Of a stretch of 64,000 nt of DNA, positions 1 through 64,000 are shown in pieces. Position 1 is the first letter of the stretch. Every line of letters starts with the position of its first letter. The notes below the pieces were generated by a model that had not been told where the DNA came from, made no database searches, and saw only the letters and a list, made by a program, of their open reading frames with translations. The position numbers were made by a program, and so were the translations under genes. This DNA comes from Candidatus Pelagibacter communis (lineage in GTDB: Bacteria > Pseudomonadota > Alphaproteobacteria > Pelagibacterales > Pelagibacteraceae): positions 62,001-126,000 of the forward strand of contig NZ_CVSB01000029.1 of NCBI RefSeq assembly GCF_001179845.1, written 5' to 3'.

Positions 1-2
1 TG

Positions 3-215
3 TCTTTGTCTAATATTCAATTTGAATATTCGTTTAAATTAGCTGTTCTGACATTGATGAACACGGTTAATTCGTCTGCTTACGGTCTATCTGACTTTGA
101 TTTTCAAAATTTGCACTTTTTAACCAAATATCTTCTAATATTTTTTATGATTATCGGAAGGGTTGAACTGTTATCTTTATTGTTGATTGCTAAAAAATTC
201 CTTTTTAAAAATTAA
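3..215 (+). CDS. trkH: TrkH-type potassium uptake protein, C-terminal end (partial)
   Basis: The frame is open from the first bases of the window, so this is the 3' end of a gene that starts upstream. About 70 residues are visible. They resemble the last membrane segments of TrkH/KtrB potassium channels: an N-T-V-N-S-S-A-Y-G-L stretch, like the last pore-loop region, followed by a hydrophobic helix containing IGRVELLSLLLI, which corresponds to the GRLE(L/I) motif that ends TrkH proteins. TrkH forms the membrane pore of the Trk K+ uptake system and works with the NAD-binding TrkA. Identification rests on a short tail only; TrkG or another SKT-family member cannot be excluded. Confidence 0.6.
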   Translation, partial: SLSNIQFEYSFKLAVLTLMNTVNSSAYGLSDFDFQNLHFLTKYLLIFFMIIGRVELLSLLLIAKKFLFKN

Positions 216-243
216 TTTAGTATTATATATATCAATAAATTTT

Positions 244-320
244 GCGCCCTTAGCTCAGCTGGATAGAGCATCGGTTTTCTAAACCGAGGGTCGGAGGTTC
301 GAATCCTTCAGGGCGCGCCA
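244..320 (+). tRNA. tRNA-Arg (anticodon TCT)
   Basis: A full cloverleaf can be folded. The acceptor arm is gcgccct (244-250) with agggcgc (310-316). The D-arm contains agctcagctggatagagc. The anticodon stem tcggt/accga encloses the loop tttctaa, giving anticodon TCT. The T-arm has the ggttcgaatcc consensus. The 3' CCA is encoded (318-320). It reads AGA, a common arginine codon in such AT-rich genomes. Confidence 0.97.
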
Positions 321-403
321 TTTCTTACTTTTTACCTATTAATTATTTAAAAATTAGGCTTGACGTTAGTTTATACAGAATTCAAATTTATTGTTAATTT
401 TCC

Positions 404-433
404 TTGAACAGTATTTTCTTACATGTTTAAATT
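404..433 (+). promoter_or_regulatory. Possible sigma-70 promoter of aapJ
   Basis: A TTGAAC hexamer (404-409) is followed after 18 bases by TAAATT (428-433). The pair lies about 65 bases before the aapJ start and just upstream of two back-to-back palindromes. In such AT-rich DNA -10-like hexamers occur often by chance, so this is a weak call. Confidence 0.3.
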
Positions 434-440
434 ATGAATA

Positions 441-476
441 TTCAAAAGTGATTTTGAATTATTTGTTAACAAATAA
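441..476 (+). promoter_or_regulatory. Two adjacent perfect inverted repeats in the aapJ leader
   Basis: TTCAAAA-GTGA-TTTTGAA occupies 441-458 and is followed without a gap by the perfect 18-base palindrome TTATTTGTTAACAAATAA (459-476). The second ends 21 bases before the aapJ ATG and 10 bases before the AAGGAAGA ribosome-binding site (487-494). They could be operator sites for a dimeric regulator or hairpins in the mRNA leader. Which of these is true cannot be decided from the sequence. Confidence 0.55.
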
Positions 477-497
477 AAATAACATAAAGGAAGAATA

Positions 498-1538
498 ATG
501 TTTAAATACTTAAAACAATTAACTTCTTTAGTTGCTATGGTTGCAGTGTTGTTTACTTTTACAACAGAAACTATGGCTGCTAAAAAATCTAAAACACTTA
601 AAAACACTCAAAAGAAGGGTTTTGTAAGATGTGGAGTATCTCAAGGTCTTCCAGGGTTTTCTAATGCTGATGCTGCAGGAAATTGGACTGGTATTGATGT
701 TGATGTATGTAGAGCGGTAGCTGCTGCAGTACTAGGTGATGCAAACAAAGTTAAGTTTACACCACTAAGTGCTAAAGAAAGATTTACAGCTTTAACTTCT
801 GGTGAGATTGATATCTTATCAAGAAACACAACTTGGACTCTTTCTAGAGATGCTGATATCGGACTTACTTTCGTTGGAGTAAACTTCTACGATGGTCAAG
901 GTTTCATGGTTAGAAAAAGTTCTGGTATTACTTCAACAAGCCAATTCAAAGATGGTATCTCAGCTTGTACAAACATTGGTACAACAACTGAGTTAAACAT
1001 GAGAGACTTCTTTAACTCTAAAGGAATTTCTTATGAGCCAGTTGCTTTTGAAAAAGCTGATGAAGTCGTAGCTGCTTATGATGCTGGTAGATGTGATACT
1101 TACACTACTGATAAATCAGGTCTTGCTGCACAAAGAACTAAAATGTCTAACCCAGATGATCACATTGTATTACCTGAAACTGTTTCTAAAGAGCCTTTAG
1201 GACCAGTTGTAAGACAAGGTGACTCTGTATGGGAAGATATCGTTAGATGGTCTTTAAATGCTATGATTGAAGCAGAAGAGTACGGAATTACTTCTGCAAA
1301 TGCAGACTCAATGAAAACTTCAGACAACCCAGCTGTAAAAAGATTAGTTGGTGCTGAAGGTGAATTAGGTGCTGCTTTTGGTCTAGACAATGAGTGGAGC
1401 TTAAGAATTATCAAGCAAGTTGGTAACTATGGTGAAAGCTACAAAAGAAATATAGCTGACACTGGAATTTTACCTGACAGAGGTCCAAATGAATTATGGA
1501 CTAAAGGTGGAATTCTTTATGTACCACCTGCAAGATAA
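498..1538 (+). CDS. aapJ: General L-amino-acid ABC transporter, periplasmic binding protein AapJ
   Basis: This 346-residue protein captures amino acids in the periplasm for the AapQMP membrane complex. Residues 1-27 form a signal peptide ending at TMA-A. The mature part has the family-3 solute-binding fold, with the typical openings G-V-S-Q-G-L-P-G-F-S and W-T-G-I-D-V-D-V-C-R and the segment NTTWTLSRDADIGLTF found in AapJ/BztA proteins. Length is normal for the family. The ATG has a good Shine-Dalgarno sequence (AAGGAAGA). A strong terminator lies right after the gene, between it and the permease genes, which would keep the binding protein in excess over the membrane parts. Two leader palindromes precede it. 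Confidence 0.95.
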   Translation: MFKYLKQLTSLVAMVAVLFTFTTETMAAKKSKTLKNTQKKGFVRCGVSQGLPGFSNADAAGNWTGIDVDVCRAVAAAVLGDANKVKFTPLSAKERFTALTSGEIDILSRNTTWTLSRDADIGLTFVGVNFYDGQGFMVRKSSGITSTSQFKDGISACTNIGTTTELNMRDFFNSKGISYEPVAFEKADEVVAAYDAGRCDTYTTDKSGLAAQRTKMSNPDDHIVLPETVSKEPLGPVVRQGDSVWEDIVRWSLNAMIEAEEYGITSANADSMKTSDNPAVKRLVGAEGELGAAFGLDNEWSLRIIKQVGNYGESYKRNIADTGILPDRGPNELWTKGGILYVPPAR

Positions 1539-1556
1539 TTGCATATTTAACAAATT

Positions 1557-1590
1557 AAAAAGGGCTAGATTTTTCTAGCCCTTTTTTTTA
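1557..1590 (+). terminator. Rho-independent terminator inside the aap operon
   Basis: A 13-base stem (1557-1569 with 1574-1586; core GGGCTAGA/TCTAGCCC) with a TTTT loop is followed by a run of T up to 1589. It begins 18 bases after the aapJ stop and ends 12 bases before the aapQ start. Partial read-through would give high aapJ and low aapQMP transcript, a common arrangement in binding-protein operons. Confidence 0.9.
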
Positions 1591-1601
1591 TAAGCGTTCA
1601 A

Positions 1602-2753
1602 ATGGACCTAAAATTACAAAAAATCATTCCCCAATTAATTACCGTTTTAGTTGTGGTATTAGTTTTTGGATTTTTTACATACAATGCTCAAATCAATATG
1701 GAGAATAGAGGTATTGATTTCGGATATGGGTTTCTTTCCCAAGAATCTTCATTTGATGTACAGTTTTCACTTATAGAATATGATGGATCTCATTCTTATT
1801 TCCGAGCTTACCTTGTTGGTTTGCTAAATACTATTTTAGTTTCTGTAATTGGAATTATTTTTGCAACAATTTTAGGAGTTATAGTTGGAGTAGCAAGACT
1901 TTCTCCAAATTATTTAATAAATCAATTTGCTGCTTTCTATGTAGAATTTTTTAGAAACATCCCATTGCTTTTACAAATATTTTTTTGGTATTTTGCTGCT
2001 TTAAGAGCTTTGCCTTTGCCACAAGATGCTGATGCAATGTTAGGTGTTTTTTTCTTAACAATTAAAGGTTTATATGTTCCAGCATTCATCTGGGAAAATC
2101 TTAATGTATTTTTATACTCAATAATTGCAGCAATAATTGCAATAGTAGTAATTAGAATTCATGCAAGAAAAGTTCAAGAAACACAAGGTAAACAGTTACC
2201 TGTTTTTTGGATATCAGTAGGTTTAATTTTTATTTTGCCTTTATTAAGTTTTTTAATAGGTGGTGTAAGTTTATCTTTTGAAATACCTAAATTAAAGCAA
2301 TTAGCAACAACATCATTTATTTATGAAGGAGGCTTAAGTTTACCTCCTGAATTAATAGCTTTAACTTTATCATTAGCTTTATATACAGCAACTTTCATTG
2401 CTGAATGTGTAAGAGCTGGAATACAAGGTGTTGGAAAAGGTCAAAAAGAAGCTGCTGCCTCTATTGGATTAAATCCCAATCAAGTTTTAAAATTAGTTGT
2501 AATGCCTCAAGCACTAAGAATTATTATTCCACCAACAACAAACCAATATTTAAATTTAACTAAAAATTCATCTTTAGCTGCTGCTATAGCTTATCCTGAT
2601 TTAGTATTAGTTTTTGCTGGTACAGCACTTATGCAAACTGGTAAAGCGATCGAGATAGTTTCAATAACAATGCTTACTTATTTAAGTTTAAGTATATCAA
2701 TTTCAATTCTTATGAATTGGTACAACAAAAAAATTGCGATTAAGGAAAAATAA
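1602..2753 (+). CDS. aapQ: General L-amino-acid ABC transporter permease AapQ
   Basis: A 383-residue inner-membrane permease that pairs with AapM to form the channel of the Aap amino-acid importer. It has many hydrophobic segments and a HisM-type permease domain. The cytoplasmic EAA loop that docks on the ATPase is visible near residue 285 as GQKEAAASIGL, followed by V-V-M-P-Q-A-L-R-I-I-I-P-P. The N-terminal part contains ENRGIDFGYGFL, characteristic of AapQ/YhdX-type permeases. It starts right after the terminator that follows aapJ, and its stop is immediately followed by the aapM ATG, so the two are translated together. Confidence 0.93.
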   Translation: MDLKLQKIIPQLITVLVVVLVFGFFTYNAQINMENRGIDFGYGFLSQESSFDVQFSLIEYDGSHSYFRAYLVGLLNTILVSVIGIIFATILGVIVGVARLSPNYLINQFAAFYVEFFRNIPLLLQIFFWYFAALRALPLPQDADAMLGVFFLTIKGLYVPAFIWENLNVFLYSIIAAIIAIVVIRIHARKVQETQGKQLPVFWISVGLIFILPLLSFLIGGVSLSFEIPKLKQLATTSFIYEGGLSLPPELIALTLSLALYTATFIAECVRAGIQGVGKGQKEAAASIGLNPNQVLKLVVMPQALRIIIPPTTNQYLNLTKNSSLAAAIAYPDLVLVFAGTALMQTGKAIEIVSITMLTYLSLSISISILMNWYNKKIAIKEK

Positions 2754-4196
2754 ATGTCAAAAATTAATTTTTTAAAACCAGATAAGGAAAATTTAAATAC
2801 CTTTTTATATTTAGGTTCATTTTTATTTCTTATTAGTGTTATTGATGTATTTCTTAATTCATTTTTTAGTTTAAATATCACTGGATTTTTACCTTCATCA
2901 TTAAGTTTTTTAATTCCAATTATATTAGGATTTATAGGTCTACATTTTATAAGAATTGAACACAGTGGTTATAAGTTTTTAGATCAAGTAAATAAAAATA
3001 TTAATACAAATAATTTTAATGCAATTTTATCCTTATTAATTATTTTTATAATAATTAAAGCAACACCACCAATTTTAAGCTGGTTTGTAATTGATGCAAG
3101 TTTTGCAGGGGATAGTAAAGATGTCTGTTCAGGTACAGGAGCTTGTTGGACCTATATTAAAGTTTGGTTTAGAAGATTTATGTATGGTATGTATCCTAAT
3201 GCTGAGCAATGGAGAATAAACTTATCTTTTATAGCGTTAGCTCTTTTAGGATCTGTTGGGTATTTTGCTACAGAAAAATTTAAAAAATATTTAACACTAT
3301 ATTACGTTGTAATTTATCCATTTATTGCATTTCTATTTATTTTCTTTTTTATATCAGGTGGCCCTGTATTTTTTGACTTTTCTTACGGAATAATAGCAGC
3401 AGTAATCTCAATAATAATTGGTTTCTTTATTCCAGGCAGGTTTAAATTTTATTATTTTATTTTTGTTCCAATAACTCTCTACATAGCTCTTAAATATTTT
3501 ATTTTTTATGATGAATTAATTGAACTAGGTAAACTTGATGGATTAAATTGGGTTGAAACTGGAGCTTGGGGCGGATTATCACTTACATTTATAATTTCTT
3601 TTTTCTGTTTAATTTTCTGTTTTCCTATTGGAATGGCATTCGCTCTAGGTAGAAGATCTGATTTTCCTTTAATTAGATACATATCAATTGGATTTATAGA
3701 ATTTTGGAGAGGTGTTCCATTAATAACTGTATTGTTTATGTCAGCCGTAATGTTTCCTATGTTTCTACCTTCAGATTTTTTTATAGATAAATTAGTTAGA
3801 TGCATAATAGCTATTTCATTATTTGAAGCTGCTTATGTTGCTGAAGTTATTAGAGGTGGTTTACAAGCATTACCACGTGGCCAATATGAGGCTGCAAAAT
3901 CACTTGGAATGGGTTATTGGCGAATGCACATATTTGTAATTTTGCCTCAAGCCTTAAAACTTGTTATTCCTGGTATAGCTAATACGTTTTTGGCTTTAGT
4001 AAAAGATACTCCTCTAATATTTGTGGTTGGTCTATTAGAAATAGTAGGAATGTTAAATTTAGCAAAAACTAATCCTAAATGGTTAGGCTTTGCAATGGAA
4101 GGCTATGTATTTGCTGCAATAATTTTCTGGATTATTTGTTATGCAATGAGTAAGTATAGCTATAATCTAGAACAGAAATATAAAACAGAGCGATAA
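2754..4196 (+). CDS. aapM: General L-amino-acid ABC transporter permease AapM
   Basis: The second permease of the Aap importer, 480 residues. The C-terminal half holds the HisM-type permease domain with an FWRGVPLITVLFM segment and the EAA loop GQYEAAKSLGMGYWRM that contacts AapP. The order aapJ-Q-M-P and zero-base spacing to aapQ support the call. The protein is about 100 residues longer than the roughly 380 usual for AapM/YhdY. The extra length lies in the N-terminal half, which is strongly hydrophobic and contains several additional predicted membrane segments before the conserved domain. Confidence 0.92.
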   Translation: MSKINFLKPDKENLNTFLYLGSFLFLISVIDVFLNSFFSLNITGFLPSSLSFLIPIILGFIGLHFIRIEHSGYKFLDQVNKNINTNNFNAILSLLIIFIIIKATPPILSWFVIDASFAGDSKDVCSGTGACWTYIKVWFRRFMYGMYPNAEQWRINLSFIALALLGSVGYFATEKFKKYLTLYYVVIYPFIAFLFIFFFISGGPVFFDFSYGIIAAVISIIIGFFIPGRFKFYYFIFVPITLYIALKYFIFYDELIELGKLDGLNWVETGAWGGLSLTFIISFFCLIFCFPIGMAFALGRRSDFPLIRYISIGFIEFWRGVPLITVLFMSAVMFPMFLPSDFFIDKLVRCIIAISLFEAAYVAEVIRGGLQALPRGQYEAAKSLGMGYWRMHIFVILPQALKLVIPGIANTFLALVKDTPLIFVVGLLEIVGMLNLAKTNPKWLGFAMEGYVFAAIIFWIICYAMSKYSYNLEQKYKTER

Positions 4197-4199
4197 ATT

Positions 4200-4934
4200 A
4201 TGTCTGACAGTATTATTCAAATAAAAAATGTAAATAAATGGTTTGGTGATTTTCAAGTTTTAAAAGATATTAATCTTGAGGTTAAACCAAAAGAAAAAAT
4301 CGTTGTTTGTGGCCCATCCGGATCAGGTAAATCTACATTAATTAGATGTATCAATAGATTAGAAGAACATCAACAAGGTGACATTATTGTTGATGGAAAC
4401 ACTTTAACGGAAGATACAAAAAATATTGAACAAATTAGAGCAGAAGTTGGAATGGTATTCCAGCAGTTTAATTTATTCCCTCATTTATCAATTGTTGATA
4501 ATTGTACACTTGCACCAATTTGGGTAAAGAAGATGCCAAAAAAAGAAGCTGAAGAATTAGCTTTAAAACATTTAGAAAGAGTTCAAATTCTTGATCAAGC
4601 ACAAAAATTTCCAGGTCAACTATCAGGTGGCCAACAACAAAGGGTTGCCATAGCTAGAGCTCTTTGTATGGAGCCAAAAATTATGTTGTTTGACGAACCT
4701 ACATCAGCTCTGGATCCTGAAATGATTAAGGAAGTTCTAGATGTAATGGTAAATCTAGCAAACCAAGGCATGACTATGATAGTTGTTACACATGAGATGG
4801 GATTTGCTAAGGAAGTAGCAGATAAAATGATCTTTATGGATGAGGGCATGATAGTAGAAAAAGCTGATACGAAAGAGTTTTTTGCTAATCCAAAGAGCGA
4901 TAGAACCAAGCTATTTTTAAGTCAAATATTATAA
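4200..4934 (+). CDS. aapP: General L-amino-acid ABC transporter ATPase AapP
   Basis: A 244-residue cytoplasmic ATPase that powers the Aap importer. All ABC motifs are intact: Walker [10 protein letters not shown] (38-46), a Q-loop in [13 protein letters not shown], the signature [15 protein letters not shown], Walker [15 protein letters not shown] and the switch histidine in VVTHEMGFA. These variants are typical of polar amino-acid importers (GlnQ/HisP/AapP). The ATG lies three bases after the aapM stop. It is the last gene of the operon; an AT-only inverted repeat follows but no convincing terminator is seen. Confidence 0.95.
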
Positions 4935-5122
4935 AAATATATATTTTTTAAGGCATAATTTTAAAATAACACAATCTAAATTTGTTTATTTTGCATTTAA
5001 CTAATACTTGACAGTATTTTGATTATTTTAAATTTCTTATAAAAAAAACAAATTTTTTTATTGCAGTAACATAAATAAATAGGTTCAATAGTGATTATAA
5101 AACTTAATTAAGAGGGGTCTTA

Positions 5123-5494
5123 ATGGAAGATAATTTTAATAAACACTTAGGTAACAAGCTTAAGCTAAGAAGACTAGCTTTAGGTTTAACACAGACTAAA
5201 GTAGCAAAAGCAATCAATGTAACTTTTCAACAAATTCAAAAATACGAAAAAGGCACAAATGGAGTAAGTTCAATTAGATTACTTCAATTGTCAAATTATT
5301 TAAAAGTTCCTATTAGTTATTTTTTTGAGGATTTTTCTGAATATTCAATCAATCTAGAAAAATCACAAGAAGGTCATATTAACATTAATTATAATTTTTT
5401 AACAAAAATTTATTCTGAACTTAATGCTGATCAAAAATTAAAATTTAATAAATCTTTACAAATATCTGGATCAAAAATTTATAAAGCTGTTTGA
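5123..5494 (+). CDS. XRE-family helix-turn-helix regulator
   Basis: A 123-residue protein. Residues 8-70 are a complete Cro/C1-type helix-turn-helix. The segment VTFQQIQKYEKGTNGVSS followed by LKVPISYFFED is the signature of a regulator family common in alphaproteobacteria. The C-terminal 50 residues carry no recognised domain. A strong Shine-Dalgarno sequence (gagggg, 5112-5117) fixes the ATG start. It stands alone between the aap operon and the tRNA genes. A TTGACA hexamer at 5008-5013 may belong to its promoter. The target genes cannot be read from the sequence. Confidence 0.85.
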   Translation: MEDNFNKHLGNKLKLRRLALGLTQTKVAKAINVTFQQIQKYEKGTNGVSSIRLLQLSNYLKVPISYFFEDFSEYSINLEKSQEGHININYNFLTKIYSELNADQKLKFNKSLQISGSKIYKAV

Positions 5495-5578
5495 TTGAGT
5501 AAAATTAAAAACATTAATATTTGATAATTAAAAATAATCAAAATAACATCTTGAAAATTTATTCTTTGGAATAATTTT

Positions 5579-5654
5579 TGGCTCCTCGGGCAGGACTCGA
5601 ACCTGCGACCAATTGATTAACAGTCAACTGCTCTACCAACTGAGCTACCGAGGA
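5579..5654 (-). tRNA. tRNA-Asn (anticodon GTT)
   Basis: On the minus strand the acceptor arm tccccgg-type pair is TCCTCGG (5654-5648) with CCGAGGA (5589-5583). The D-arm is agctcagttggtagagc, the anticodon loop ctgttaa gives GTT, and the T-arm contains ggttcgagtcc. The discriminator is G (5582) and the CCA is encoded at 5581-5579. Confidence 0.97.
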
Positions 5655-5704
5655 ATATAAAAATCACAACTTACTTTTTTTTAGAACTAAAACAAGAATT
5701 ATTT

Positions 5705-5778
5705 TGGAGGCAATGCCCGGAATCGAACCGGGATACAAGGATTTGCAATCCTCTGCGTAACCATTCCGCCACATTGCC
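5705..5778 (-). tRNA. tRNA-Cys (anticodon GCA)
   Basis: On the minus strand the acceptor arm is GGCAATG (5778-5772) with CATTGCC (5715-5709). The anticodon loop ttgcaaa gives GCA. The T-arm contains ggttcgattcc. The discriminator is U (5708), as required for tRNA-Cys, and CCA is encoded at 5707-5705. It lies about 50 bases from tRNA-Asn on the same strand. Confidence 0.97.
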
Positions 5779-5960
5779 TTTTAATCAATAAGTAAAAGTG
5801 TTCTACTAATAGCAACCTTTCTTTTTAATACAAGTTTAATAATAAAGAAAAATTACTTTTCACTTATACATCAATATTTATATGTTGTTTAATAATTGTT
5901 AATGACAACTAAAAATTTACTTACTTTAATCTAAATTATTGAGTTATTGATTTTTAAAAA

Positions 5961-6884
5961 TCAAATATTTGTACTAATATTATCAAAATGTGGAAAGATG
6001 CTATTTATAATGTTTTCAAATTCTTTTTTTTCAACATTATTCCAATTTTTATATATATGATTTAAGTTAGTATCATTATTTGGCGCTTTGTCTAAAACTT
6101 TATAAAACTGACTCTCAGTCATTTTATTTTTAAAATTAAATTTTTTTGAGAGTTTTTCGTAAATATCATAATTTTGATTAACATCTTCTAACTTTACATA
6201 ATATTTATCAATATTTTGTATATTATTAAATTTGTCATAAATTGTTTTATTAACTGTAGACCAAAACCAAGTTATTTTTCCTATTCTACTTAAGGATAAC
6301 CACTCTTTTAAATATTCACCTTTTGGAATAATTCTAGAAAATGATCTGTATTGACTATCAGTAATATCAATTAAAGGTGTACTAATTTCTTTTTGATTAT
6401 TAAAATTTTGATACCATCCCTTATTATATAAAGATTCAACTGTCTTAATAGGATTTCTAATATTAAAAAAAATAGAATTTGGTTTAAGTCTATTTGTTAA
6501 TTCTTCAATACCGAAAGAAAAATATGGTGAAGAGATAAAACTGTTTTGATATTTTACCATATCTCTTTTTGAGGATAATTCTATGAGATCAATAAAACCA
6601 TTTTTAGAAATTGGTAAATTATAGTAACAGATGTATCTATAAAAGGCTTCGTAATCAGCAAATCGTTCACATGTGCCTACCCAATTTGGATGACTATTAA
6701 ATATTTTTGAAAACCAATTTTGACCACTTCTTCCAGAACCAAAACTTAAGGTTAGAACATTGTTATCTTTTCTCTGAAAATTTTGATATTTAATTAATTC
6801 ACTGTAAGTTGGTCTTCTAAGTTTTTTTGCTTCATTAGAAAAATTAAACAATCTATTTTTAATTTTGTAAAAAAAATTATTCAC
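5961..6884 (-). CDS. Sulfotransferase-family protein
   Basis: This 307-residue protein resembles PAPS-dependent sulfotransferases, which move a sulfate group to a sugar, lipid or alcohol. Residues 49-58 (GSGRSGQNWF) match the phosphosulfate-binding loop (SGRSGTTWL in the family). Residues 141-154 (N-I-R-N-P-I-K-T-V-E-S-L-Y-N) match the 3'-phosphate-binding RxPxxxxxSxY region. No signal peptide is apparent, so it should act in the cytoplasm. It is divergent from a LicD-like gene, with about 170 bases between the starts, which suggests a role in modifying surface polysaccharide. The acceptor is unknown. A catalytic base cannot be placed with confidence. Confidence 0.72.
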   Translation of the reverse strand: MNNFFYKIKNRLFNFSNEAKKLRRPTYSELIKYQNFQRKDNNVLTLSFGSGRSGQNWFSKIFNSHPNWVGTCERFADYEAFYRYICYYNLPISKNGFIDLIELSSKRDMVKYQNSFISSPYFSFGIEELTNRLKPNSIFFNIRNPIKTVESLYNKGWYQNFNNQKEISTPLIDITDSQYRSFSRIIPKGEYLKEWLSLSRIGKITWFWSTVNKTIYDKFNNIQNIDKYYVKLEDVNQNYDIYEKLSKKFNFKNKMTESQFYKVLDKAPNNDTNLNHIYKNWNNVEKKEFENIINSIFPHFDNISTNI

Positions 6885-7054
6885 TTGGTTTAATAATATT
6901 AATATTTAAAGTATTTATACAACACTAAATTTTAATTAAGTTTTTTTATTTGACTAGCAAACCTACTATAAATGTTGTTAAATTAAAATTCTAAAATGAC
7001 TTTAATTAAAATTTAATATAAAGATATAATTATCTTAAATTATAATTGAATTTT

Positions 7055-7687
7055 ATGGATCCAAAAATCAGAGACAGAACTTACGATGAATTGTTGGTAA
7101 GAAAAAAAGAATTTTTAAAAATTTGTAATATTTTAGATCAATTAAAAATAATTTTTTTTTTAAATTCTGGTATTCTTTTAGGCGCTATAAGAGATAATGA
7201 TCTTATAAAATGGGATTGGGATATAGAAATTAGTGTTTTTTCTGATGAGTTATTACCTAATATAGATTTAATCACAAACAAGTTGAAAGAAAATGGTTTT
7301 GAAATAAAGAAAATAAATAAAAAGGAAGATGATTCAAAAATAGATTTTGTTGGCGAATATCCTGGTGATGTTACAGGTTATACAATTTGGTCCTGGAATT
7401 ATTCCAAATTAAGAGATGTCTACTGGCGTCGAGAACTTTCCATACCTTCTAAATTTTTAAACAAATTTTCTAAAATTGATTTTATGGGACGACAATTTAA
7501 TTGCCCTCAAAACCCAGAAGAATATTTGGAATTTGCCTACGGAAATTGGAAAGTACCATTAAGATCAACTGATAAAGATTTATATAATACAAAAAGGTAT
7601 AAAAATAAGAAAAAATCCATAATAACAAATTTAATACATACTTTTAAAAAAATAATTTATGAATTATGGAAATTAGTTAAGAAATAA
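7055..7687 (+). CDS. LicD/fukutin-like nucleotidyltransferase-fold transferase
   Basis: A protein of 210 residues from the ATG at 7055; a TTG three codons earlier is in frame but less likely. Residues 38-60 hold the LicD signature: NSGILLGAIRDNDLIKWDWD followed by I-E-I. This compares with SGTLLGAIRxxxxIPWDDDIDI in the family, with D54, D56 and E58 as the likely metal ligands. LicD proteins transfer phosphocholine or related phospho-alcohols from a CDP donor to cell-surface glycans, and fukutin relatives transfer ribitol phosphate. The C-terminus is very lysine-rich and suits binding to the membrane surface. It sits between a sulfotransferase-like gene and valS. Confidence 0.72.
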   Translation: MDPKIRDRTYDELLVRKKEFLKICNILDQLKIIFFLNSGILLGAIRDNDLIKWDWDIEISVFSDELLPNIDLITNKLKENGFEIKKINKKEDDSKIDFVGEYPGDVTGYTIWSWNYSKLRDVYWRRELSIPSKFLNKFSKIDFMGRQFNCPQNPEEYLEFAYGNWKVPLRSTDKDLYNTKRYKNKKKSIITNLIHTFKKIIYELWKLVKK

Positions 7688-7724
7688 TTATCAACTTAAA
7701 TATAAATTTATATATATTACAATC

Positions 7725-10352
7725 ATGGATACAGATAAATATTTACATTCTAATGTTGAAAATAAGATTTATTCTTATTGGGAAAAAAATAATTTATTTA
7801 AACCAAAACCAAATTCGAAAAAATTTTCAATAGTTATTCCGCCACCTAATGTTACTGGAAGTTTACATATGGGGCATGCTTTAAATAATTCAATTCAAGA
7901 TTTGTTAGTTCGATATCACCGAATGAATAATTATGAAACTTTATGGCAGCCTGGAACAGATCATGCCGGTATTGCAACACAAGCTTTAGTTGAAAGAAAA
8001 CTAGCAGCAGAAAAAATAGACAAAAATGAAATTGGTAGAGAAAAATTTATAGAAAAAGTATGGGAATGGAAAGAGCAGTATGGTGATATTATTATTAATC
8101 AATTAAAAAAACTCGGATGTTCTTGTGATTGGTCTCGTAATGCGTTCACAATGGATGAAAACTTATCAAAATCTGTAATAAAAGTATTTGTGGATTTATA
8201 TAATAAAAATTTAATTTACAAAGATAAAAAACTAGTCAACTGGGATACTGTTTTAAAAACTGCAATTTCTGATCTTGAAGTAGATCAAAGAGAAGTAAAC
8301 TCAAAAATTTATTATATCAAGTACCCAATTGATGGAGCAGATGAATTTATAACAATTGCAACTACAAGACCTGAAACAATGCTTGGTGATACTGCGATTG
8401 CAGTAAATCCAAAAGATGATAGATTTAAATCATTTGTTGGGAAAACTGTTACAATACCAATAGTTGGAAGAAAGATTCTAATTATAGAAGATGATTATGC
8501 TGATCCTGAACAAGGAACTGGAGCGCTAAAAATCACTCCAGCACATGATTTTAATGACTATAATGTTGGTCAAAGAAATAATCTTGAGATTATTAACATA
8601 TTTACTGAGTCGGGCAAAATTAACGAAAATGCACCAAAAGAATACATTGGTCTAGATAGATTTGAAGCAAGAAAGAAAATTTTAAAAGAATTAAAGAATA
8701 AAGAATTTTTTGTTAAAGAAGAAAATATTAAAAACAAAGTTCCATATGGAGATAGATCTAATTCTATAATTGAACCATTTTTAACAGAGCAATGGTTTGT
8801 TGACGCAGAAAAACTGTCAATTAAAGCCAAAGAAGTTGTTAATTCAAAAAAAACAAATTTTTTTCCTGAAAATTGGTCAAAAACTTATTTTCAATGGATG
8901 AATAATATAGAACCATGGTGTATTTCAAGACAACTTTGGTGGGGGCACCAGATACCTGCATGGTACGGGCCAGATAAAAAAATCTTTGTAGCAAACAATA
9001 AAGAAGAGGCAAAAAAATTAGCCAAAAAATACTATGGTCAAGATGAAAACTTAATTCGTGATCCCGATGTATTGGATACATGGTTCTCATCTGGTCTTTG
9101 GCCATTTGCAACATTAGGTTGGCCAGACAATAAAGAATATGTTGAAAAATTTTATCCTACTTCTGTACTAGTAACAGGTTTTGATATTATTTTTTTCTGG
9201 GTTGCTAGAATGATAATGTTTGGAACAGAATTTTTAAACAAAGAACCATTTAAAGATATCTATGTCCATGCATTAGTTAGAGATGAGAAAGGACAAAAAA
9301 TGTCTAAATCAAAAGGAAACGTTATCGATCCTTTAGATTTAATTGAAAAATATAGTGCAGATGCACTTAGATTTACTTTGTTATCGATGGCCTCACCCGG
9401 TACAGACGTCAAGCTTTCTGAGGACAGAGTAAAAGGTTATAGAAATTTTTTAAATAAATTATGGAATGCAAATAATTTTTTAATCACTAATGAATGTGAT
9501 TTTAAAGATATAGATAAAGTTCCAAGTTTAAATGTTAACATTAACAAATGGGTTTATTCAGAACTTATTGAAACTAAAAATAAGATAGAAAAAAATCTTA
9601 AAGATTATAGATTTGATGAGGCAGCAAAGAATATTTATCAATTTGTATGGCATTCGTATTGTGATTGGTATTTAGAATTATCTAAAACAATACTTTTTTC
9701 AGAAGATGAAAAAGCTAAAGCAGAGGTTAAAAAAGTTTCATCTTTTGTATTCAAACAAATTTTGATTCTATTGCATCCTTTTATTCCTTTCGTTACTGAA
9801 GAAATTTGGCTTAAAAACAAATTTGATAATGATGGTAGTGATTATTTGATGTTTAAAAATTGGTTATCAGGTGAAATAAATAAGGATAGCAGTACCGAAC
9901 AGGTTGATAATATCATTAACATTATTTCTGGGATTAGATCATTTAAAAATGAGCTAAATGTTAGCCCAGGTTCATTTATTGATGTATCAATTAGCAATAT
10001 TAAGAAAAATCAAAAAGATTTTATTAATACAAATGAAATTATTCTAAAAAAACTATGCAGAATAAATAACATACTAGATAAAGATTTAGATAAACCAGCT
10101 GCTACAATGGTTTTTTCTGGCGATTTGTTTAAGATTTATTTTGATAAAGATGTTGATTTAAAATTAATTAAGGAAAATTTAACAAATAAACAAATTAGAT
10201 TAGAGCAAGAGATGAAAAAAATATCTCAAAGACTAGAAAATAAAAATTTTATAGACCGCGCTCCAAAAGAGATTGTTGAACAAGAAAAAAATAATTATAA
10301 TAATTTTAAGAATGATATTGAGAAAATATCAGTAACAATAAAGGGTATATAA
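7725..10352 (+). CDS. valS: Valyl-tRNA synthetase
   Basis: This 875-residue class I synthetase attaches valine to tRNA-Val in the cytoplasm. The HIGH motif appears as HMGH (48-51) within [16 protein letters not shown], and the KMSKS loop as [14 protein letters not shown] near residue 525. The CP1 editing domain carries [17 protein letters not shown]. The C-terminus, from about residue 805, is a lysine/glutamate-rich coiled coil typical of ValS. Length is in the normal bacterial range. The stop overlaps the ilvD start by one base (taATG), suggesting coupled translation of two genes concerned with valine. Confidence 0.98.
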
Positions 10353-12070
10353 TGGCTAAATTTAATAAAAAGAAACTTCCAAGCAGACATACATCATTAG
10401 GAGCAGACAGAGCTCCACATAGATCATTTTATTATGCTATGGGTGAAACTGAAAAAGATGTGGCCAAACCCTTTGTTGGGGTAGTTTCTACATGGAATGA
10501 AGCAGCTCCATGTAACATAGCACTTATGAGGCAGGCTCAATCAGTTAAAAAAGGAGTTAGAGCTAATGGTGGAACTCCAAGAGAATTTTGCACAATTACT
10601 GTTACAGATGGTATCGCAATGGGTCATGAAGGAATGAAGTCTTCATTAATATCTAGAGAAGTAATAGCAGATTCTGCCGAACTTACTGTAAGAGGTCATT
10701 GTTATGATGCATTAGTAGGGATTGCAGGATGTGATAAATCTTTACCAGGTCTAATGATGTCTATGGTTAGATTAAATGTACCGAGTGTATTTATATATGG
10801 TGGGTCAATTCTTCCAGGTAGATACAAAGGTAAAGACGTAACAGTGGTAGATGTATTTGAAGCAGTTGGAAAGCATTCATCTGGTAAAATGTCTGCGGCA
10901 GAATTAAGAAAATTAGAATTAGTTGCTTGCCCAAGTGCAGGTGCTTGTGGTGGACAATTTACTGCAAATACAATGGCATGTGTATCTGAGGCAATTGGAT
11001 TAGCATTACCTTATTCAGCAGGAACGCCAGCTCCATATGAAGAAAGAGATAAATACGCAAAAGCTAGCGGTAAAATGGTTATGAACCTTTTAAAAAAAGG
11101 AATTAAACCAAGAGATATTGTTACAAGAAAAGCTTTAGAAAATGCTGCAACAGTTGTTGCTGCAACAGGTGGATCAACAAATGCAGGATTACATTTACCT
11201 GCTATTGCAAATGAAGCAGGAATTAAATTTGATTTAATGGATGTTGCTAAAATTTTTAAAAGAACACCTTATCTTGCAGATTTAAAACCTGGTGGAAAAT
11301 ATGTTGCAAAAGATATGTGGTTAGCAGGCGGTGTTCCAATGTTATTAAAAACTTTATATGAAGGTGGATATATTCATGGTGATTGCATGACTGTGACTGG
11401 AAAAACTATGAAGGAAAATTTAAAAGGTATAAAATTTAATCCAAAACAAAAAGTAATGAGATCTTATAAAAATCCATTATCAACAACAGGAGGTGTGGTT
11501 GGACTAAAAGGAAATTTAGCTCCAGAAGGCGCAATCGTTAAAGTTGCTGGACTTAGAAAATTACAATTTACTGGAAAAGCAAGATGCTTTGATAACGAGG
11601 AAAGTGCAATGAAAGCAGTTCAAAGCAGAAAATATAATGATGGTGATGTAATAATAATTAGATACGAAGGACCAGTGGGAGGTCCAGGTATGAGAGAAAT
11701 GTTATCGACAACAGGTGCAATCTACGGACAAGGAAAAGGGGAGAAAGTAGCCCTTATAACTGATGGTAGGTTCTCTGGTGCTACTAGAGGCTTTTGTGTT
11801 GGTCACGTGGGCCCTGAGGCTGCTCTAGGGGGTCCTATAGGTCTTTTACGTACAGGAGACATCATTGATATCGATGCGAAAAAAGGAACGATCAATGTAA
11901 GACTTTCTAAAAAAGAAATGGCTGCAAGAAAAAGAAAATGGAAGGCTAGAAAATCGGATTTTGGGTCTGGTACTTTATGGAAATATGCACAAACAGTAGG
12001 ACCAGCATATTTAGGCGCACCAACACACCCAGGTAAGAAAAAAGAAGTTAAGGATTATTCAGAGATTTAA
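10352..12070 (+). CDS. ilvD: Dihydroxy-acid dehydratase
   Basis: This 572-residue iron-sulfur enzyme dehydrates 2,3-dihydroxy acids to 2-keto acids, the penultimate step of valine and isoleucine synthesis. The cluster and active-site cysteines are seen at C127 (AGCDKSLPG) and C199 ([13 protein letters not shown]), together with [21 protein letters not shown] near the C-terminus. The length fits the family. It overlaps valS upstream and manC downstream by one base each, so the three genes probably form one transcript. The region from 11740 to 11840 is slightly richer in G+C than its neighbours because of conserved glycine-rich motifs. Confidence 0.97.
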
Positions 12071-13275
12071 TGAAAATTCGTCCAGTTATTTTATGTGGAG
12101 GTGCTGGAACTCGACTTTGGCCAAATTCTAAAAATCATCAAGCAAAACAGTTTATTGATTTTGGTAATTGGACCTTGCTTGGAAAAACACTTGAGAGAAC
12201 AAAAGCATCAATTTACGACTCTCCAATTATTAGCACCAATAAGAAATACTTAAATAAAGTAAAACAGCATTTAAGAAAAAACAAAATAAACAAATATAAA
12301 ATTGTTGTAGAACCAGCTAAAAGAAATACTGCACCAGCTATATTAAGCACAGCTTTAATTAAAGATATTCCAGACAATCAGCCTTTAATGTTTTTTACAG
12401 CAGACCATTTAATTGAAAAAATGAGCATTTTTAATAAGGCAATAAATAAAAATAAATCAAATCTAAATAAAGAAAATATATTTGTTTTTGGAATTAAACC
12501 TAAATCTCCAACTAGCGAATATGGTTATTTTTTAACTAAAAAAATCAAAGGTAATATCAATAAAGTAACCAGATTTATTGAAAAACCAAATGAACCAAAA
12601 GCTAAACAAATTGTAAAGAAAAAAGGTTATTGGAATTCAGGAATGTTTTATCTTCGAAAAGATTCTATAATAAGTAACTTTAAAAAATATCAGCCAAATA
12701 CATATAGAAGTTGTTTAAATGCAGTAAAAAAAGCAAAATATAAGTCTAATACTTATTATCTAAACAAAGCTTCATTTATAAAAGCGACTGCTAAATCTTT
12801 TGATTACGCAATTCTAGAAAAAACCAAAGAAATTAACGCTATCAAATTAGATATTCCTTGGTCAGATCTTGGTAGTTGGAAAGAAATTCTGAAGATGTAT
12901 GACAAAAATAAAAACAAATATATTAAGAAAAAAAACGTGTATTACCGTCCATGGGGCAGATATACAAATCTATTCAAGGGCAAAGAGTTTTTAATTAAAG
13001 AGTTGTGTGTAAAATCAAAAGGTATTCTAAGTTTACAAAAACATCATCACCGAGCAGAACATTGGTTAGTTACACATGGTAATCCTAAAATAACCTTAAA
13101 TAAAAAAAGTTTTTTTAAGAAAACAAATGATCATATTTTTATACCACTATCAGCGATTCATAGAATTTATAATCCTGGAAAAAAACCAGTTAAAATTATA
13201 GAAGCACAGGTAGGTTCGATACTAAAAGAAACAGATATAGTTAGATACCAAGATATTTATGGTAGAGTGAAGTAA
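12070..13275 (+). CDS. manC: Mannose-1-phosphate guanylyltransferase (with cupin domain)
   Basis: A 401-residue protein that probably makes GDP-mannose from mannose-1-phosphate and GTP for surface polysaccharide. The nucleotide-binding motif GGAGTRLWPNS (10-20), the FIEKP segment and WNSGMF are typical of ManC/AlgA. From about residue 285 there is a cupin domain of the mannose-6-phosphate isomerase type II kind, with PWGRYTNL, LQKHHHRAEHWLVTHGNP and F-I-P-L-S-A-I-H-R. It may therefore be bifunctional. It is about 65 residues shorter than the usual 465-480. It overlaps ilvD by one base and is followed 24 bases later by another nucleotidyltransferase gene. Confidence 0.9.
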   Translation: MKIRPVILCGGAGTRLWPNSKNHQAKQFIDFGNWTLLGKTLERTKASIYDSPIISTNKKYLNKVKQHLRKNKINKYKIVVEPAKRNTAPAILSTALIKDIPDNQPLMFFTADHLIEKMSIFNKAINKNKSNLNKENIFVFGIKPKSPTSEYGYFLTKKIKGNINKVTRFIEKPNEPKAKQIVKKKGYWNSGMFYLRKDSIISNFKKYQPNTYRSCLNAVKKAKYKSNTYYLNKASFIKATAKSFDYAILEKTKEINAIKLDIPWSDLGSWKEILKMYDKNKNKYIKKKNVYYRPWGRYTNLFKGKEFLIKELCVKSKGILSLQKHHHRAEHWLVTHGNPKITLNKKSFFKKTNDHIFIPLSAIHRIYNPGKKPVKIIEAQVGSILKETDIVRYQDIYGRVK

Positions 13276-13299
13276 ATTATCAGTTTATATTGAAAATAA

Positions 13300-14418
13300 A
13301 TGAAAAAAAAATTATTAAATGAAACATTTGGTTCTTACATTAGAAGCTTGAGAATTAAAAATGAAATTGGTCAAAGAGAATTAGCTAAGAAAATTGGTTT
13401 AGCAGCATCATATTTAAATGATATTGAAAAAAATAAAAGAGCAGCACCAAAAAATGATATTATAAAAAAATTATCTTTAATTTTAAAAGTAGATTTAGAC
13501 TTATTAAATGATTTAGCTGGGATTTCAAAAAAAACTTTACCACCCGATATTTTAGATTACATTGAAAAAAATCCTGAAATTATTTCACTGCTTCGATCAG
13601 CTAAAAATAACAAATTAAAATCCTCAGAATTTGAAAAAATTGAAGAGACAATAAATAAATCGAAAACAAAATGTTTGATAGTTGCTGCTGGTCTTGGTAG
13701 TAGACTTAAAGGTCACACAGAACACAATCCCAAGTGTATGTTGGATTTTGGAGGTAAAACATTACTTCAAAGACAGTTGTCTTCATATAAAGAAAACGGA
13801 ATTGAAGATATATCACTGATACGCGGATACAAAAAAAATAAGATTAAATACAAAGGTATAAAATATTTTGATAATAATGATTATAAAGATAACAATATTT
13901 TAAACTCAATTTTTTATGGCGAAGAAGTTATTAATGGAAATATAATTATTTCATACTCTGATATTTTATTTGAACCTTTTGTAGTAAAAAGAGCATTAGA
14001 GAGTGATCATGATATTTCTGTAATTGTTGATATAGATTGGCGAGATTATTATATAGATAGAAAAGATCACCCATTATCAGAAGCAGAAAATGTAATTTTT
14101 AATTCTAATAATGAGGTAGTCAAAATTGGAAAAATTGCCTCTGACAAAGAGGAAGTCCATGGTGAATTTATAGGTATGATTAAACTTAATCATAGAGGAT
14201 GCGAAATATTTAAACAAAATTTTCATCGAGTTAAAAAACATTTTTGGAATAAACCTTTCCAAAGAGCAAAAATTTTTCAAAAGGCTTATTTAACTGATAT
14301 GATCCAGGAACTTGTCGATATTGGTATTAAAGTTCATTGCGTAATCATAGAAAGAGGCTGGAAAGAAATCGATACTGTAGAAGATTATAGAAAAGCCTTG
14401 ATTGAATTTAAAAGATAA
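13300..14418 (+). CDS. XRE helix-turn-helix fused to a LicC/PntC-like nucleotidyltransferase
   Basis: One uninterrupted 372-residue frame joins two complete domains. Residues 8-62 form a Cro/C1 helix-turn-helix. A helical tail follows, with LPPDILDYIEKNPEIISLLR, as seen in stand-alone XRE regulators. From residue 125 a sugar-nucleotide transferase fold begins: AAGLGSRLKGHTEHNPKCML is the nucleotide-binding loop, YSDILF is the place of the usual GDVLF metal site, and the end carries GWKEIDTVEDYRKA, the closing motif of phosphocholine or aminoethylphosphonate cytidylyltransferases. No in-frame ATG lies at the junction, so the fusion looks real. It lies 24 bases after manC and 99 bases before a phosphonate-type transporter. 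Substrate and DNA target are unknown; autoregulation by substrate binding is a guess. Confidence 0.8.
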   Translation: MKKKLLNETFGSYIRSLRIKNEIGQRELAKKIGLAASYLNDIEKNKRAAPKNDIIKKLSLILKVDLDLLNDLAGISKKTLPPDILDYIEKNPEIISLLRSAKNNKLKSSEFEKIEETINKSKTKCLIVAAGLGSRLKGHTEHNPKCMLDFGGKTLLQRQLSSYKENGIEDISLIRGYKKNKIKYKGIKYFDNNDYKDNNILNSIFYGEEVINGNIIISYSDILFEPFVVKRALESDHDISVIVDIDWRDYYIDRKDHPLSEAENVIFNSNNEVVKIGKIASDKEEVHGEFIGMIKLNHRGCEIFKQNFHRVKKHFWNKPFQRAKIFQKAYLTDMIQELVDIGIKVHCVIIERGWKEIDTVEDYRKALIEFKR

Positions 14419-14445
14419 TTTCATAAAAATTTAACAAAAATCTTC

Positions 14446-14473
14446 TTGAAATCCGCTTATTTATGTATATTTA
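14446..14473 (+). promoter_or_regulatory. Possible promoter of the phnDCE operon
   Basis: TTGAAA (14446-14451) is followed after 16 bases by TATTTA (14468-14473), about 45 bases before the phnD start. The 99-base gap before phnD is the first room for a promoter since the valS leader. The call is weak because of the AT-rich background. Confidence 0.3.
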
Positions 14474-14517
14474 ATTAACTTGTATGCGAACAAAATTAAC
14501 TATATAGGATATCAAAC

Positions 14518-15372
14518 ATGATAAAAAAAATAATATTTTCAATTTTAATAACATTATTAACTTTCTCTATTCAAGCAGATGAAAAAACTTATAAAATGGT
14601 TTTTGTACCTGCCAGTGAAAAAGGTGATGAAAGCGACTATAAAACATTAATTTCAATTACTGAGAGTCTTACTGGTTTTAATATAGAAACAATAAAAGTG
14701 ACTGATTATAATGCAGCTGTTGAAGCTATGAGAGCTGGTCGAGCTCATATAGCTTGGTATGGAGGCAAAACTTATGTTAAGGCTGCTGAGATAGCTGGAG
14801 CTGAAGCATTTGCTGCAGGAGTTAGGCCTGGCGAAAAAGATGCAGGTTATTATACATATTTTGTTGTCAAACAAGACAGTGAATTAAAAAAATTTACTGA
14901 TGTTAAAGGAAAAGTTTTATCCTTAAATACTATTGGTTCTACTAGCGGTGATTTAATTCCACAAGTAGAATTAAGTAAGATTAATCTTTCTACAAAGAAT
15001 AAAGATCATTTTGAAAATGTTTTTTATGCTGGTAGTCATGATGCTTGCTTACTTGCTGTAATAAATAATCAATCTGATGTCTGCGGAATGAGTTCTAGAA
15101 ATTATGAAGCAAGATTAGCAGATGGAACTTTTAAAGAAGAAGATGTAAGGATTATACATAAATCAGATAGAGTTCCACCACCACCATTGGCTTATTCAAA
15201 AATGATACCAAAAGAAGACAGAGATAAAATAAAAAAGGCTGTTTTAGACGCTCATAACCATGGAGAGATAGGTGGATATGGTGGAAAAATGTCTCATTAT
15301 ATGGAAGTTAAAGATTCAGATTATAATGTTTTAAGAGAAGTTATTGAACTATTAAATAAAAATAAAAGTTAA
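14518..15372 (+). CDS. phnD: Phosphonate-type ABC transporter, periplasmic binding protein
   Basis: This 284-residue protein should bind a phosphonate, phosphite or phosphate ester in the periplasm. Residues 1-20 are a signal peptide ending at S-I-Q-A-D. The mature protein has the PhnD fold: DYNAAVEAMRAGRAHIAWYG, KGKVLSLNTIGSTSGDLIPQ (loop that holds the phosphonate oxygens), and a segment with AGSHDACLLAVINNQSDVCG. The GGAT ribosome-binding site lies at the right distance. The genes for the ATPase and permease follow directly. No C-P lyase, phosphonatase or phosphonate synthesis genes are in the window, so the fate of the ligand is open. Confidence 0.9.
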   Translation: MIKKIIFSILITLLTFSIQADEKTYKMVFVPASEKGDESDYKTLISITESLTGFNIETIKVTDYNAAVEAMRAGRAHIAWYGGKTYVKAAEIAGAEAFAAGVRPGEKDAGYYTYFVVKQDSELKKFTDVKGKVLSLNTIGSTSGDLIPQVELSKINLSTKNKDHFENVFYAGSHDACLLAVINNQSDVCGMSSRNYEARLADGTFKEEDVRIIHKSDRVPPPPLAYSKMIPKEDRDKIKKAVLDAHNHGEIGGYGGKMSHYMEVKDSDYNVLREVIELLNKNKS

Positions 15373-15389
15373 ATTATCAAAGGACTATT

Positions 15390-16112
15390 ATGCTTGAAAT
15401 ACAAAATCTTAAAAAAACTTTTGAGAATGGTAGTCCCGCATTAAAAGGTGTGGATTTAAAAATTAACAAAGGGGAATTTGTAAGTATTTTAGGACCTAGT
15501 GGTTCTGGTAAAACGACTTTACTTAGAACAATTAATGGTCTTGAAACTTCAAGTGGAGGAGAAATTTACTTTGATAATAAAAAAATAGATAATAGTAATA
15601 TTTCAGAAGTTCAAAAAAAAACTGGAATGATTTTTCAAGAGTTTAACTTGGTAAATAATCTTTCTGCAATAAATAATGTTTTAACTGGTCTTTTAAATTC
15701 AAGTAATAAATTTTTATCTCTTTTTTATTTATTTTCAAAAAAACAAAAAATAGAAGCTTTGAAATCATTGGAGACGGTTGGTTTACTTGAAAAATCTTAC
15801 AGTAGATCTGATGAATTATCTGGAGGACAAAGACAAAGAGTGGGGATAGCAAGAGCAATCATCAAAAAACCATTGCTATTATTAGCTGATGAACCTGTTG
15901 CAAGTCTAGATCCTAAATCTTCCAATTTAATCTTATCTTTATTAAAACAAATAAATCAAGAATTTGGTACAACTATTTTATGTAATCTTCACCAAGTAGA
16001 TTTAGCAAAAAAATATTCAGATAGAGTAATTGGTCTAATCGATGGAAAAATTACATTTGATGAAAAATCAATTAATATTAACGAAGCATACTTGAAGAAA
16101 ATATATAGTTAA
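15390..16112 (+). CDS. phnC: Phosphonate-type ABC transporter ATPase
   Basis: A 240-residue cytoplasmic ATPase. Walker A is GPSGSGKTT (35-43), the Q-loop is GMIFQEFNLVNNL, the signature is LSGGQRQRVGIARAI, and Walker B is LLLADEPVASLDPKS. The EPVASLDP variant and the Q-loop sequence are typical of PhnC. The switch histidine is in L-C-N-L-H-Q-V. It follows phnD after 17 bases with an AAAGGA ribosome-binding site and precedes phnE by four bases. Confidence 0.93.
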   Translation: MLEIQNLKKTFENGSPALKGVDLKINKGEFVSILGPSGSGKTTLLRTINGLETSSGGEIYFDNKKIDNSNISEVQKKTGMIFQEFNLVNNLSAINNVLTGLLNSSNKFLSLFYLFSKKQKIEALKSLETVGLLEKSYSRSDELSGGQRQRVGIARAIIKKPLLLLADEPVASLDPKSSNLILSLLKQINQEFGTTILCNLHQVDLAKKYSDRVIGLIDGKITFDEKSININEAYLKKIYS

Positions 16113-16116
16113 AATT

Positions 16117-16944
16117 ATGAATAAGAATATTTTAGAATTAAAAGTAAATAATAAAGATAAAAATTTTGAAAAATATTTAAGACCCCAATGGTCATGGAAA
16201 ACCTTAATTTTCATAGTTTTATTTAGTTCTGCTTTAGTATTTGTCGTAAAAGATCTGGAGATAGATTTTATAAAGTTAGTATCAGACTCCTCAAAATATT
16301 TTGGTGATATTTTATCAAGAATGTTGCCCCCTGATTTTAGTAATTTAAGTGAATTAATTTATGCAATGTTTGAAACTATTGAAATAGCTTTTCTGGGTAC
16401 TTTTATTGCTATTGTTTTATCAATTCCACTTGGATTATTTTCAGCAAGAAATTTAGCCCCTAATTATTTTATTTATCTTGTATGCAAAACTATAGTTATA
16501 TTCTTTAGAGCTATTCCAGAATTTATTATTGCTATGATTTTAGTTATTGCTATTGGTTTTGGCGCGATGCCAGGTGTGCTTGCTTTAGGCTTACATACAA
16601 TGGGTTTCTTAGCAAAATTTTATGCAGAAGATATTGAGCATATAAATAAAGGACCGATAGATGCTCTTAAATCATCTGGAGCAACTAAAAGTCAAATTAT
16701 TTCATTTGGTGTTATACCTCAAATTCTACCTTCTTTTGTTGCTAACAATTTGTACATTTTAGATCGAAATGTAAGAATGGCTACCATGTTGGGTATCGTT
16801 GGCGCTGGTGGGATAGGCTATGAACTCCAATCATCATTTAGAATGTTTGAATATGAAAGAGTATCAGCAATTATAATACTCATTTTTGTAACAATTTTTT
16901 TAATCGATCATTTTTCAGCTTTTATTCGATCTAAAATAAAATAA
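16117..16944 (+). CDS. phnE: Phosphonate-type ABC transporter permease
   Basis: A 275-residue inner-membrane permease of the PhnE family. Membrane segments start at about residue 30. The domain contains MFETIEIAFLGTFIAIVLSI, the PhnE feature FFRAIPEFIIAMILV, and the ATPase-docking loop PIDALKSSGATKSQIISFGV. Only one permease gene is present, so it presumably works as a homodimer. It completes the phnD-C-E operon. An SMR-like gene follows nine bases later and may be cotranscribed. Confidence 0.92.
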   Translation: MNKNILELKVNNKDKNFEKYLRPQWSWKTLIFIVLFSSALVFVVKDLEIDFIKLVSDSSKYFGDILSRMLPPDFSNLSELIYAMFETIEIAFLGTFIAIVLSIPLGLFSARNLAPNYFIYLVCKTIVIFFRAIPEFIIAMILVIAIGFGAMPGVLALGLHTMGFLAKFYAEDIEHINKGPIDALKSSGATKSQIISFGVIPQILPSFVANNLYILDRNVRMATMLGIVGAGGIGYELQSSFRMFEYERVSAIIILIFVTIFLIDHFSAFIRSKIK

Positions 16945-16953
16945 TATAATAGG

Positions 16954-17292
16954 ATGAATTTCTCATCTGGTTATATTTATCTTTCTTTAGCAATAATACT
17001 CGGAATTTCTGCTAATGGTTTTTTAAAAACCACTAATGGATTTACTAATATTTTCCCAACAATCTTTTGTGTAACTTCGATAGTTTTATGTTTATTTTGT
17101 TTATCTAAAGCAATGAATTTAATTCCTGTAGGTTTTACTTATGCCACGTATGGAGGTTTAACTATAACTGCCGTAACTTTTTTTGGAATTATTAAGTATA
17201 ATCAGTTACCAAATTTTTATGGTTCATTAGGTATTGTTTTAATAATTATATGGGTGATACTGGTAAATTATCTTGGAAAAGTAAGTAGTTAA
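16954..17292 (+). CDS. SMR-family small membrane transporter-like protein
   Basis: A 112-residue protein with four hydrophobic helices that aligns along its whole length with EmrE/QacE: Y-I-Y-L at the start, K-x-x-x-G-F-T-N-I-F-P after helix 1, and IPVGFTYATYGGLTIT for helix 3. The proton- and drug-binding glutamate of helix 1 (E14 in EmrE) is glycine here (G17), and the helix-3 tryptophan (W63 in EmrE) is tyrosine. It is therefore unlikely to be an ordinary multidrug antiporter. ArnE/ArnF lipid-sugar flippases are SMR relatives that also lack this glutamate. It lies between phnE (9 bases) and an EamA permease (14 bases). Confidence 0.75.
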   Translation: MNFSSGYIYLSLAIILGISANGFLKTTNGFTNIFPTIFCVTSIVLCLFCLSKAMNLIPVGFTYATYGGLTITAVTFFGIIKYNQLPNFYGSLGIVLIIIWVILVNYLGKVSS

Positions 17293-17306
17293 GATATCAA
17301 TAAATA

Positions 17307-18149
17307 ATGGATACTACTGTCTTTTTTGTAATTCTATTAGCAACTATTATGCATGCCATTTGGAATGCGATGGTAAAACACCATCCAGATAAAGCTATAG
17401 CAGTACTAGCTATTGTTTTAGGCCACGTACCTTTAGCGTTAATTTGTATTTTATATTTCCCTTTACCTGGAAGAGAGACGCTACCATATATAATAGCCAG
17501 TGTACTAGCTCATCAAGGTTATCAATGGTATATGTTGAATTCTTATAATGTAGGCGACTATACTAATGTATATCCAATATTCAGAGGTTTTGGTCCTTTA
17601 TTGGCTACATTAATTTCAATAATATTTCTTGGTGTTATATTCAAAATAGCAACATTAATTTCAATATTATTAATCTGCGCAGGAATAATGTTTCTTGGAT
17701 TATTTGGTTCAAAAAACCAAAATCAAATTGAGATCATTAAATACTCATTACTTACTGGATCATTTATAGGTCTTTATTCATTGATTGACGGATATGGAGC
17801 AAGGATTAGTGTATCTGCAATTTCTTATATTAGTTTTTCCTTTTTATTTAGTGCTTTAGTTTTTCCTATCATTTTAAAACTTAATAAACATGAGGATATT
17901 TTTTATAAGGTTTTCAAAGATGCTAAAATGATATTTTGGGTAGGGGGATCTATATCTTTTATTATCTATGTGATTGTTGTTTGGGGTTTCACAAAGGCTC
18001 CAATTCCTCTAGTTGCAGCCCTTAGAGAAACGAGTATTTTTTTCTCAATTTTTATTGGATATTTCTTCTTAAAAGAAACCATCAATCTTAAAAAAATAAT
18101 CTCTATTGTGCTTATAGTTATTGGAGTGATTGGGATTAAACTATTTTAA
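17307..18149 (+). CDS. EamA/DMT-superfamily permease
   Basis: A 280-residue inner-membrane protein with about ten hydrophobic segments in two EamA repeats. Recognisable features are the opening IMHAIWNAMVKHHPDK, the Y-x-x-N-V-G-D-Y-T-N-V-Y-P segment, and the C-terminal PIPLVAALRETSIFF with the end VLIVIGVIGIKLF. DMT permeases export or import small metabolites, and one member, LicB, carries choline for surface decoration. Substrate cannot be read from sequence. It is the last gene of the run that starts with phnD, and it meets a minus-strand gene tail to tail with a four-base overlap. Confidence 0.8.
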   Translation: MDTTVFFVILLATIMHAIWNAMVKHHPDKAIAVLAIVLGHVPLALICILYFPLPGRETLPYIIASVLAHQGYQWYMLNSYNVGDYTNVYPIFRGFGPLLATLISIIFLGVIFKIATLISILLICAGIMFLGLFGSKNQNQIEIIKYSLLTGSFIGLYSLIDGYGARISVSAISYISFSFLFSALVFPIILKLNKHEDIFYKVFKDAKMIFWVGGSISFIIYVIVVWGFTKAPIPLVAALRETSIFFSIFIGYFFLKETINLKKIISIVLIVIGVIGIKLF

Positions 18150-18331
18150 ATATAATCAAATAATTTTAGAATAATTATTGTATTCAAAAGCAACAGCATT
18201 ATAGGGACAACAGTTCTTATAAGTTCCATTATATGATTAACTCGATCAAGTTTTCTCTCCAATTTTCTAATTGGACTCATGTTGTTCCATTCTTTTTGTG
18301 TAAAACCGTATTTTTTTTGATTTTTTTTCAT
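18146..18331 (-). CDS. Small uncharacterised membrane protein
   Basis: A 61-residue protein if it starts at the MKKNQKKYGFTQKEWNN methionine; an in-frame ATG 14 codons upstream is less likely. The first 35 residues are charged and include the helical stretch SPIRKLERKLDRVNHIMELI. They are followed by one hydrophobic segment (VVPIMLLLLNTIIILKLF). It looks like an N-in single-pass inner-membrane protein with a cytoplasmic coiled-coil arm. I do not recognise the family. It overlaps the 3' end of the EamA gene on the other strand by four bases. Confidence 0.5.
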   Translation of the reverse strand: MKKNQKKYGFTQKEWNNMSPIRKLERKLDRVNHIMELIRTVVPIMLLLLNTIIILKLFDYI

Positions 18332-18397
18332 AAATAAAAAAAGTACTTTTAATGATTTTAAGGAAAAATTCAATTTTTAAACGAAAAATTTTATAAA

Positions 18398-18430
18398 TTT
18401 GGGCATATTAATTCAAATAATATGCCCAAA
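18398..18430 (-). terminator. Hairpin terminator after the PiT-like gene
   Basis: A perfect 13-base inverted repeat, TTTGGGCATATTA and TAATATGCCCAAA, encloses a seven-base loop. It starts eight bases after the stop of the PiT-like gene on the minus strand. The sequence after the hairpin is T-rich but without a pure T-run. It would separate that gene from the small membrane protein gene downstream. Confidence 0.75.
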
Positions 18431-18438
18431 CAGATATT

Positions 18439-19404
18439 TTAAAACCAATTATTTGGAATAATTATATAGTGGATCGCTAATACGATACCTACTGATACAC
18501 TTAAACCAAAAATCATTTTAAGAAAGTCTTTACCAATCAAAGGGAAGACATATTTAAATTTATATTCTTTATTCATTGTTGATATCGCAAGTTCTCTACC
18601 ACATAACAATCCTACAAACACCCACGTCGTAGACATAGGCAAATCATTGAGCTCTTTGAAGTAGAATAAAACAGCAGCATAAATTACGTTTATAATTGTA
18701 GCTGATCTTGCATATCTTGTTCCCGTTTTTTCAAGAACAACTTTTTGAATTGGTCCACCTTGAATGTAGAAAATATAAAATAATAATGAAGTAAAATAGG
18801 CCATTACAATTAAAAGTAATGATAAATCTAATTGCCTAGGCAGATATACAGCAATATTAGCTACATCGTGAGATAACCAAACCCACCATAACCAACCTGA
18901 AGAAACCCATACTGCATTTCTCCAAAATCCTCTCCATTTGTTATCTACTTCATCAAATTTCTCATTAATGAACTTTGATACCGCTATCCAGGCTATATAA
19001 GCAACCATTGCTGCTAATCCATAACCTACAACGCTTTTTAACAGCATTTTTTCAAGCACAACAGTTGAAGCAAATGCTGAAAGAACTAAAAAGGTTGTTG
19101 ATACAGGTATCCCAATTCTCGTTAATAATAACAGTATTGCAGGTGCTACTGCATGATACCATTGAATCTCTTGATAAGGTATTCTAGTTAATCTTCCGTA
19201 AGAAATATCACCATCATACGCATACCACCCCCAAGCTAACGCAAAAATCATAACTGCTGATGCCGATCCAGCTAGTACGTACCACTTAAACCACTTCTTT
19301 TTTGAAGCTATAAAGGTACCAAGTGTTTGAATTGAGTCGTTAGCGATTACGCTATATCCAGCAAGGGCAAACCCTATAACTGTATATACTAAAGTCATAT
19401 CCAT
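18439..19404 (-). CDS. PiT-family (PHO4) inorganic phosphate transporter-like permease
   Basis: A 321-residue inner-membrane protein with the two internal repeats of PiT transporters. Repeat 1 has VIANDSIQTLGTFIAS and RIGIPVSTTFLVLSAFA. Repeat 2 has WLSHDVANIAVYLPR, then GGPIQKVVLEKTGTRYARS and DLPMSTTWVFVGLLCG. The asparagine-aspartate (N-D, here also H-D) and P-x-S-T-T motifs are those of the sodium- or proton-driven phosphate carriers. It is shorter than the usual 400-500 residues and lacks a large central cytoplasmic loop. The start has an AGGAG ribosome-binding site. It has its own terminator and stands next to an ArsC/aquaporin pair. Confidence 0.72.
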   Translation of the reverse strand: MDMTLVYTVIGFALAGYSVIANDSIQTLGTFIASKKKWFKWYVLAGSASAVMIFALAWGWYAYDGDISYGRLTRIPYQEIQWYHAVAPAILLLLTRIGIPVSTTFLVLSAFASTVVLEKMLLKSVVGYGLAAMVAYIAWIAVSKFINEKFDEVDNKWRGFWRNAVWVSSGWLWWVWLSHDVANIAVYLPRQLDLSLLLIVMAYFTSLLFYIFYIQGGPIQKVVLEKTGTRYARSATIINVIYAAVLFYFKELNDLPMSTTWVFVGLLCGRELAISTMNKEYKFKYVFPLIGKDFLKMIFGLSVSVGIVLAIHYIIIPNNWF

Positions 19405-19665
19405 TTTTTCTCCTATATATTATTGTTTTCGGTTCTGTCCAATAATGACTTAAGAATGTAAATATTCATTAAAGAGAAAATAATCTACGATTAAATTTAT
19501 TTATTTGAGAATCAACGCGAAGATTCATTGATCATTATTACAAGCTTGAGATAAGTCTACAAATGAATTTAATTATTTTGGAAAGCAAGGAGAGGATTCG
19601 CCCTAAATATATTATTTCTAAATTTTGTAAATAAAATTATATATATTTTACATTTAGAAGTTGTG

Positions 19666-20316
19666 TTATTTATAGATAATTCTAAGAATATACGCTGCTA
19701 AAATTAATCCAATAAACTCAGCTAAAATATATGTTGGCGTATTAAGATAATTAATTCCTGTAAAAGAATCAGTAAATGTTCTTGCTAAAGATACAGCTGG
19801 ATTTGCAAAAGATGTTGATGAAGTAAACCAATAGCCCGCGGAAATATATGTTGCTACGCTAATAGCAACTATTGTTTTTCCGTCCTTTAGAGTTGCAAAA
19901 ATTATAAATATTAGACCAAAAGTTGCTACAATTTCAGAAACAAATATATGTAACCCATCTCTATTTTTAGTTGATAACTCTAAAAGACTGTGTTCAAAAA
20001 AGACATTTGCAAACATTACTCCTAATAAACAACCAGATATTTGTGCAGGAATGTAATATTTTAAAAGATTACCTTTAATTTTTTTTCTGAAAAACATTGC
20101 AAGACTTACAAAAGGATTAAAATGAGCACCTGAAATATCAGCAAAGGCTGTAATTAAGACAAATAATCCAGCTCCAGTAGCAATTGTATTAGCTAAAAGC
20201 CTAATGCCATCATCATTAGTTAGATTTTCTGCCATGATCCCAGATCCAACAATAATCATGACAAGAAAACAACTTCCTAAAAATTCACCAATTAATATGT
20301 TTTTTTTAATTTTCAT
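19666..20316 (-). CDS. Aquaporin-family channel (AqpS-like)
   Basis: A 216-residue MIP-family channel. The second half-helix has the standard NPA (172-174) followed by the selectivity arginine R179 in N-P-A-V-S-L-A-R. The first motif is NPF (67-69) in SGAHFNPFV instead of NPA. The start overlaps the end of an arsC-like gene by 11 bases. An aquaporin next to arsC matches the aqpS-arsC arrangement known from Sinorhizobium, where arsenite made by ArsC leaves the cell through AqpS. The same role is inferred here. About 260 bases without a gene lie downstream (19405-19665), where only the leader of the PiT-like gene is seen. Confidence 0.85.
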   Translation of the reverse strand: MKIKKNILIGEFLGSCFLVMIIVGSGIMAENLTNDDGIRLLANTIATGAGLFVLITAFADISGAHFNPFVSLAMFFRKKIKGNLLKYYIPAQISGCLLGVMFANVFFEHSLLELSTKNRDGLHIFVSEIVATFGLIFIIFATLKDGKTIVAISVATYISAGYWFTSSTSFANPAVSLARTFTDSFTGINYLNTPTYILAEFIGLILAAYILRIIYK

Positions 20317-20740
20317 TATTTAACCAAATATTAATTTTTTCATTTATTTTATCGTAAGTCACATTAATTATTTCGTTTATCTGATTTTCATCGGAATTTT
20401 TAAATTTTGATACAGGATCCTCAATATCCCAATGAATAATTTTGTTATTATTTGGCCATATAGGGCAAATCTCGTTATTTGCATTATTACACACTGTAAT
20501 TACATGATCTATATTAAATTTCTTATCTAAAAATATTTCAAAATTTTTTGAAGAATAATTTTCAAGATTAAAATTTTTTATTTTAGTTAAATATAATTTG
20601 ATATTTTCGTTAATTTTTCCTGTAGGATTACTACCAGCACTGTAAGCTTTAAACTTAAATGAATATTTATTGTTAATAATACTTTCAGCTATGATGCTTC
20701 TCGCAGAATTACCAGTACATACAAACAGTATATTTTTCAT
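20306..20740 (-). CDS. arsC: Arsenate reductase, low-molecular-weight phosphatase type
   Basis: A 144-residue cytoplasmic protein. The anion-binding loop CTGNSARS spans residues 8-15. Two further cysteines, C84 and C92, occur in V-C-N-N-A-N-N-E-I-C-P-I-W-P, followed by HWDIEDP. This three-cysteine layout and the CP(I/V)WP...HW..(D/P)DP segment are typical of ArsC enzymes that reduce arsenate with thioredoxin or glutathione/glutaredoxin. It shares one base with the upstream small membrane gene and 11 bases with the downstream aquaporin, so the three are one operon. No arsR-type regulator is next to it. Confidence 0.88.
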   Translation of the reverse strand: MKNILFVCTGNSARSIIAESIINNKYSFKFKAYSAGSNPTGKINENIKLYLTKIKNFNLENYSSKNFEIFLDKKFNIDHVITVCNNANNEICPIWPNNNKIIHWDIEDPVSKFKNSDENQINEIINVTYDKINEKINIWLNNEN

Positions 20741-20961
20741 TAAATTATGATTTTATAAATTCCTATTAAAAATAAAGGTATTTGTAATCCAAAATTAGTT
20801 AAGATAGCCTTATCTTTGCTAATAAAACCAGCAATAGTCCATCCAATAACTCCTAATCCATGAAAATATATATTTAATGGATATATATTTAAATTAGTTA
20901 AAAGTATTCCTGTTAGTACCAAAAATGTACTTATCCACTTAAGATATTTTCTAATAAACAT
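20740..20961 (-). CDS. Small two- to three-helix membrane protein in the arsC operon
   Basis: A 73-residue hydrophobic protein. Segments at about 8-26, 31-46 and 54-71 look membrane-spanning, and a short charged loop (SKDKA) lies between the last two. The ATG follows a good AGAGGGG ribosome-binding site. Its stop overlaps the arsC start by one base (taATG on the minus strand), so it is the first gene of the arsC-aquaporin operon. I do not recognise the family. A role in metalloid or osmotic handling is suggested only by position. Confidence 0.7.
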   Translation of the reverse strand: MFIRKYLKWISTFLVLTGILLTNLNIYPLNIYFHGLGVIGWTIAGFISKDKAILTNFGLQIPLFLIGIYKIII

Positions 20962-21045
20962 GATTTCCCCTCTAAATTTTTTTAAATAATTGTTCTATTT
21001 ATAAAATATTGAGGTTAACTAAAAGAAAGATTTTAATTTTATAGT

Positions 21046-21927
21046 TTAATTTTTCTGAAGCTCATAGATAGAAACATAATGTTTCTTCTTAGGGAGTGGG
21101 ATTATGGTTGGAACTTTAGTCAATCTTGGTTTTATTGATTTATTTCCGACAATAATATTTTTGTCATAATTTTCTAAATTAACTTCAGGATGAGGGTTTC
21201 CATCATTAATTAGTGGCCATGCATCACAAGCTCTATATCCAAATAAAATTAAGGGTCTTGAGTTATTCATTTGATTGTGCCCAGACCCATGAATTGATCT
21301 ACAATGAAAAAATACTACTGTTCCAGCCGTTCCAGTTATGGAAACACTATCCTTAGTTCCTATTTTATTTTTCTTAGTGTCTATTTTTCCAACAAAATAA
21401 TTTTCTTTGCTGTGGTGGCTGTACAATTTTTTTTTGTGTGAATTCTTTATTATTTTAAGCGGCCCATTTTTTTCGTAGCAATCATCTAAATATATACCAA
21501 CTGTAATTAAATCATCGTTTGTATGAGGGTAAAAAGCCCAATCTTGGTGCCATCCAATTTCACTACCTTTTTTCTTGTTTGGTAGTTTAAAATTTAATTT
21601 ACCTAGATGAAATCTAACTGTTCCACCTAATAATTTTTTAGCTATAGATATAATCTTTTTATCTCTAGATAATTCATAGAAAACTTTATGTCTGTTCTGA
21701 GGATTATTAAGTCTTAAAATTTCTTTATTTTTTAAAGAACTTGAATTGTAAACAAAATGGTAATTATCATAGGACTGAGTTCCATTTGTACCATTACCCT
21801 TTTTTCTTTTTTTTTCTTTTGAAATTACTTCATTAACAATTTTATTAATTTTATTTATCTTTGTTTGAGAAATTAAATTTTCTTTAACAAGAAAGCCATT
21901 TTGTTTAAATAAATTTAAATCATTCAT
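21046..21927 (-). CDS. PhyH-family Fe(II)/2-oxoglutarate dioxygenase
   Basis: A 293-residue cytoplasmic oxygenase of the phytanoyl-CoA dioxygenase family. The iron ligands are visible: H127 and D129 in GWHQDWAFYPH and H213 in HCRSIHGSGHN. R224 in SRPLILFGYRA is the likely 2-oxoglutarate-binding arginine. LITVGIYLDDCYEKNGPLKI and the N-S-H-K segment are typical of the family. Members hydroxylate lipids, ectoine or phosphonates (PhnY), and no partner gene nearby (for example an HD-domain PhnZ) fixes the substrate. It is a single gene transcribed away from znuA's end. Confidence 0.85.
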   Translation of the reverse strand: MNDLNLFKQNGFLVKENLISQTKINKINKIVNEVISKEKKRKKGNGTNGTQSYDNYHFVYNSSSLKNKEILRLNNPQNRHKVFYELSRDKKIISIAKKLLGGTVRFHLGKLNFKLPNKKKGSEIGWHQDWAFYPHTNDDLITVGIYLDDCYEKNGPLKIIKNSHKKKLYSHHSKENYFVGKIDTKKNKIGTKDSVSITGTAGTVVFFHCRSIHGSGHNQMNNSRPLILFGYRACDAWPLINDGNPHPEVNLENYDKNIIVGNKSIKPRLTKVPTIIPLPKKKHYVSIYELQKN

Positions 21928-22012
21928 AAAGTCAGATTATGAAAGAAAATAAATCTTCTTTAAAATAAATACAATGTTTTTTGTGAGATTAAATAACAGT
22001 AAGAATTATTTG

Positions 22013-22046
22013 TTAATCCGAGAATTTATAAAAATTCCCGGATTAA
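22013..22046 (-). terminator. Hairpin after znuA
   Basis: A 15-pair stem (22013-22027 with 22032-22046) with a single A-C mismatch and a four-base loop lies 14 bases beyond the znuA stop on the minus strand. No T-run follows it, so it may be a weak terminator or an RNA 3'-end stabiliser. Confidence 0.55.
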
Positions 22047-22059
22047 ACCTAATTTTTAA

Positions 22060-23199
22060 TTAACAACCTTTGAAGGATGCAGACATATTTCTAATTAAAT
22101 TGAAATATAGATTTTTACCTGGATTTAATGTAGCTCCTAGTGGATCAAGTACACCAGTTTTAATCTTCATGTCTTTTGCAACTGCATTGATAATATCAGG
22201 ATTAAACTGAGGCTCTGAGAATACACATGCTACTTTATCATGCTCGATAATTTCTCTAATTTCAGCAAGTTGTTCAGCTCCAGGCATAACATCAGTATTT
22301 ACAGTAAACGCACCTAATACTTTAACATTAAATCTTTCCTCAAAATATTGATAAGCATCATGGAATACAATTGAAGAAACACTGCTACTTAAATCTGTCA
22401 TTACATCAATTGTAAGTTTATCGATTTCTTGCAAAGCTTTAGCTAAATTACTTTTATATTTAGCTTCATTTTTAGGATCATTTTCAATTAAATGTTCTGC
22501 CATTTCATTTAACATAGCTTTTGCATTAATTGGGTCCAACCAAATGTGTGGATCAAATTCTCCATGTGCATGTCCATCATGATCATCATGTCCGTGGTCG
22601 TCATGATCATCCTCTTTTTTACCATGATCGTCATGATCGTGGTCGTGATCATCTTCTTTTTTACCATGATCGTCATGGTCATGATCATCTTCCTTTTTAC
22701 CGTGATCATCATGTCCGTGATCGTCATGATCATCTTCTTTTTTACCATGATCGTCATGTCCGTGATCGTCATGATCATCTTCTTTTTTACCATGATCGTC
22801 ATGTCCGTGATCGTCATGATCATGTCCGTCAAAAATATTTCTTTCTCTAAATTTTAGTACTTGCAACCCTTTGATTTCTATTAATTCAATTTTTTCTGCT
22901 TTTTTTGCAATTGAGCTTAGTGGTTTTTCTAAAAAATTTTCTAAATCTTCACCTACCCAAAATATTAGATCAGCATTTTGGAGCATTTTTGCATGAGAAG
23001 GTTTCATTGCAAATCCGTGTGGAGATGCGTATCCATCAACTATGAGATCAGGTTTAGCAATACCATCCATTAAATAACTAGCTAATGAATGAATTGGTTT
23101 AATAGAAGCTACTACTTTTATTTCAGCGTTTGCTGGTGTAAAGAATGCTAGAATTGATAATATTGAGAATATAAGTGGTATTTTTTTAATATTTTTCAT
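22060..23199 (-). CDS. znuA: Zinc ABC transporter, periplasmic binding protein ZnuA
   Basis: A 379-residue protein that binds zinc in the periplasm. I place the start at the MKNIKKIPLIF methionine; an 18-codon in-frame extension upstream would run through the Zur boxes. A signal peptide ends at T-P-A-N-A. Cluster A-1 motifs are present: VVASIKPIHSLASYLMDG, the P-H-G-F segment, and FDPHIWLDP. The family's charged loop is greatly expanded, to about 90 residues of His/Asp repeats (H-D-D-H-G-H-D-D-H-G-K-K-E-D-D), where about 300 residues in total would be normal. The late VFSEPQFNP and the G-V-L-D-P-L-G segments fit ZnuA. It is divergent from znuCB-zur. Confidence 0.95.
   Translation of the reverse strand: MKNIKKIPLIFSILSILAFFTPANAEIKVVASIKPIHSLASYLMDGIAKPDLIVDGYASPHGFAMKPSHAKMLQNADLIFWVGEDLENFLEKPLSSIAKKAEKIELIEIKGLQVLKFRERNIFDGHDHDDHGHDDHGKKEDDHDDHGHDDHGKKEDDHDDHGHDDHGKKEDDHDHDDHGKKEDDHDHDHDDHGKKEDDHDDHGHDDHDGHAHGEFDPHIWLDPINAKAMLNEMAEHLIENDPKNEAKYKSNLAKALQEIDKLTIDVMTDLSSSVSSIVFHDAYQYFEERFNVKVLGAFTVNTDVMPGAEQLAEIREIIEHDKVACVFSEPQFNPDIINAVAKDMKIKTGVLDPLGATLNPGKNLYFNLIRNMSASFKGC
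22560..22830. repeat. Tandem 45-base coding repeat in znuA
   Basis: Three near-identical 45-base units, each encoding 15 residues, are followed by shorter 36- and 42-base versions and degenerate edges. All variants keep the reading frame. The repeat encodes the His/Asp-rich metal-binding loop of ZnuA. Because of the triplet period several other frames also stay open here; those are not genes. Confidence 0.95.
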
Positions 23200-23220
23200 A
23201 AGTAAGTAATTTAATTGGTT

Positions 23221-23251
23221 GTTATAATATAACAGTATGTAATAATATAAC
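23221..23251. promoter_or_regulatory. Two Zur-box-like operators between znuA and znuC
   Basis: GTTATAATATAAC (23221-23233) is a perfect 13-base palindrome and matches the core of the known proteobacterial Zur box (GTTATANTATAAC). GTAATAATATAAC (23239-23251) differs from it at one base. The two centres are 18 bases apart. They lie 22 bases from the znuA start and 20 bases from the znuC start, where a bound repressor would block both directions. The gene for Zur itself is in the adjacent operon. Confidence 0.8.
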
Positions 23252-23271
23252 ATTTATAAGTCAAGCAATTT

Positions 23272-24018
23272 ATGAGTTTAGAAAATAGTACATTAGTAAG
23301 ATTAAATAACGCCGGTTTTAAACAGAATGATAAATGGCTAGTAGAAGGTGTTTCTTTAACTGTTGAAAAAGGAAAAATCGTTACCCTTATTGGACCTAAT
23401 GGCTCTGGAAAAAGCACGACAGCTAAAATTGCATTAGGAATTTACAAAAACATAGAAGGAACTGTAGAAAAATATACCAACAAAGTTGGATATGTTCCTC
23501 AAAAAATCTCAATTGATTGGACACTACCATTAAGAGTATATGATTTTATGCTTTTAACAGAAGACATAAAAGATGAAGCAATTGATGAAGCTCTTACGCT
23601 TACAGGTGTTATGCATCTTAAAAATAAAAATCTTGGGAATTTATCAGGAGGTGAATTTCAGAGAGTTTTAATAGCTAGAGCTATTTCAAAAAAACCTGAA
23701 TTATTAGTCTTAGATGAACCTGTCCAAGGGGTCGATTACACTGGAGAGATTGCATTATATGAACTTATTAAAAAAATTTCAGATACTTTAAATTGTGGAA
23801 TATTGTTAATTTCTCACGATTTACATACAGTCATGACTGCAACAGATCATGTTGTTTGTTTAAATGGACACGTATGTTGTTCTGGAACACCAATGGATGT
23901 TGCAAGAAATAACGAGTATAAAACATTATTTGGTGAACAAGCTTCTCAAATTTTAACAGTTTATGAACATAAGCATGACCACGTTCATTCTGATGAAGGT
24001 CAAATAAAAAAAAATTAA
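23272..24018 (+). CDS. znuC: Zinc ABC transporter ATPase ZnuC
   Basis: A 248-residue cytoplasmic ATPase for zinc uptake. Walker A is GPNGSGKST (41-49). The Q-loop is in VGYVPQKISIDWTLP, where VPQ(K/R) is typical of ZnuC. The signature is LSGGEFQRVLIARAI, Walker B is LLVLDEPVQGVDYTG, and the switch histidine is in LISHDLHTVM. The end carries a small His/Asp tail (H-K-H-D-H-V-H-S-D) like other ZnuC proteins. No Shine-Dalgarno sequence precedes the ATG, so the message may be leaderless or nearly so. znuB starts two bases after its stop. Confidence 0.95.
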   Translation: MSLENSTLVRLNNAGFKQNDKWLVEGVSLTVEKGKIVTLIGPNGSGKSTTAKIALGIYKNIEGTVEKYTNKVGYVPQKISIDWTLPLRVYDFMLLTEDIKDEAIDEALTLTGVMHLKNKNLGNLSGGEFQRVLIARAISKKPELLVLDEPVQGVDYTGEIALYELIKKISDTLNCGILLISHDLHTVMTATDHVVCLNGHVCCSGTPMDVARNNEYKTLFGEQASQILTVYEHKHDHVHSDEGQIKKN

Positions 24019-24019
24019 T

Positions 24020-24823
24020 ATGTTAGATGATTTTTTTGTTAGAGCGTTAATTGCTGGTATTGGTGTTGCTTTAGTAACAGGACCACTTGGATGTTTTGTT
24101 GTTTGGAGAAGATTATCTTATTTTGGTGATACTTTATCACATTCGGCTTTATTAGGTGTGACAATGGCTTATTCGTTTGAACTTAATATTGCGCTATCTG
24201 TCTTTATAATTTCATCTGTAATCGCACTGATATTAATTCAGCTACAAAAAAAAACTAATTTACCAGGGGACGCTTTACTTGGTCTTTTAGCACACTCTTC
24301 TTTAGCAGTAGGTTTAGTAGTAATTGGATTTCTAACTTTTATTCGTTTTGATATTATGGGTCTTTTATTTGGAGATATCTTAGCTGTAACAACAAATGAC
24401 ATATTTATTATATGGACTGGTGGAGCAGTAATTTTAATAGTTCTTAAATTGATTTGGAAACCATTGTTTGCATCTACAGTTAATTACGAATTAGCTGAAG
24501 CCGAAGGGTTGAATCCTGACAGAGCAAAAGCAATATTTACAATTCTCATGGCTGCTGTAATAGCCATATCAATTAAAATGGTTGGGTTATTATTAATTAC
24601 TGGAATGTTAATCATACCAGCTGCAATGGCTAGAAACATATCAGACAGTCCTCAAAAGATGGTTATATTTTCTGTTATTGGTGGTCTTTTATCAGTTTTA
24701 TTAGGGCTATTTTCTTCATTAGAATTTAACACATCTTCTGGACCTTCAATAATCATGGCCGCTTTAGTATTATTTATACTCTCTTTACTTAATATTAAAC
24801 AATCGATTAAATTGAAAAACTGA
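24020..24823 (+). CDS. znuB: Zinc ABC transporter permease ZnuB
   Basis: A 267-residue inner-membrane permease of the ABC-3 family with about seven to eight hydrophobic segments. Typical segments are GPLGCFVVWRRLSYFGDTLS, HSALLGVTMAY, and VGLLLITGMLIIPAAMARN. It forms the zinc channel with ZnuC and receives zinc from ZnuA. It sits between znuC (2 bases) and zur (24 bases). Confidence 0.95.
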   Translation: MLDDFFVRALIAGIGVALVTGPLGCFVVWRRLSYFGDTLSHSALLGVTMAYSFELNIALSVFIISSVIALILIQLQKKTNLPGDALLGLLAHSSLAVGLVVIGFLTFIRFDIMGLLFGDILAVTTNDIFIIWTGGAVILIVLKLIWKPLFASTVNYELAEAEGLNPDRAKAIFTILMAAVIAISIKMVGLLLITGMLIIPAAMARNISDSPQKMVIFSVIGGLLSVLLGLFSSLEFNTSSGPSIIMAALVLFILSLLNIKQSIKLKN

Positions 24824-24847
24824 TAACTAATTGATAAGAATTTAAAG

Positions 24848-25246
24848 ATGCAAAAAATACATAACCTTTCCAAAAATCAAAAAATAATTTTTGACCTAAT
24901 TGATAAATCCGCTGAACCAATGAAGGCTTATGCAATTCTTTTTAATGTCCAAAAAAAAGGAATTAAAGCTCCATTACAAGTATATAGAGCTTTAGATAAG
25001 TTAGTTGAAATCGGAAAAATACATAAAATCGAAAGTAGAAATGCTTTTATAGCTTGTCAGAATTCTAGTTGTCAAATTTCTAAAGCTACAGCTTTTTCAA
25101 TTTGTGAAAGTTGTGAAAACATATCAGAAATAAGTAATTCAAAACTTTCTAAATATTTATCTAATTTTTCAGACAATTCAGGAATGAAATATAGCAAATA
25201 TAATTTAGAATTTTTTGGTTTATGTAAGAAATGTAAATCAAAATAA
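24848..25246 (+). CDS. zur: Fur-family zinc uptake regulator Zur
   Basis: A 132-residue zinc-sensing repressor. The winged-helix part has KAPLQVYRALDKLVEIGKIHKI. Structural zinc ligands are the pairs C86/C89 and C126/C129. The sensing site probably uses H59 and C70, which align with H77 and C88 of E. coli Zur, plus C75. When loaded with zinc it should bind the palindromes between znuA and znuC and so control its own operon. The stop overlaps the start of the next gene by one base. Confidence 0.92.
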   Translation: MQKIHNLSKNQKIIFDLIDKSAEPMKAYAILFNVQKKGIKAPLQVYRALDKLVEIGKIHKIESRNAFIACQNSSCQISKATAFSICESCENISEISNSKLSKYLSNFSDNSGMKYSKYNLEFFGLCKKCKSK

Positions 25247-26244
25247 TGAGCACTGTATCATTAACTTTAGACGAAATATTTGAACTAGCTAAAAAAACTC
25301 TTTTAGCTAACGGTTGTGATGATGAAACTGCATCAATTCTTTCAGATTTAATTAGAAATGCAGAAAGAGATGGTTCTGTCTCACATGGTTTGTTTAGATT
25401 GCCAGCTTATGTAACAGGTCTTAAAGGTGGAAAGATTAATGGAAAAGGAAAACCAGAAGTAAAAAAAATATCTTCATCCGTTATCAAAGTTGAAGGAAAT
25501 AATTGTTTAGCACCTGTTGTTTTAAATAAAGGATTACCTGAATTAGCAAAAGCTGCAAAAGAAAATGGTGTTGCGGTATTAGCAATAAATAATTCACATC
25601 ATATGGCTGCTATGTGGCCTGAAACAGAAAAGTTAGCGGAAGATGGTTTAGTTGCATTTGCTTGTACATCTTACAAGCCTGCTGTAGCACCTGCTGGTGC
25701 CATAAAACCATTATTTGGAACAAACCCAATTTCATTTGCTTGGCCACGTCCTGGTAAAACACCAGTTGTTTATGATATGGCAACAGCCTCAATGGCAATG
25801 GGAGAAGTTCAAGTTGCTAAAAGAGAAGGGCACAAAGTTCCACTTGGAACAGGATTAACTAAAGATGGAAAAGAAACAACTGATCCAGGGGAAATTGCCG
25901 ATGGTGGAGTTTTATTACCCTTTGGTGGTTACAAAGGGTCTGCAATTGCAATGATGGTAGAATTAATGGCAGGCGCATTAGTTGGGGATAATTTTAGTTT
26001 TGAAACAGCAGCTAAAGATAATAATGATGGTGGTCCTCCAAGTGGCGGTGAATTCATACTAGCTATTAATCCAGATAAAACTTCAAGTACTAATTGGCAA
26101 AAACATGCTGAGGAATTTTTTGAAAAAATGAAATCGATGGGTGAAGTAAGATTACCTGGAGAAAGACGTCACAAGAATAGAATGGATACTGGCCCAAGAA
26201 ATATTAACGAAGAATTAGTAAATAAAATTAAATCTTTAAGCTAA
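25246..26244 (+). CDS. Ldh_2-family (malate/lactate/ureidoglycolate type) dehydrogenase
   Basis: A 332-residue NAD(P)-dependent oxidoreductase of the MDH2/YlbC family. Landmarks are RDGSVSHGLFRLPAYV, the catalytic-site INNSHHMAAMW, GTNPISFAWPRPG, M-A-T-A-S-M-A-M-G-E-V, and GGYKGSAIAMMVELM. The family includes delta1-piperideine-2-carboxylate reductase (DpkA) and malate, sulfolactate and ureidoglycolate dehydrogenases. The residue pattern does not let me choose one of these. It overlaps zur by one base (taATG), so it is likely cotranscribed with the zinc uptake genes. It meets xthA tail to tail with a nine-base overlap. Confidence 0.82.
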   Translation: MSTVSLTLDEIFELAKKTLLANGCDDETASILSDLIRNAERDGSVSHGLFRLPAYVTGLKGGKINGKGKPEVKKISSSVIKVEGNNCLAPVVLNKGLPELAKAAKENGVAVLAINNSHHMAAMWPETEKLAEDGLVAFACTSYKPAVAPAGAIKPLFGTNPISFAWPRPGKTPVVYDMATASMAMGEVQVAKREGHKVPLGTGLTKDGKETTDPGEIADGGVLLPFGGYKGSAIAMMVELMAGALVGDNFSFETAAKDNNDGGPPSGGEFILAINPDKTSSTNWQKHAEEFFEKMKSMGEVRLPGERRHKNRMDTGPRNINEELVNKIKSLS

Positions 26245-27012
26245 ATTAATCTCAATTGGTGTGTGATCAGAAGGCTTTTCTCTTCCACGTGGATCTTTAT
26301 TAATATTAATATCTTTAATTTGATCAATTATGGAATTTGAAACTAAAAAATGATCTATCCTCATACCATTATTTTTTTGCCATGCACCTCTCATATAATC
26401 CCAAAATGTATATCCTTCTTTATCTTCATAAAAATGTCTGTAGACGTCATTAAAACCAAGATTAATCATTTCTCTAAATTTTTTTCTTATTTCAAGTCTG
26501 TATAAAGCATCGTCTTCGAAACTTTTAACATTATAAACATCTTCTGCTGAAGGGATAATATTGAAATCACCAGCTAAAATAATATTTGAATTTTTTTTAG
26601 ATAAAGTTTTTAATTGCTTTATTAATTGATTCAACCAATCTTTTTTATAATCATATTTTTCAGTATCTACAGGATTACCATTAGGGGTATAAATATTTAT
26701 TAATTGTATATTTTTTTTCTTATGTTCAAATTCAGCTGAAATTATTCTTGATTGTTTTAACTTATCCTTAATTAAATCTGTTTTGACATTTTTTAATTTA
26801 TTTTTAGATATAATTGCTACACCATTGTAACTTTTTTGACCAAATACATGACTTTCATAGTCCATTGATGAAAAATCATCATATGGAAAATTAACATCTT
26901 CAGTTTTGATTTCCTGCATCATTAAAATATCAGGTTTATATTTTAATAAATAGCTTTTGATATTTTCGATTCTTGCTCTTACCGAGTTTACATTCCAAGA
27001 TGAAATGAGCAT
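26236..27012 (-). CDS. xthA: Exodeoxyribonuclease III
   Basis: A 258-residue DNA repair nuclease that cuts at abasic sites and trims 3' ends. The start is the MLISSWNVNSVRARIENI methionine; a longer frame upstream only overlaps erpA. Motifs are W-N-V-N-S-V, MQEIKTEDVNFP (metal-binding Glu), NIYTPNGNP, LAGDFNIIPSAEDV, and the catalytic SDHTPIEI at the end. Length is normal. It overlaps the erpA stop by one base, giving an erpA-xthA operon. Confidence 0.96.
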   Translation of the reverse strand: MLISSWNVNSVRARIENIKSYLLKYKPDILMMQEIKTEDVNFPYDDFSSMDYESHVFGQKSYNGVAIISKNKLKNVKTDLIKDKLKQSRIISAEFEHKKKNIQLINIYTPNGNPVDTEKYDYKKDWLNQLIKQLKTLSKKNSNIILAGDFNIIPSAEDVYNVKSFEDDALYRLEIRKKFREMINLGFNDVYRHFYEDKEGYTFWDYMRGAWQKNNGMRIDHFLVSNSIIDQIKDININKDPRGREKPSDHTPIEINLA

Positions 27013-27329
27013 TAAAGTGAGAAAGACACTCCACAACCACATGAAGATTTGGTTTGTGGATTAGAAATTTTGAATTGTTCACCTATAAGTTCAGACACAT
27101 AATCAACCTCAGATCCTTTAAGCAAATCAGCTGAAGTTTTATCAATTAAAATTTTTTGATAATTTAAATCATCATCTTGTTTTGATTTATCAAATGTAAA
27201 TTCATATTGAAAACCAGAACATCCTCCACCTTTGATAGCGATTCTGAAGAATGATCCTTTGTCTTTTTTTGATAACAAATTATCTATTTGTTTTAACGCT
27301 TTATCCGTAAATTTAATTTCTTTAATCAT
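27012..27329 (-). CDS. erpA: Iron-sulfur cluster insertion protein (ErpA/IscA type)
   Basis: A 105-residue A-type carrier that delivers Fe-S clusters to apoproteins. The three conserved cysteines are C37 in GGGCSGFQYEF and C97 and C99 in SSCGCGVSF. The neighbourhood (xthA, then dgt divergent) is the usual alphaproteobacterial place for this carrier. IscA and ErpA cannot be told apart firmly by sequence alone. Confidence 0.92.
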   Translation of the reverse strand: MIKEIKFTDKALKQIDNLLSKKDKGSFFRIAIKGGGCSGFQYEFTFDKSKQDDDLNYQKILIDKTSADLLKGSEVDYVSELIGEQFKISNPQTKSSCGCGVSFSL

Positions 27330-27379
27330 GTCTGAACACTGATATTACTAATATAATACTTAATTATTTAAATTAAAGG

Positions 27380-28498
27380 ATGAAAAAAGACACTTTGTTA
27401 GGCGTATTTAAAAGTAAAGGCAGACTTAATAAAGAAGCTAATTCAAAATACAGATCTCCTTTTCAACGCGACAGAGATCGTATAATACACAGCGCATCAT
27501 TCAGAAGATTAAAGCATAAAACCCAAGTATTTGTTAACACAGAAGGGGATCATTTTAGAACCAGGATTACTCATTCAATTGAAGTTGCTCAAATAGCAAG
27601 ATCAATTGCAAAGTATCTAAAATTAAATGAAGATTTAGCTGAAACCTTAAGTCTTGCTCATGATTTAGGTCATACTCCATTTGGCCATGCAGGAGAGGAT
27701 GCTTTAGATGAATGTATGCAAAACTATGGAGGTTTTGATCACAATCTTCAGACACTAAGAATAGTAATGTTTTTAGAGAATAAATATTTTAAATTTGCAG
27801 GATTAAATTTAACTCTTGAAACTTTAGAGGGACTTTTAAAACATAATGGACCAGCAGATGATTTAAGCATGATAAATAAATTAATTGGTTTAAAAGTTTT
27901 CAAAAATAAAATTAATTTTAATACCTACCCATCACTAGAAGCTCAAATATCAGCAATATCAGATGATATTGCCTATAATAATCATGACATTCAGGATGGA
28001 ATTAAAGCAAACCTATTTAAACTTGAGGAATTAGTTGAATTAGATTTTTTCAAAAATATTTATCAAAAATATAAAAATAAAATTAATAAAAAAAATTATA
28101 AAATTGCTATTTATCAAATCATCAGAGATTCAATAGATATTATGATTAGAGATTTACTAAGTAATACTGAAAAAAATATTAAAAAATTTAAAATTAAGTC
28201 ATTAAAAGATGTATCAAAATCAAATCAATTAATAGTTTCTTTTTCTGATAAAATTGAAAATTCAGAACAAGAAATCCGATCATTTTTAAGACGTAGAATG
28301 TATGACAATAAATCGGTGCTTAATAAGAATAAAAGAGGTAAAATGATAATTAAGAAATTATTTAAAATAATTAAATCAAATCCAAGAAAATTTCTTTCTA
28401 AAGAGCAATTGACTAAAGACAAATATAGAGCTATTTCAGATTTTATATCTGGTATGACAGATAGATACGCAATTAACCTTTATAACGATAATAAATGA
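27380..28498 (+). CDS. dgt: dGTP triphosphohydrolase-like HD protein
   Basis: A 372-residue cytoplasmic HD-domain enzyme that splits dNTPs into nucleosides and tripolyphosphate. Features are SPFQRDRDRIIHSASFRRLK, FRTRITHSIEVAQIAR (first His), the LAHDLGHTPFGHAG H-D core, and the late aspartate in A-I-S-D-D-I-A-Y-N-N-H-D. This is the shorter dGTPase-like type usual in alphaproteobacteria. Its stop overlaps the argS start (ATGA), so the two are translated together. Confidence 0.94.
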   Translation: MKKDTLLGVFKSKGRLNKEANSKYRSPFQRDRDRIIHSASFRRLKHKTQVFVNTEGDHFRTRITHSIEVAQIARSIAKYLKLNEDLAETLSLAHDLGHTPFGHAGEDALDECMQNYGGFDHNLQTLRIVMFLENKYFKFAGLNLTLETLEGLLKHNGPADDLSMINKLIGLKVFKNKINFNTYPSLEAQISAISDDIAYNNHDIQDGIKANLFKLEELVELDFFKNIYQKYKNKINKKNYKIAIYQIIRDSIDIMIRDLLSNTEKNIKKFKIKSLKDVSKSNQLIVSFSDKIENSEQEIRSFLRRRMYDNKSVLNKNKRGKMIIKKLFKIIKSNPRKFLSKEQLTKDKYRAISDFISGMTDRYAINLYNDNK

Positions 28499-30228
28499 AT
28501 ATTTTTGAATTATATTTAGATAAAATTAAATCTATTATTGTTGAACTTAGTAAAAAAAATCAACTTATCGTTCCAGAAAGTTTCAATGGTATTAATGCGG
28601 AAATACCACCCCCAAAATTTGATTGTGATATTTCAACTAATGTTGCAATGGTTTTATCGAAACTAAACAAAATTTCTCCAATACAATTAGCAGAAAAACT
28701 TTCACCTGAAATAAAAAATAGTGACGATCAAATAGAAAATATATCTGTTGCTAAACCTGGTTTCATAAATATTAAATTTAAGCCATCTTTTTGGTCAAAC
28801 TTTATTAAAGAAATAATTGATAACGCTGAAAAATTTGGAATTAATGAAAAAGAGAAAAAAAATAATTATTTAGTTGAATTTGTATCAGCTAATCCTACCG
28901 GACCATTGCATGTTGGTCATTGTAGAGGAGCTATTTTAGGTGACGTCATATCTAATGTATTAATATTTAATAAACACAAGGTTACTAAAGAGTATTATGT
29001 AAATGATTATGGTAACCAGATTATAAATTTTACAAAATCTGTATACTTTAGAATTAGGGAATTAAAATTTAACAAAACATTTCCTCAAGATAATCCTGAT
29101 TTGTATCCAGGAGATTACCTTGTTGATTTTGCAAAAAATATAGTTTCGGATAATTCAGATCTAAATTTTGATGATTATGAGCAAATAAGTGAGAAGTTAA
29201 CAGCTTTGTCTATAGAACAGGCGCTACTTTTAATTAAAAAGAACCTTAAGAGTTTAGGAATTAACCACGATAATTTTGTTAGTGAAAAAAGTATTGTTTC
29301 AAATAACGAAGTAGAGAGTGTAATAAAATTTTTAGAAAAGAATAAATTTGTATACAAAGGAAAAATTAAAGCTCCAGCTGGAGAAGATGACAAAAACTGG
29401 GTAGAAAGAGAACAGTTACTTTTTAAATCTACCGATTTTGGTGACGATAAAGATAGAGCATTACAAAAGTCAGATGGAACATGGACTTATTTTGCAAGTG
29501 ATGTTGCTTATCATAAAAATAAAGTAGATCGTAAATTTGATTATTTAATAAATATTCTTGGCGCAGATCATGCTGGTTACATCAAAAGAATTTCATCGTC
29601 AGTTGAAGCTTTATCAGGAAAAAAAGATAAATTGATTTGTAAAATTAGTCAGCTTGTAAAATTAATTAAAGATAACAAACCATTTAAGATGTCTAAAAGA
29701 AAAGGCGACTACATTACGGTTGATGATTTAATTGAGGAAGTTGGAAAAGATGCAACTAGGTTTATCATGCTCAACAGAAGTAGTGATGTAGAATTAGATT
29801 TTGATTTTGATGCTGTAAAAGAAAAATCTAAAGATAATCCGTTATATTACGTTCAATATTGTTATGCTAGAATTTCATCTGTCTTTAGACATATTGATAA
29901 AGATTTAAATTCAAAAATTGAATTAGATGATTATAGTTTCGAATACTCAAATGATGAGATCAAAATTTTAAAAAAGATTTCAGAATGGCCCAAATGTATT
30001 GATGCAGCTAGTTCAAAATTAGAACCACATAGAATACCTGTTTATTTATATGATCTTGCCTCAGAATTTCATTCGTATTGGAATCTTGGTAAACAAAATC
30101 CAGAAAAAAGATTTATTAATGATCAAAAAACTGTTTCACCAGATAAATTAATTTTTTTAAAAGCAATATCTAACGTTGTAAAATCAGGAATGGATATAGT
30201 TGGTGTAGATACGCCAGATAAAATGTAA
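28495..30228 (+). CDS. argS: Arginyl-tRNA synthetase
   Basis: This 577-residue class I enzyme charges tRNA-Arg. HVGH is at 139-142 within ANPTGPLHVGHCRGAI, and the KMSKS equivalent is KMSK (398-401) in PFKMSKRKGDYI. The N-terminal Add-1 domain with PPPKFDCDISTNVAM and the C-terminal anticodon-binding helices, including Y-D-L-A-S-E-F-H-S-Y-W, are complete. It overlaps dgt by four bases and the next small gene by one base. Confidence 0.98.
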   Translation: MNIFELYLDKIKSIIVELSKKNQLIVPESFNGINAEIPPPKFDCDISTNVAMVLSKLNKISPIQLAEKLSPEIKNSDDQIENISVAKPGFINIKFKPSFWSNFIKEIIDNAEKFGINEKEKKNNYLVEFVSANPTGPLHVGHCRGAILGDVISNVLIFNKHKVTKEYYVNDYGNQIINFTKSVYFRIRELKFNKTFPQDNPDLYPGDYLVDFAKNIVSDNSDLNFDDYEQISEKLTALSIEQALLLIKKNLKSLGINHDNFVSEKSIVSNNEVESVIKFLEKNKFVYKGKIKAPAGEDDKNWVEREQLLFKSTDFGDDKDRALQKSDGTWTYFASDVAYHKNKVDRKFDYLINILGADHAGYIKRISSSVEALSGKKDKLICKISQLVKLIKDNKPFKMSKRKGDYITVDDLIEEVGKDATRFIMLNRSSDVELDFDFDAVKEKSKDNPLYYVQYCYARISSVFRHIDKDLNSKIELDDYSFEYSNDEIKILKKISEWPKCIDAASSKLEPHRIPVYLYDLASEFHSYWNLGKQNPEKRFINDQKTVSPDKLIFLKAISNVVKSGMDIVGVDTPDKM

Positions 30229-30488
30229 TGCTAAAAGAAATTAAGTATTTAATCTTTATTGTTGTAATTGCTTTATTTATTTTTTTAACTGGTAGATATT
30301 ATTTTTCAGATGAAAATAAAAAGAAATCATACAGATCTTATAAAAATAACGATGAAAAAATTAAATTATACTCAAAAAATTTACCTGTTTTGGAAAACGA
30401 CACACAAAATGTAATAGAATACGTTAAGCAAACAAACAAAAAAAAGAAGAAAAAGTTTAATTTTTGGAAACTTTTAGAGAATGATTAA
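30228..30488 (+). CDS. Small single-pass membrane protein between argS and nagZ
   Basis: An 86-residue protein with one membrane segment (about 6-24, YLIFIVVIALFIFLTGRYY) and a very lysine/asparagine-rich remainder ending in K-K-K-K-K-K-F-N-F-W-K-L-L. In many alphaproteobacteria this place holds a SPOR-domain membrane protein. Here the membrane anchor is kept but no SPOR domain is present. It may be a remnant or a minimal version. It overlaps argS by one base and nagZ by eight. Confidence 0.65.
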   Translation: MLKEIKYLIFIVVIALFIFLTGRYYFSDENKKKSYRSYKNNDEKIKLYSKNLPVLENDTQNVIEYVKQTNKKKKKKFNFWKLLEND

Positions 30489-31431
30489 GAATAGAAGAGC
30501 TTTTATTGTTGGTTTAAAATCATCAAAATTATCAAACAAAGAGATTACTTTTTTAAAGAAATATAGACCATGGGGAGTAATTTTATTTTCAAGAAACATA
30601 AGTTCAATTGAACAAACCAAAAAATTAACTGATAAAATAAAAAAGATATTTAAAGACAAAAAATACCCAATATTAATTGATCAAGAAGGAGGACGAGTAA
30701 ATCGATTAGGTAAAATTATTTCATTTGATAATTTGACTTCTGAATATTTTGGTAATTTATTCACAAAAGATAAGAAAAAATTTAATATTATTTATAAATT
30801 ATTTATCGATAAAACTTCGTATTTACTTAAATCAATCGGTGTTAACATAAATACCGTTCCTGTTTTAGATCTTAGAGTTAAAGGATCTAGCAACATTATT
30901 GGTAATAGATCTTTTTCAAAAAATAAAAAAAATATCTCTAAAATTGGAGATATTTGTATTGATTATTTTCATGAAAATTCCATTGGAACTGTGATGAAAC
31001 ACATACCGGGGCATGGATTAGCTAAGGTAGATAGTCATAAATTTACACCTGTAGTTATTAAAAAGTTAAATTATTTGAATAAAAATGATTTTTTTCCATT
31101 CAAGAAAAAACAAAGCTATTTTGCAATGACAGCGCATGTAATATATCGAAGCATTGATAAGTTAAATACAGCTACACACTCTAAAAAAATTATAAATTTA
31201 ATTAGAAAAAAAATAGGCTTTAAAAACATTTTAATTTCAGATGATTTATCAATGAAAAGTTTAAAAGATGATTTAAAAACTAATACCATTAAAACGTTTA
31301 GTGCAGGTTGTAATCTTGCTCTTCATTGTAATGGCAAATTGTCTGAAATGAAGGTGGTTGGCGACAATTCACCAAAGGTAAGTAATTTTATTATAAAAAA
31401 AACATCTCTATTTTATAAAATTTTAAGTTAA
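30481..31431 (+). CDS. nagZ: Beta-N-acetylhexosaminidase (peptidoglycan recycling)
   Basis: A 316-residue glycoside hydrolase family 3 enzyme that removes GlcNAc from muropeptides in the cytoplasm. RPWGVILFSRNI, LIDQEGGRVNRL, KHIPGHGLAKVDSH (the His-containing catalytic loop) and the nucleophile segment ISDDLSMKSL are all visible. No signal peptide is present, as expected for NagZ. It is cotranslated with the small gene upstream and followed nine bases later by scpA. Confidence 0.93.
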   Translation: MIKNRRAFIVGLKSSKLSNKEITFLKKYRPWGVILFSRNISSIEQTKKLTDKIKKIFKDKKYPILIDQEGGRVNRLGKIISFDNLTSEYFGNLFTKDKKKFNIIYKLFIDKTSYLLKSIGVNINTVPVLDLRVKGSSNIIGNRSFSKNKKNISKIGDICIDYFHENSIGTVMKHIPGHGLAKVDSHKFTPVVIKKLNYLNKNDFFPFKKKQSYFAMTAHVIYRSIDKLNTATHSKKIINLIRKKIGFKNILISDDLSMKSLKDDLKTNTIKTFSAGCNLALHCNGKLSEMKVVGDNSPKVSNFIIKKTSLFYKILS

Positions 31432-31440
31432 TATCTGAGC

Positions 31441-32184
31441 ATGACTATTTCTGATTCTGCATTATTTAATGTTGATATTAATAATTATAATGGCCCTCTA
31501 GATGTCCTTTTAGATTTAGCCAAAGCTCAAAAGGTAGATCTTGAAGAGATATCAATTACAAAGTTAGCAGATCAGTTTCACGATTATATTACAAAAGAAA
31601 AAGATTTAAATTTAGAAATTGCGTCAGAATATTTATTAATGGCAACCTGGTTAGCTTATTTAAAATCTAAATTATTACTTCCAGGAACACCAGACGAAGA
31701 ATTTAAAGTTCAAGAAGTTGCTGAAAAATTAAAATTACAACTTAAAAAACTCGAATTGATAAGATTGCTTTCTGAACAAATGTTAAAAAGAAAAAGATTA
31801 GGAAGAGAAATTCGATCAAGAGGAATGAAAGGAAATATAAGATCTATTTATAGCACAGAATATAATTTAAGTTTATTTGAGCTTCTTAAGTCATATTCAA
31901 CAATTATTATGACTAAGGACTTTCAAAAAATGAATATTCCTAAATTGCCTGTATTTACTACAGAAGATGGAATTAAAACAATAAGAGAATTTTTTGGTAA
32001 ATTAATTGATTGGAAGAAATTAGACGATTTAATTCCTCAAAATTTTAAAAGTAATTCAAAATATAAACGTACGGGTAAAGCAGGTATATTTGCTGGATCG
32101 TTAGAATTAGTTAAAGAAGGAAATTTAACTATGAAACAAGATAAATTATTTGATGATATTTATGTAAAGGAAAATAATGATTAA
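31441..32184 (+). CDS. scpA: Segregation and condensation protein A
   Basis: A 247-residue kleisin that joins the SMC heads in the chromosome condensin complex. The N-terminus has YNGPLDVLLDLAKAQKVDLE and the I-T-K-L-A-D-Q segment, followed by the SEYLLMATWLAYLKSKLLLP helix that is the hallmark of ScpA. It overlaps scpB by eight bases, as expected for partners made together. Confidence 0.95.
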   Translation: MTISDSALFNVDINNYNGPLDVLLDLAKAQKVDLEEISITKLADQFHDYITKEKDLNLEIASEYLLMATWLAYLKSKLLLPGTPDEEFKVQEVAEKLKLQLKKLELIRLLSEQMLKRKRLGREIRSRGMKGNIRSIYSTEYNLSLFELLKSYSTIIMTKDFQKMNIPKLPVFTTEDGIKTIREFFGKLIDWKKLDDLIPQNFKSNSKYKRTGKAGIFAGSLELVKEGNLTMKQDKLFDDIYVKENND

Positions 32185-32878
32185 AAAAGAAAAGATTACA
32201 AAAGATAATATTGTTAAATTTCCATCTAAGTTAACTGACTTAGAAAAAGAAATTGAAGCAGTTATTTTTGCTGCTGCAGAACCATTAGATATTGATACAA
32301 TTGAAAGCAAAATTACTAAAAAGGGTAGTGTTGCAAAATCCTTAGAGAAGTTACAACAAGAATACTCTCAACGTGGTATTAATTTAGTTTGTATAAAAGA
32401 TAAGTGGTCTTTTAGAACTTCTCCTAACTTGTCTAATATCATGTCACAAGAAAAAACAGTTGAAAAGAAACTTTCTAGAGCTGCTGTAGAAACTTTAGCC
32501 ATAATCGTTTATCACCAACCTGTTACTAGAGCTGAGATTGAGGAGATTAGAGGTGTTGCATTTGGAACGAATACTCTTGAAATATTGATGGAACTCAACT
32601 GGGTGAAACCAGGAGGTCGTAAAGATGTACCAGGCAGACCAATTCAGTATGTTACAACCGATGAATTTTTAAGTCATTTCAATCTTCAAAAATTATCTGA
32701 TTTACCAACAATTGATGAATTAGGTGCTGCTGGATTAATTGACAGTTCTAGTGTCGATAATGCAATTTTTGGAACTGGAAAATTCTACAAAGAAAAACAA
32801 GAAGAAAAAAAAGAGGATATTTATTCTAATATTGATGAGATGTTAAACAGTACTCTTGATACAGAAGAGAAAGATTAA
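32177..32878 (+). CDS. scpB: Segregation and condensation protein B
   Basis: A 233-residue winged-helix partner of ScpA in the SMC complex. Conserved parts are LEKEIEAVIFAAAEPL, LSRAAVETLAIIVYHQPVTR, the E-I-E-E-I-R-G-V segment and GRKDVPGRPIQYVTT. The last 40 residues are charged and not conserved. tatA follows after 47 bases. Confidence 0.95.
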   Translation: MIKKEKITKDNIVKFPSKLTDLEKEIEAVIFAAAEPLDIDTIESKITKKGSVAKSLEKLQQEYSQRGINLVCIKDKWSFRTSPNLSNIMSQEKTVEKKLSRAAVETLAIIVYHQPVTRAEIEEIRGVAFGTNTLEILMELNWVKPGGRKDVPGRPIQYVTTDEFLSHFNLQKLSDLPTIDELGAAGLIDSSSVDNAIFGTGKFYKEKQEEKKEDIYSNIDEMLNSTLDTEEKD

Positions 32879-32925
32879 CAAAAAAGTAACTTTTAAATTA
32901 AGCATAAAAAGGTTATAATTTTTTT

Positions 32926-33126
32926 ATGAGTATAGGAATTTGGCAAATAGCAATCGTAGTTATATTAGTAGTCTTATTATTTGGACGAGGTAAAATCTCT
33001 AGTCTAATGGGCGATGTAGCTAAGGGGATTAAAAGTTTCAAAAAAGGAATGGCGTCAGATGTTACTGACGATACAGAGCCAAAAAATATATCCGACGAAA
33101 ACAAAGACTCAGAAAACAAAGATTAA
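32926..33126 (+). CDS. tatA: Twin-arginine translocase subunit TatA
   Basis: A 66-residue membrane protein. It has one N-terminal helix ([16 protein letters not shown]), the hinge F-G-R-G-K-I, and the amphipathic helix [16 protein letters not shown] followed by an acidic tail. This is the standard TatA layout. It forms the pore for folded proteins carrying RR signals. tatB and tatC follow at once. Confidence 0.95.
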
Positions 33127-33131
33127 ATCAC

Positions 33132-33353
33132 ATGCCTACTATTGGTTGGTTTGAGATATTAATTGTAGTTGGTATTGCAATTGTTGTTCTTGGTCCTAAA
33201 GATTTTCCAATTATGTTAAAGAAAGCAGGTTCTTGGATAGGGACTGCAAAAAGATATGTTAGCAATATTCAAAATGAAGTTTCAAATTTAGAAATTGATG
33301 AAGAAAAAATTGATAATGAAATAAAAAAAGAAACAAAAAAAGATGAGCAATGA
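33132..33353 (+). CDS. tatB: Twin-arginine translocase subunit TatB
   Basis: A 73-residue protein with the TatB N-terminus: I-G-W-F-E-I helix, LGPKDFP hinge and an amphipathic helix. The glutamate in the membrane helix (E8, in GWFEI) marks it as TatB. It is short, as TatB is usually over 100 residues, and most of the C-terminal tail is missing. It lies five bases after tatA and overlaps tatC by 11 bases. Confidence 0.92.
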   Translation: MPTIGWFEILIVVGIAIVVLGPKDFPIMLKKAGSWIGTAKRYVSNIQNEVSNLEIDEEKIDNEIKKETKKDEQ

Positions 33354-34113
33354 TGAAAATGAAGGTGGATTTGTTAGCCATCTAACAGAACTAAGAAAAA
33401 GATTAATACATAGTTTTATATTTCTAATAATCTTTTTTGTTATTTGTTACGTTTTTTCAGAACACATATACGGCTTTTTAGTTGATCCATTTGCTCAAGC
33501 TGTAAAAGATGATGGATCTGATAGAAGACTTATTTTTACAGCCTTACAAGAAACTTTTTTAACGTATATTAAGGTATCCTTTTTCACAGCTTTTTTCGTG
33601 ACCTGTCCATTTATTCTGATGCAAATATGGAAATTTATTGCACCAGGATTATATAAACATGAAAAAGTTGCAATTCTTCCATATCTTGTACTAACACCAA
33701 TCCTTTTCTTTTTAGGAGGTATGCTTGTTTATTATTTGATAATGCCACTAGCTATTAAATTCTTTTTATCATTTGAAAGTACAGGGATGTCTACAAGTCT
33801 ACCAATTCAATTAGAAGCTAAAGTAAATGAATACTTGTCACTTGTTATGAAGTTAATTTTTGCATTTGGAATAAGTTTCCAACTACCCATAGTCTTAAGT
33901 TTATTGGCAAGAATAGGTGTTGTTGACAGTCAATTTTTAAAAGAAAGAAGAAAGTACGTAGTAGTAATTATATTTGCTGCAGCTGCATTACTTACACCAC
34001 CAGATCCAATTACTCAAATAGGTTTAGCAATTCCATTATTAATTTTATATGAATTATCAATATTTTCAGTAAAATTTATAGAAAACAAAAATTTAGAAAA
34101 GACTGATGCATAA
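33343..34113 (+). CDS. tatC: Twin-arginine translocase subunit TatC
   Basis: A 256-residue membrane receptor for RR signal peptides. It has six hydrophobic helices. The N-terminus [15 protein letters not shown] and the [15 protein letters not shown] segment are highly conserved TatC motifs, as is [19 protein letters not shown]. An M48 lipoprotein with an RR signal at 47.2-48.0 kb is a likely client. It overlaps serS by eight bases. Confidence 0.96.
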
Positions 34114-35365
34114 TTTAAAAGAAATTAGAAAAGATTATTCAAAATTTGAAAAAGATCTTGAAAAGCGTTCAGTTAAAATTGATTTTAATAATTTAAAAAA
34201 GCTTGATGAATTAAATAGAGATTTAATTCAAAAGAAAGAAAATTTAGAAAAAGAAAAAAAAGATATTTCAAAATCTAAAGATGAAAGTTTATTCAAAAAA
34301 TCTAAAAAAATATCTACTGAATTAGAAAAGATCGCTGACCAACAAAAAAATACTAAAATTGAATTAGATAATATTTTATCAAGTATACCAAATATACCTC
34401 ATCAGGATGTTCCAAATGGAAAAGATGAAAATGACAATGTGGAAGTTTTAAAAGCAGGGAAAGTTCCTGAATTTGATTTTAAACCCAAATCTCATTACGA
34501 ACTTGGTGAAAATTTAGGCATGCTTGATTTTGATCTTGCAACGAAAACAACTGGATCAAGATTTGTATTTGTTAAAAAAGATTTAGCATTATTGGAAAGA
34601 GCATTATCTAACTTTATGCTAGATACTCATATTGTTCAAAATGGTTATCAAGAGATTTCACCTCCATTGATTGCATCTGATAATACAATGTATGGAACAG
34701 GCCAATTACCAAAATTTGAAAACGATCAATTTGAAATAAAATTTGATGAAGGATCTGATAGAAAATTTTTAATTCCAACCGCTGAAGTAATTTTAACAAA
34801 CATTGTTAAAGATAAAATTGTAGACCAAAAAGATTTACCAATGAGATTTGTTGCCTCAACACCTTGTTTTAGAAAAGAAGCTGGTAGTTATGGAAAAGAT
34901 ACTAAAGGAATGATTAGACAACATCAATTTTATAAAGTTGAGATGGTTAGTATTGTAGAAAAAGAAAATTGTCTTGAAGAATTAGAGCGAATGACGAACT
35001 GTGCAACTGATATTCTGGATAAGTTAGAGTTACCTTATAGAAAAATAATTTTGTGCTCTGGGGATATGGGTTTCAGTGCAGAAAAAACTTATGATATTGA
35101 AGTTTGGTTACCGTCAGAAAATAAGTATCGTGAAATTTCATCATGCTCTTCTTGTTCAACATTCCAGGCACAAAGAATGAAATCAAGATATAAAAATAAA
35201 AACAAAGAAACTGTTTTTGTTGGAACGCTAAATGGAAGCGGTTTAGCTGTGGGTAGAACTTTAATTGCTGTTTTAGAAAACTACCAACAAAAAGATGGTT
35301 CAATTGTTGTTCCTAAGGTGCTGCGACCGTATATGAATAATTTGGAATTGATTTCAGCTAAATAA
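34106..35365 (+). CDS. serS: Seryl-tRNA synthetase
   Basis: A 419-residue class II synthetase that charges tRNA-Ser. The N-terminal arm (about 25-100) is a long antiparallel coiled coil that grips the tRNA-Ser variable arm. Motif 2 is in [21 protein letters not shown], here split as [14 protein letters not shown] and MIRQHQF. Motif 3 is [18 protein letters not shown]. The [17 protein letters not shown] segment is diagnostic. Length is normal. Confidence 0.97.
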
Positions 35366-35420
35366 AGTTGTTTTAATAAGATAGATAGTATAAGTATTCA
35401 CATAATTTATAAGGAGATTT

Positions 35421-35714
35421 ATGGAAGGCTCAGGAATAGGACAATTTATACCGTTAATTTTAATTTTTGTTATTTTTTATTTTTTCTTAATCAGACCACA
35501 GCAAAAAAAAGTTAAAGAGCACAAAGCAATGGTTGAAAGCCTTAAGAGAGGTGACAAGGTTGTTACTTCTGGTGGAATTACAGGTACTGTGGAGAGACTT
35601 ATAGACAATGATAAAGTTGAAGTAGAAATTGCTGAAAACGTTAAGGTTGAGATAGTTAAATCAACTGGTATTCAAAGTCTTGTTAATACAAATACTCAAG
35701 AAGTTAAAAAATAA
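35421..35714 (+). CDS. yajC: Preprotein translocase accessory subunit YajC
   Basis: A 97-residue protein. It has one membrane helix (about 10-24, FIPLILIFVIFYFFLIRPQQ) directly followed by the K-K-x-K-E-H motif and the KRGDKVVTSGGITGTV fold. This is the standard YajC pattern. A strong AAGGAG ribosome-binding site (35411-35416) precedes the ATG. It works with SecDF, encoded next. Confidence 0.95.
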   Translation: MEGSGIGQFIPLILIFVIFYFFLIRPQQKKVKEHKAMVESLKRGDKVVTSGGITGTVERLIDNDKVEVEIAENVKVEIVKSTGIQSLVNTNTQEVKK

Positions 35715-35728
35715 TTATTTTTAGTTAA

Positions 35729-37282
35729 GTGCTTTATTTCTCTAAGTTAAGAATTTTATTTATAACTTTTTTTTCAGTTTTATTTATTTTAATTGCTTCA
35801 TCAAATCTTTTTAAATTTGATGATAATTATTTTGATAAAAAAATTAATCTAGGATTAGACCTTCAAGGTGGATCATATCTATTACTTGAAATTGATAATG
35901 AACCTGTAATTGAACAAAAATTACAAAACCTAACAACAACAATTAGAAATTACTTCAAAGAAAAAAATATTAAAATCAACAATATTAAAATAGATAATCA
36001 GAATATTTTTTTTAATGTAATAGATAAAGATAAGCAATCTGTTTTAGATGTTTTTCAGGACGAAGATAGCGACCTTAACCCTTATTACCCAAGATTTAAA
36101 TCACATCAGTTAGAAATTGAAGATACAGGGTTAAATTTAAAAGTTAATTTTTCAAGACAAGGTTTAATTAAACTTAAAACTTCTTCTCAAGATCAAGCTA
36201 TAGAAATAGTTAGAAGGAGAGTAGATGAGGTTGGAACCAATGAGCCAAACATACTTAAAAGAGGAAACAATCGAATTTTAGTAGAGCTTCCTGGATTAGA
36301 TGATCCAATGAGAATAAAATCATTACTTGGTAAAACTGCAAACCTTACTTTTCGATTTGTAACAAATGACGAAAATGATCGTTTTGGAGTTGAAAAGTTA
36401 AAATTTGAAAATGGTCTAGAAGAAGCCACAGTTAGTAAAAGAATTATAATAAGCGGTGAAAACTTACTTGATGCTCAACCAAGAATGGACACTCAAGCTA
36501 ACCAAACAATTGTTTCATTCTCTTTAGATAGAGTAGGTGCAAAAAGGTTTGGTAAGGCAACATCAACCGGTATTGGAAAGCAATTAGCAATTGTTTTAGA
36601 TGGTAAAATTATTAGCGCACCTGTAGTTAGAGACACAATTGCAAGCGGATCTGGTCAGATAAGTGGTGGTTTCACTTTTCAAACAGCAACCGATCTAGCT
36701 TTATTATTAAGATCTGGAGCATTACCAGCACCATTAGAAATAATTGAAGAAAGAACAGTTGGACCAGATCTTGGACAAGATTCAATTAATGCAGGAATGA
36801 TTGCTTTGGCAATAGGTTTTATGTTGGTGATAATTTTTATGTTCTTAAAATATAAAATTTTTGGATTAATTACCAATGTAACACTAATAGTTAATTTGTT
36901 TATTCTTTTAGGTATTTTAACTTTATTTGAAGCTACTTTAACATTACCTGGTATAGCAGGAATTATTTTAACCGTTGGTATGGCAGTTGATGCAAATGTT
37001 CTAATTTTTGAGAGGATTAAAGAAGAGCTAAAAGACGAGACTAATAATATTTTGGCTTTTGATGGTGGTTATACTAAATCCAGAACAGCGATTTTAGATG
37101 CTAATATTACTACATTATTAGCTGCAATTATTTTATTTTTCATGGGCTCAGGTCCAGTGAAAGGTTTTGCTGTAACTTTAGGAGTTGGAATATTTACAAC
37201 ACTATTTTCAGTCTATTTCATTGCAAGATTGTTCACTAGTATTTACGTATCAAGAAATAAAGATAAGGAAAAATTAATCTAA
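35729..37282 (+). CDS. secD: Protein translocase subunit SecD
   Basis: A 517-residue inner-membrane protein that uses the proton gradient to pull exported proteins across the membrane. The start is GTG. The first periplasmic part begins INLGLDLQGGSYLLLEID (D1 motif). The six-helix RND-type domain has PAPLEIIEERTVGPDLGQDS and TVGMAVDANVLIFERIKEEL (the D4 motif with the functional Asp). It is about 100 residues shorter than the E. coli protein, as usual in alphaproteobacteria. Its stop overlaps the secF ATG. Confidence 0.96.
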   Translation: MLYFSKLRILFITFFSVLFILIASSNLFKFDDNYFDKKINLGLDLQGGSYLLLEIDNEPVIEQKLQNLTTTIRNYFKEKNIKINNIKIDNQNIFFNVIDKDKQSVLDVFQDEDSDLNPYYPRFKSHQLEIEDTGLNLKVNFSRQGLIKLKTSSQDQAIEIVRRRVDEVGTNEPNILKRGNNRILVELPGLDDPMRIKSLLGKTANLTFRFVTNDENDRFGVEKLKFENGLEEATVSKRIIISGENLLDAQPRMDTQANQTIVSFSLDRVGAKRFGKATSTGIGKQLAIVLDGKIISAPVVRDTIASGSGQISGGFTFQTATDLALLLRSGALPAPLEIIEERTVGPDLGQDSINAGMIALAIGFMLVIIFMFLKYKIFGLITNVTLIVNLFILLGILTLFEATLTLPGIAGIILTVGMAVDANVLIFERIKEELKDETNNILAFDGGYTKSRTAILDANITTLLAAIILFFMGSGPVKGFAVTLGVGIFTTLFSVYFIARLFTSIYVSRNKDKEKLI

Positions 37283-38172
37283 TGATTGCTTTTAACAAAT
37301 ATTATAATCACTTTAATTTACTCTCATCAATTTTAATTATTGTTTCATTATTATTGTTAATTTTTAAAGGACTCAACTTTGGTATAGATTTTAAAGGCGG
37401 TACTTTAATTGAATTAAGAGCCTCAGATTCTAAAATAAATGTAAGTTCATTAAGAGATAGATTTAATCAAATGGATTTAGGAGATGTCTCAGTGAAGAAA
37501 TTTGGTAATGATACAGATTTTTTAGTAAAATTTGAAAATAAAGATAATAAAAAAAATGTTATTGAAGAAATTAAGACTAATTTAGATAAATCTTTTGGAA
37601 ATAACTATGATTTTAGAAGGGTAGAGAATGTTGGTCCAAAGGTAAGTGCTGAATTACTAAAATCTGGAGTTATAGCAATATCTTTGTCTTTAGCATTAAT
37701 GTTAATTTATATTTGGATAAGATTTGAATGGCAGTTTAGTTTGGGTGCTATTTTGGCTTTGTTTCATGATGTTATTGTAACTTTAGGAGTTTTTTCACTA
37801 TTTAGTTTAGAAATAAACTTATCAATTATAGCAGCAGTGTTAACAATAGTTGGATATTCGATGAATGATACAGTTGTTATTTTTGACCGTGTGCGTGAAA
37901 ATTTAAGAAAATATTCAGATATAAAAATTTTTGAATTAACAAACATTTCAATTAATGAAACGTTATCAAGAACTATAATAACTTCAGCAACTACATTACT
38001 TGCTTTATTAGCAATTTATTTTTTTGGTGGAGAAATATTAAAAGGTTTTTCATTAGCAATGATACTTGGTGTAGTTTTTGGAACTTATTCTTCTATTTAT
38101 ATAGCTAATACTGTTTTAGTTAGACTCAGTGTTTCTCAAAAAACTGTTCTTAGAGAAGACGATCAAAAATAA
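37282..38172 (+). CDS. secF: Protein translocase subunit SecF
   Basis: A 296-residue partner of SecD. FGIDFKGGTLIEL opens the periplasmic domain. RRVENVGPKVSAELLKSG and IVGYSMNDTVVIFDRVRENL are the conserved SecF motifs; the second includes the D of helix 4. It shares one base with secD. It ends two bases from the end of a minus-strand gene, so the two operons converge. Confidence 0.96.
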   Translation: MIAFNKYYNHFNLLSSILIIVSLLLLIFKGLNFGIDFKGGTLIELRASDSKINVSSLRDRFNQMDLGDVSVKKFGNDTDFLVKFENKDNKKNVIEEIKTNLDKSFGNNYDFRRVENVGPKVSAELLKSGVIAISLSLALMLIYIWIRFEWQFSLGAILALFHDVIVTLGVFSLFSLEINLSIIAAVLTIVGYSMNDTVVIFDRVRENLRKYSDIKIFELTNISINETLSRTIITSATTLLALLAIYFFGGEILKGFSLAMILGVVFGTYSSIYIANTVLVRLSVSQKTVLREDDQK

Positions 38173-38173
38173 A

Positions 38174-38785
38174 TTAAAATATATTTTGTGCAGCCACCAT
38201 TGAAAGCAGCATAGGCAATGATAATAAAGTATTTGTTCTTGAAAATAGCATTGCAGTTTTGGCTGACTTAGCTTTTGTTTCTGGATCACTCTCAACTATA
38301 CCTAAAGCTCTTTTTTGATTTGGCCAAATCACAAACCACACATTAAATGCCATTATAATTCCAAGCCACATTCCAATTCCAATTGCAGTATGTTTTGGAA
38401 CACCTGAACCAATACTTAAAGTCATTGCATCATGAAGATATCCATTAAGAAGAGCGAGAATTAAACCTGAAAGAACAGTTAATGCAGCAGCCCATCTAAA
38501 GTAAAATAATGCAGCTGGTGCTATTACCTTACCAATAGCTGGTTTTTGTTCATCTGGGATTTTTCCCATATTTGGAATTTGAACAAAATTGAAATACCAA
38601 AGTAACCCAATCCACATAATTGCAACAATTACATGAATGTATCTAAACAACCAGCTCCAGAATAGCGTATCAAAAGCAATTCCATTGTTTAAATAAAATA
38701 ATCCTAAAAACAAAATAATTGCTAACGCAAGTGATGCGTGGACTGTTTTTGATAATGAAGACAATAAACTGCTCATGATTCTCAT
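38174..38785 (-). CDS. PuuD-like (urate oxidase N-terminal type) membrane protein
   Basis: A 203-residue protein with about five to six hydrophobic segments. The stretch FWSWLFRYIHVIVAIMWIGL followed by L-W-Y-F-N-F-V-Q-I-P is typical of the membrane domain found at the N-terminus of PuuD urate oxidases. The histidines there and in GVPKHTAIGIGMW could bind haem. The C-terminal cytochrome c domain of full PuuD is absent. The domain also occurs alone in many marine alphaproteobacteria, so a urate role is not safe. The start may be the first M or the M three residues later. Confidence 0.7.
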   Translation of the reverse strand: MRIMSSLLSSLSKTVHASLALAIILFLGLFYLNNGIAFDTLFWSWLFRYIHVIVAIMWIGLLWYFNFVQIPNMGKIPDEQKPAIGKVIAPAALFYFRWAAALTVLSGLILALLNGYLHDAMTLSIGSGVPKHTAIGIGMWLGIIMAFNVWFVIWPNQKRALGIVESDPETKAKSAKTAMLFSRTNTLLSLPMLLSMVAAQNIF

Positions 38786-38826
38786 TAATTATACACTAAT
38801 TTTTGAATATTTTTAAGTTGTTAAAT

Positions 38827-41679
38827 TTAAGCTAAAAGAGGTTTTAAAAATTGACCAGTATAACTCTCTTTAACTTTGCATACTTCTTCAGGTTTTCCTT
38901 CGGCGACAATATTACCACCCTTTACACCACCTTCAGGCCCCATATCCACAATGTAGTCGGCTGTTTTAATAACATCAAGATTATGTTCAATGACAACTAC
39001 TGTATTCCCAAGTTTTACAAATGTATGAAGTATCTCTAAAAGTTTTTTAATATCATGTTGATGTAAACCTGTGGTTGGTTCATCTAAGATATACATCGTT
39101 CTTCCCGTAGATCTTTTTGAAAGTTCTTTTGCAAGCTTAATTCGTTGTGCTTCACCTCCTGATAATGTAGTTGCTTGCTGACCAATTTTTATATAGCCTA
39201 ATCCAACTTTTTTAAGAGTTAATAATTTTGTTTTTATATTAGATATATTTTCAAAATACTCACATCCTTCATCAACTGACATATCCAAAACATCAGCAAT
39301 ACTTTTACCTTTAAATTTAATTTCTAAGGTTTCTCTATTGTACCTGGTACCCTTACATTCATCACACTGAATATAAACATCAGGTAAAAAATGCATTTCA
39401 TATGTGATTACACCATCACCCTCACAAGCTTCACATCTACCTCCTTTAACATTAAAAGAAAATCTTCCTGGTTTATACCCTCTTGTTTTAGACTCTGGCA
39501 GGCTTGTAAACCAATCTCTAATAGGCCCGAAGGCTCCTGTATATGTTGCTGGATTTGATCTTGGTGTTCTACCAATAGGAGACTGGTCAATATCAATTAT
39601 TTTATCTATCAATTCTACACCTTTATAACCTTTAAATGATTTGGGTGCTTTTCTTGCTTTATTATTTAAAGTTAAATTTAAGGCATGAAATAGGGTTTGT
39701 AATATTAGAGTAGATTTACCACTACCTGAGACACCAGTAACACAAGTAAATGTTCCAGTTGGAATTTTAAGATTAACATTATTTAAATTATTTCCACTTG
39801 CACCATTGATTTCTACAAACCTTCCATTTTTAGCTAAACGTCGTGATTTTGGAATTTCAATTGTTTTTTTATTAGCAAGATACTGTCCAGTAATGCTATT
39901 TTTATCTTTTTTAATTTCTTCATATGATCCTTGAGCTGTTATCTCACCACCATTACTTCCGGCTTCAGGACCAAGATCAATAATATGATCTGCATTTTCC
40001 ATTGTCTCGGTATCATGCTCAACAACAATGACTGTATTGCCAAGATCTCGTAATCTTTTTAATGCATTAATAAGCTTAACATTATCTTTTTGATGTAGTC
40101 CAATTGAAGGTTCATCCAAAACATATAATACACCTGTTAAACCAGATCCAATTTGTGAAGCTAATCTTATTCTTTGAGCTTCACCACCTGATAAAGTTCC
40201 AGATTCTCTAGATAATGTTAAATAATCTAAACCAACGTTTAGAAGAAAATTTAATCTTTCATTGATTTCTTTTAAAACATGTTCTGCTATTTTAAATTGT
40301 CTCTTATCGAGATTATTTTCTAAATTTTTAAACCATTCTGCTGCATCCAAAATAGATTTTTTTGTTACTTCACTAATATTAAGATCGTCAATTTTTACAC
40401 ATAACGCTTCTTCTTTTAATCTATCACCATTACATGCTTCACATGCAGTATCAGATTGATATTCAGCTATCGCTTCTCTTTTCCATTCGCTATCAGACTC
40501 TAAAAATCTTCTTTCAAGATTATTAATTACACCTTCGAAGGTTTTTTTATAAGAATATTTTTCGTAACCATCATCATAATTAAATTTAATTTCATCTTCA
40601 TCTGAACCATAAAGGATAATATCTTTAATTTTTTTGGGTAATTTTTTCCATTTTTCATCTAAAGAGAAACCATAATGTTTTGCTAAAGATGATAAAGTTT
40701 GAGCATAATATAATGTGGTTGATTTTGACCACGGTTCAATTGCTCCATCTGCTAAACTTTTTCTTTCATCAGGAACAACTAAATTTGGATCAACATTTAA
40801 TTTCATTCCAATTCCCTCACATTCTTCACAAGCTCCATAGGGGCTGTTAAAAGAAAAAAGTCTTGGCTCAATTTCCTCAATTGTAAAACCACTCTCAGGG
40901 CAAGCGAATTTAGTAGAGTAAATTAATTTTTCTATTTTTCTGAATTTTTGAGGAAGCGTTTCATCTTCATATTCTACAAAAACTAAACCGTTTGCTAAAT
41001 TTACAGCTGTTTCAATGCTTTCTGCCAATCTATTTCCAAGTTTTGAATTTAAAACTATTCTATCGACTAAGACTGAAATATCGTGTTTAAGTTTTTTATC
41101 TAGATTAGGTGATTTTTCAATATCATATAAAACATTATCAATTTTAATTTTTCTAAATCCTCTTCTCTTGTAGCTTAAAATATCTTTTTTATATTCACCT
41201 TTACGACCTCTCACTACTGGGGCGTAAATATATATTGTTGATTTTTTTGGTAATTTTTTAACTAAATCAACTATTTGTGTAATTGTTTGAGAGGTTATTG
41301 GTTTGCCTGTAAATGGTGAGTAGGGGATACCTGCTCTAGCATATAATACTCTCATGTAATCATAAATTTCAGTTACAGTTGCAACAGTAGATCTTGGGTT
41401 TTTTGATGTATTTTTTTGTTCTATTGCAATAGCAGGACTTAATCCTTCAATTAAATCAACATTTGGTTTTTTCATTTTATCTAAAAATTGACGTGCATAG
41501 GCAGATAAACTCTCTACATACCTTCTTTGACCTTCAGCGTAGATAGTATCAAAAGCTAAAGATGATTTTCCTGACCCTGATAGACCCGTTATGACCACAA
41601 ATTTGTCTTTTGGAATCTCTACAGTAACATTCTTCAAATTATGTTCTTTAGCGCCCTTAATAACTATCTTTTTCATCAT
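38827..41679 (-). CDS. uvrA: Excinuclease ABC subunit A
   Basis: A 950-residue damage-recognition ATPase of nucleotide excision repair. Two ABC modules are complete: the first Walker [10 protein letters not shown] (32-40) and the second GVSGSGKST. The signatures are [11 protein letters not shown] and [10 protein letters not shown]. Zinc modules keep their cysteines (CPESG...[22 protein letters not shown]...CDECKG). Two start methionines are adjacent (41679, 41676). The 88-base gap to the divergent ssb contains no GTTC-N7-GTTC SOS box of the alphaproteobacterial type. Confidence 0.97.
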
Positions 41680-41767
41680 AATTTTAGTTGCTTTGAGTTA
41701 ATAAAATTAATATTCAGAAGAATTGTGATATAAATCTAATTAACTAATTTAACAAATATTAAATATT

Positions 41768-42217
41768 ATGGCTGGAAGTTTAAATAAAGTATTATTAATT
41801 GGTCGTTTAGGCGCAGATCCTGAAATTAAGCAAATGGTAAATGGCAAAAGTGTAGCCAGACTAAGCCTTGCAACAAGTCAATCCTGGAAAGATAAAAATA
41901 CAGGCGAAAGAAAAGAAAAAACTGAATGGCACCGAGTGGTTGTATTTAATGAGGGTTTAGTAAATGTTGTTCAACAATACTTAAAAAAAGGTGCTCAAGT
42001 TTATGTTGAGGGACAACTTGCTACAAGAAAATGGAAAGATGAACAATCTGGACAAGACAAATACTCAACTGAAATAGTTATACAAGGATATAATTCTTCA
42101 CTCACAATGTTGGGAGGGAGTAATTCTGGTGGTGGAATTCAAAATGACACAACTCAACAAAATAATATTGAGGATTCTTCACAAGTGTCAGATATGGATG
42201 ATGAAATTCCATTTTAG
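41768..42217 (+). CDS. ssb: Single-stranded DNA-binding protein
   Basis: A 149-residue protein with an N-terminal OB fold ([44 protein letters not shown]) and a glutamine/serine/asparagine-rich linker. It ends in the acidic tip D-M-D-D-E-I-P-F that recruits repair and replication proteins. It is divergent from uvrA, as in many bacteria, and five bases before gyrA. Confidence 0.96.
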
Positions 42218-42222
42218 TTTCT

Positions 42223-44802
42223 ATGAAAAATACTGAAGAGTTTAAAGATAAAAATATAAAATTAATCTCAATGCATGATGAGATGAGCTCATCATATCTT
42301 TCTTATGCAATGAGTGTAATTGTAAGTCGTGCACTTCCTGATGTAAGAGATGGTTTAAAACCTGTTCATAGAAGAATTTTATATGCAATGTACAAAGGTG
42401 GATACGATTGGTCTAAACAATTTAGAAAATCTGCAAGAATAGTTGGAGATGTTATTGGTAAATATCACCCTCATGGTGATCAGTCTGTTTATGATGCTTT
42501 AGTTAGAATGGTGCAAGATTTCTCGATGAGCTTACCGTTAATTCAAGGTCAAGGAAATTTTGGTTCTATAGATGGTGATCCAGCAGCAGCAATGAGATAT
42601 ACCGAAACTCGTTTATCAAAAGTTTCTCAATATTTAATTGACGATATTGAAAAAAATACAATTACTTTTAAAAGTAATTATGACGAAACAGAGAAAGAAC
42701 CAAGTGTTTTACCAGCACAGTTTCCAAATCTATTAGTAAATGGAGCTGGTGGTATCGCAGTTGGTATGGCAACAAGTATACCTCCACATAATTTAGGTGA
42801 AATTATAGATGGTACATTGGCCTTAATAGATAACAAAGATATTAAAATTAAAGAATTAATGAAACATATACCTGGTCCAGATTTTCCAACTGGTGGTGTA
42901 ATTATAGGTAAAGATATAATTAAACAAGGATATAACAATGGAAGAGGATCATTTAAGATTAGAGGTGAAATCTCAATTGAACAACAAAAAAATGGACGTG
43001 AAAGACTTGTAATAACTTCTATACCTTATCAAGTTAACAAATCTGTTTTAAACGAAAGGATTGCTCAATTAGTAAGAGAAAAAAAGATTGAAGGAATAAG
43101 AGATATTAGAGACGAATCTAACAGAGAAGGTATTAGGGTAGCAATAGATTTAAGAAATGGTGTAGAGCCAGAGACTATAAAGAGACAATTATATAAAAAT
43201 ACTCAAATCGAAAGTTCTTTTGGATTTAATACTTTGGCTATTGTTGAGGGAAAACCTCAAACTTGTACTTTAAAAGATTTTTTATCAAATTTTTTAACTT
43301 TTAGAGAAGATGTAATTATTAAGAAAACTAAATTTGATCTTCAAAAAGCAGAGGAACGCGCTCATATACTAATAGGATTATCAGTTTCAGTTGAAAATTT
43401 GGATAAAATAATAAAAATTATTCGATCATCTAAAACACCAGATGAAGCTAAAGTATCAATTTTAAAAAACAAATGGAAAATAAATAAGTCACAAAAATTA
43501 ATTTCTTTAGTAGAAGGAAAAAAAGGCAAAAATCTTTATTCTTTATCTGAATCACAAGTTTTAGCCATTTTAGAATTAAGACTTCAAAAATTAACTGCAT
43601 TAGGAATAAATGAAATCGAAGTTGAAATTAAAAAACTAGCTGAACTAATCACTAAATATAAAAAGATTATTTCATCCAAAAAAGAGCTTTTAAAAGTAAT
43701 CAGTGAAGAGTTAAAAAATATTAAAGAGAAATTTGCTATTCCAAGAAGAACTAAAATTATAGATGCTGTTTTAAATTATGATATTGAAGAAACTATCCAA
43801 AAACAATCAGTAATAATTACAGTTACATTACAAGGATACATAAAAAGAGGTTTTTTAGATGGAGTAAAAAAACAAAAAAGAGGTGGTAAGGGAAAATCAG
43901 GCATAACAACTAGAGATCAAGACTCGGTTGTTCAAACATTATCCGTAAATACTCATACTTCAGTACTCTTCTTTTCTACTGAGGGTTTAGTTTACAAGAT
44001 CAAAGCATGGAAAATCCCAGAGGGTTCATCATCATCTAAAGGTAAGTCTTTATTTAATATTTTACCTTTGAAGAGTCACCAAGCAATAAGCTCAATTATG
44101 CCAATGCCGGAAGATGAAACCGATTTAAAAAATTATCAAATTATATTTGCTACTGCTCAAGGCAAAGTGAGAAAAAATAGTTTAGAAGACTTTTCATTAA
44201 TTAATGCATCTGGAAAAATTGCTATGAAATTAGATAACAATGATAAAATTGTAGGTGTTAAAATTTGCAAAGATGATCAAGATGTAATTTTAAGCACAAA
44301 ATTTGGAAAATGTATTAGATTTGAAGCCAAAAAGTTAAGAGTTTTTAAAGGTAGATCTTCTAAAGGAATTAAGGGAATAGAGTTAGCACCAAATGATCAA
44401 ATAGTATCTTTGTCGGTTATCGATAATGATAAAATTAATAAAAACGAAAAAAAATCAAAAGACAAAAAATCTGAATTAATAGCAAAAGAGAAATTTGTTT
44501 TATCAATAAGTGAAAACGGTTATGGAAAAAAGACTTCTCATTCAGATTACAGAGTTACTAACAGAGGTGGTAAAGGAATTATAGGAATAGTAAATTCACC
44601 AAGAAATGGAAATATTACTTCATCATTTCCAGTTTTTGAGGGTGACGAAATTTTAATTTCTACAAATAAAGGAAGGGTTATTAGAGTAGCTGTTAAAGAA
44701 ATTAGAACTGCAGGAAGAAATACACAGGGAGTTAGAATAATTAAGTTATCAGGAGAAGAAAAAGTTGTTTCAGCTATTAAAATTGATGATAATTTAATTT
44801 AA
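42223..44802 (+). CDS. gyrA: DNA gyrase subunit A
   Basis: An 859-residue subunit that cuts and rejoins DNA during negative supercoiling. The catalytic tyrosine is Y126 in MRYTETRLS. The GyrA box that bends DNA is seen as [12 protein letters not shown], which separates it from ParC. Six C-terminal blades follow, interrupted by a lysine-rich stretch near residue 745. In the quinolone pocket the sequence is [11 protein letters not shown]: position 87 (E. coli S83) is glutamine, and D91 (E. coli D87) is kept. The stop overlaps the coaD ATG by one base. Confidence 0.96.
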
Positions 44803-45296
44803 TGAGTAAAATTGCAATTTATCCAGGAACATTTGATCCAATTACCTTCGGACATATTGATGTAATAAAAAAATCATTAAAATTATTTGATAAAATAGTA
44901 GTAGGTGTCTCAGATGAAAGTAACAAAAATTATCTATTTAGTTCTGAAGAAAGAATAGAAATAGTAAACAAAGCTTTATTTAAAGATCTAAAGTTAAATA
45001 GGAAAAAAATAAAAGTAGTATCATTTGGCTCTTTAACCACTGATTTATGTAAAAAATATAAATCAAACATTATTTTAAGAGGATTAAGAGCTGTATCTGA
45101 TTTTGAATATGAATTTCAATTAGCTGGTATGAACAGAAAATTGAACCAAAATATTGAAACAATTTTTTTAATGTCTGATGTAGAAAATCAAATTATTTCA
45201 TCTAGATTTGTAAAAGAGATTGTTAAATTAAAAGGTGATATTAAAAAATTTACTACCAAAAGTACAATCAAGTCTTTAAAAGAGAAATATGAATAA
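44802..45296 (+). CDS. coaD: Phosphopantetheine adenylyltransferase
   Basis: A 164-residue enzyme that makes dephospho-CoA from phosphopantetheine and ATP. YPGTFDPITFGHIDVI holds the T-x-G-H nucleotide motif. ILRGLRAVSDFEYEFQLAGM and the I-S-S-R-F-V-K-E-I segment are the other conserved parts. It overlaps gyrA by one base and the following gene by eight bases. Confidence 0.96.
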   Translation: MSKIAIYPGTFDPITFGHIDVIKKSLKLFDKIVVGVSDESNKNYLFSSEERIEIVNKALFKDLKLNRKKIKVVSFGSLTTDLCKKYKSNIILRGLRAVSDFEYEFQLAGMNRKLNQNIETIFLMSDVENQIISSRFVKEIVKLKGDIKKFTTKSTIKSLKEKYE

Positions 45297-45849
45297 AATT
45301 TTTATTAGAATACTTATTTTGTTTTTTTTTATTACCAACCAATCAATAGCTGAGGAGAATATAATGATATTAAAATTAAAAGATGGTGACGTTAAAATTG
45401 AATTGTTTGATGATGTTGCTCCAAATCATGTTAAAAGAATTAAGGAATTAGCAAATAGCGGTAAATACGATAATGTTGTTTTTCACAGAGTTATTGATGG
45501 ATTTATGGCTCAAACAGGTGATGTGAAATTTGGAAATTCAGAATCTAAAGATTTTGATCTTAGAAGAGCTGGAATGGGTGGATCAGATTTTCCTGACTTA
45601 GAGCAAGAATTCAATAGTCTACCACATGATAGAGGAACTTTATCAATGGCACGAGCTCAAGATCCAAATAGTGCAAATAGTCAATTTTTTATTTGCTTTC
45701 AGCCAGCTCCTTTTTTAGATCGACAATACACAGTATTTGGAAAAGTAGTCGAGGGTATGGAATTTGTAGATAAAATAAAAAGAGGTGATCAAAACAATAA
45801 CGGTGCTGTAACTGATCCAGATAAGATTATTAGTTTCAAATCCCAATAA
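45289..45849 (+). CDS. Cyclophilin-type peptidyl-prolyl isomerase, probably periplasmic
   Basis: A 186-residue proline isomerase. Residues 1-21 are a hydrophobic signal peptide (ILILFFFITNQSIA-E). A later in-frame ATG would give a cytoplasmic form, but the eight-base overlap with coaD favours the first start. The active site is visible in VVFHRVIDGFMAQTGD (catalytic Arg), GTLSMARAQDPNSANSQFFI and FLDRQYTVFGKVVEGM. The usual W of the cyclosporin site is replaced by Y or F, as in bacterial cyclophilins. Confidence 0.92.
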   Translation: MNKIFIRILILFFFITNQSIAEENIMILKLKDGDVKIELFDDVAPNHVKRIKELANSGKYDNVVFHRVIDGFMAQTGDVKFGNSESKDFDLRRAGMGGSDFPDLEQEFNSLPHDRGTLSMARAQDPNSANSQFFICFQPAPFLDRQYTVFGKVVEGMEFVDKIKRGDQNNNGAVTDPDKIISFKSQ

Positions 45850-45857
45850 ATTTTTTA

Positions 45858-46970
45858 ATGGCATTAAAAAAATTTGCCTTTAACGTTTTAAAAAAAGATA
45901 AATTTGCTAGGTGTGGTTTAATTGAGACACATCGTGGAAATATACAAACACCTGCCTTTATGCCTGTTGGAACTCAAGCCACAGTAAAGGCTTGTACAAT
46001 AGATGATATAAAAAAAACAGGCTCCGAAATCATACTTTCAAATACTTACCACTTAATGATACGCCCAGGTGTTGAAAGAATTCAATCTGCAGGTGGACTT
46101 CATAATTTTATGAACTGTGATTTACCTATATTAACTGACTCTGGTGGTTTTCAAGTTATGTCTTTATCAAAATTAAATAAAATTGATAGAGAGAAGGGGG
46201 CTATATTTAACTCTCATGTTGATGGAAAAAAATTTTATCTAAGTCCGGAAGAAAGTATAAGAATACAGTTAGGTTTAAACTCTGATATTGTAATGATTAT
46301 GGATGAATGCCCAAAGAAAACTAATGATTATAATGTTATAAAAAAATCGATGAATTTATCACTTTACTGGGCAGAAAGATCAAAAATAGCATTTGGTAAC
46401 AATCCACATAAAGCTTTATTTGGAATTGTTCAAGGAGGTTTATTTAAAGATTTAAGACTTAAATCACTTGAAGAATTAATTAAAATTGGTTTTGATGGTT
46501 ATGCTATTGGTGGATTAGCAGTAGGAGAAACACAAAATGAAATGTTCAATGTCTTAGATGATATCAAAGAATCTTTACCTAATGAAAAACCACACTATCT
46601 AATGGGTGTTGGTACGCCATCAGACATTCTGGGAGCTGTAAAAAGAGGTATTGATATGTTTGATTGTGTTTTACCTACTAGATCTGGGCGAACGGGTTTA
46701 GCTTTTACATGGAATGGAAGGGTAAATATTAAAAATAATAAGTATCAAAATGATAATACACCACTTGATCCTTATTGTGAAAATCTTAATTTAAACAAAT
46801 ATTCTAAAAATTATCTAAATCATCTGTTTAACACTAATGAAATATTAGCTTCAATGTTATTAACACTTCACAACATTAATTTTTATCAAGAATTGATGTT
46901 TCAAATAAGAAAAAATATAAATACTGGTACATTTGATGAATTTCACAATAAATACATAGATAAGTTGTAG
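45858..46970 (+). CDS. tgt: tRNA-guanine transglycosylase with altered zinc site
   Basis: A 370-residue enzyme that swaps guanine-34 for preQ1 in tRNAs with GUN anticodons on the way to queuosine. The catalytic core is intact: ILTDSGGFQVMSL, the IMDEC segment, GIVQGG, YAIGGLAVGE and the nucleophile Asp in MFDCVLPTRSGRTGLAFTW. In the zinc site the family has C-x-C-x-x-C plus a late His (E. coli DPECDCYTC). Here it reads DPYCENLNL: C307 and H338 are kept, but the second and third cysteines are N309 and L312. Zinc binding is probably lost or weak. Confidence 0.94.
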   Translation: MALKKFAFNVLKKDKFARCGLIETHRGNIQTPAFMPVGTQATVKACTIDDIKKTGSEIILSNTYHLMIRPGVERIQSAGGLHNFMNCDLPILTDSGGFQVMSLSKLNKIDREKGAIFNSHVDGKKFYLSPEESIRIQLGLNSDIVMIMDECPKKTNDYNVIKKSMNLSLYWAERSKIAFGNNPHKALFGIVQGGLFKDLRLKSLEELIKIGFDGYAIGGLAVGETQNEMFNVLDDIKESLPNEKPHYLMGVGTPSDILGAVKRGIDMFDCVLPTRSGRTGLAFTWNGRVNIKNNKYQNDNTPLDPYCENLNLNKYSKNYLNHLFNTNEILASMLLTLHNINFYQELMFQIRKNINTGTFDEFHNKYIDKL

Positions 46971-47124
46971 TTAAAATAAGTGTGCCATTTTGTGTATATA
47001 ATCAAGTCAAATTCCTTAATTTAACAAGCTTAATTAATGAAAACTTTTACATACAACGAATTGAAAAATAAAAATTTATCTGTATACACACAATATTCAT
47101 TTAGAAAAAATGAATCAATTTTGT

Positions 47125-47200
<76 letters not shown>

Positions 47201-47216
47201 TATTAAATTAACTTAT

Positions 47217-48041
47217 TTAAGTTATTTTAATAGGTGGATACTTTATAATTATTTCATTCATCCAATTTTGTAAATTTTTTATTCTATTTTCTGATGATGG
47301 ATGAGTGCTCATAAATTCAGCTGGTTCTTTTCCTTTGTTAAGTTTTTTCATCCTTTCCCATAGCTGAACTGTTTCTCTAATATCATAACCTGAAAGAGAT
47401 GAAAAAATCATACCTAAATAATCAGCTTCACTTTCTTGTTTTCTGCTAAATGGATTCATTAAGCCAATCTGAGATAGCATACCAACAGTATTCATACCTG
47501 TTACTTTATTGACTTGAGATAATTTTCCTCCACTAAAAATATCAAATAATTGGGTTCCAGTATTAATCAACGCACCACGACTTGCTCTCTCAACAGAATG
47601 TTTTGCTACTGCGTGAGCAATTTCATGACCCATTACTGCAGCTAAACCATCTGTATTTTTTGTAGCTTCTAAAATTCCAGTATAAATCGCAATTTTTCCT
47701 CCAGGCATACACCATGCATTCCTAGTCTTTTTTTCAATTAAAATATACTCCCATTTAAAATTTGAGGTAGGATTTTCTACGTTAATACTAGTAAAATATT
47801 TGTCTATTGAATTTTCCATTTTACTACCAATTTCTTTTATTTTTTCTAAAGTTTCAAAATCATCACTCATTTTTTCTTTTTCTTTAATTTTTTCATATAT
47901 TTGAGCAGCTTGAGAATTTAATCTTGATTCAGGAATTATTTTTAATTGCTTTCTGTCTGTGATAGGAGCTGTAGTACATGAAGGTAGTATTAACCCACAA
48001 CAACTACAACCAACATATGATAAAAATTTTCTTCTATCCAT
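47217..48041 (-). CDS. M48-family metalloprotease, Tat-type lipoprotein
   Basis: A 274-residue zinc protease of the LoiP/YggG kind, which degrades damaged envelope proteins. The N-terminus has a twin-arginine motif (DRRKFL, residues 2-7), a short hydrophobic stretch and a lipobox LPSC with C22 as the likely lipidated residue. The active site is HEIAHAVAKH (H139, E140, H143), and the third ligand glutamate is in the E-S-E-A-D segment. WCMPGGKIAIYTGIL is also typical. It should be exported folded by the TatABC system encoded at 32.9-34.1 kb. Confidence 0.88.
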   Translation of the reverse strand: MDRRKFLSYVGCSCCGLILPSCTTAPITDRKQLKIIPESRLNSQAAQIYEKIKEKEKMSDDFETLEKIKEIGSKMENSIDKYFTSINVENPTSNFKWEYILIEKKTRNAWCMPGGKIAIYTGILEATKNTDGLAAVMGHEIAHAVAKHSVERASRGALINTGTQLFDIFSGGKLSQVNKVTGMNTVGMLSQIGLMNPFSRKQESEADYLGMIFSSLSGYDIRETVQLWERMKKLNKGKEPAEFMSTHPSSENRIKNLQNWMNEIIIKYPPIKIT

Positions 48042-48072
48042 TTCTAAATAAAATTGCTATTAATTTTATCAG

Positions 48073-48150
48073 ATGAATCTAAATAATAAAATATTAATAG
48101 TTTTATTTATTGTTTGTATTGTTTTTGTAATTTACGCTAGTTACAGTTAA
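48073..48150 (+). CDS. Possible 25-residue hydrophobic peptide
   Basis: An ATG-started frame encodes M-N-L-N-N-K followed by a run of hydrophobic residues and Y-A-S-Y-S. It would be a single membrane helix. It lies in the gap between the divergent M48 gene and the DUF502 gene, ending four bases before the DUF502 start. There is no clear ribosome-binding site. It may be a real micro-protein or a chance frame in AT-rich DNA. Confidence 0.2.
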   Translation: MNLNNKILIVLFIVCIVFVIYASYS

Positions 48151-48154
48151 TCTT

Positions 48155-48772
48155 ATGTCAAAAAAATCAAAAAAAAAATCTATTTCATTAACATTAAGAA
48201 ACTATTTTATTACTGGTGTTGTTGTTTTAATACCGATAGGTTTTACTTTATATTTAACTAAAATTTTAATTGGAATATCTTCAAACTTAATTCCAAAAAA
48301 TATTAATCCAAATAGTTATTTACCTTTCAATATACCTGGTGTTGAAATTGTAATTTCAATTTTACTTATTACTATCGTTGGTGGCCTGTCTTTATCATTT
48401 TTTGGTAGACGAATTTTAAAACTAATTGATGATTTATTTAAACGAATTCCTTTTTTGAGAACTGTTTATTCTGCAGTGGTTCAAATGACTGAGACATTTT
48501 CAAAAAAAGATGATGGTAAAAAAAGTGTAGTTTTAATTGAGTATCCTAGAAGAGGTGTTTGGGCAGTAGGTTTTGCAACAAAAGAAAACAAAGGGGAAAT
48601 GTCAGAAAAAACAAATAAAAAATTAATTAATGTTTTTGTACCAACAACGCCAAATCCTACAAGCGGCTTTTTACTTATGTTTCCAGTTGAGGATGTAATA
48701 TATTTAAATATGTCTTTTGAAGAGGCTTCTAAGTTTATTGTGTCTGCAGGAACATCTCAAAAGAAAAACTAA
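48155..48772 (+). CDS. DUF502-family membrane protein
   Basis: A 205-residue protein with two membrane segments (about 14-37 and 55-78), then a cytoplasmic or periplasmic beta-rich part. NYFITGVVVLIPIGFTLYLT, LFKRIPFLRTVYSAVVQMTE, VVLIEYPRRGVWAVGFAT and VFVPTTPNPTSGFLLMFP are the hallmarks of DUF502. Function is not established. In alphaproteobacteria it commonly lies beside recG, as here; it overlaps the recG end by four bases. Confidence 0.9.
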   Translation: MSKKSKKKSISLTLRNYFITGVVVLIPIGFTLYLTKILIGISSNLIPKNINPNSYLPFNIPGVEIVISILLITIVGGLSLSFFGRRILKLIDDLFKRIPFLRTVYSAVVQMTETFSKKDDGKKSVVLIEYPRRGVWAVGFATKENKGEMSEKTNKKLINVFVPTTPNPTSGFLLMFPVEDVIYLNMSFEEASKFIVSAGTSQKKN

Positions 48773-50820
48773 GCTATATCGTTTATTATATCAGCTCTAT
48801 CGTACAATTTTATCAAAGGTTTGAATTTACTTATATCTTCATTTGATTTTTCTATTCTTCTCATTTCTTTTTCAGCTAATAAGAAAAGATCACTATTCTG
48901 AATTGGATCAGCTAACTTAAAATTTTTTACACCACTTTGTTTAAATCCCAAAATATCCCCAAACCCTCGTAATTTCATATCTTCTTCAGATATTAAAAAA
49001 CCATCATTAGTATCTTTTAAAATTTTTATTCTTTTTTTTGCGTTTTCGCTTAGATTGGATTTAAACATTAATATGCATGTAGAGTCTTTATCTCCACGAC
49101 CAACTCTACCTCTCAATTGATGAAGTTGAGATAAACCAAATTTGTTAGCATTTTCAATTATAATCGTATTTGCATTTGGAAAATCTATTCCAACCTCAAT
49201 AATCGTAGTAGAAACCAAAATCTTAAATTTATTATTTAAAAAATTGTTTAGAATTTCATTTTTTTCATCTACATCAGTTTTTCCATGAAGCAAACAAACT
49301 TGATTTGGAAACTTGCTTTCTAAATATTCATACTTTTTTACAGCTGATGAGTGATCCAATTTTTTAGATTCTTCAATTAAAGGACAAACCCAAAAAATTT
49401 GATTTCCTAAGTTAATTTCTTTTTTTATAAATTTTAAAACATCTTCAATTTTCACCTCTAATTTACTATATGTTTTAATTGGTTTTCTATTTTTAGGTTT
49501 TTCTCTAATTATTGAAATATCCATATCACCATAAATTGTCATTGTTAAAGTTCTTGGTATAGGTGTTGCTGTCATTAATAATACATCACAATTTGATCCA
49601 CCTTTGTCCGACAATTTTTTTCTCTGATTCACTCCAAACTTATGTTGTTCATCTATAATTATTAATCCTAATTTTTTGAAAATTACTTTTTTTTGAAAAA
49701 TAGCGTGTGTACCAAAAATAATATCAATTTTATTATTTTCTAATCTTTGAAGTATTTCTTTTTTTACCTTGTATTCTGATTTTCCAGAAATAAGAGCTAT
49801 ATTTATATTTTTAGGAAATAATTTTTTTGCTAGAGTAAAATGTTGTCTTGCTAGAATTTCCGTAGGAGCCATAAAAGCAACCTGGAAACCAGAATTTATT
49901 GTATTTATTGCTGCTAAAAGAGACACTATTGTTTTTCCACTACCAACGTCTCCTTGTAAAAGTCTAAACATTTTATTTGGTGAACTTAAGTCTTTGTTTA
50001 TTTCGTTAAGTGATTTTTGCTGATCATCGGTAAGAGAAAAATTTAATTTATCAATTATAGAATTTTGTTTATTAAAATTAATAACTTTATTTTTTTTTTT
50101 AATTTTTCTTATTTTTTTTCTTATTTCAGAATTAACAAGAAATGTTGAAAATATTTCATCAAAAGCAAGTCTTTGATAGAAATTTGATTTATAATTTCCA
50201 ATATTTTCAGGTTTGTGCAGTTCTTTAATTGAGCTATTCCAACTTATATTGTTAAATTTAGATAAAATACTTTTAGAGTGCCATTCATTAAAAACTGGTA
50301 AATTATTGATTATTTGATTTAAGATTTTATTATATATTTTTTCAGAAATACCCTCAGTTAATGAATATTTATTATGAGTTTGCTTGATTAAAGAGGAATC
50401 CTCAGAAACATATTTTGGATTTGTAATTTGGTATTTATTCCTGAAATGACCTATTTTACCACTAACAGTAATTTCTTTTCCTAATGGAAGTATCTTTTTT
50501 ATGTATCCCTCATAACTATTAAAAAAAATACAATCTATTTCACCAGTTTCATCACTACATAAAACTCTATTTGGTAATTTCCTTATACGTGGAAAGTTAT
50601 ACTTTTGAGGAATTATAGTTACTGTTTGTATCTCACCTATTTTTAATTCTTTTATTTTTGATGACAAACTTCTGTCTGTATAAGATTTTGGAAGTTTCCA
50701 TAGTAAATCAAATAAATTATTAATATTTTTCTTCTTTAATAAATTTTTTGTTTTAGTTCCTACACCTTTTAAAGAACTTAAATCTGACAATAAATATTCA
50801 TAATTTGTTTTATTATTCAT
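48769..50820 (-). CDS. recG: ATP-dependent DNA helicase RecG
   Basis: A 683-residue helicase that reverses stalled replication forks. An N-terminal OB wedge domain is followed by the helicase core. Visible motifs are Walker A GDVGSGKT, AFMAPTEILARQHF, the DEQH box in IIDEQHKFGVNQR, MTATPIPRTL, STTIIEVGIDFPNA and QLRGRVGRG. Length is normal. The start lies only 25 bases from the divergent sdhE start, so both promoters must overlap. Confidence 0.97.
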   Translation of the reverse strand: MNNKTNYEYLLSDLSSLKGVGTKTKNLLKKKNINNLFDLLWKLPKSYTDRSLSSKIKELKIGEIQTVTIIPQKYNFPRIRKLPNRVLCSDETGEIDCIFFNSYEGYIKKILPLGKEITVSGKIGHFRNKYQITNPKYVSEDSSLIKQTHNKYSLTEGISEKIYNKILNQIINNLPVFNEWHSKSILSKFNNISWNSSIKELHKPENIGNYKSNFYQRLAFDEIFSTFLVNSEIRKKIRKIKKKNKVINFNKQNSIIDKLNFSLTDDQQKSLNEINKDLSSPNKMFRLLQGDVGSGKTIVSLLAAINTINSGFQVAFMAPTEILARQHFTLAKKLFPKNINIALISGKSEYKVKKEILQRLENNKIDIIFGTHAIFQKKVIFKKLGLIIIDEQHKFGVNQRKKLSDKGGSNCDVLLMTATPIPRTLTMTIYGDMDISIIREKPKNRKPIKTYSKLEVKIEDVLKFIKKEINLGNQIFWVCPLIEESKKLDHSSAVKKYEYLESKFPNQVCLLHGKTDVDEKNEILNNFLNNKFKILVSTTIIEVGIDFPNANTIIIENANKFGLSQLHQLRGRVGRGDKDSTCILMFKSNLSENAKKRIKILKDTNDGFLISEEDMKLRGFGDILGFKQSGVKNFKLADPIQNSDLFLLAEKEMRRIEKSNEDISKFKPLIKLYDRADIINDIA

Positions 50821-50845
50821 TAACTACTAATATATTCCAATTATT

Positions 50846-51109
50846 ATGATCAACATAGATGAATTAAAAAAAAAAATTATTTACCGATCTAATTATAGAG
50901 GCACAAAAGAAATGGATAATCTTTTGGGTGCATTTACAAAAAAATATATAGATAATTTAAATGAAAATGATCTTCTTGATTTAGAAAAACTACTGAATAT
51001 TGATGACACTAATTTGTATAATTTTTACAATGGTTTTAAAACCGATTTTGAATTTGAAAATAACAACATTAATTTTTTATATAAAAATTTTGAGTATACA
51101 AAAAAATGA
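50846..51109 (+). CDS. sdhE: Succinate dehydrogenase FAD assembly factor SdhE
   Basis: An 87-residue protein that helps attach FAD to the SdhA subunit. IYRSNYRGTKEMDNLLGAF carries the R-G-x-x-E-M-D motif needed for flavinylation, and D-L-E-K-L-L-N follows. The size is typical for the family. The divergent arrangement with recG is common in alphaproteobacteria. The base after its stop codon is the end of the encoded CCA of the tRNA-Ser gene on the other strand. Confidence 0.93.
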   Translation: MINIDELKKKIIYRSNYRGTKEMDNLLGAFTKKYIDNLNENDLLDLEKLLNIDDTNLYNFYNGFKTDFEFENNNINFLYKNFEYTKK

Positions 51110-51199
51110 TGGCGGAGAGACTGGGATTCGAACCCAGGAAAGAGTTGCCCCTTTGCCGGTTTTCAAGACCGGTGCTTTCAACCGCTCAGCCATCTCTCC
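51110..51199 (-). tRNA. tRNA-Ser (anticodon TGA)
   Basis: On the minus strand the acceptor arm is GGAGAGA (51199-51193) with TCTCTCC (51120-51114). The anticodon stem ccggt/accgg encloses cttgaaa, giving TGA. A long variable arm (caaaggggcaactctttc region) is typical of tRNA-Ser, and the T-arm has ggttcgaatcc. The CCA is encoded (51112-51110) and abuts the sdhE stop. Confidence 0.97.
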
Positions 51200-51285
51200 G
51201 TGAGCAAGGTTTTATAATTATAATTATTTAATTCAACCTTAAAATAGTCTAATAAACTTATTAATTACAAGCATCATGGTTTCCT

Positions 51286-52164
51286 ATGAATAAAGAATTT
51301 AATAAAGGCTTATTACTGGCTGGGTTTGGATCTTTTTGGTGGGGGTTTTTTGGTGTAATTTATTTTAAATATATTGCTTATATTGGGCATATTGAATTAG
51401 TAGTTCATAGATGTTTATGGACAGCGTTTACTTTAATTCTGACTACTTTTTTTTTCTCTAAATGGAATATTTTTTTTCAAATTGTAAAAAATAAATCAAA
51501 ATTATTTTATTTATTTATTTCAGGTTTTTTAATTTTTATAAATTGGGGTGTATGGATATATGCTATAGCAACAAATAGAATTATAGATGCAAGTTTTGGA
51601 TATTTTATTATGCCCATTTTAAGCGTAATGCTTGGTTATCTTTTTTTTAAAGAGAAACTAAATAAAAAAAGAGTCTTTTCAATCTTGTTGGTTATTCTAT
51701 CCATCCTTTTTTTAATTATTGTAAGTATTAAATCATTGCCTTGGGTTGGTTTAATTGTTGCTTTAAGTTGGGGGTTTTACAATTTAGTTAGAAAAAAAAT
51801 TAATGTTGATACTGATGTAGGTCTTCTTATAGAGAGTTTATTTATATTACCATTTGCACTGTTGGCTTTTTATTTGATAGCAAGCAAAGGTTATAATGAT
51901 TTTCAATTATCTGATCCTTCGATGATGCTATTTATTTATCTTGCTGGACCTATGACCGTTATACCTTTATTTTTATATGTTAGGGGAGTTGAACTCTGTG
52001 GTTTAGGACCGACAGGCATGATATTTTATATAACTCCTACTTTTCAGTTTTTATTGGGTTATTTTTATTACAACGAGCCTTTTTCAATAACAAAATTAGT
52101 TAGTTTTATTTTTATTTGGATTGCTGTAATTATATATTTGAAGGACTTGCATGAAACTAATTAA
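51286..52164 (+). CDS. rarD: RarD-type EamA permease
   Basis: A 292-residue inner-membrane protein with about ten hydrophobic segments. The N-terminal F-W-W-G-F-F-G-V-I-Y-F-K, the EL-V-V-H-R-C-L-W motif, INWGVWIYAIATNRIIDASF followed by G-Y-F-I-M-P, and the C-terminal ISYITPTFQFLLG-like segment (here FYITPTFQFLLGYF) are hallmarks of RarD. Transported substrate is unknown. It overlaps mltB by 14 bases, so the two are likely cotranscribed. Confidence 0.88.
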   Translation: MNKEFNKGLLLAGFGSFWWGFFGVIYFKYIAYIGHIELVVHRCLWTAFTLILTTFFFSKWNIFFQIVKNKSKLFYLFISGFLIFINWGVWIYAIATNRIIDASFGYFIMPILSVMLGYLFFKEKLNKKRVFSILLVILSILFLIIVSIKSLPWVGLIVALSWGFYNLVRKKINVDTDVGLLIESLFILPFALLAFYLIASKGYNDFQLSDPSMMLFIYLAGPMTVIPLFLYVRGVELCGLGPTGMIFYITPTFQFLLGYFYYNEPFSITKLVSFIFIWIAVIIYLKDLHETN

Positions 52165-53152
52165 TTTTTTTTTATTTTTTATTTTTATTTCTATTAATTT
52201 CTCATTTGCTGATATCAATAAAGAATTTGAAAATTGGAAATTAAATTTCAAAAAAATAGCTTTAGAAAACAATATTTCAGAAAAAACGTTTGATACAGTT
52301 ATGTCTGATACTAAATTTTTATCAGATGTGATAAAATACGATAGGTATCAACCTGAATTTTATGAGGATACTAAAACTTATATTTCAAAAAGAACATCTC
52401 TAAAAAAAGTCTCTTTAGGAAAAAAATTCTATGAAAAAAATTCAAAATTAATAAATACTGTTGAAAACGAATTTAACATAGAGAGAGAGTTACTATTAGC
52501 CCTGATGGGAATAGAAACTAATTTTGGAACGTATGTTGGTAAAATGGATATTTTATCATCTTTGGCAACTTTAAGTTTTGATAAAAGAAGATCAGAATTT
52601 TTTACAAATGAATTATTAATACTTTTGCGATTAATAGAAAATGATCAAATAGATTATAAAACGTTATATGGGTCTTGGGCAGGTGCTTTTGGTTTTTTTC
52701 AATTTATGCCATCAACAATGAAAAATTATGCTATTGACCATGATGGCAACGGATATATAGATTTAAAAAATAATAATGATGCTTATGCTTCTGCATCTAA
52801 TTATTTAAATCAAATAGGCTGGAAAAGTGAAAATCCTTGTTTTTATAGAATTGATTTATCAGATAATATACCAAGTAAATATTTAAATATTTCCGCAAAA
52901 AAACTTCATGATAAAAAAAAGTTAAAATATTTTAGAAAATTTATTAAAAATAATGATCAAATAGATAATAAGTACAACTCTTTAAAGGTAGCTATTATAA
53001 CTCCAGATAAAGATATCATACCTGATGCCGAAACTTTAAATCCAGCTTATATTGTATTTGATAACTATGAGATAATATTAAAATGGAATAGGTCATTGCG
53101 ATTTGCTTTAGCCGTTTGTACATTAAAAGATAAATTTAAAAATGAACTTTAA
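52151..53152 (+). CDS. mltB: Lytic murein transglycosylase (MltB family)
   Basis: A 333-residue enzyme that cuts the glycan strands of peptidoglycan in the periplasm. A signal peptide ends near residue 20 (N-F-S-F-A-D). There is no lipobox cysteine, so it should be soluble. The catalytic glutamate is E122 in LLALMGIETNFGTYVGK. LYGSWAGAFGFFQFMPSTM and the DHDGNGYIDL segment are conserved family features. It is the first of a series of three cell-wall genes with overlapping ends. Confidence 0.92.
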   Translation: MKLINFFLFFIFISINFSFADINKEFENWKLNFKKIALENNISEKTFDTVMSDTKFLSDVIKYDRYQPEFYEDTKTYISKRTSLKKVSLGKKFYEKNSKLINTVENEFNIERELLLALMGIETNFGTYVGKMDILSSLATLSFDKRRSEFFTNELLILLRLIENDQIDYKTLYGSWAGAFGFFQFMPSTMKNYAIDHDGNGYIDLKNNNDAYASASNYLNQIGWKSENPCFYRIDLSDNIPSKYLNISAKKLHDKKKLKYFRKFIKNNDQIDNKYNSLKVAIITPDKDIIPDAETLNPAYIVFDNYEIILKWNRSLRFALAVCTLKDKFKNEL

Positions 53153-53903
53153 AAAACTAATATTAATTATTTCTATACTTTTTTTATCTGCATGTAATCA
53201 ATTTGATCAAAATAATAAAAACTTAGTTTATATTAGTGATCAAAAGTATAGTAATACTGGATTTGCTTTAATTTATGATGATGAATTAAAAAAAGAAAAA
53301 AAAATATCTAAAAAAATCGATAATAGGTCTCTTTTAATTTTTCATAATAAAATTAAAAAAAATTCATTTGTTAAAATTACCAATCCTATTAATGATAAAT
53401 CAATTATAGCAGAAGTAATCTCTAATAACGTTAAATTCTCTACTTTTTATAACTCTGTAATTACGCAACGAATTGCTGAGGAGTTATCACTTGACGCTAA
53501 AGAGCCTTATATCGATCTTGTTTTAATCTCAAAAAGTTCAACATTTGTAGCTAAAAAGGCAAAGACTTTTGATGAAGAGAAAAGTGTAGCTGAAAAAGCT
53601 CCTGTTGACGGAATTACAATAGATAATCTAGGCAAAGAAAAGACTAAAGAAGTCAAAATAAAAAAACATAAATTTTTATATTCAATAAAGATTGCAGATT
53701 TTTATTACCGAGACTCAGCAGAAAATATGGTTAATAGAATAAAAGATGAGACAAATATAAAAAGATCTGTAATTAAGAAATTATCTAAAACTAAATATAG
53801 GGTATTATTGGGTCCATTTAATGATATAAAAAAACTAGAAAAAACATTTAACGAAATAAAAGTATTAAATTTTGAAAATATAGAGATATTAAAAGATGTT
53901 TAG
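53142..53903 (+). CDS. RlpA-like lipoprotein with SPOR domain
   Basis: A 253-residue protein. The N-terminus is a lipoprotein signal with lipobox LSAC near residue 18. The middle (about 35-130) follows the double-psi barrel pattern of RlpA but weakly. The motif NDRGP with the catalytic Asp is not found; the aligned place reads S-N-N-V-K-F. A glycan-cleaving activity is therefore doubtful. Residues from about 175 form a SPOR domain (FLYSIKIADFYYRDSAENM ... KYRVLLGPFND), which binds denuded septal glycan. It lies between mltB and dacC, the usual rlpA place. Confidence 0.75.
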   Translation: MNFKKLILIISILFLSACNQFDQNNKNLVYISDQKYSNTGFALIYDDELKKEKKISKKIDNRSLLIFHNKIKKNSFVKITNPINDKSIIAEVISNNVKFSTFYNSVITQRIAEELSLDAKEPYIDLVLISKSSTFVAKKAKTFDEEKSVAEKAPVDGITIDNLGKEKTKEVKIKKHKFLYSIKIADFYYRDSAENMVNRIKDETNIKRSVIKKLSKTKYRVLLGPFNDIKKLEKTFNEIKVLNFENIEILKDV

Positions 53904-55047
53904 AATATTATTAATTGTAATTTTTTTTAGTTTTTCATTAGCAGGCGTTTCAAAAGCTAATTTTGATGTAAAGGCAAGAACTGCAATATTACAAGATTAT
54001 CATTCTGGAGAAATTCTCTATGAAAAAGAGCCAGATATTTCAATTTATCCAGCTTCTATGACAAAAATAATGACAGCAATTATTGCTTTTGATTTAATAA
54101 AATCAGGCGATCTTAGTTTAGACGAAAAATTTATAATATCTGAGCGAGCTTGGAGATTATCTACATCTGGATATTCATCGATGTTTATAATGGTAGGTGA
54201 TCAGGTCTCTGTAGAAAATTTATTAAGAGGTATTATTGTTGCTTCTGGTAATGATGCATGTATTGCATTAGCCGAAGGTATAGCAGGTACTGAAGAAGAA
54301 TTTGCAATTTTAATGACTGCTAAAGCAAAAGAATTAGGGATGGATAATACAAATTTTTCTAATTCATCGGGAATAAATGACCCCAACAATTACTCAACTG
54401 TTAGAGATATTTTAAAAATGTCTAGATATTTAATTAAAGAACATCCTGAATTTTACAAAATGTTTGCTGAAAAAGAATTTACGTGGGATAGAACAGGGGG
54501 TGATCCAATAACACAAGGAAATAGAAATCCTTTGCTTTATAAAAATCTTGGAGCAGATGGTATAAAAACTGGTTATTTAGCAGTTGAAAAATATTCTTTA
54601 GCATCATCAATAGATAGAAATGGCAGAAGATTGATTGCTGTAGGAAGTGGTTTTAATTCAAAAAACGCTAGATCTAAAGAGAGCACAAAATTACTTACAT
54701 TTGGTCTTACCAACTATGATCTTGTAGAAATAGCTAAAGCTAATAAACCATTACACAAAATTGATGTTTGGTTAGGAAAAGAGAATAGTGTGGAAGCATA
54801 TACAAAGGAAGATATTTATAAAACAATCAAAAAAGCGAAAAAAAAACTTTTAAAAGTTGTTGTTAAGTATGATGGACCAGTCGAAGCACCAATTGAAAAA
54901 GATCAAAAAATAGCCACTTTAAGAGTTGTTTATGATCAAGAACTCATTGGTGAGTATGATTTACTTTCATCGAAAGAAATTAAAAAAGTTAATTTTTTTA
55001 CAAGATTAATAAAATCAATAAATTATTTAATTTGGGGTGATGTCTAA
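53896..55047 (+). CDS. dacC: D-alanyl-D-alanine carboxypeptidase (PBP5/6 family)
   Basis: A 383-residue periplasmic enzyme that trims the last D-Ala of peptidoglycan stem peptides. The signal peptide ends near residue 21. The three penicillin-binding motifs are intact: S54-M-T-K57, S118-G-N120 and K225-T-G227. A C-terminal beta domain and a final amphipathic stretch (FFTRLIKSINYLIWGDV) for membrane attachment follow. It overlaps the rlpA-like gene and tmk by eight bases each. The gene name is by family; dacA and dacC cannot be told apart. Confidence 0.94.
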   Translation: MFRILLIVIFFSFSLAGVSKANFDVKARTAILQDYHSGEILYEKEPDISIYPASMTKIMTAIIAFDLIKSGDLSLDEKFIISERAWRLSTSGYSSMFIMVGDQVSVENLLRGIIVASGNDACIALAEGIAGTEEEFAILMTAKAKELGMDNTNFSNSSGINDPNNYSTVRDILKMSRYLIKEHPEFYKMFAEKEFTWDRTGGDPITQGNRNPLLYKNLGADGIKTGYLAVEKYSLASSIDRNGRRLIAVGSGFNSKNARSKESTKLLTFGLTNYDLVEIAKANKPLHKIDVWLGKENSVEAYTKEDIYKTIKKAKKKLLKVVVKYDGPVEAPIEKDQKIATLRVVYDQELIGEYDLLSSKEIKKVNFFTRLIKSINYLIWGDV

Positions 55048-55654
55048 AAAACCCATCATTGTTTTTGAGGGTATAGAGGGTAGTGGCAAAAGTCATCATA
55101 TAAATAAAGTATCTAAATATTTAGATAAAAAGAAAATTAATTATATAAAGATAAGAGAACCAGGTGGAAGTCTTAATTCTGAAAAAATAAGGAGATTAAT
55201 TTTAAATAAAAAATCTAATTTTAACATATATACTGATTTACTTTTATATTTAGCAGCGCGTAGTGAAAATATAAATCTTATAAAAAAAACATACAAAAAA
55301 AAAATTATTTTGATTGATAGATTTACAGACTCAACTATAGCATATCAGCATTATGGTATGGGTGTTGATTTAAACATCATAAATATCATAAATAGATTTT
55401 TATTAAAAAATATTAAAGTCAACTTTACTTTCTTAAATATTGTAAATAAAAAAAATCTATTTCAAAGATTAAAAAATAGAAAATCTCTCAATCGATATGA
55501 TCAGTTTGATATGAATTTTTATAATAAAGTTCAAAAAGGTTTTTTGAAATTAGCTAAATCGAATAAAAAAACATACAAAATAATTGATTCTAATTTAGAT
55601 ATAAAAACAAATGAAGATTTAATAATTAATCAAATTAAAAAATTAATTAAATGA
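55040..55654 (+). CDS. tmk: Thymidylate kinase
   Basis: A 204-residue enzyme that phosphorylates dTMP. The ATG at 55040 is preferred to the GTG one codon earlier. The P-loop is FEGIEGSGKSHH, with histidine after the usual S/T position. The DRx motif is in IDRFTDSTIAYQHYG, and REPGG is present. It overlaps dacC by eight bases and holB by four. Confidence 0.95.
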   Translation: MSKKPIIVFEGIEGSGKSHHINKVSKYLDKKKINYIKIREPGGSLNSEKIRRLILNKKSNFNIYTDLLLYLAARSENINLIKKTYKKKIILIDRFTDSTIAYQHYGMGVDLNIINIINRFLLKNIKVNFTFLNIVNKKNLFQRLKNRKSLNRYDQFDMNFYNKVQKGFLKLAKSNKKTYKIIDSNLDIKTNEDLIINQIKKLIK

Positions 55655-56580
55655 ATTTAAATCCCCTAACTCAAATAAATTTATTTGAGCACAAAGAAGT
55701 TTTTAATCAATTATATAAATTATATAAAAATGATACTTTGCCTAATAAAATTCTTTTATCTGGTGAAAAAGGTATTGGAAAATCAACACTAGCATATCAT
55801 TTAATTAATCTTGTATTGTCGGAAAATGAAGAACATCCATATGATTTTGAAAAAAATAAAATTAATCCAGATAATAAGTCATACAAACTTATACAAAATA
55901 AATCTAATCCAAATTTTTACTTAATTGATGTCTTAGAGGAAAAAAAAAATATTGATATAAATCAAATTAGGGAATTGATAATAAATCTAAATAAATCCTC
56001 GTTTAATAATAAAAAGAGATTTGTTTTAATTGATAATATTGAATTATTAAACTTAAATTCTATTAATGCTTTGTTAAAAATTTTAGAAGAACCTAATGAA
56101 AACATAAATTTTATTTTAATTAATAACAATAAAAGAGTACTACCAACTCTTAAATCCAGATGTTTAAATTTCAAAATTTTTTTAACAAAAGATCAGTCAA
56201 TTAGAACTGTTAATCAATTACTAAACAATGACATAAATACTATTATCAATAACAAGTTATTTGATTATTATGCAACTCCTGGAAAATTATTTAAATTAAT
56301 TAACTTATCTGAGGAATATGACTTAGATCTTGTTAATTTTGATTTAAACACAACACTAACAACCATAATTAAAAATAAAATTTATAAAAAAGATAAATCA
56401 ATTATTGAAATCATTTATTCTTTTATTGAACTTTATTTTAGAAACAATATATCTAGCAAAAATATTAATTTACTAAAGTCATACCATTATTTTTTAGAAA
56501 AAATTAATAATACTAGAACTTATAATTTAGATGAGGAAACATTGTTTATGGAATTTGAGGATAAAATACTAAATGGATAA
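55651..56580 (+). CDS. holB: DNA polymerase III subunit delta-prime
   Basis: A 309-residue clamp-loader subunit. The P-loop is SGEKGIGKSTLAYHLI. FVLIDNIELLNLNSINALLK followed by ILEEPNENINFILI is the conserved AAA+ core, and R-V-L-P-T-L-K-S-R-C is the sensor segment. The zinc-finger cysteines of the E. coli protein are absent. The C-terminal collar domain is poorly conserved. The order tmk-holB-metG-tatD-MBL is a classic proteobacterial replication/tRNA cluster. Confidence 0.92.
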   Translation: MNLNPLTQINLFEHKEVFNQLYKLYKNDTLPNKILLSGEKGIGKSTLAYHLINLVLSENEEHPYDFEKNKINPDNKSYKLIQNKSNPNFYLIDVLEEKKNIDINQIRELIINLNKSSFNNKKRFVLIDNIELLNLNSINALLKILEEPNENINFILINNNKRVLPTLKSRCLNFKIFLTKDQSIRTVNQLLNNDINTIINNKLFDYYATPGKLFKLINLSEEYDLDLVNFDLNTTLTTIIKNKIYKKDKSIIEIIYSFIELYFRNNISSKNINLLKSYHYFLEKINNTRTYNLDEETLFMEFEDKILNG

Positions 56581-58114
56581 AAATTATTATATTACAACGC
56601 CTATATACTACCCATCAGCTAAGCCTCATATGGGTCATGCATATTCAAGCATTATCGCTGATTTTTTTGCAAGATTTAAAATAATTGATGATTATCATGT
56701 TCATTTTCTTACTGGTACAGATGAACATGGATTAAAAATTCAAAGATCTGCGGAAAAAGCAAGGAAGGATCCTCTAGCTTTTTGTGATCAAATTAGTCAA
56801 ACCTTTAGAGATCTTTCGGATACTTTAAATTTATCTAATACTGATTTTATAAGAACTACAGAAGATAGACATAAAAAAACAGTTCAATATCTTTGGAATG
56901 AACTTGAGAAAAATGACGATATATACTTATCAAACTATTCTGGATGGTATTCAGTATCAGATGAGGCCTTTTATAACGAAGACGAAATTGAGGAATTAGA
57001 CGGAAAAAAAATTGCTATATCATCAAAATCTCCTGTTGAATGGATTGAAGAAGAATCTTATTTTTTTAGACTTTCAAAGTGGGAAAAACCGTTATTAGAA
57101 TACTATGAATCTAATCCAGATTTTATTGCTCCTCAATCTAGGAAAAATGAAGTTATTAGTTTTGTAAAGAGTGGTCTTAAAGATCTTTCTGTTAGTAGAA
57201 AAAGTTTTTCATGGGGCATACCTGTTCCGAATAATAAAAAACACGTGATATATGTTTGGCTCGATGCTTTAACAAATTATTTAAGTGCATTAAATTATCC
57301 TAATACAGATGATGATTTATTTAAAAAATTTTGGCCAGCCTCAATACATTTAATTGGAAAAGATATACTAAGATTCCATGCTGTTTATTGGCCTGCTTTT
57401 TTATTAGCAGCAAGAATTGATTTACCAAAGAGAGTTTATGGCCATGGATGGATATTATCAGGGGAAGAAAAAATGTCTAAATCTAAAGGAAATATTCTTG
57501 ATCCGCTTGAAATAATTAAGGAGTATGGTCTAGATCCTTTAAGATACTATTTAATTAAAGAAGTTTCTTTTGGTAACGATGGAAATATATCTCAAGAAAG
57601 ACTAGAGGATTGTATTAATAGTGATCTAGCTAACAATTATGGAAATTTATGTCAACGTGTAACCGCTTTTGCAATAAAAAATTGTAATGGAAAAATTCCA
57701 TTAGAAGTTAAATTTCATGATGAGGATTTATTAATACTAAATAAGTATAAAGATAATTTAGATAATATCAGGTCTCAAATTGACAATCAAAATATTAATT
57801 TTTACATTGATTATATTGTAAATTCACTTTTTGAAGCTAACAAATATTTTAATGATCAAGAACCATGGAAAAAGAAAGACGATATAATTAGATTAAATAC
57901 TATCGTTTATACTACCTTAGAAATTGTTAGAAAAATAAGTTTTTTACTATATCCAATTATTCCTGAGTCATCTTTAAAGGCATTAAAGATTTTTGACATT
58001 GAAGAAAAAAATATAAAATTAGATTCAGTTTCTAATAATGAATATTTAACCAAAGGTAATAATATTAATAAAATAGATATACTTTTTAAAAAAATAGAAA
58101 AAGACAATGATTGA
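56573..58114 (+). CDS. metG: Methionyl-tRNA synthetase
   Basis: A 513-residue class I enzyme. The HIGH motif is HMGH within YYPSAKPHMGHAYSS, and the KMSKS loop is [14 protein letters not shown]. The WLDALTNYLSALNYP segment and HAVYWPAFLLAA are typical. It is the short MetG form without the C-terminal dimerisation domain, and without the CxxC zinc knuckle in the connective peptide. It overlaps holB and tatD by eight bases each. Confidence 0.96.
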   Translation: MDKNYYITTPIYYPSAKPHMGHAYSSIIADFFARFKIIDDYHVHFLTGTDEHGLKIQRSAEKARKDPLAFCDQISQTFRDLSDTLNLSNTDFIRTTEDRHKKTVQYLWNELEKNDDIYLSNYSGWYSVSDEAFYNEDEIEELDGKKIAISSKSPVEWIEEESYFFRLSKWEKPLLEYYESNPDFIAPQSRKNEVISFVKSGLKDLSVSRKSFSWGIPVPNNKKHVIYVWLDALTNYLSALNYPNTDDDLFKKFWPASIHLIGKDILRFHAVYWPAFLLAARIDLPKRVYGHGWILSGEEKMSKSKGNILDPLEIIKEYGLDPLRYYLIKEVSFGNDGNISQERLEDCINSDLANNYGNLCQRVTAFAIKNCNGKIPLEVKFHDEDLLILNKYKDNLDNIRSQIDNQNINFYIDYIVNSLFEANKYFNDQEPWKKKDDIIRLNTIVYTTLEIVRKISFLLYPIIPESSLKALKIFDIEEKNIKLDSVSNNEYLTKGNNINKIDILFKKIEKDND

Positions 58115-58868
58115 CTCACACTGCCATCTAGATCATGAACCATTATTAAGTGATTTAGATAATGTAATACAAAGATCAAAAGAAGTGGGTATAGAAAAAT
58201 TATTAACTATCTCAACTTCGTTTGAAAGTTTTTCTAGGGTAAAAGAATTAATTAATAAAGATGAGATGATCTATGGTACTATTGGTATTCATCCTCATGA
58301 AAGCTCCACGGATATTATCAATTCAAAACAAATCATTGAAAGTCTCAATGAAAACTCAAAAATTATTGGAATTGGAGAAACTGGGTTAGATTTTTATTAC
58401 AACAATAGTGAAAAAGACAAGCAAATAGCAAGTTTTAAAGAACATATAGATGCATCCATAAAAACCAATGTTCCATTAATTGTTCATTCAAGAGATGCAG
58501 AAAAAGAAACTTTTGAGATTTTAAATGAATACAAAAATGAAAACCTTAAAATTTTAATGCATTGTTTTACTGGATCTAAAGAATTCTCAGAAAAACTAAT
58601 GACTTTAAATTCATACTTTTCAGCAAGTGGTATCATTACTTTTAAAAACTCATTAGATTTACAAGATACGTTTAAATCTATTCCAATGGACAATATCTTA
58701 ATTGAGACTGATAGTCCTTTTTTAGCACCCGTTCCTAAAAGAGGCAAAAAAAATGAACCATCATTTATTGATTATACCGCTACAAAATTAGCTGAAATTA
58801 AAAATATATCCAAAGAGAATTTTATCAAAAAAACTACAGATAACTTTAATAAACTATTTTTTAATTGA
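58107..58868 (+). CDS. tatD: TatD-family metal-dependent hydrolase
   Basis: A 253-residue TIM-barrel hydrolase with a two-metal site, linked to DNA end processing in other bacteria. Metal ligands are seen in IDSHCHLDHEP, GETGLDFYY, LIVHSRDAEKE, MHCFTGS and ETDSPFLAPVPKRGKKNEP. Length is normal. It overlaps metG by eight bases and the next gene by four. Confidence 0.94.
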   Translation: MIDSHCHLDHEPLLSDLDNVIQRSKEVGIEKLLTISTSFESFSRVKELINKDEMIYGTIGIHPHESSTDIINSKQIIESLNENSKIIGIGETGLDFYYNNSEKDKQIASFKEHIDASIKTNVPLIVHSRDAEKETFEILNEYKNENLKILMHCFTGSKEFSEKLMTLNSYFSASGIITFKNSLDLQDTFKSIPMDNILIETDSPFLAPVPKRGKKNEPSFIDYTATKLAEIKNISKENFIKKTTDNFNKLFFN

Positions 58869-59644
58869 AATTAATGCAATTCATTATTTTAGGATGTGGT
58901 AGTTCAATGGGTGTACCAAGACCAGATGGTTTCTTTGGAAATTGTGATCCAAATAATAAAAAAAATTATAGAACAAGATGTTCAGCTTTAATAAAAACTA
59001 CAGATGAAAACATTCTTATAGATACATCTCCTGACTTACGACAACAACTTTTAAGGCATAAAATAAAAAAAATTAACAAAGTTTTATACTCTCATATGCA
59101 CGGTGATCAGACACATGGGATTAATGATCTTAGAGCCTTTTTTATAAATAGAAAAAAACCAATTGATATTTATGCAGATCAATCTACTTCTAAATATTTA
59201 AAAAATAGTTTTTCATATTGTTTTGATAAATTTTCAAAAGAATATCCAGCTACATTGAAACTAAATAAACTTAGTAAAAATTTACATGTAATAAATAATA
59301 AAAAAAAAATTAAGATTAAAACTATTTTAGTAGAACATGGAAATGTTAAATCTAACTGTTTTATAATTGATAATAAAATTGCTTATATAAGCGATGTTAG
59401 TAAAATTTATAACAAAGATTTTAAATATTTTAAAAATATAAATTATTTAATAATTGATTGCTTGTGGTATAGATTTCATCCTTCACATTTTAATTTGGCA
59501 AAATCAATTGAAATGATTGAAATATTTAAACCAAAACATTCAATCTTAACTAATTTACATACAGATCTAGATTACAAAATGCTAAAAAAAAAATTACCTA
59601 GAAATGTTGTACCAGCATATGATGGATTGACAATAAACTTATAA
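58865..59644 (+). CDS. PhnP/metallo-beta-lactamase-fold hydrolase
   Basis: A 259-residue hydrolase of the PhnP-like branch. GCGSSMGVPRPDGFFGNCDP and RTRCSALI are typical of the branch. The metal motif HxHxDH reads H77-M-H79-G-D81-Q82, so the sixth position is glutamine in place of histidine; H84 follows two residues later. The remaining ligands appear in LVEHGN, ISDVS and TNLHTDLDY. It is always found next to tatD in this lineage-type order. Cyclic phosphodiester hydrolysis is known for PhnP; the substrate here is not known. Confidence 0.85.
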   Translation: MKLMQFIILGCGSSMGVPRPDGFFGNCDPNNKKNYRTRCSALIKTTDENILIDTSPDLRQQLLRHKIKKINKVLYSHMHGDQTHGINDLRAFFINRKKPIDIYADQSTSKYLKNSFSYCFDKFSKEYPATLKLNKLSKNLHVINNKKKIKIKTILVEHGNVKSNCFIIDNKIAYISDVSKIYNKDFKYFKNINYLIIDCLWYRFHPSHFNLAKSIEMIEIFKPKHSILTNLHTDLDYKMLKKKLPRNVVPAYDGLTINL

Positions 59645-60181
59645 GCTATTTTCTATAGCTTTAATTATTTTTTTTGAAGTTGGTTTTGTAAATGATGCGA
59701 ATGTATCTTGAACTTTACCCTCTTTATTAATTAAAATTTTATGAAAATTCCATTTAGGTTCTGCCGACTTACCATGATTTTCTTTTGCCCATTTAAAAAG
59801 TTCATGAGCATCTTTGCCTTTAACCTCAGTTAATGTGGTAAGAGGAAAGTTAATATTAAAATTTACTTCACAAAATTCTTTAATATCAGCATTATTATTT
59901 TTTTCTTGATTAAACGAATTAGATGGAACACCAAGAACAATTAAACCTTTTTCTTTATATAAATCCCACAATTCTTGTAATTCATCATATTGTTTTGTAA
60001 ATCCACAGTAACTTGCTGTATTTACAACTAAAATAACTTTATTTTTGTAATCTTTAAAATTTATTGTTTCGCCAGTTATACTCTCAATACTAAAATCATA
60101 AATTTTTTTTTCGTAGTTAGCAGTTGCTGAAGTTTTAAAAAAAAACATAATTATAGAAAATAAAAATATTACTTTTCTCAT
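59639..60181 (-). CDS. Glutathione peroxidase family protein, exported
   Basis: A 180-residue thiol peroxidase. Residues 1-21 are a signal peptide, so it should act in the periplasm. The peroxidatic cysteine is in NTASYCGFTKQYDELQELW. The catalytic helpers appear as the Q of GVPSNSFNQE (V-P-S-N-x-F-x-x-Q) and W-N-F in PKWNFHKILI. It uses Cys, not selenocysteine. Its start overlaps the nhaA end by four bases. Confidence 0.92.
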   Translation of the reverse strand: MRKVIFLFSIIMFFFKTSATANYEKKIYDFSIESITGETINFKDYKNKVILVVNTASYCGFTKQYDELQELWDLYKEKGLIVLGVPSNSFNQEKNNNADIKEFCEVNFNINFPLTTLTEVKGKDAHELFKWAKENHGKSAEPKWNFHKILINKEGKVQDTFASFTKPTSKKIIKAIENSL

Positions 60182-61359
60182 TTATTAGGTTTATTGGGTG
60201 TGAGTAATATTAAAAAATAACCAAATAAAGTTGACAACAACGATCCAGTTAATACGCCAATTTTTACACCATCCATATATTGCATGTTTTCTACAAAAGC
60301 TAAATTTCCAACAAATAAACTCATTGTAAAACCAATCCCAGTAAGAACTCCTACTCCATAAAAATTATACCAACTTGTATCATTTGGCATTTGAGCCACT
60401 TTCAATTTTATTGACACATATGAGAAGACAAAAACACCTAGTTGTTTACCAAGGAATAGTCCTAATACGATTCCAAGGGGAACCTTATCAAGTAATGAAG
60501 CGAACGACAAACCTTCGAGAGATACTCCAGCATTTGCAAATGCAAATAATGGCATTATTCCAAAAGCAACATATGGACTAATTGCATGTTCTATTTTTAT
60601 TAATAAAGAAAAATCTTTTTCTTTTTTTCTATGCGGAATTGTCATGGCTAACAAAACTCCAGCAATAGTAGCATGGATCCCTGAGTTATGGGTGAAATCC
60701 CAAAGAAATAAACCAACAACTAAATAAGGTAAGAATTTTTTAATATTGAATTTGTTGATTAACAACAAAACAATAAAAGCTAATAACATTAAAGTTAAAT
60801 ATTTAATGCTTAAATCACCAGAGTAGAAAAGGGCAATAATTACTATGGCTCCCAAATCATCAATTATAGCTAATGCTGTTAAAAATACTTTTAATGATAA
60901 AGGAACCCTTTTTCCTAACAAGGATAAAACTCCCAAAGAAAAAGCTATATCGGTAGCTGACGGTATGGCCCATCCATTCAAAGTTTCGCTATCACCTAAA
61001 TTTATAAAAACATAAAATAATGCAGGAACTAGCATTCCTCCCACAGCTGCTATTATTGGTAATAAAGCTTGCTTTATATTTGAAAGCTCACCTTGTAAAA
61101 ATTCTCTTTTAATTTCTAAAGTAACAAAGAAAAAAAAAATTGCCATCAAGGCATCATTAATCCAATGTAATACAGATAATTTTAATCCAAAATTATTTAT
61201 ACCTATAAATAAATATTTATTTAAAGTGTTAAAATATAAATCTGCTAGTCCAGAATTACTTATAAATAATGCAATTATTGCAGCAAACAAAAGAACAAGA
61301 CCACTAGCGGCTTCTAATTTAAAAAACCATCTAAAAGGTTTAGAGATATAATTAATCAT
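60178..61359 (-). CDS. nhaA: Na+/H+ antiporter NhaA
   Basis: A 393-residue inner-membrane antiporter that expels sodium in exchange for protons. The ion-binding aspartate pair is in ALAIIDDLGAIVIIALFYS. WAIPSATDIAFSLGVLSLLG and IPLFAFANAGV-like MPLFAFANAGVSL, with GLFLGKQLGVF, are typical NhaA segments, and helix 11 ends in FTMSLFVGNLAF. Length fits the family. It is followed by the glutathione peroxidase gene in the same operon. Confidence 0.96.
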   Translation of the reverse strand: MINYISKPFRWFFKLEAASGLVLLFAAIIALFISNSGLADLYFNTLNKYLFIGINNFGLKLSVLHWINDALMAIFFFFVTLEIKREFLQGELSNIKQALLPIIAAVGGMLVPALFYVFINLGDSETLNGWAIPSATDIAFSLGVLSLLGKRVPLSLKVFLTALAIIDDLGAIVIIALFYSGDLSIKYLTLMLLAFIVLLLINKFNIKKFLPYLVVGLFLWDFTHNSGIHATIAGVLLAMTIPHRKKEKDFSLLIKIEHAISPYVAFGIMPLFAFANAGVSLEGLSFASLLDKVPLGIVLGLFLGKQLGVFVFSYVSIKLKVAQMPNDTSWYNFYGVGVLTGIGFTMSLFVGNLAFVENMQYMDGVKIGVLTGSLLSTLFGYFLILLTPNKPNK

Positions 61360-61367
61360 AAAAAAAA

Positions 61368-61835
61368 TTAAATTAGGTCTATAATAAATAGTTTTATATC
61401 TTGCAATGTTTCAAAAAGGTTAAATAATATGATTTCTAATGCTGGAAATACATTAATTAATGGAGTTTTTAGAGTATCTAGCAATATAATTAATGCTACA
61501 AAAGATATAATAAATACAATTAAATAAGAGAAAAACTTACTAACCTTGGTTGATGTATTTTTAGATGCATTATTATTTTTTTGCTTTTCTGAAGTTTTTT
61601 CTTTTTTTTTGTAATTTATTTCAGTTGTAATATTTTCTTCTTTTTTTTCAGCTTCAGTCTCAATTTCTTCTTTAACAATTTCATCATTCAAGTTTAATAC
61701 TTCATTATTTTCTTCTTCGATTTTATAAAACCAAATATGATTGCATGACCCACATTGCAAGTCTCGGCCTTCATCAGATATTAAAGAATTATCAATTTTG
61801 AATTGCTTGTTGCAATTTGGACAAGTGATTATCAT
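61368..61835 (-). CDS. Zinc-ribbon (MJ0042-type) membrane protein
   Basis: A 155-residue protein. The N-terminal zinc ribbon has C-P-N-C and C-G-S-C pairs (MIITCPNCNKQFKIDNSLIS ... LQCGSCNHIWFYK). A glutamate/lysine-rich linker of about 55 residues follows. One membrane helix is at about 105-125 and a further hydrophobic helix is at the end. This layout is common in alphaproteobacteria, where the function is not known. It ends eight bases before the nhaA start. Confidence 0.82.
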   Translation of the reverse strand: MIITCPNCNKQFKIDNSLISDEGRDLQCGSCNHIWFYKIEEENNEVLNLNDEIVKEEIETEAEKKEENITTEINYKKKEKTSEKQKNNNASKNTSTKVSKFFSYLIVFIISFVALIILLDTLKTPLINVFPALEIILFNLFETLQDIKLFIIDLI

Positions 61836-61928
61836 GCTTCGTTATATACCAGATTTTAACCAAATTTCTTTAATTTTGGCTTCTTTATACATTGAAATTA
61901 TCAATAACTGCTGTATTAGTACTCGGAT

Positions 61929-62005
<77 letters not shown>

Positions 62006-62051
62006 TTAAAAGTATTTATATTCAATATTTATTTAATCATTAACCTAAACT

Positions 62052-62085
62052 GGAGGATAAAAGGGAGGATAAAAGGGAGGATAAA
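62052..62085. repeat. 12-base tandem repeat (about 2.8 copies)
   Basis: GGAGGATAAAAG occurs twice in a row (62052-62063, 62064-62075), then a third partial copy GGAGGATAAA (62076-62085). It lies between tRNA-Pro and the DUF2167 gene, about 60 bases before the latter's start. Each copy contains a perfect Shine-Dalgarno core but no start codon follows at a useful distance. Confidence 0.95.
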
Positions 62086-62146
62086 TACAATTATTATTAG
62101 TGACAAATTGATAGTTTTATAATTAATTATTTGATAACGTAATTTC

Positions 62147-63067
62147 ATGAAAAGAATATTTTTATATTTATTTTCTATTATTTTTCTTTTTAGCACACAG
62201 CTAAACGCGATTGAAAAAAAAAAACTTACAGACACCGAATGGAATGAAAAAATTAATACCCTCAAATGGTATAATGAAGATGGAAAAAATACTTCTATAA
62301 AAATACCAGGTTCTAATGCAAACTTAAAAATTTATGAAAACGAGTTGTATCTACTTGGTCAGGATATTGATCAATATGATTGGTGGGCATATGGAAGAAC
62401 TGAAGGAATGGATGCAATACGTGTTTTTGGTGATAATTATTCATACACAATAACTAAACCTGAAAACAATGGTTATGTTAAAATTGATGATTGGTCTGAT
62501 GTTTCACCAGAAGAACTTATACAAGGTTTAAGAGATGCCAACACAGATCAAGGAGATGGATTATCTTATGCTAAACAAATTAATTGGATTTATAAGCCAA
62601 GTTTAGATAAAGAAAAAAATCTTGTTACTTACTCATATAAAGTTATTTGGAATAATGATTCTACATCAATGGAAAGCAAGAATATAATTCTAGGTCGAGA
62701 AGGTTATATCGATCAAACTTTTGTTTTTGGAGATTTATCGGATACAAGAAAAAATGCAGATCTCGCTAAAAGTGCAAGTTTAGATACCTCTTTTACTGAA
62801 GGTTATACTTATAAAGACTATAAATCAGGAGATAAGATAGCTGCAGCTGGTATAGGAGCATTAGTTGCAACATCTTTAGGCGTAAAGGCTTTGAAAAGTA
62901 GTGGGGGAGCGGCAGCTGCAGGAGGTATTCTATTACTTCTTAAAAAATTTTGGTGGATTTTGTTAGCACCTCTAGCTTTTTTAGGAAAATTATTTGGAGG
63001 TGGAGACAATGAACAGTCAAATAATACTTCAAAACCTAAAAGAAGAGCTAAAAAAAAAGATGATTAA
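62147..63067 (+). CDS. DUF2167-family membrane-anchored protein
   Basis: A 306-residue protein with an N-terminal signal peptide (ending near L-N-A-I-E). The middle has the DUF2167 features NGYVKIDDWSDVSPEELIQG followed by L-R-D-A-N, WIYKPSLDKEKNLVTYSYKV and ILGREGYIDQTFV. Near the C-terminus are hydrophobic, glycine/alanine-rich segments (AAAGIGALVATSLGVKAL and ILLLLKKFWWILLAPLAFLG) and a basic tail. No function is established for the family. A gene for a PrsW-type protease follows nine bases later. Confidence 0.82.
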   Translation: MKRIFLYLFSIIFLFSTQLNAIEKKKLTDTEWNEKINTLKWYNEDGKNTSIKIPGSNANLKIYENELYLLGQDIDQYDWWAYGRTEGMDAIRVFGDNYSYTITKPENNGYVKIDDWSDVSPEELIQGLRDANTDQGDGLSYAKQINWIYKPSLDKEKNLVTYSYKVIWNNDSTSMESKNIILGREGYIDQTFVFGDLSDTRKNADLAKSASLDTSFTEGYTYKDYKSGDKIAAAGIGALVATSLGVKALKSSGGAAAAGGILLLLKKFWWILLAPLAFLGKLFGGGDNEQSNNTSKPKRRAKKKDD

Positions 63068-63076
63068 GGATATCAT

Positions 63077-63895
63077 TTGTTTGGATCTGAACAAAACACT
63101 ATAATATTATCTCTTTACGCTATACTTCCTGCTATAATTATTTTTTTTTATATTTATAAGAGAGATTATTTTCCAGAACCTCCTAGAATTGTTTTTATAA
63201 CTTTATTATTAGGGGCAGGTATCAGCTTTCCTTTAATGATATTAATTCCTTTTTTCGAGGGTTATTTAGAAACAACAAACTTTGGAACTGAGTCTAATCA
63301 TTTTTATATGTCATTTATAAGAGCAGCATTTTTAGAGGAAACTCTTAAGTTTTTAATCGTCATCTACTATTGTTTGTATTTAAATGAATTTAATGAACCC
63401 ATGGATGCTCTTGTTTATAGTGTAGCAGCATCTATTGGATTTGCTGTTTATGAAAACTGGGAATACGTAATCTCAGGATCTAAAGTGAGCTTAGCATTTG
63501 CAAAAGATATTGCTTTAATAAGAGCTTTTTCTGCAGTTCCCCTTCATGCCTTGACAGGAGTTTTTATGGGTTTCTTTCTTATCGAAGCTATTTTTGATAA
63601 AATAAATAAGAAACTTTTTTTATTTTTAGCTTTATTTTTTCCTATTTGTTTACATGGTCTTTATAATCTAATTTTATCATCTAATAATTTTTCTACTTAT
63701 TGGATCTATATTCTGCTAATAGTTTTTATTATTAGAGCCTATTTTGTTTTCAGGAAAGAGAGAAATTTACAAAAATTTCAAAATAATAGATTTTCTAAAA
63801 CTATCCCAAAGCACAGTGATATTATATTTTCTATCCTTGTAAGTGGTTTTATTTTATTTTCATTTAATTATTTTGTTAATTTTGTACTTTATTGA
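63077..63895 (+). CDS. PrsW-family intramembrane protease
   Basis: A 272-residue membrane protein with about eight hydrophobic segments. The putative active-site motif is FLEETLKFLIV (E-E-x-x-K). FAVYENWEYV, A-V-P-L-H-A-L-T-G-V-F-M-G and CLHGLYNLIL carry the other conserved E/H residues of the PrsW/PrsW-like protease family. The only start near the N-terminus is TTG (63077); the first ATG in frame would delete the first helix. It lies nine bases after the DUF2167 gene. Confidence 0.82.
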   Translation: MFGSEQNTIILSLYAILPAIIIFFYIYKRDYFPEPPRIVFITLLLGAGISFPLMILIPFFEGYLETTNFGTESNHFYMSFIRAAFLEETLKFLIVIYYCLYLNEFNEPMDALVYSVAASIGFAVYENWEYVISGSKVSLAFAKDIALIRAFSAVPLHALTGVFMGFFLIEAIFDKINKKLFLFLALFFPICLHGLYNLILSSNNFSTYWIYILLIVFIIRAYFVFRKERNLQKFQNNRFSKTIPKHSDIIFSILVSGFILFSFNYFVNFVLY

Positions 63896-63977
63896 TAAGT
63901 AATAGCTATCGAGAGGATTTTGAGAGGGTAAACGATAACTCAATTTGATATATCACTCACCAATTAACGATTATTTT

Positions 63978-64000
63978 ATGGGAAAAATGTCAATTTTTCT
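63978..64000 (+). CDS. Probable first codons of a gene that continues past the window
   Basis: An ATG at 63978 opens a frame M-G-K-M-S-I-F that runs to the last base. A start such as M-S-I-F would fit the large-conductance mechanosensitive channel MscL, but seven residues are too few to support this. The 82 bases between the previous stop and this ATG show no other feature. Confidence 0.25.

Follow-up and report, generated by a model that had tools for sequence, protein, structure and literature searches.

A putative phosphonate cytidylyltransferase fused to an XRE-type DNA-binding domain in SAR11 bacteria

In the lic system, substrate uptake is followed by activation and by transfer through LicD, with the cytidylyltransferase LicC working behind the kinase LicA. 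Enzymatic and DNA-binding domains are combined in the archaeal RbkR, a helix-turn-helix (HTH) domain fused to a CTP-using riboflavin kinase, which regulates its own pathway. The regulator NadR of Enterobacterales consists of an N-terminal HTH, a nucleotidyltransferase, and a kinase; according to its description, it represses genes of its own pathway, including control of the uptake gene pnuC, in answer to NAD and ATP (PMC12421817). For the cytidylyltransferase PntC, the signature has been given as GXG(T/S)RX4-8PK, and alanine replacement of Arg15, Lys25, or Lys153 in the Treponema denticola enzyme (Tde-PntC) is reported to leave less than 10% of the wild-type activity; the acidic residues near the substrate amine are E104 and E196 in PntC and D105 and D192 in LicC (PMC6697681). 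Reads of the SAR11 order (Pelagibacterales) have been described as dominating the phosphonate-production genes of surface waters (PMC9381506), and phosphonate production by SAR11 is referred to as being without experimental confirmation (PMC8931226). No account of the control of phosphonate genes in the reduced SAR11 genomes was found in the literature.

The window analyzed here, a stretch of 64,000 nucleotides from "Candidatus Pelagibacter communis" (contig NZ_CVSB01000029.1), encodes a protein in which an XRE-type HTH is joined to a nucleotidyltransferase. The gene and its parts are as follows:

13300-14418 (+), XRE-nucleotidyltransferase fusion gene (open reading frame, Pfam, homologues, structure model)
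13327-13515 (+), XRE/Cro-C1 helix-turn-helix, residues 10-72 (Pfam HTH_3 and HTH_19 above cut-off; predicted helices)
13516-13656 (+), helical tail or linker, residues 73-119 (helices 84-90, 92-103, and 108-119; structure model)
13657-14415 (+), LicC/PntC-type nucleotidyltransferase domain, residues 120-372 (Pfam, PDB matches, profile alignment, model)

The gene is a single frame that starts with ATG and encodes 372 amino acids. A Pfam search placed both HTH_3 (residues 14-69, 39.5 bits versus a cut-off of 23) and NTP_transf_3 (PF12804; residues 125-235, 34.2 bits versus 27) over their cut-offs in this same frame. The open reading frame, Pfam, and the model thus agree with the original prediction of one 372-codon frame holding an HTH, a helical tail, and a nucleotidyltransferase with the EIDTxED motif, which is found as EIDTVED at residues 356-362. 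The predicted lack of an ATG at the junction also held: none occurs in frame across residues 70-135, and the one in-frame TTG, at residue 126, lies within the first strand of the enzyme domain. In one relative (locus L041), in-frame ATGs are found at aligned residues 70 and 122, so that a second start is possible there. The structure model (pLDDT 87.4, pTM 0.71) was built from an alignment of 34 rows, which was used in place of one with 11 fusion rows that gave the enzyme domain a mean pLDDT of 47. It shows five XRE helices, then three helices of lower confidence in residues 84-119, and then a complete enzyme domain.

The five-helix XRE core is present in the model (helices 10-20, 25-32, 36-43, 52-62, and 66-72), with mean pLDDT values of 88-97 per 10-residue block over residues 11-70. 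Almost no variation is seen in the third helix: S37-K44, K46, and R47, located in this helix and in the turn that follows, are the same in all 11 fusion rows; by analogy with the XRE family, helix 36-43 would be the DNA-reading one. The tail, residues 73-119, has the lowest confidence of the model (mean pLDDT of 57-78 per block) and is less conserved than the HTH and the enzyme domain in 9 of the 10 rows compared with the window. In four phage records, the match (27-32% identity) spans residues 2-122 and leaves out the enzyme part, so the HTH and the tail seem to constitute a unit of their own.

The fusion was found in 10 of the 397 Pelagibacterales genomes sampled (the window's own counted), at 69-100% identity and with no internal stop; three of these copies are cut by contig ends, one (G170) at the start and two (G253 and G350) at the end. 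Another genome collection contributed the loci L001, L003, and L004, along with L002, which is identical to the contig of G383, for a total of 13 distinct SAR11-type fusion loci within Pelagibacteraceae. Because L003 starts at residue 137, the junction can be seen in 12 of the 13. That an assembly or frameshift artefact joined two genes has a negligible probability and is refuted by these homologues, in all 12 of which the same junction is kept without a stop. The other matches in the 397-genome search (24-44% identity) cover only the enzyme part; in two fusion genomes, G253 and G328, the wider family is also represented by a free-standing enzyme (30-31% identity). When 47 enzyme domains were placed in a tree, the ten fusion rows used came out as one clade (support 100/99), whose neighbours are the free-standing alphaproteobacterial enzymes L086 (97/94) and L092 (94/99). 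Of 385 alphaproteobacterial genomes, 63 had matches, and no fusion was seen outside SAR11-type genomes; with the window's own set aside, the match starts at profile position 57 in one, at position 80 in two, and at position 96 at least in the rest. Searches for the fusion were likewise negative in phages (7 matching records, none spanning both domains), plasmids (11 records, matching the enzyme part only), and viral contigs (43 stretches fitting the peptide pattern, none encoding a relative). In eight pairs, dN/dS was 0.05-0.27 in the HTH, 0.05-0.15 in the tail, and 0.03-0.08 in the enzyme domain, values that are rough because several of the pairs are close to saturation at synonymous sites; judged by these eight pairs, both the HTH and the enzyme domain are under purifying selection. 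The original claim of a real fusion is therefore upheld by its conservation in 13 loci and the single clade of its enzyme domains, with no stop or frameshift between the domains in the 12 that show the junction.

The best PDB sequence match of the enzyme domain is LicC (1jyk, E 1.6e-13), and the 34-row profile matches LicC at 1.7e-28 and PntC at 2e-25. Among structural matches of the model, PntC 6pd2 (Z 27.5, rmsd 2.1, 229 residues aligned) and LicC 1jyl (Z 27.3, rmsd 1.9, 223 aligned) are tied at the top, with sugar nucleotidyltransferases behind them at Z 25.3 and below. The PntC signature appears as GLGSR-X8-PK at residues 131-145 (G131, G133, S134, R135, P144, and K145). Residues R135, K145, and K278 correspond to Arg15, Lys25, and Lys153 of Tde-PntC (K278 by our reading of the profile alignment), E356 corresponds to LicC Glu216, and D221 and D358 are presumably the metal-site residues. 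All six (R135, K145, K278, D221, E356, and D358) are conserved in each fusion row long enough to include them; a loss of catalytic residues in close homologues, which would have spoken against the prediction, was not observed. With fold, signature, and catalytic residues in place, the predicted full LicC/PntC-like nucleotidyltransferase is confirmed, and its assignment to the PntC/LicC-type cytidylyltransferase class is well supported. The amine-pocket acids (E104 and E196 in PntC, D105 and D192 in LicC) correspond, again by our reading of the profile alignment, to Y219 and T332, so the enzyme is not called an AEP-specific PntC. These two residues appear to argue weakly against phosphocholine and aminoethylphosphonate as the substrate, weakly because both are common to most of the wider family.

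Two further observations concern relatives of this domain. Nucleotidyltransferase domains fused to PepM (L096, L099, L100, L119, and L120) carry different residues at the positions aligned with GXGSR, which may reflect either an alignment slip or a real change. A trio consisting of a PEP-utilizing enzyme, a C26-type amidotransferase-like protein, and a LicC-like nucleotidyltransferase recurs in L105 (6475-10777), L106, L107, L044, L045, L046, and L113, with hosts that include SAR11, other Alphaproteobacteria, and a Vibrio plasmid.

The gene order in the window is manC, fusion, phnD, phnC, phnE, SMR, and EamA-like, with a LicD-like gene farther upstream:

7046-7687 (+), LicD-like phosphotransferase (PF04991, 32.9 bits versus a cut-off of 22.6)
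12070-13275 (+), manC-like mannose-1-phosphate guanylyltransferase (TIGR01479, 372.0 bits, just under the cut-off of 372.95)
14518-15372 (+), phnD-like substrate-binding protein (TIGR01098, the general phosphate/phosphite/phosphonate family, over cut-off; PhnD equivalog TIGR03431 under cut-off)
15390-16112 (+), phnC ATPase (TIGR02315 over cut-off)
16117-16944 (+), phnE permease (TIGR01097 over cut-off)
16954-17292 (+), SMR-type small transporter (PF00893 over cut-off)
17307-18149 (+), EamA-like membrane protein, TIGR03340 "phosphonate utilization associated" (125 bits, under the cut-off of 288)

The proximity to phnDCE noted in the original prediction recurs in the relatives: phnD is the next gene downstream in 10 of the 11 loci where that gene is visible. 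The exception is G200 (L041), in which the fusion gene lies between sulfotransferase-like and glycosyltransferase genes and no phnE match was found. The manC gene is directly upstream in 5 of the 13 loci. PhnE of the window subfamily (at least 76% identity) occurs in 10 of the 397 genomes, 9 of which have the fusion (Fisher p 1.6e-16, with kinship of the genomes ignored); in G121, the only phnE genome with no fusion seen and thus the one candidate for a fusion-free negative control, the contig stops just upstream of phnE, which leaves phnD out of view. In the G388 locus L039 (8021-9574, minus strand), the phnE frame is 517 amino acids long and, by eye, has a second PhnD-like domain joined before PhnE.

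Several other genes of the window and its relatives deserve mention. The minus-strand gene at 18439-19404 encodes a 321-aa protein, membrane-like by eye, that is about 93-97% identical where seen in relatives and has no Pfam or NCBIfam match. For the 307-aa product of another minus-strand gene, at 5961-6884, searches of Pfam, NCBIfam, and the PDB gave no match at the limits used; a relative with 61% identity adjoins a free nucleotidyltransferase in L044 (8119-9045). An aquaporin-family and low-molecular-weight phosphatase-family pair (PF00230 and PF01451; 19666-20740, minus strand) near the phosphorus genes has the look of arsenic detoxification.

Phosphonate genes adjoin the fusion in some loci. 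In L002 and L004, a run of PepM, Ppd, and Fe alcohol dehydrogenase genes ends 13 bases ahead of it, and the L001 contig opens with what looks, by eye, like the last part of a Ppd frame directly upstream of it. PepM scores over cut-off in 2 of the 10 fusion genomes versus 39 of the 387 others (Fisher p 0.28, not enriched), so phosphonate biosynthesis is not a constant partner of the fusion; no PepM match was obtained in the window's own genome, which is 92% complete. The PepM loci L121-L127 served as context only, and the ORF maps of the neighbourhoods are mechanical longest-ORF maps, unreliable in GC-rich loci such as L110-L114. In the L004 phosphonate operon (4481-9092), whose gene order is the same in L002 (50-4661), there are two nucleotidyltransferases: the fusion protein and, in L004, an N-terminal cytidylyltransferase domain (PF01467) of PepM. 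Among free-standing enzymes the nearest relative is L086/L108 of genome G591, and the gene behind it encodes a protein with matches to both methylphosphonate synthase (6b9s, E 6e-74) and hydroxyethylphosphonate dioxygenase (6b9r, E 4e-64). The third in the row is an Fe alcohol dehydrogenase that is PsrA-like, although its 279 bits stay below the cut-off of 424.

No kinase-family match was found among the window neighbours scanned, and the LicD-like gene lies 5.6 kb upstream of the fusion. Relatives of the LicD-like protein occur in 7 of 382 genomes, including the fusion genomes G000, G200, and G253 (Fisher p 0.0004, presuming that all 10 fusion genomes fall within the 382-genome sample), and this phosphotransferase is a possible user of the activated product. 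In the SAR11 genome G304 (L182, 7170-10201), a LicD-like gene, an Fe alcohol dehydrogenase gene, and a relative of methylphosphonate synthase (6b9s, E 7e-86) stand in a row.

As for breakdown, the C-P lyase protein PhnJ was found in none of the 10 fusion genomes, and neither was PhnW over cut-off, with weak matches in all 10 (best 81 bits, in G388). PhnZ-like HD proteins scoring at least 150 bits, all under cut-off, are present in 5 of the 10 fusion genomes, which makes phosphonate degradation possible in some strains; with 3 of 10 other genomes also having them, no association with the fusion is claimed. In the window's own genome (contig C35; L177, 5286-8697), a PhnZ-like HD protein is encoded with a TauD-type dioxygenase and a GMC oxidoreductase (both by eye) next to a betaine-type ABC transporter (by eye). 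This cluster resembles the TmpA-TmpB pathway and could break down some phosphonates.

By sequence, PtxB is the nearest solved relative of the window PhnD, with E. coli PhnD ranking lower, and phosphite may therefore be what is imported. In a paper on another marine clade, Prochlorococcus phnDCE is cited as a phosphite importer (PMC10734472), and phosphate uptake via PhnCDE systems is cited in a SAR11 paper (PMC12421899). Of the phosphonates in high-molecular-weight dissolved phosphorus, methyl- and 2-hydroxyethylphosphonate are given as the most abundant (PMC8931226).

The gap between the fusion gene and phnD (14419-14517), to which the original prediction had pointed, contains a conserved dyad:

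14474-14500 (no strand assigned), conserved dyad, proposed operator (conserved ahead of phnD; two of seven outer pairs broken in the window)
14481-14492 (no strand assigned), dyad core TGTATGCGAACA (consensus TGTNNGCGAACA), which ends 25 bases before the phnD ATG

In most loci, this 27-base dyad reads ATTAACT-TGTNNGCGAACA-N-AGTTAAT. The dyad, or its core where the contig ends, is present in all 12 visible phnD upstream regions (the window, L001-L004, L036-L040, L160, and L161), and in G253 and G350, whose contigs end inside the fusion, the phnDCE contigs start at the dyad. Over nine distinct sequences, 88.9% of the cells pair, versus 30-43% with the arms slid; a single row, L039, accounts for the four arm pairs in which both partners have changed, and in 7 of the 9 rows the innermost positions do not pair. 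The exact core occurs once in the 1.14-Mb genome assembly of the window, a chance-level count because the reversed control pattern also occurs once, so the weight of the site comes from its conservation and place. With one mismatch allowed, there are two core sites in the window, at 14481 and at 7348 (inside the LicD-like gene), versus 1.1 expected. A conserved dyad site before phnD is well supported; regulation of manC is not supported, as the exact core in the window's genome lies only in front of phnD. A general regulator was thought unlikely, given the single exact core in the genome.

Additional copies of the core are seen in some loci. In L036, the core also lies 22 bases before the ATG of the fusion gene itself, and this fusion gene, with its own core copy, is directly behind a 16S-23S rRNA operon (9695-15560, genome G252). 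In L001 (1303), L002 (4694), and L004 (9126), the opposite strand has a second, weaker copy with two mismatches that lies 31 bases upstream of the main one, and no copy with fewer than two mismatches was found in the 18 kb read of G200. Five matches to a 19-base long form of the motif in viral contigs were taken as chance, because they lie inside open frames and the frames of these contigs match no seed protein.

The fusion, the enzyme class, the intact active site, the gene linkage, and the conserved dyad, all read from sequence, are best explained by a putative CTP:phosphonate cytidylyltransferase that doubles as a local regulator of phosphonate uptake, a reading that may equally well prove right or wrong. 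Judging by its family, the C-terminal domain would use CTP to attach CMP to a phosphonate, with 2-hydroxyethyl-, hydroxymethyl-, and methylphosphonate as the likeliest candidates; no kinase would be needed, since a phosphonate already carries the phosphorus group. The CMP-phosphonate would then be directed to surface glycans by a LicD- or TagF-like transferase. Some strains would make the phosphonate with PepM, Ppd, and alcohol dehydrogenase, whereas others probably import it through PhnDCE. The XRE domain, as a dimer, can be expected to bind the dyad at 14474-14500 and to control phnDCE, probably by repression, because the core lies so close to the phnD start (25 bases). DNA binding might be tuned by CTP, the phosphonate, or CMP-phosphonate in the enzyme site, following the example of NadR with NAD and ATP, and by this analogy ligand sensing by the enzyme domain is plausible. 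The most far-reaching version, in which one SAR11 protein senses and activates phosphonates and switches phnDCE, and the imported phosphonate decorates the cell surface and is not degraded, is rather unlikely to hold as a whole.

A single chain could also house two independent activities, an enzyme and a repressor without crosstalk, whose fusion only holds dosage and location together. Such an arrangement is consistent with the lower conservation and low model confidence of the tail, with the phage matches to residues 2-122 alone, and with the free-standing enzymes in G253 and G328. It appears somewhat improbable, however, as the junction is free of stops in every locus showing it and NadR demonstrates that coupling is possible in such pairs (PMC12421817). 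The substrate might be another one, a phosphocholine-like compound or phospho-alcohol used for surface glycans, while PhnDCE imports phosphite, phosphate, or phosphonate merely as a phosphorus source and the locus is a phosphorus island. LicC and PntC are equally close structural matches, PtxB is the nearest solved relative of PhnD, the G200 fusion sits among glycosyltransferase genes without phnDCE, and the window's own genome shows no PepM, all of which fit this possibility. Nevertheless, in three loci the fusion is directly behind phosphonate synthesis genes, the sister enzyme L086 adjoins a relative of methylphosphonate synthase, and the amine-pocket acids are replaced by Y219 and T332 (though these are common in the wider family), and a non-phosphonate substrate appears somewhat improbable.

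The dyad, too, can be read differently, as bound by some other factor or as acting as an RNA hairpin, with the XRE domain serving in dimerisation or having another target. Its folding is somewhat above that of shuffles in the window (z -1.5) and L001 (z -2.2), with little or no excess in L037 (z -0.3); the L039 stretch that was folded breaks off within the dyad and is therefore not informative on it. This modest folding makes a DNA site the better reading of the dyad, and no Rfam match was found in the gap between the fusion gene and phnD even at E 1. The recurrence of the core ahead of the L036 fusion gene and the invariant residues in the third helix and turn of the XRE domain also count against another factor or a hairpin, which is quite unlikely.

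For the cytidylyltransferase that would also regulate phosphonate uptake, substrate and control alike could be approached with one purified protein and a DNA site of 27 bases. If imported phosphonate does go to surface glycans, the presence of uptake genes would no longer point to phosphorus nutrition only. If, in addition, the protein both senses and activates phosphonates, the locus would provide a salvage route for phosphonate glycans, and the protein would be the first cytidylyltransferase-repressor, so far as the literature search shows.

Among the known systems, PntC of Treponema denticola (PntC-AEPT, 6pd1/6pd2) is similar to the fusion protein in fold (Z 27.5), signature, catalytic residues, and linkage to phosphonate genes, and PntC-type domains elsewhere are also fused, to AEP transaminase and to PepM. 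However, PntC has no DNA-binding domain and is about 20% identical, and the fusion protein lacks its acids for the AEP amine. LicC (1jyk/1jyl) shares the fold (Z 27.3) and is the best sequence match but has no HTH, and the transporter of the fusion locus is PhnDCE; the locus would resemble the lic scheme of uptake, activation, and LicD transfer. RbkR has a winged HTH and a kinase domain unrelated to the nucleotidyltransferase of the fusion. NadR, which also has an N-terminal HTH joined to a nucleotidyltransferase, offers a works-like comparison only: it is an NMN adenylyltransferase and ribosylnicotinamide kinase, with another substrate and pathway, and the fusion protein does not qualify as a NadR, showing only HTH and NTP transferase families over the Pfam cut-offs. 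The original claim that a sensor-enzyme of this kind is new cannot be kept, as NadR is already described as an HTH-nucleotidyltransferase repressor (PMC12421817). A literature search of partial coverage, which does not prove absence, found no published XRE-PntC/LicC fusion and no mention of the idea. What appears to be new here is a predicted repressor-nucleotidyltransferase with a PntC/LicC-type domain, a new member of a kind that is itself known from NadR.
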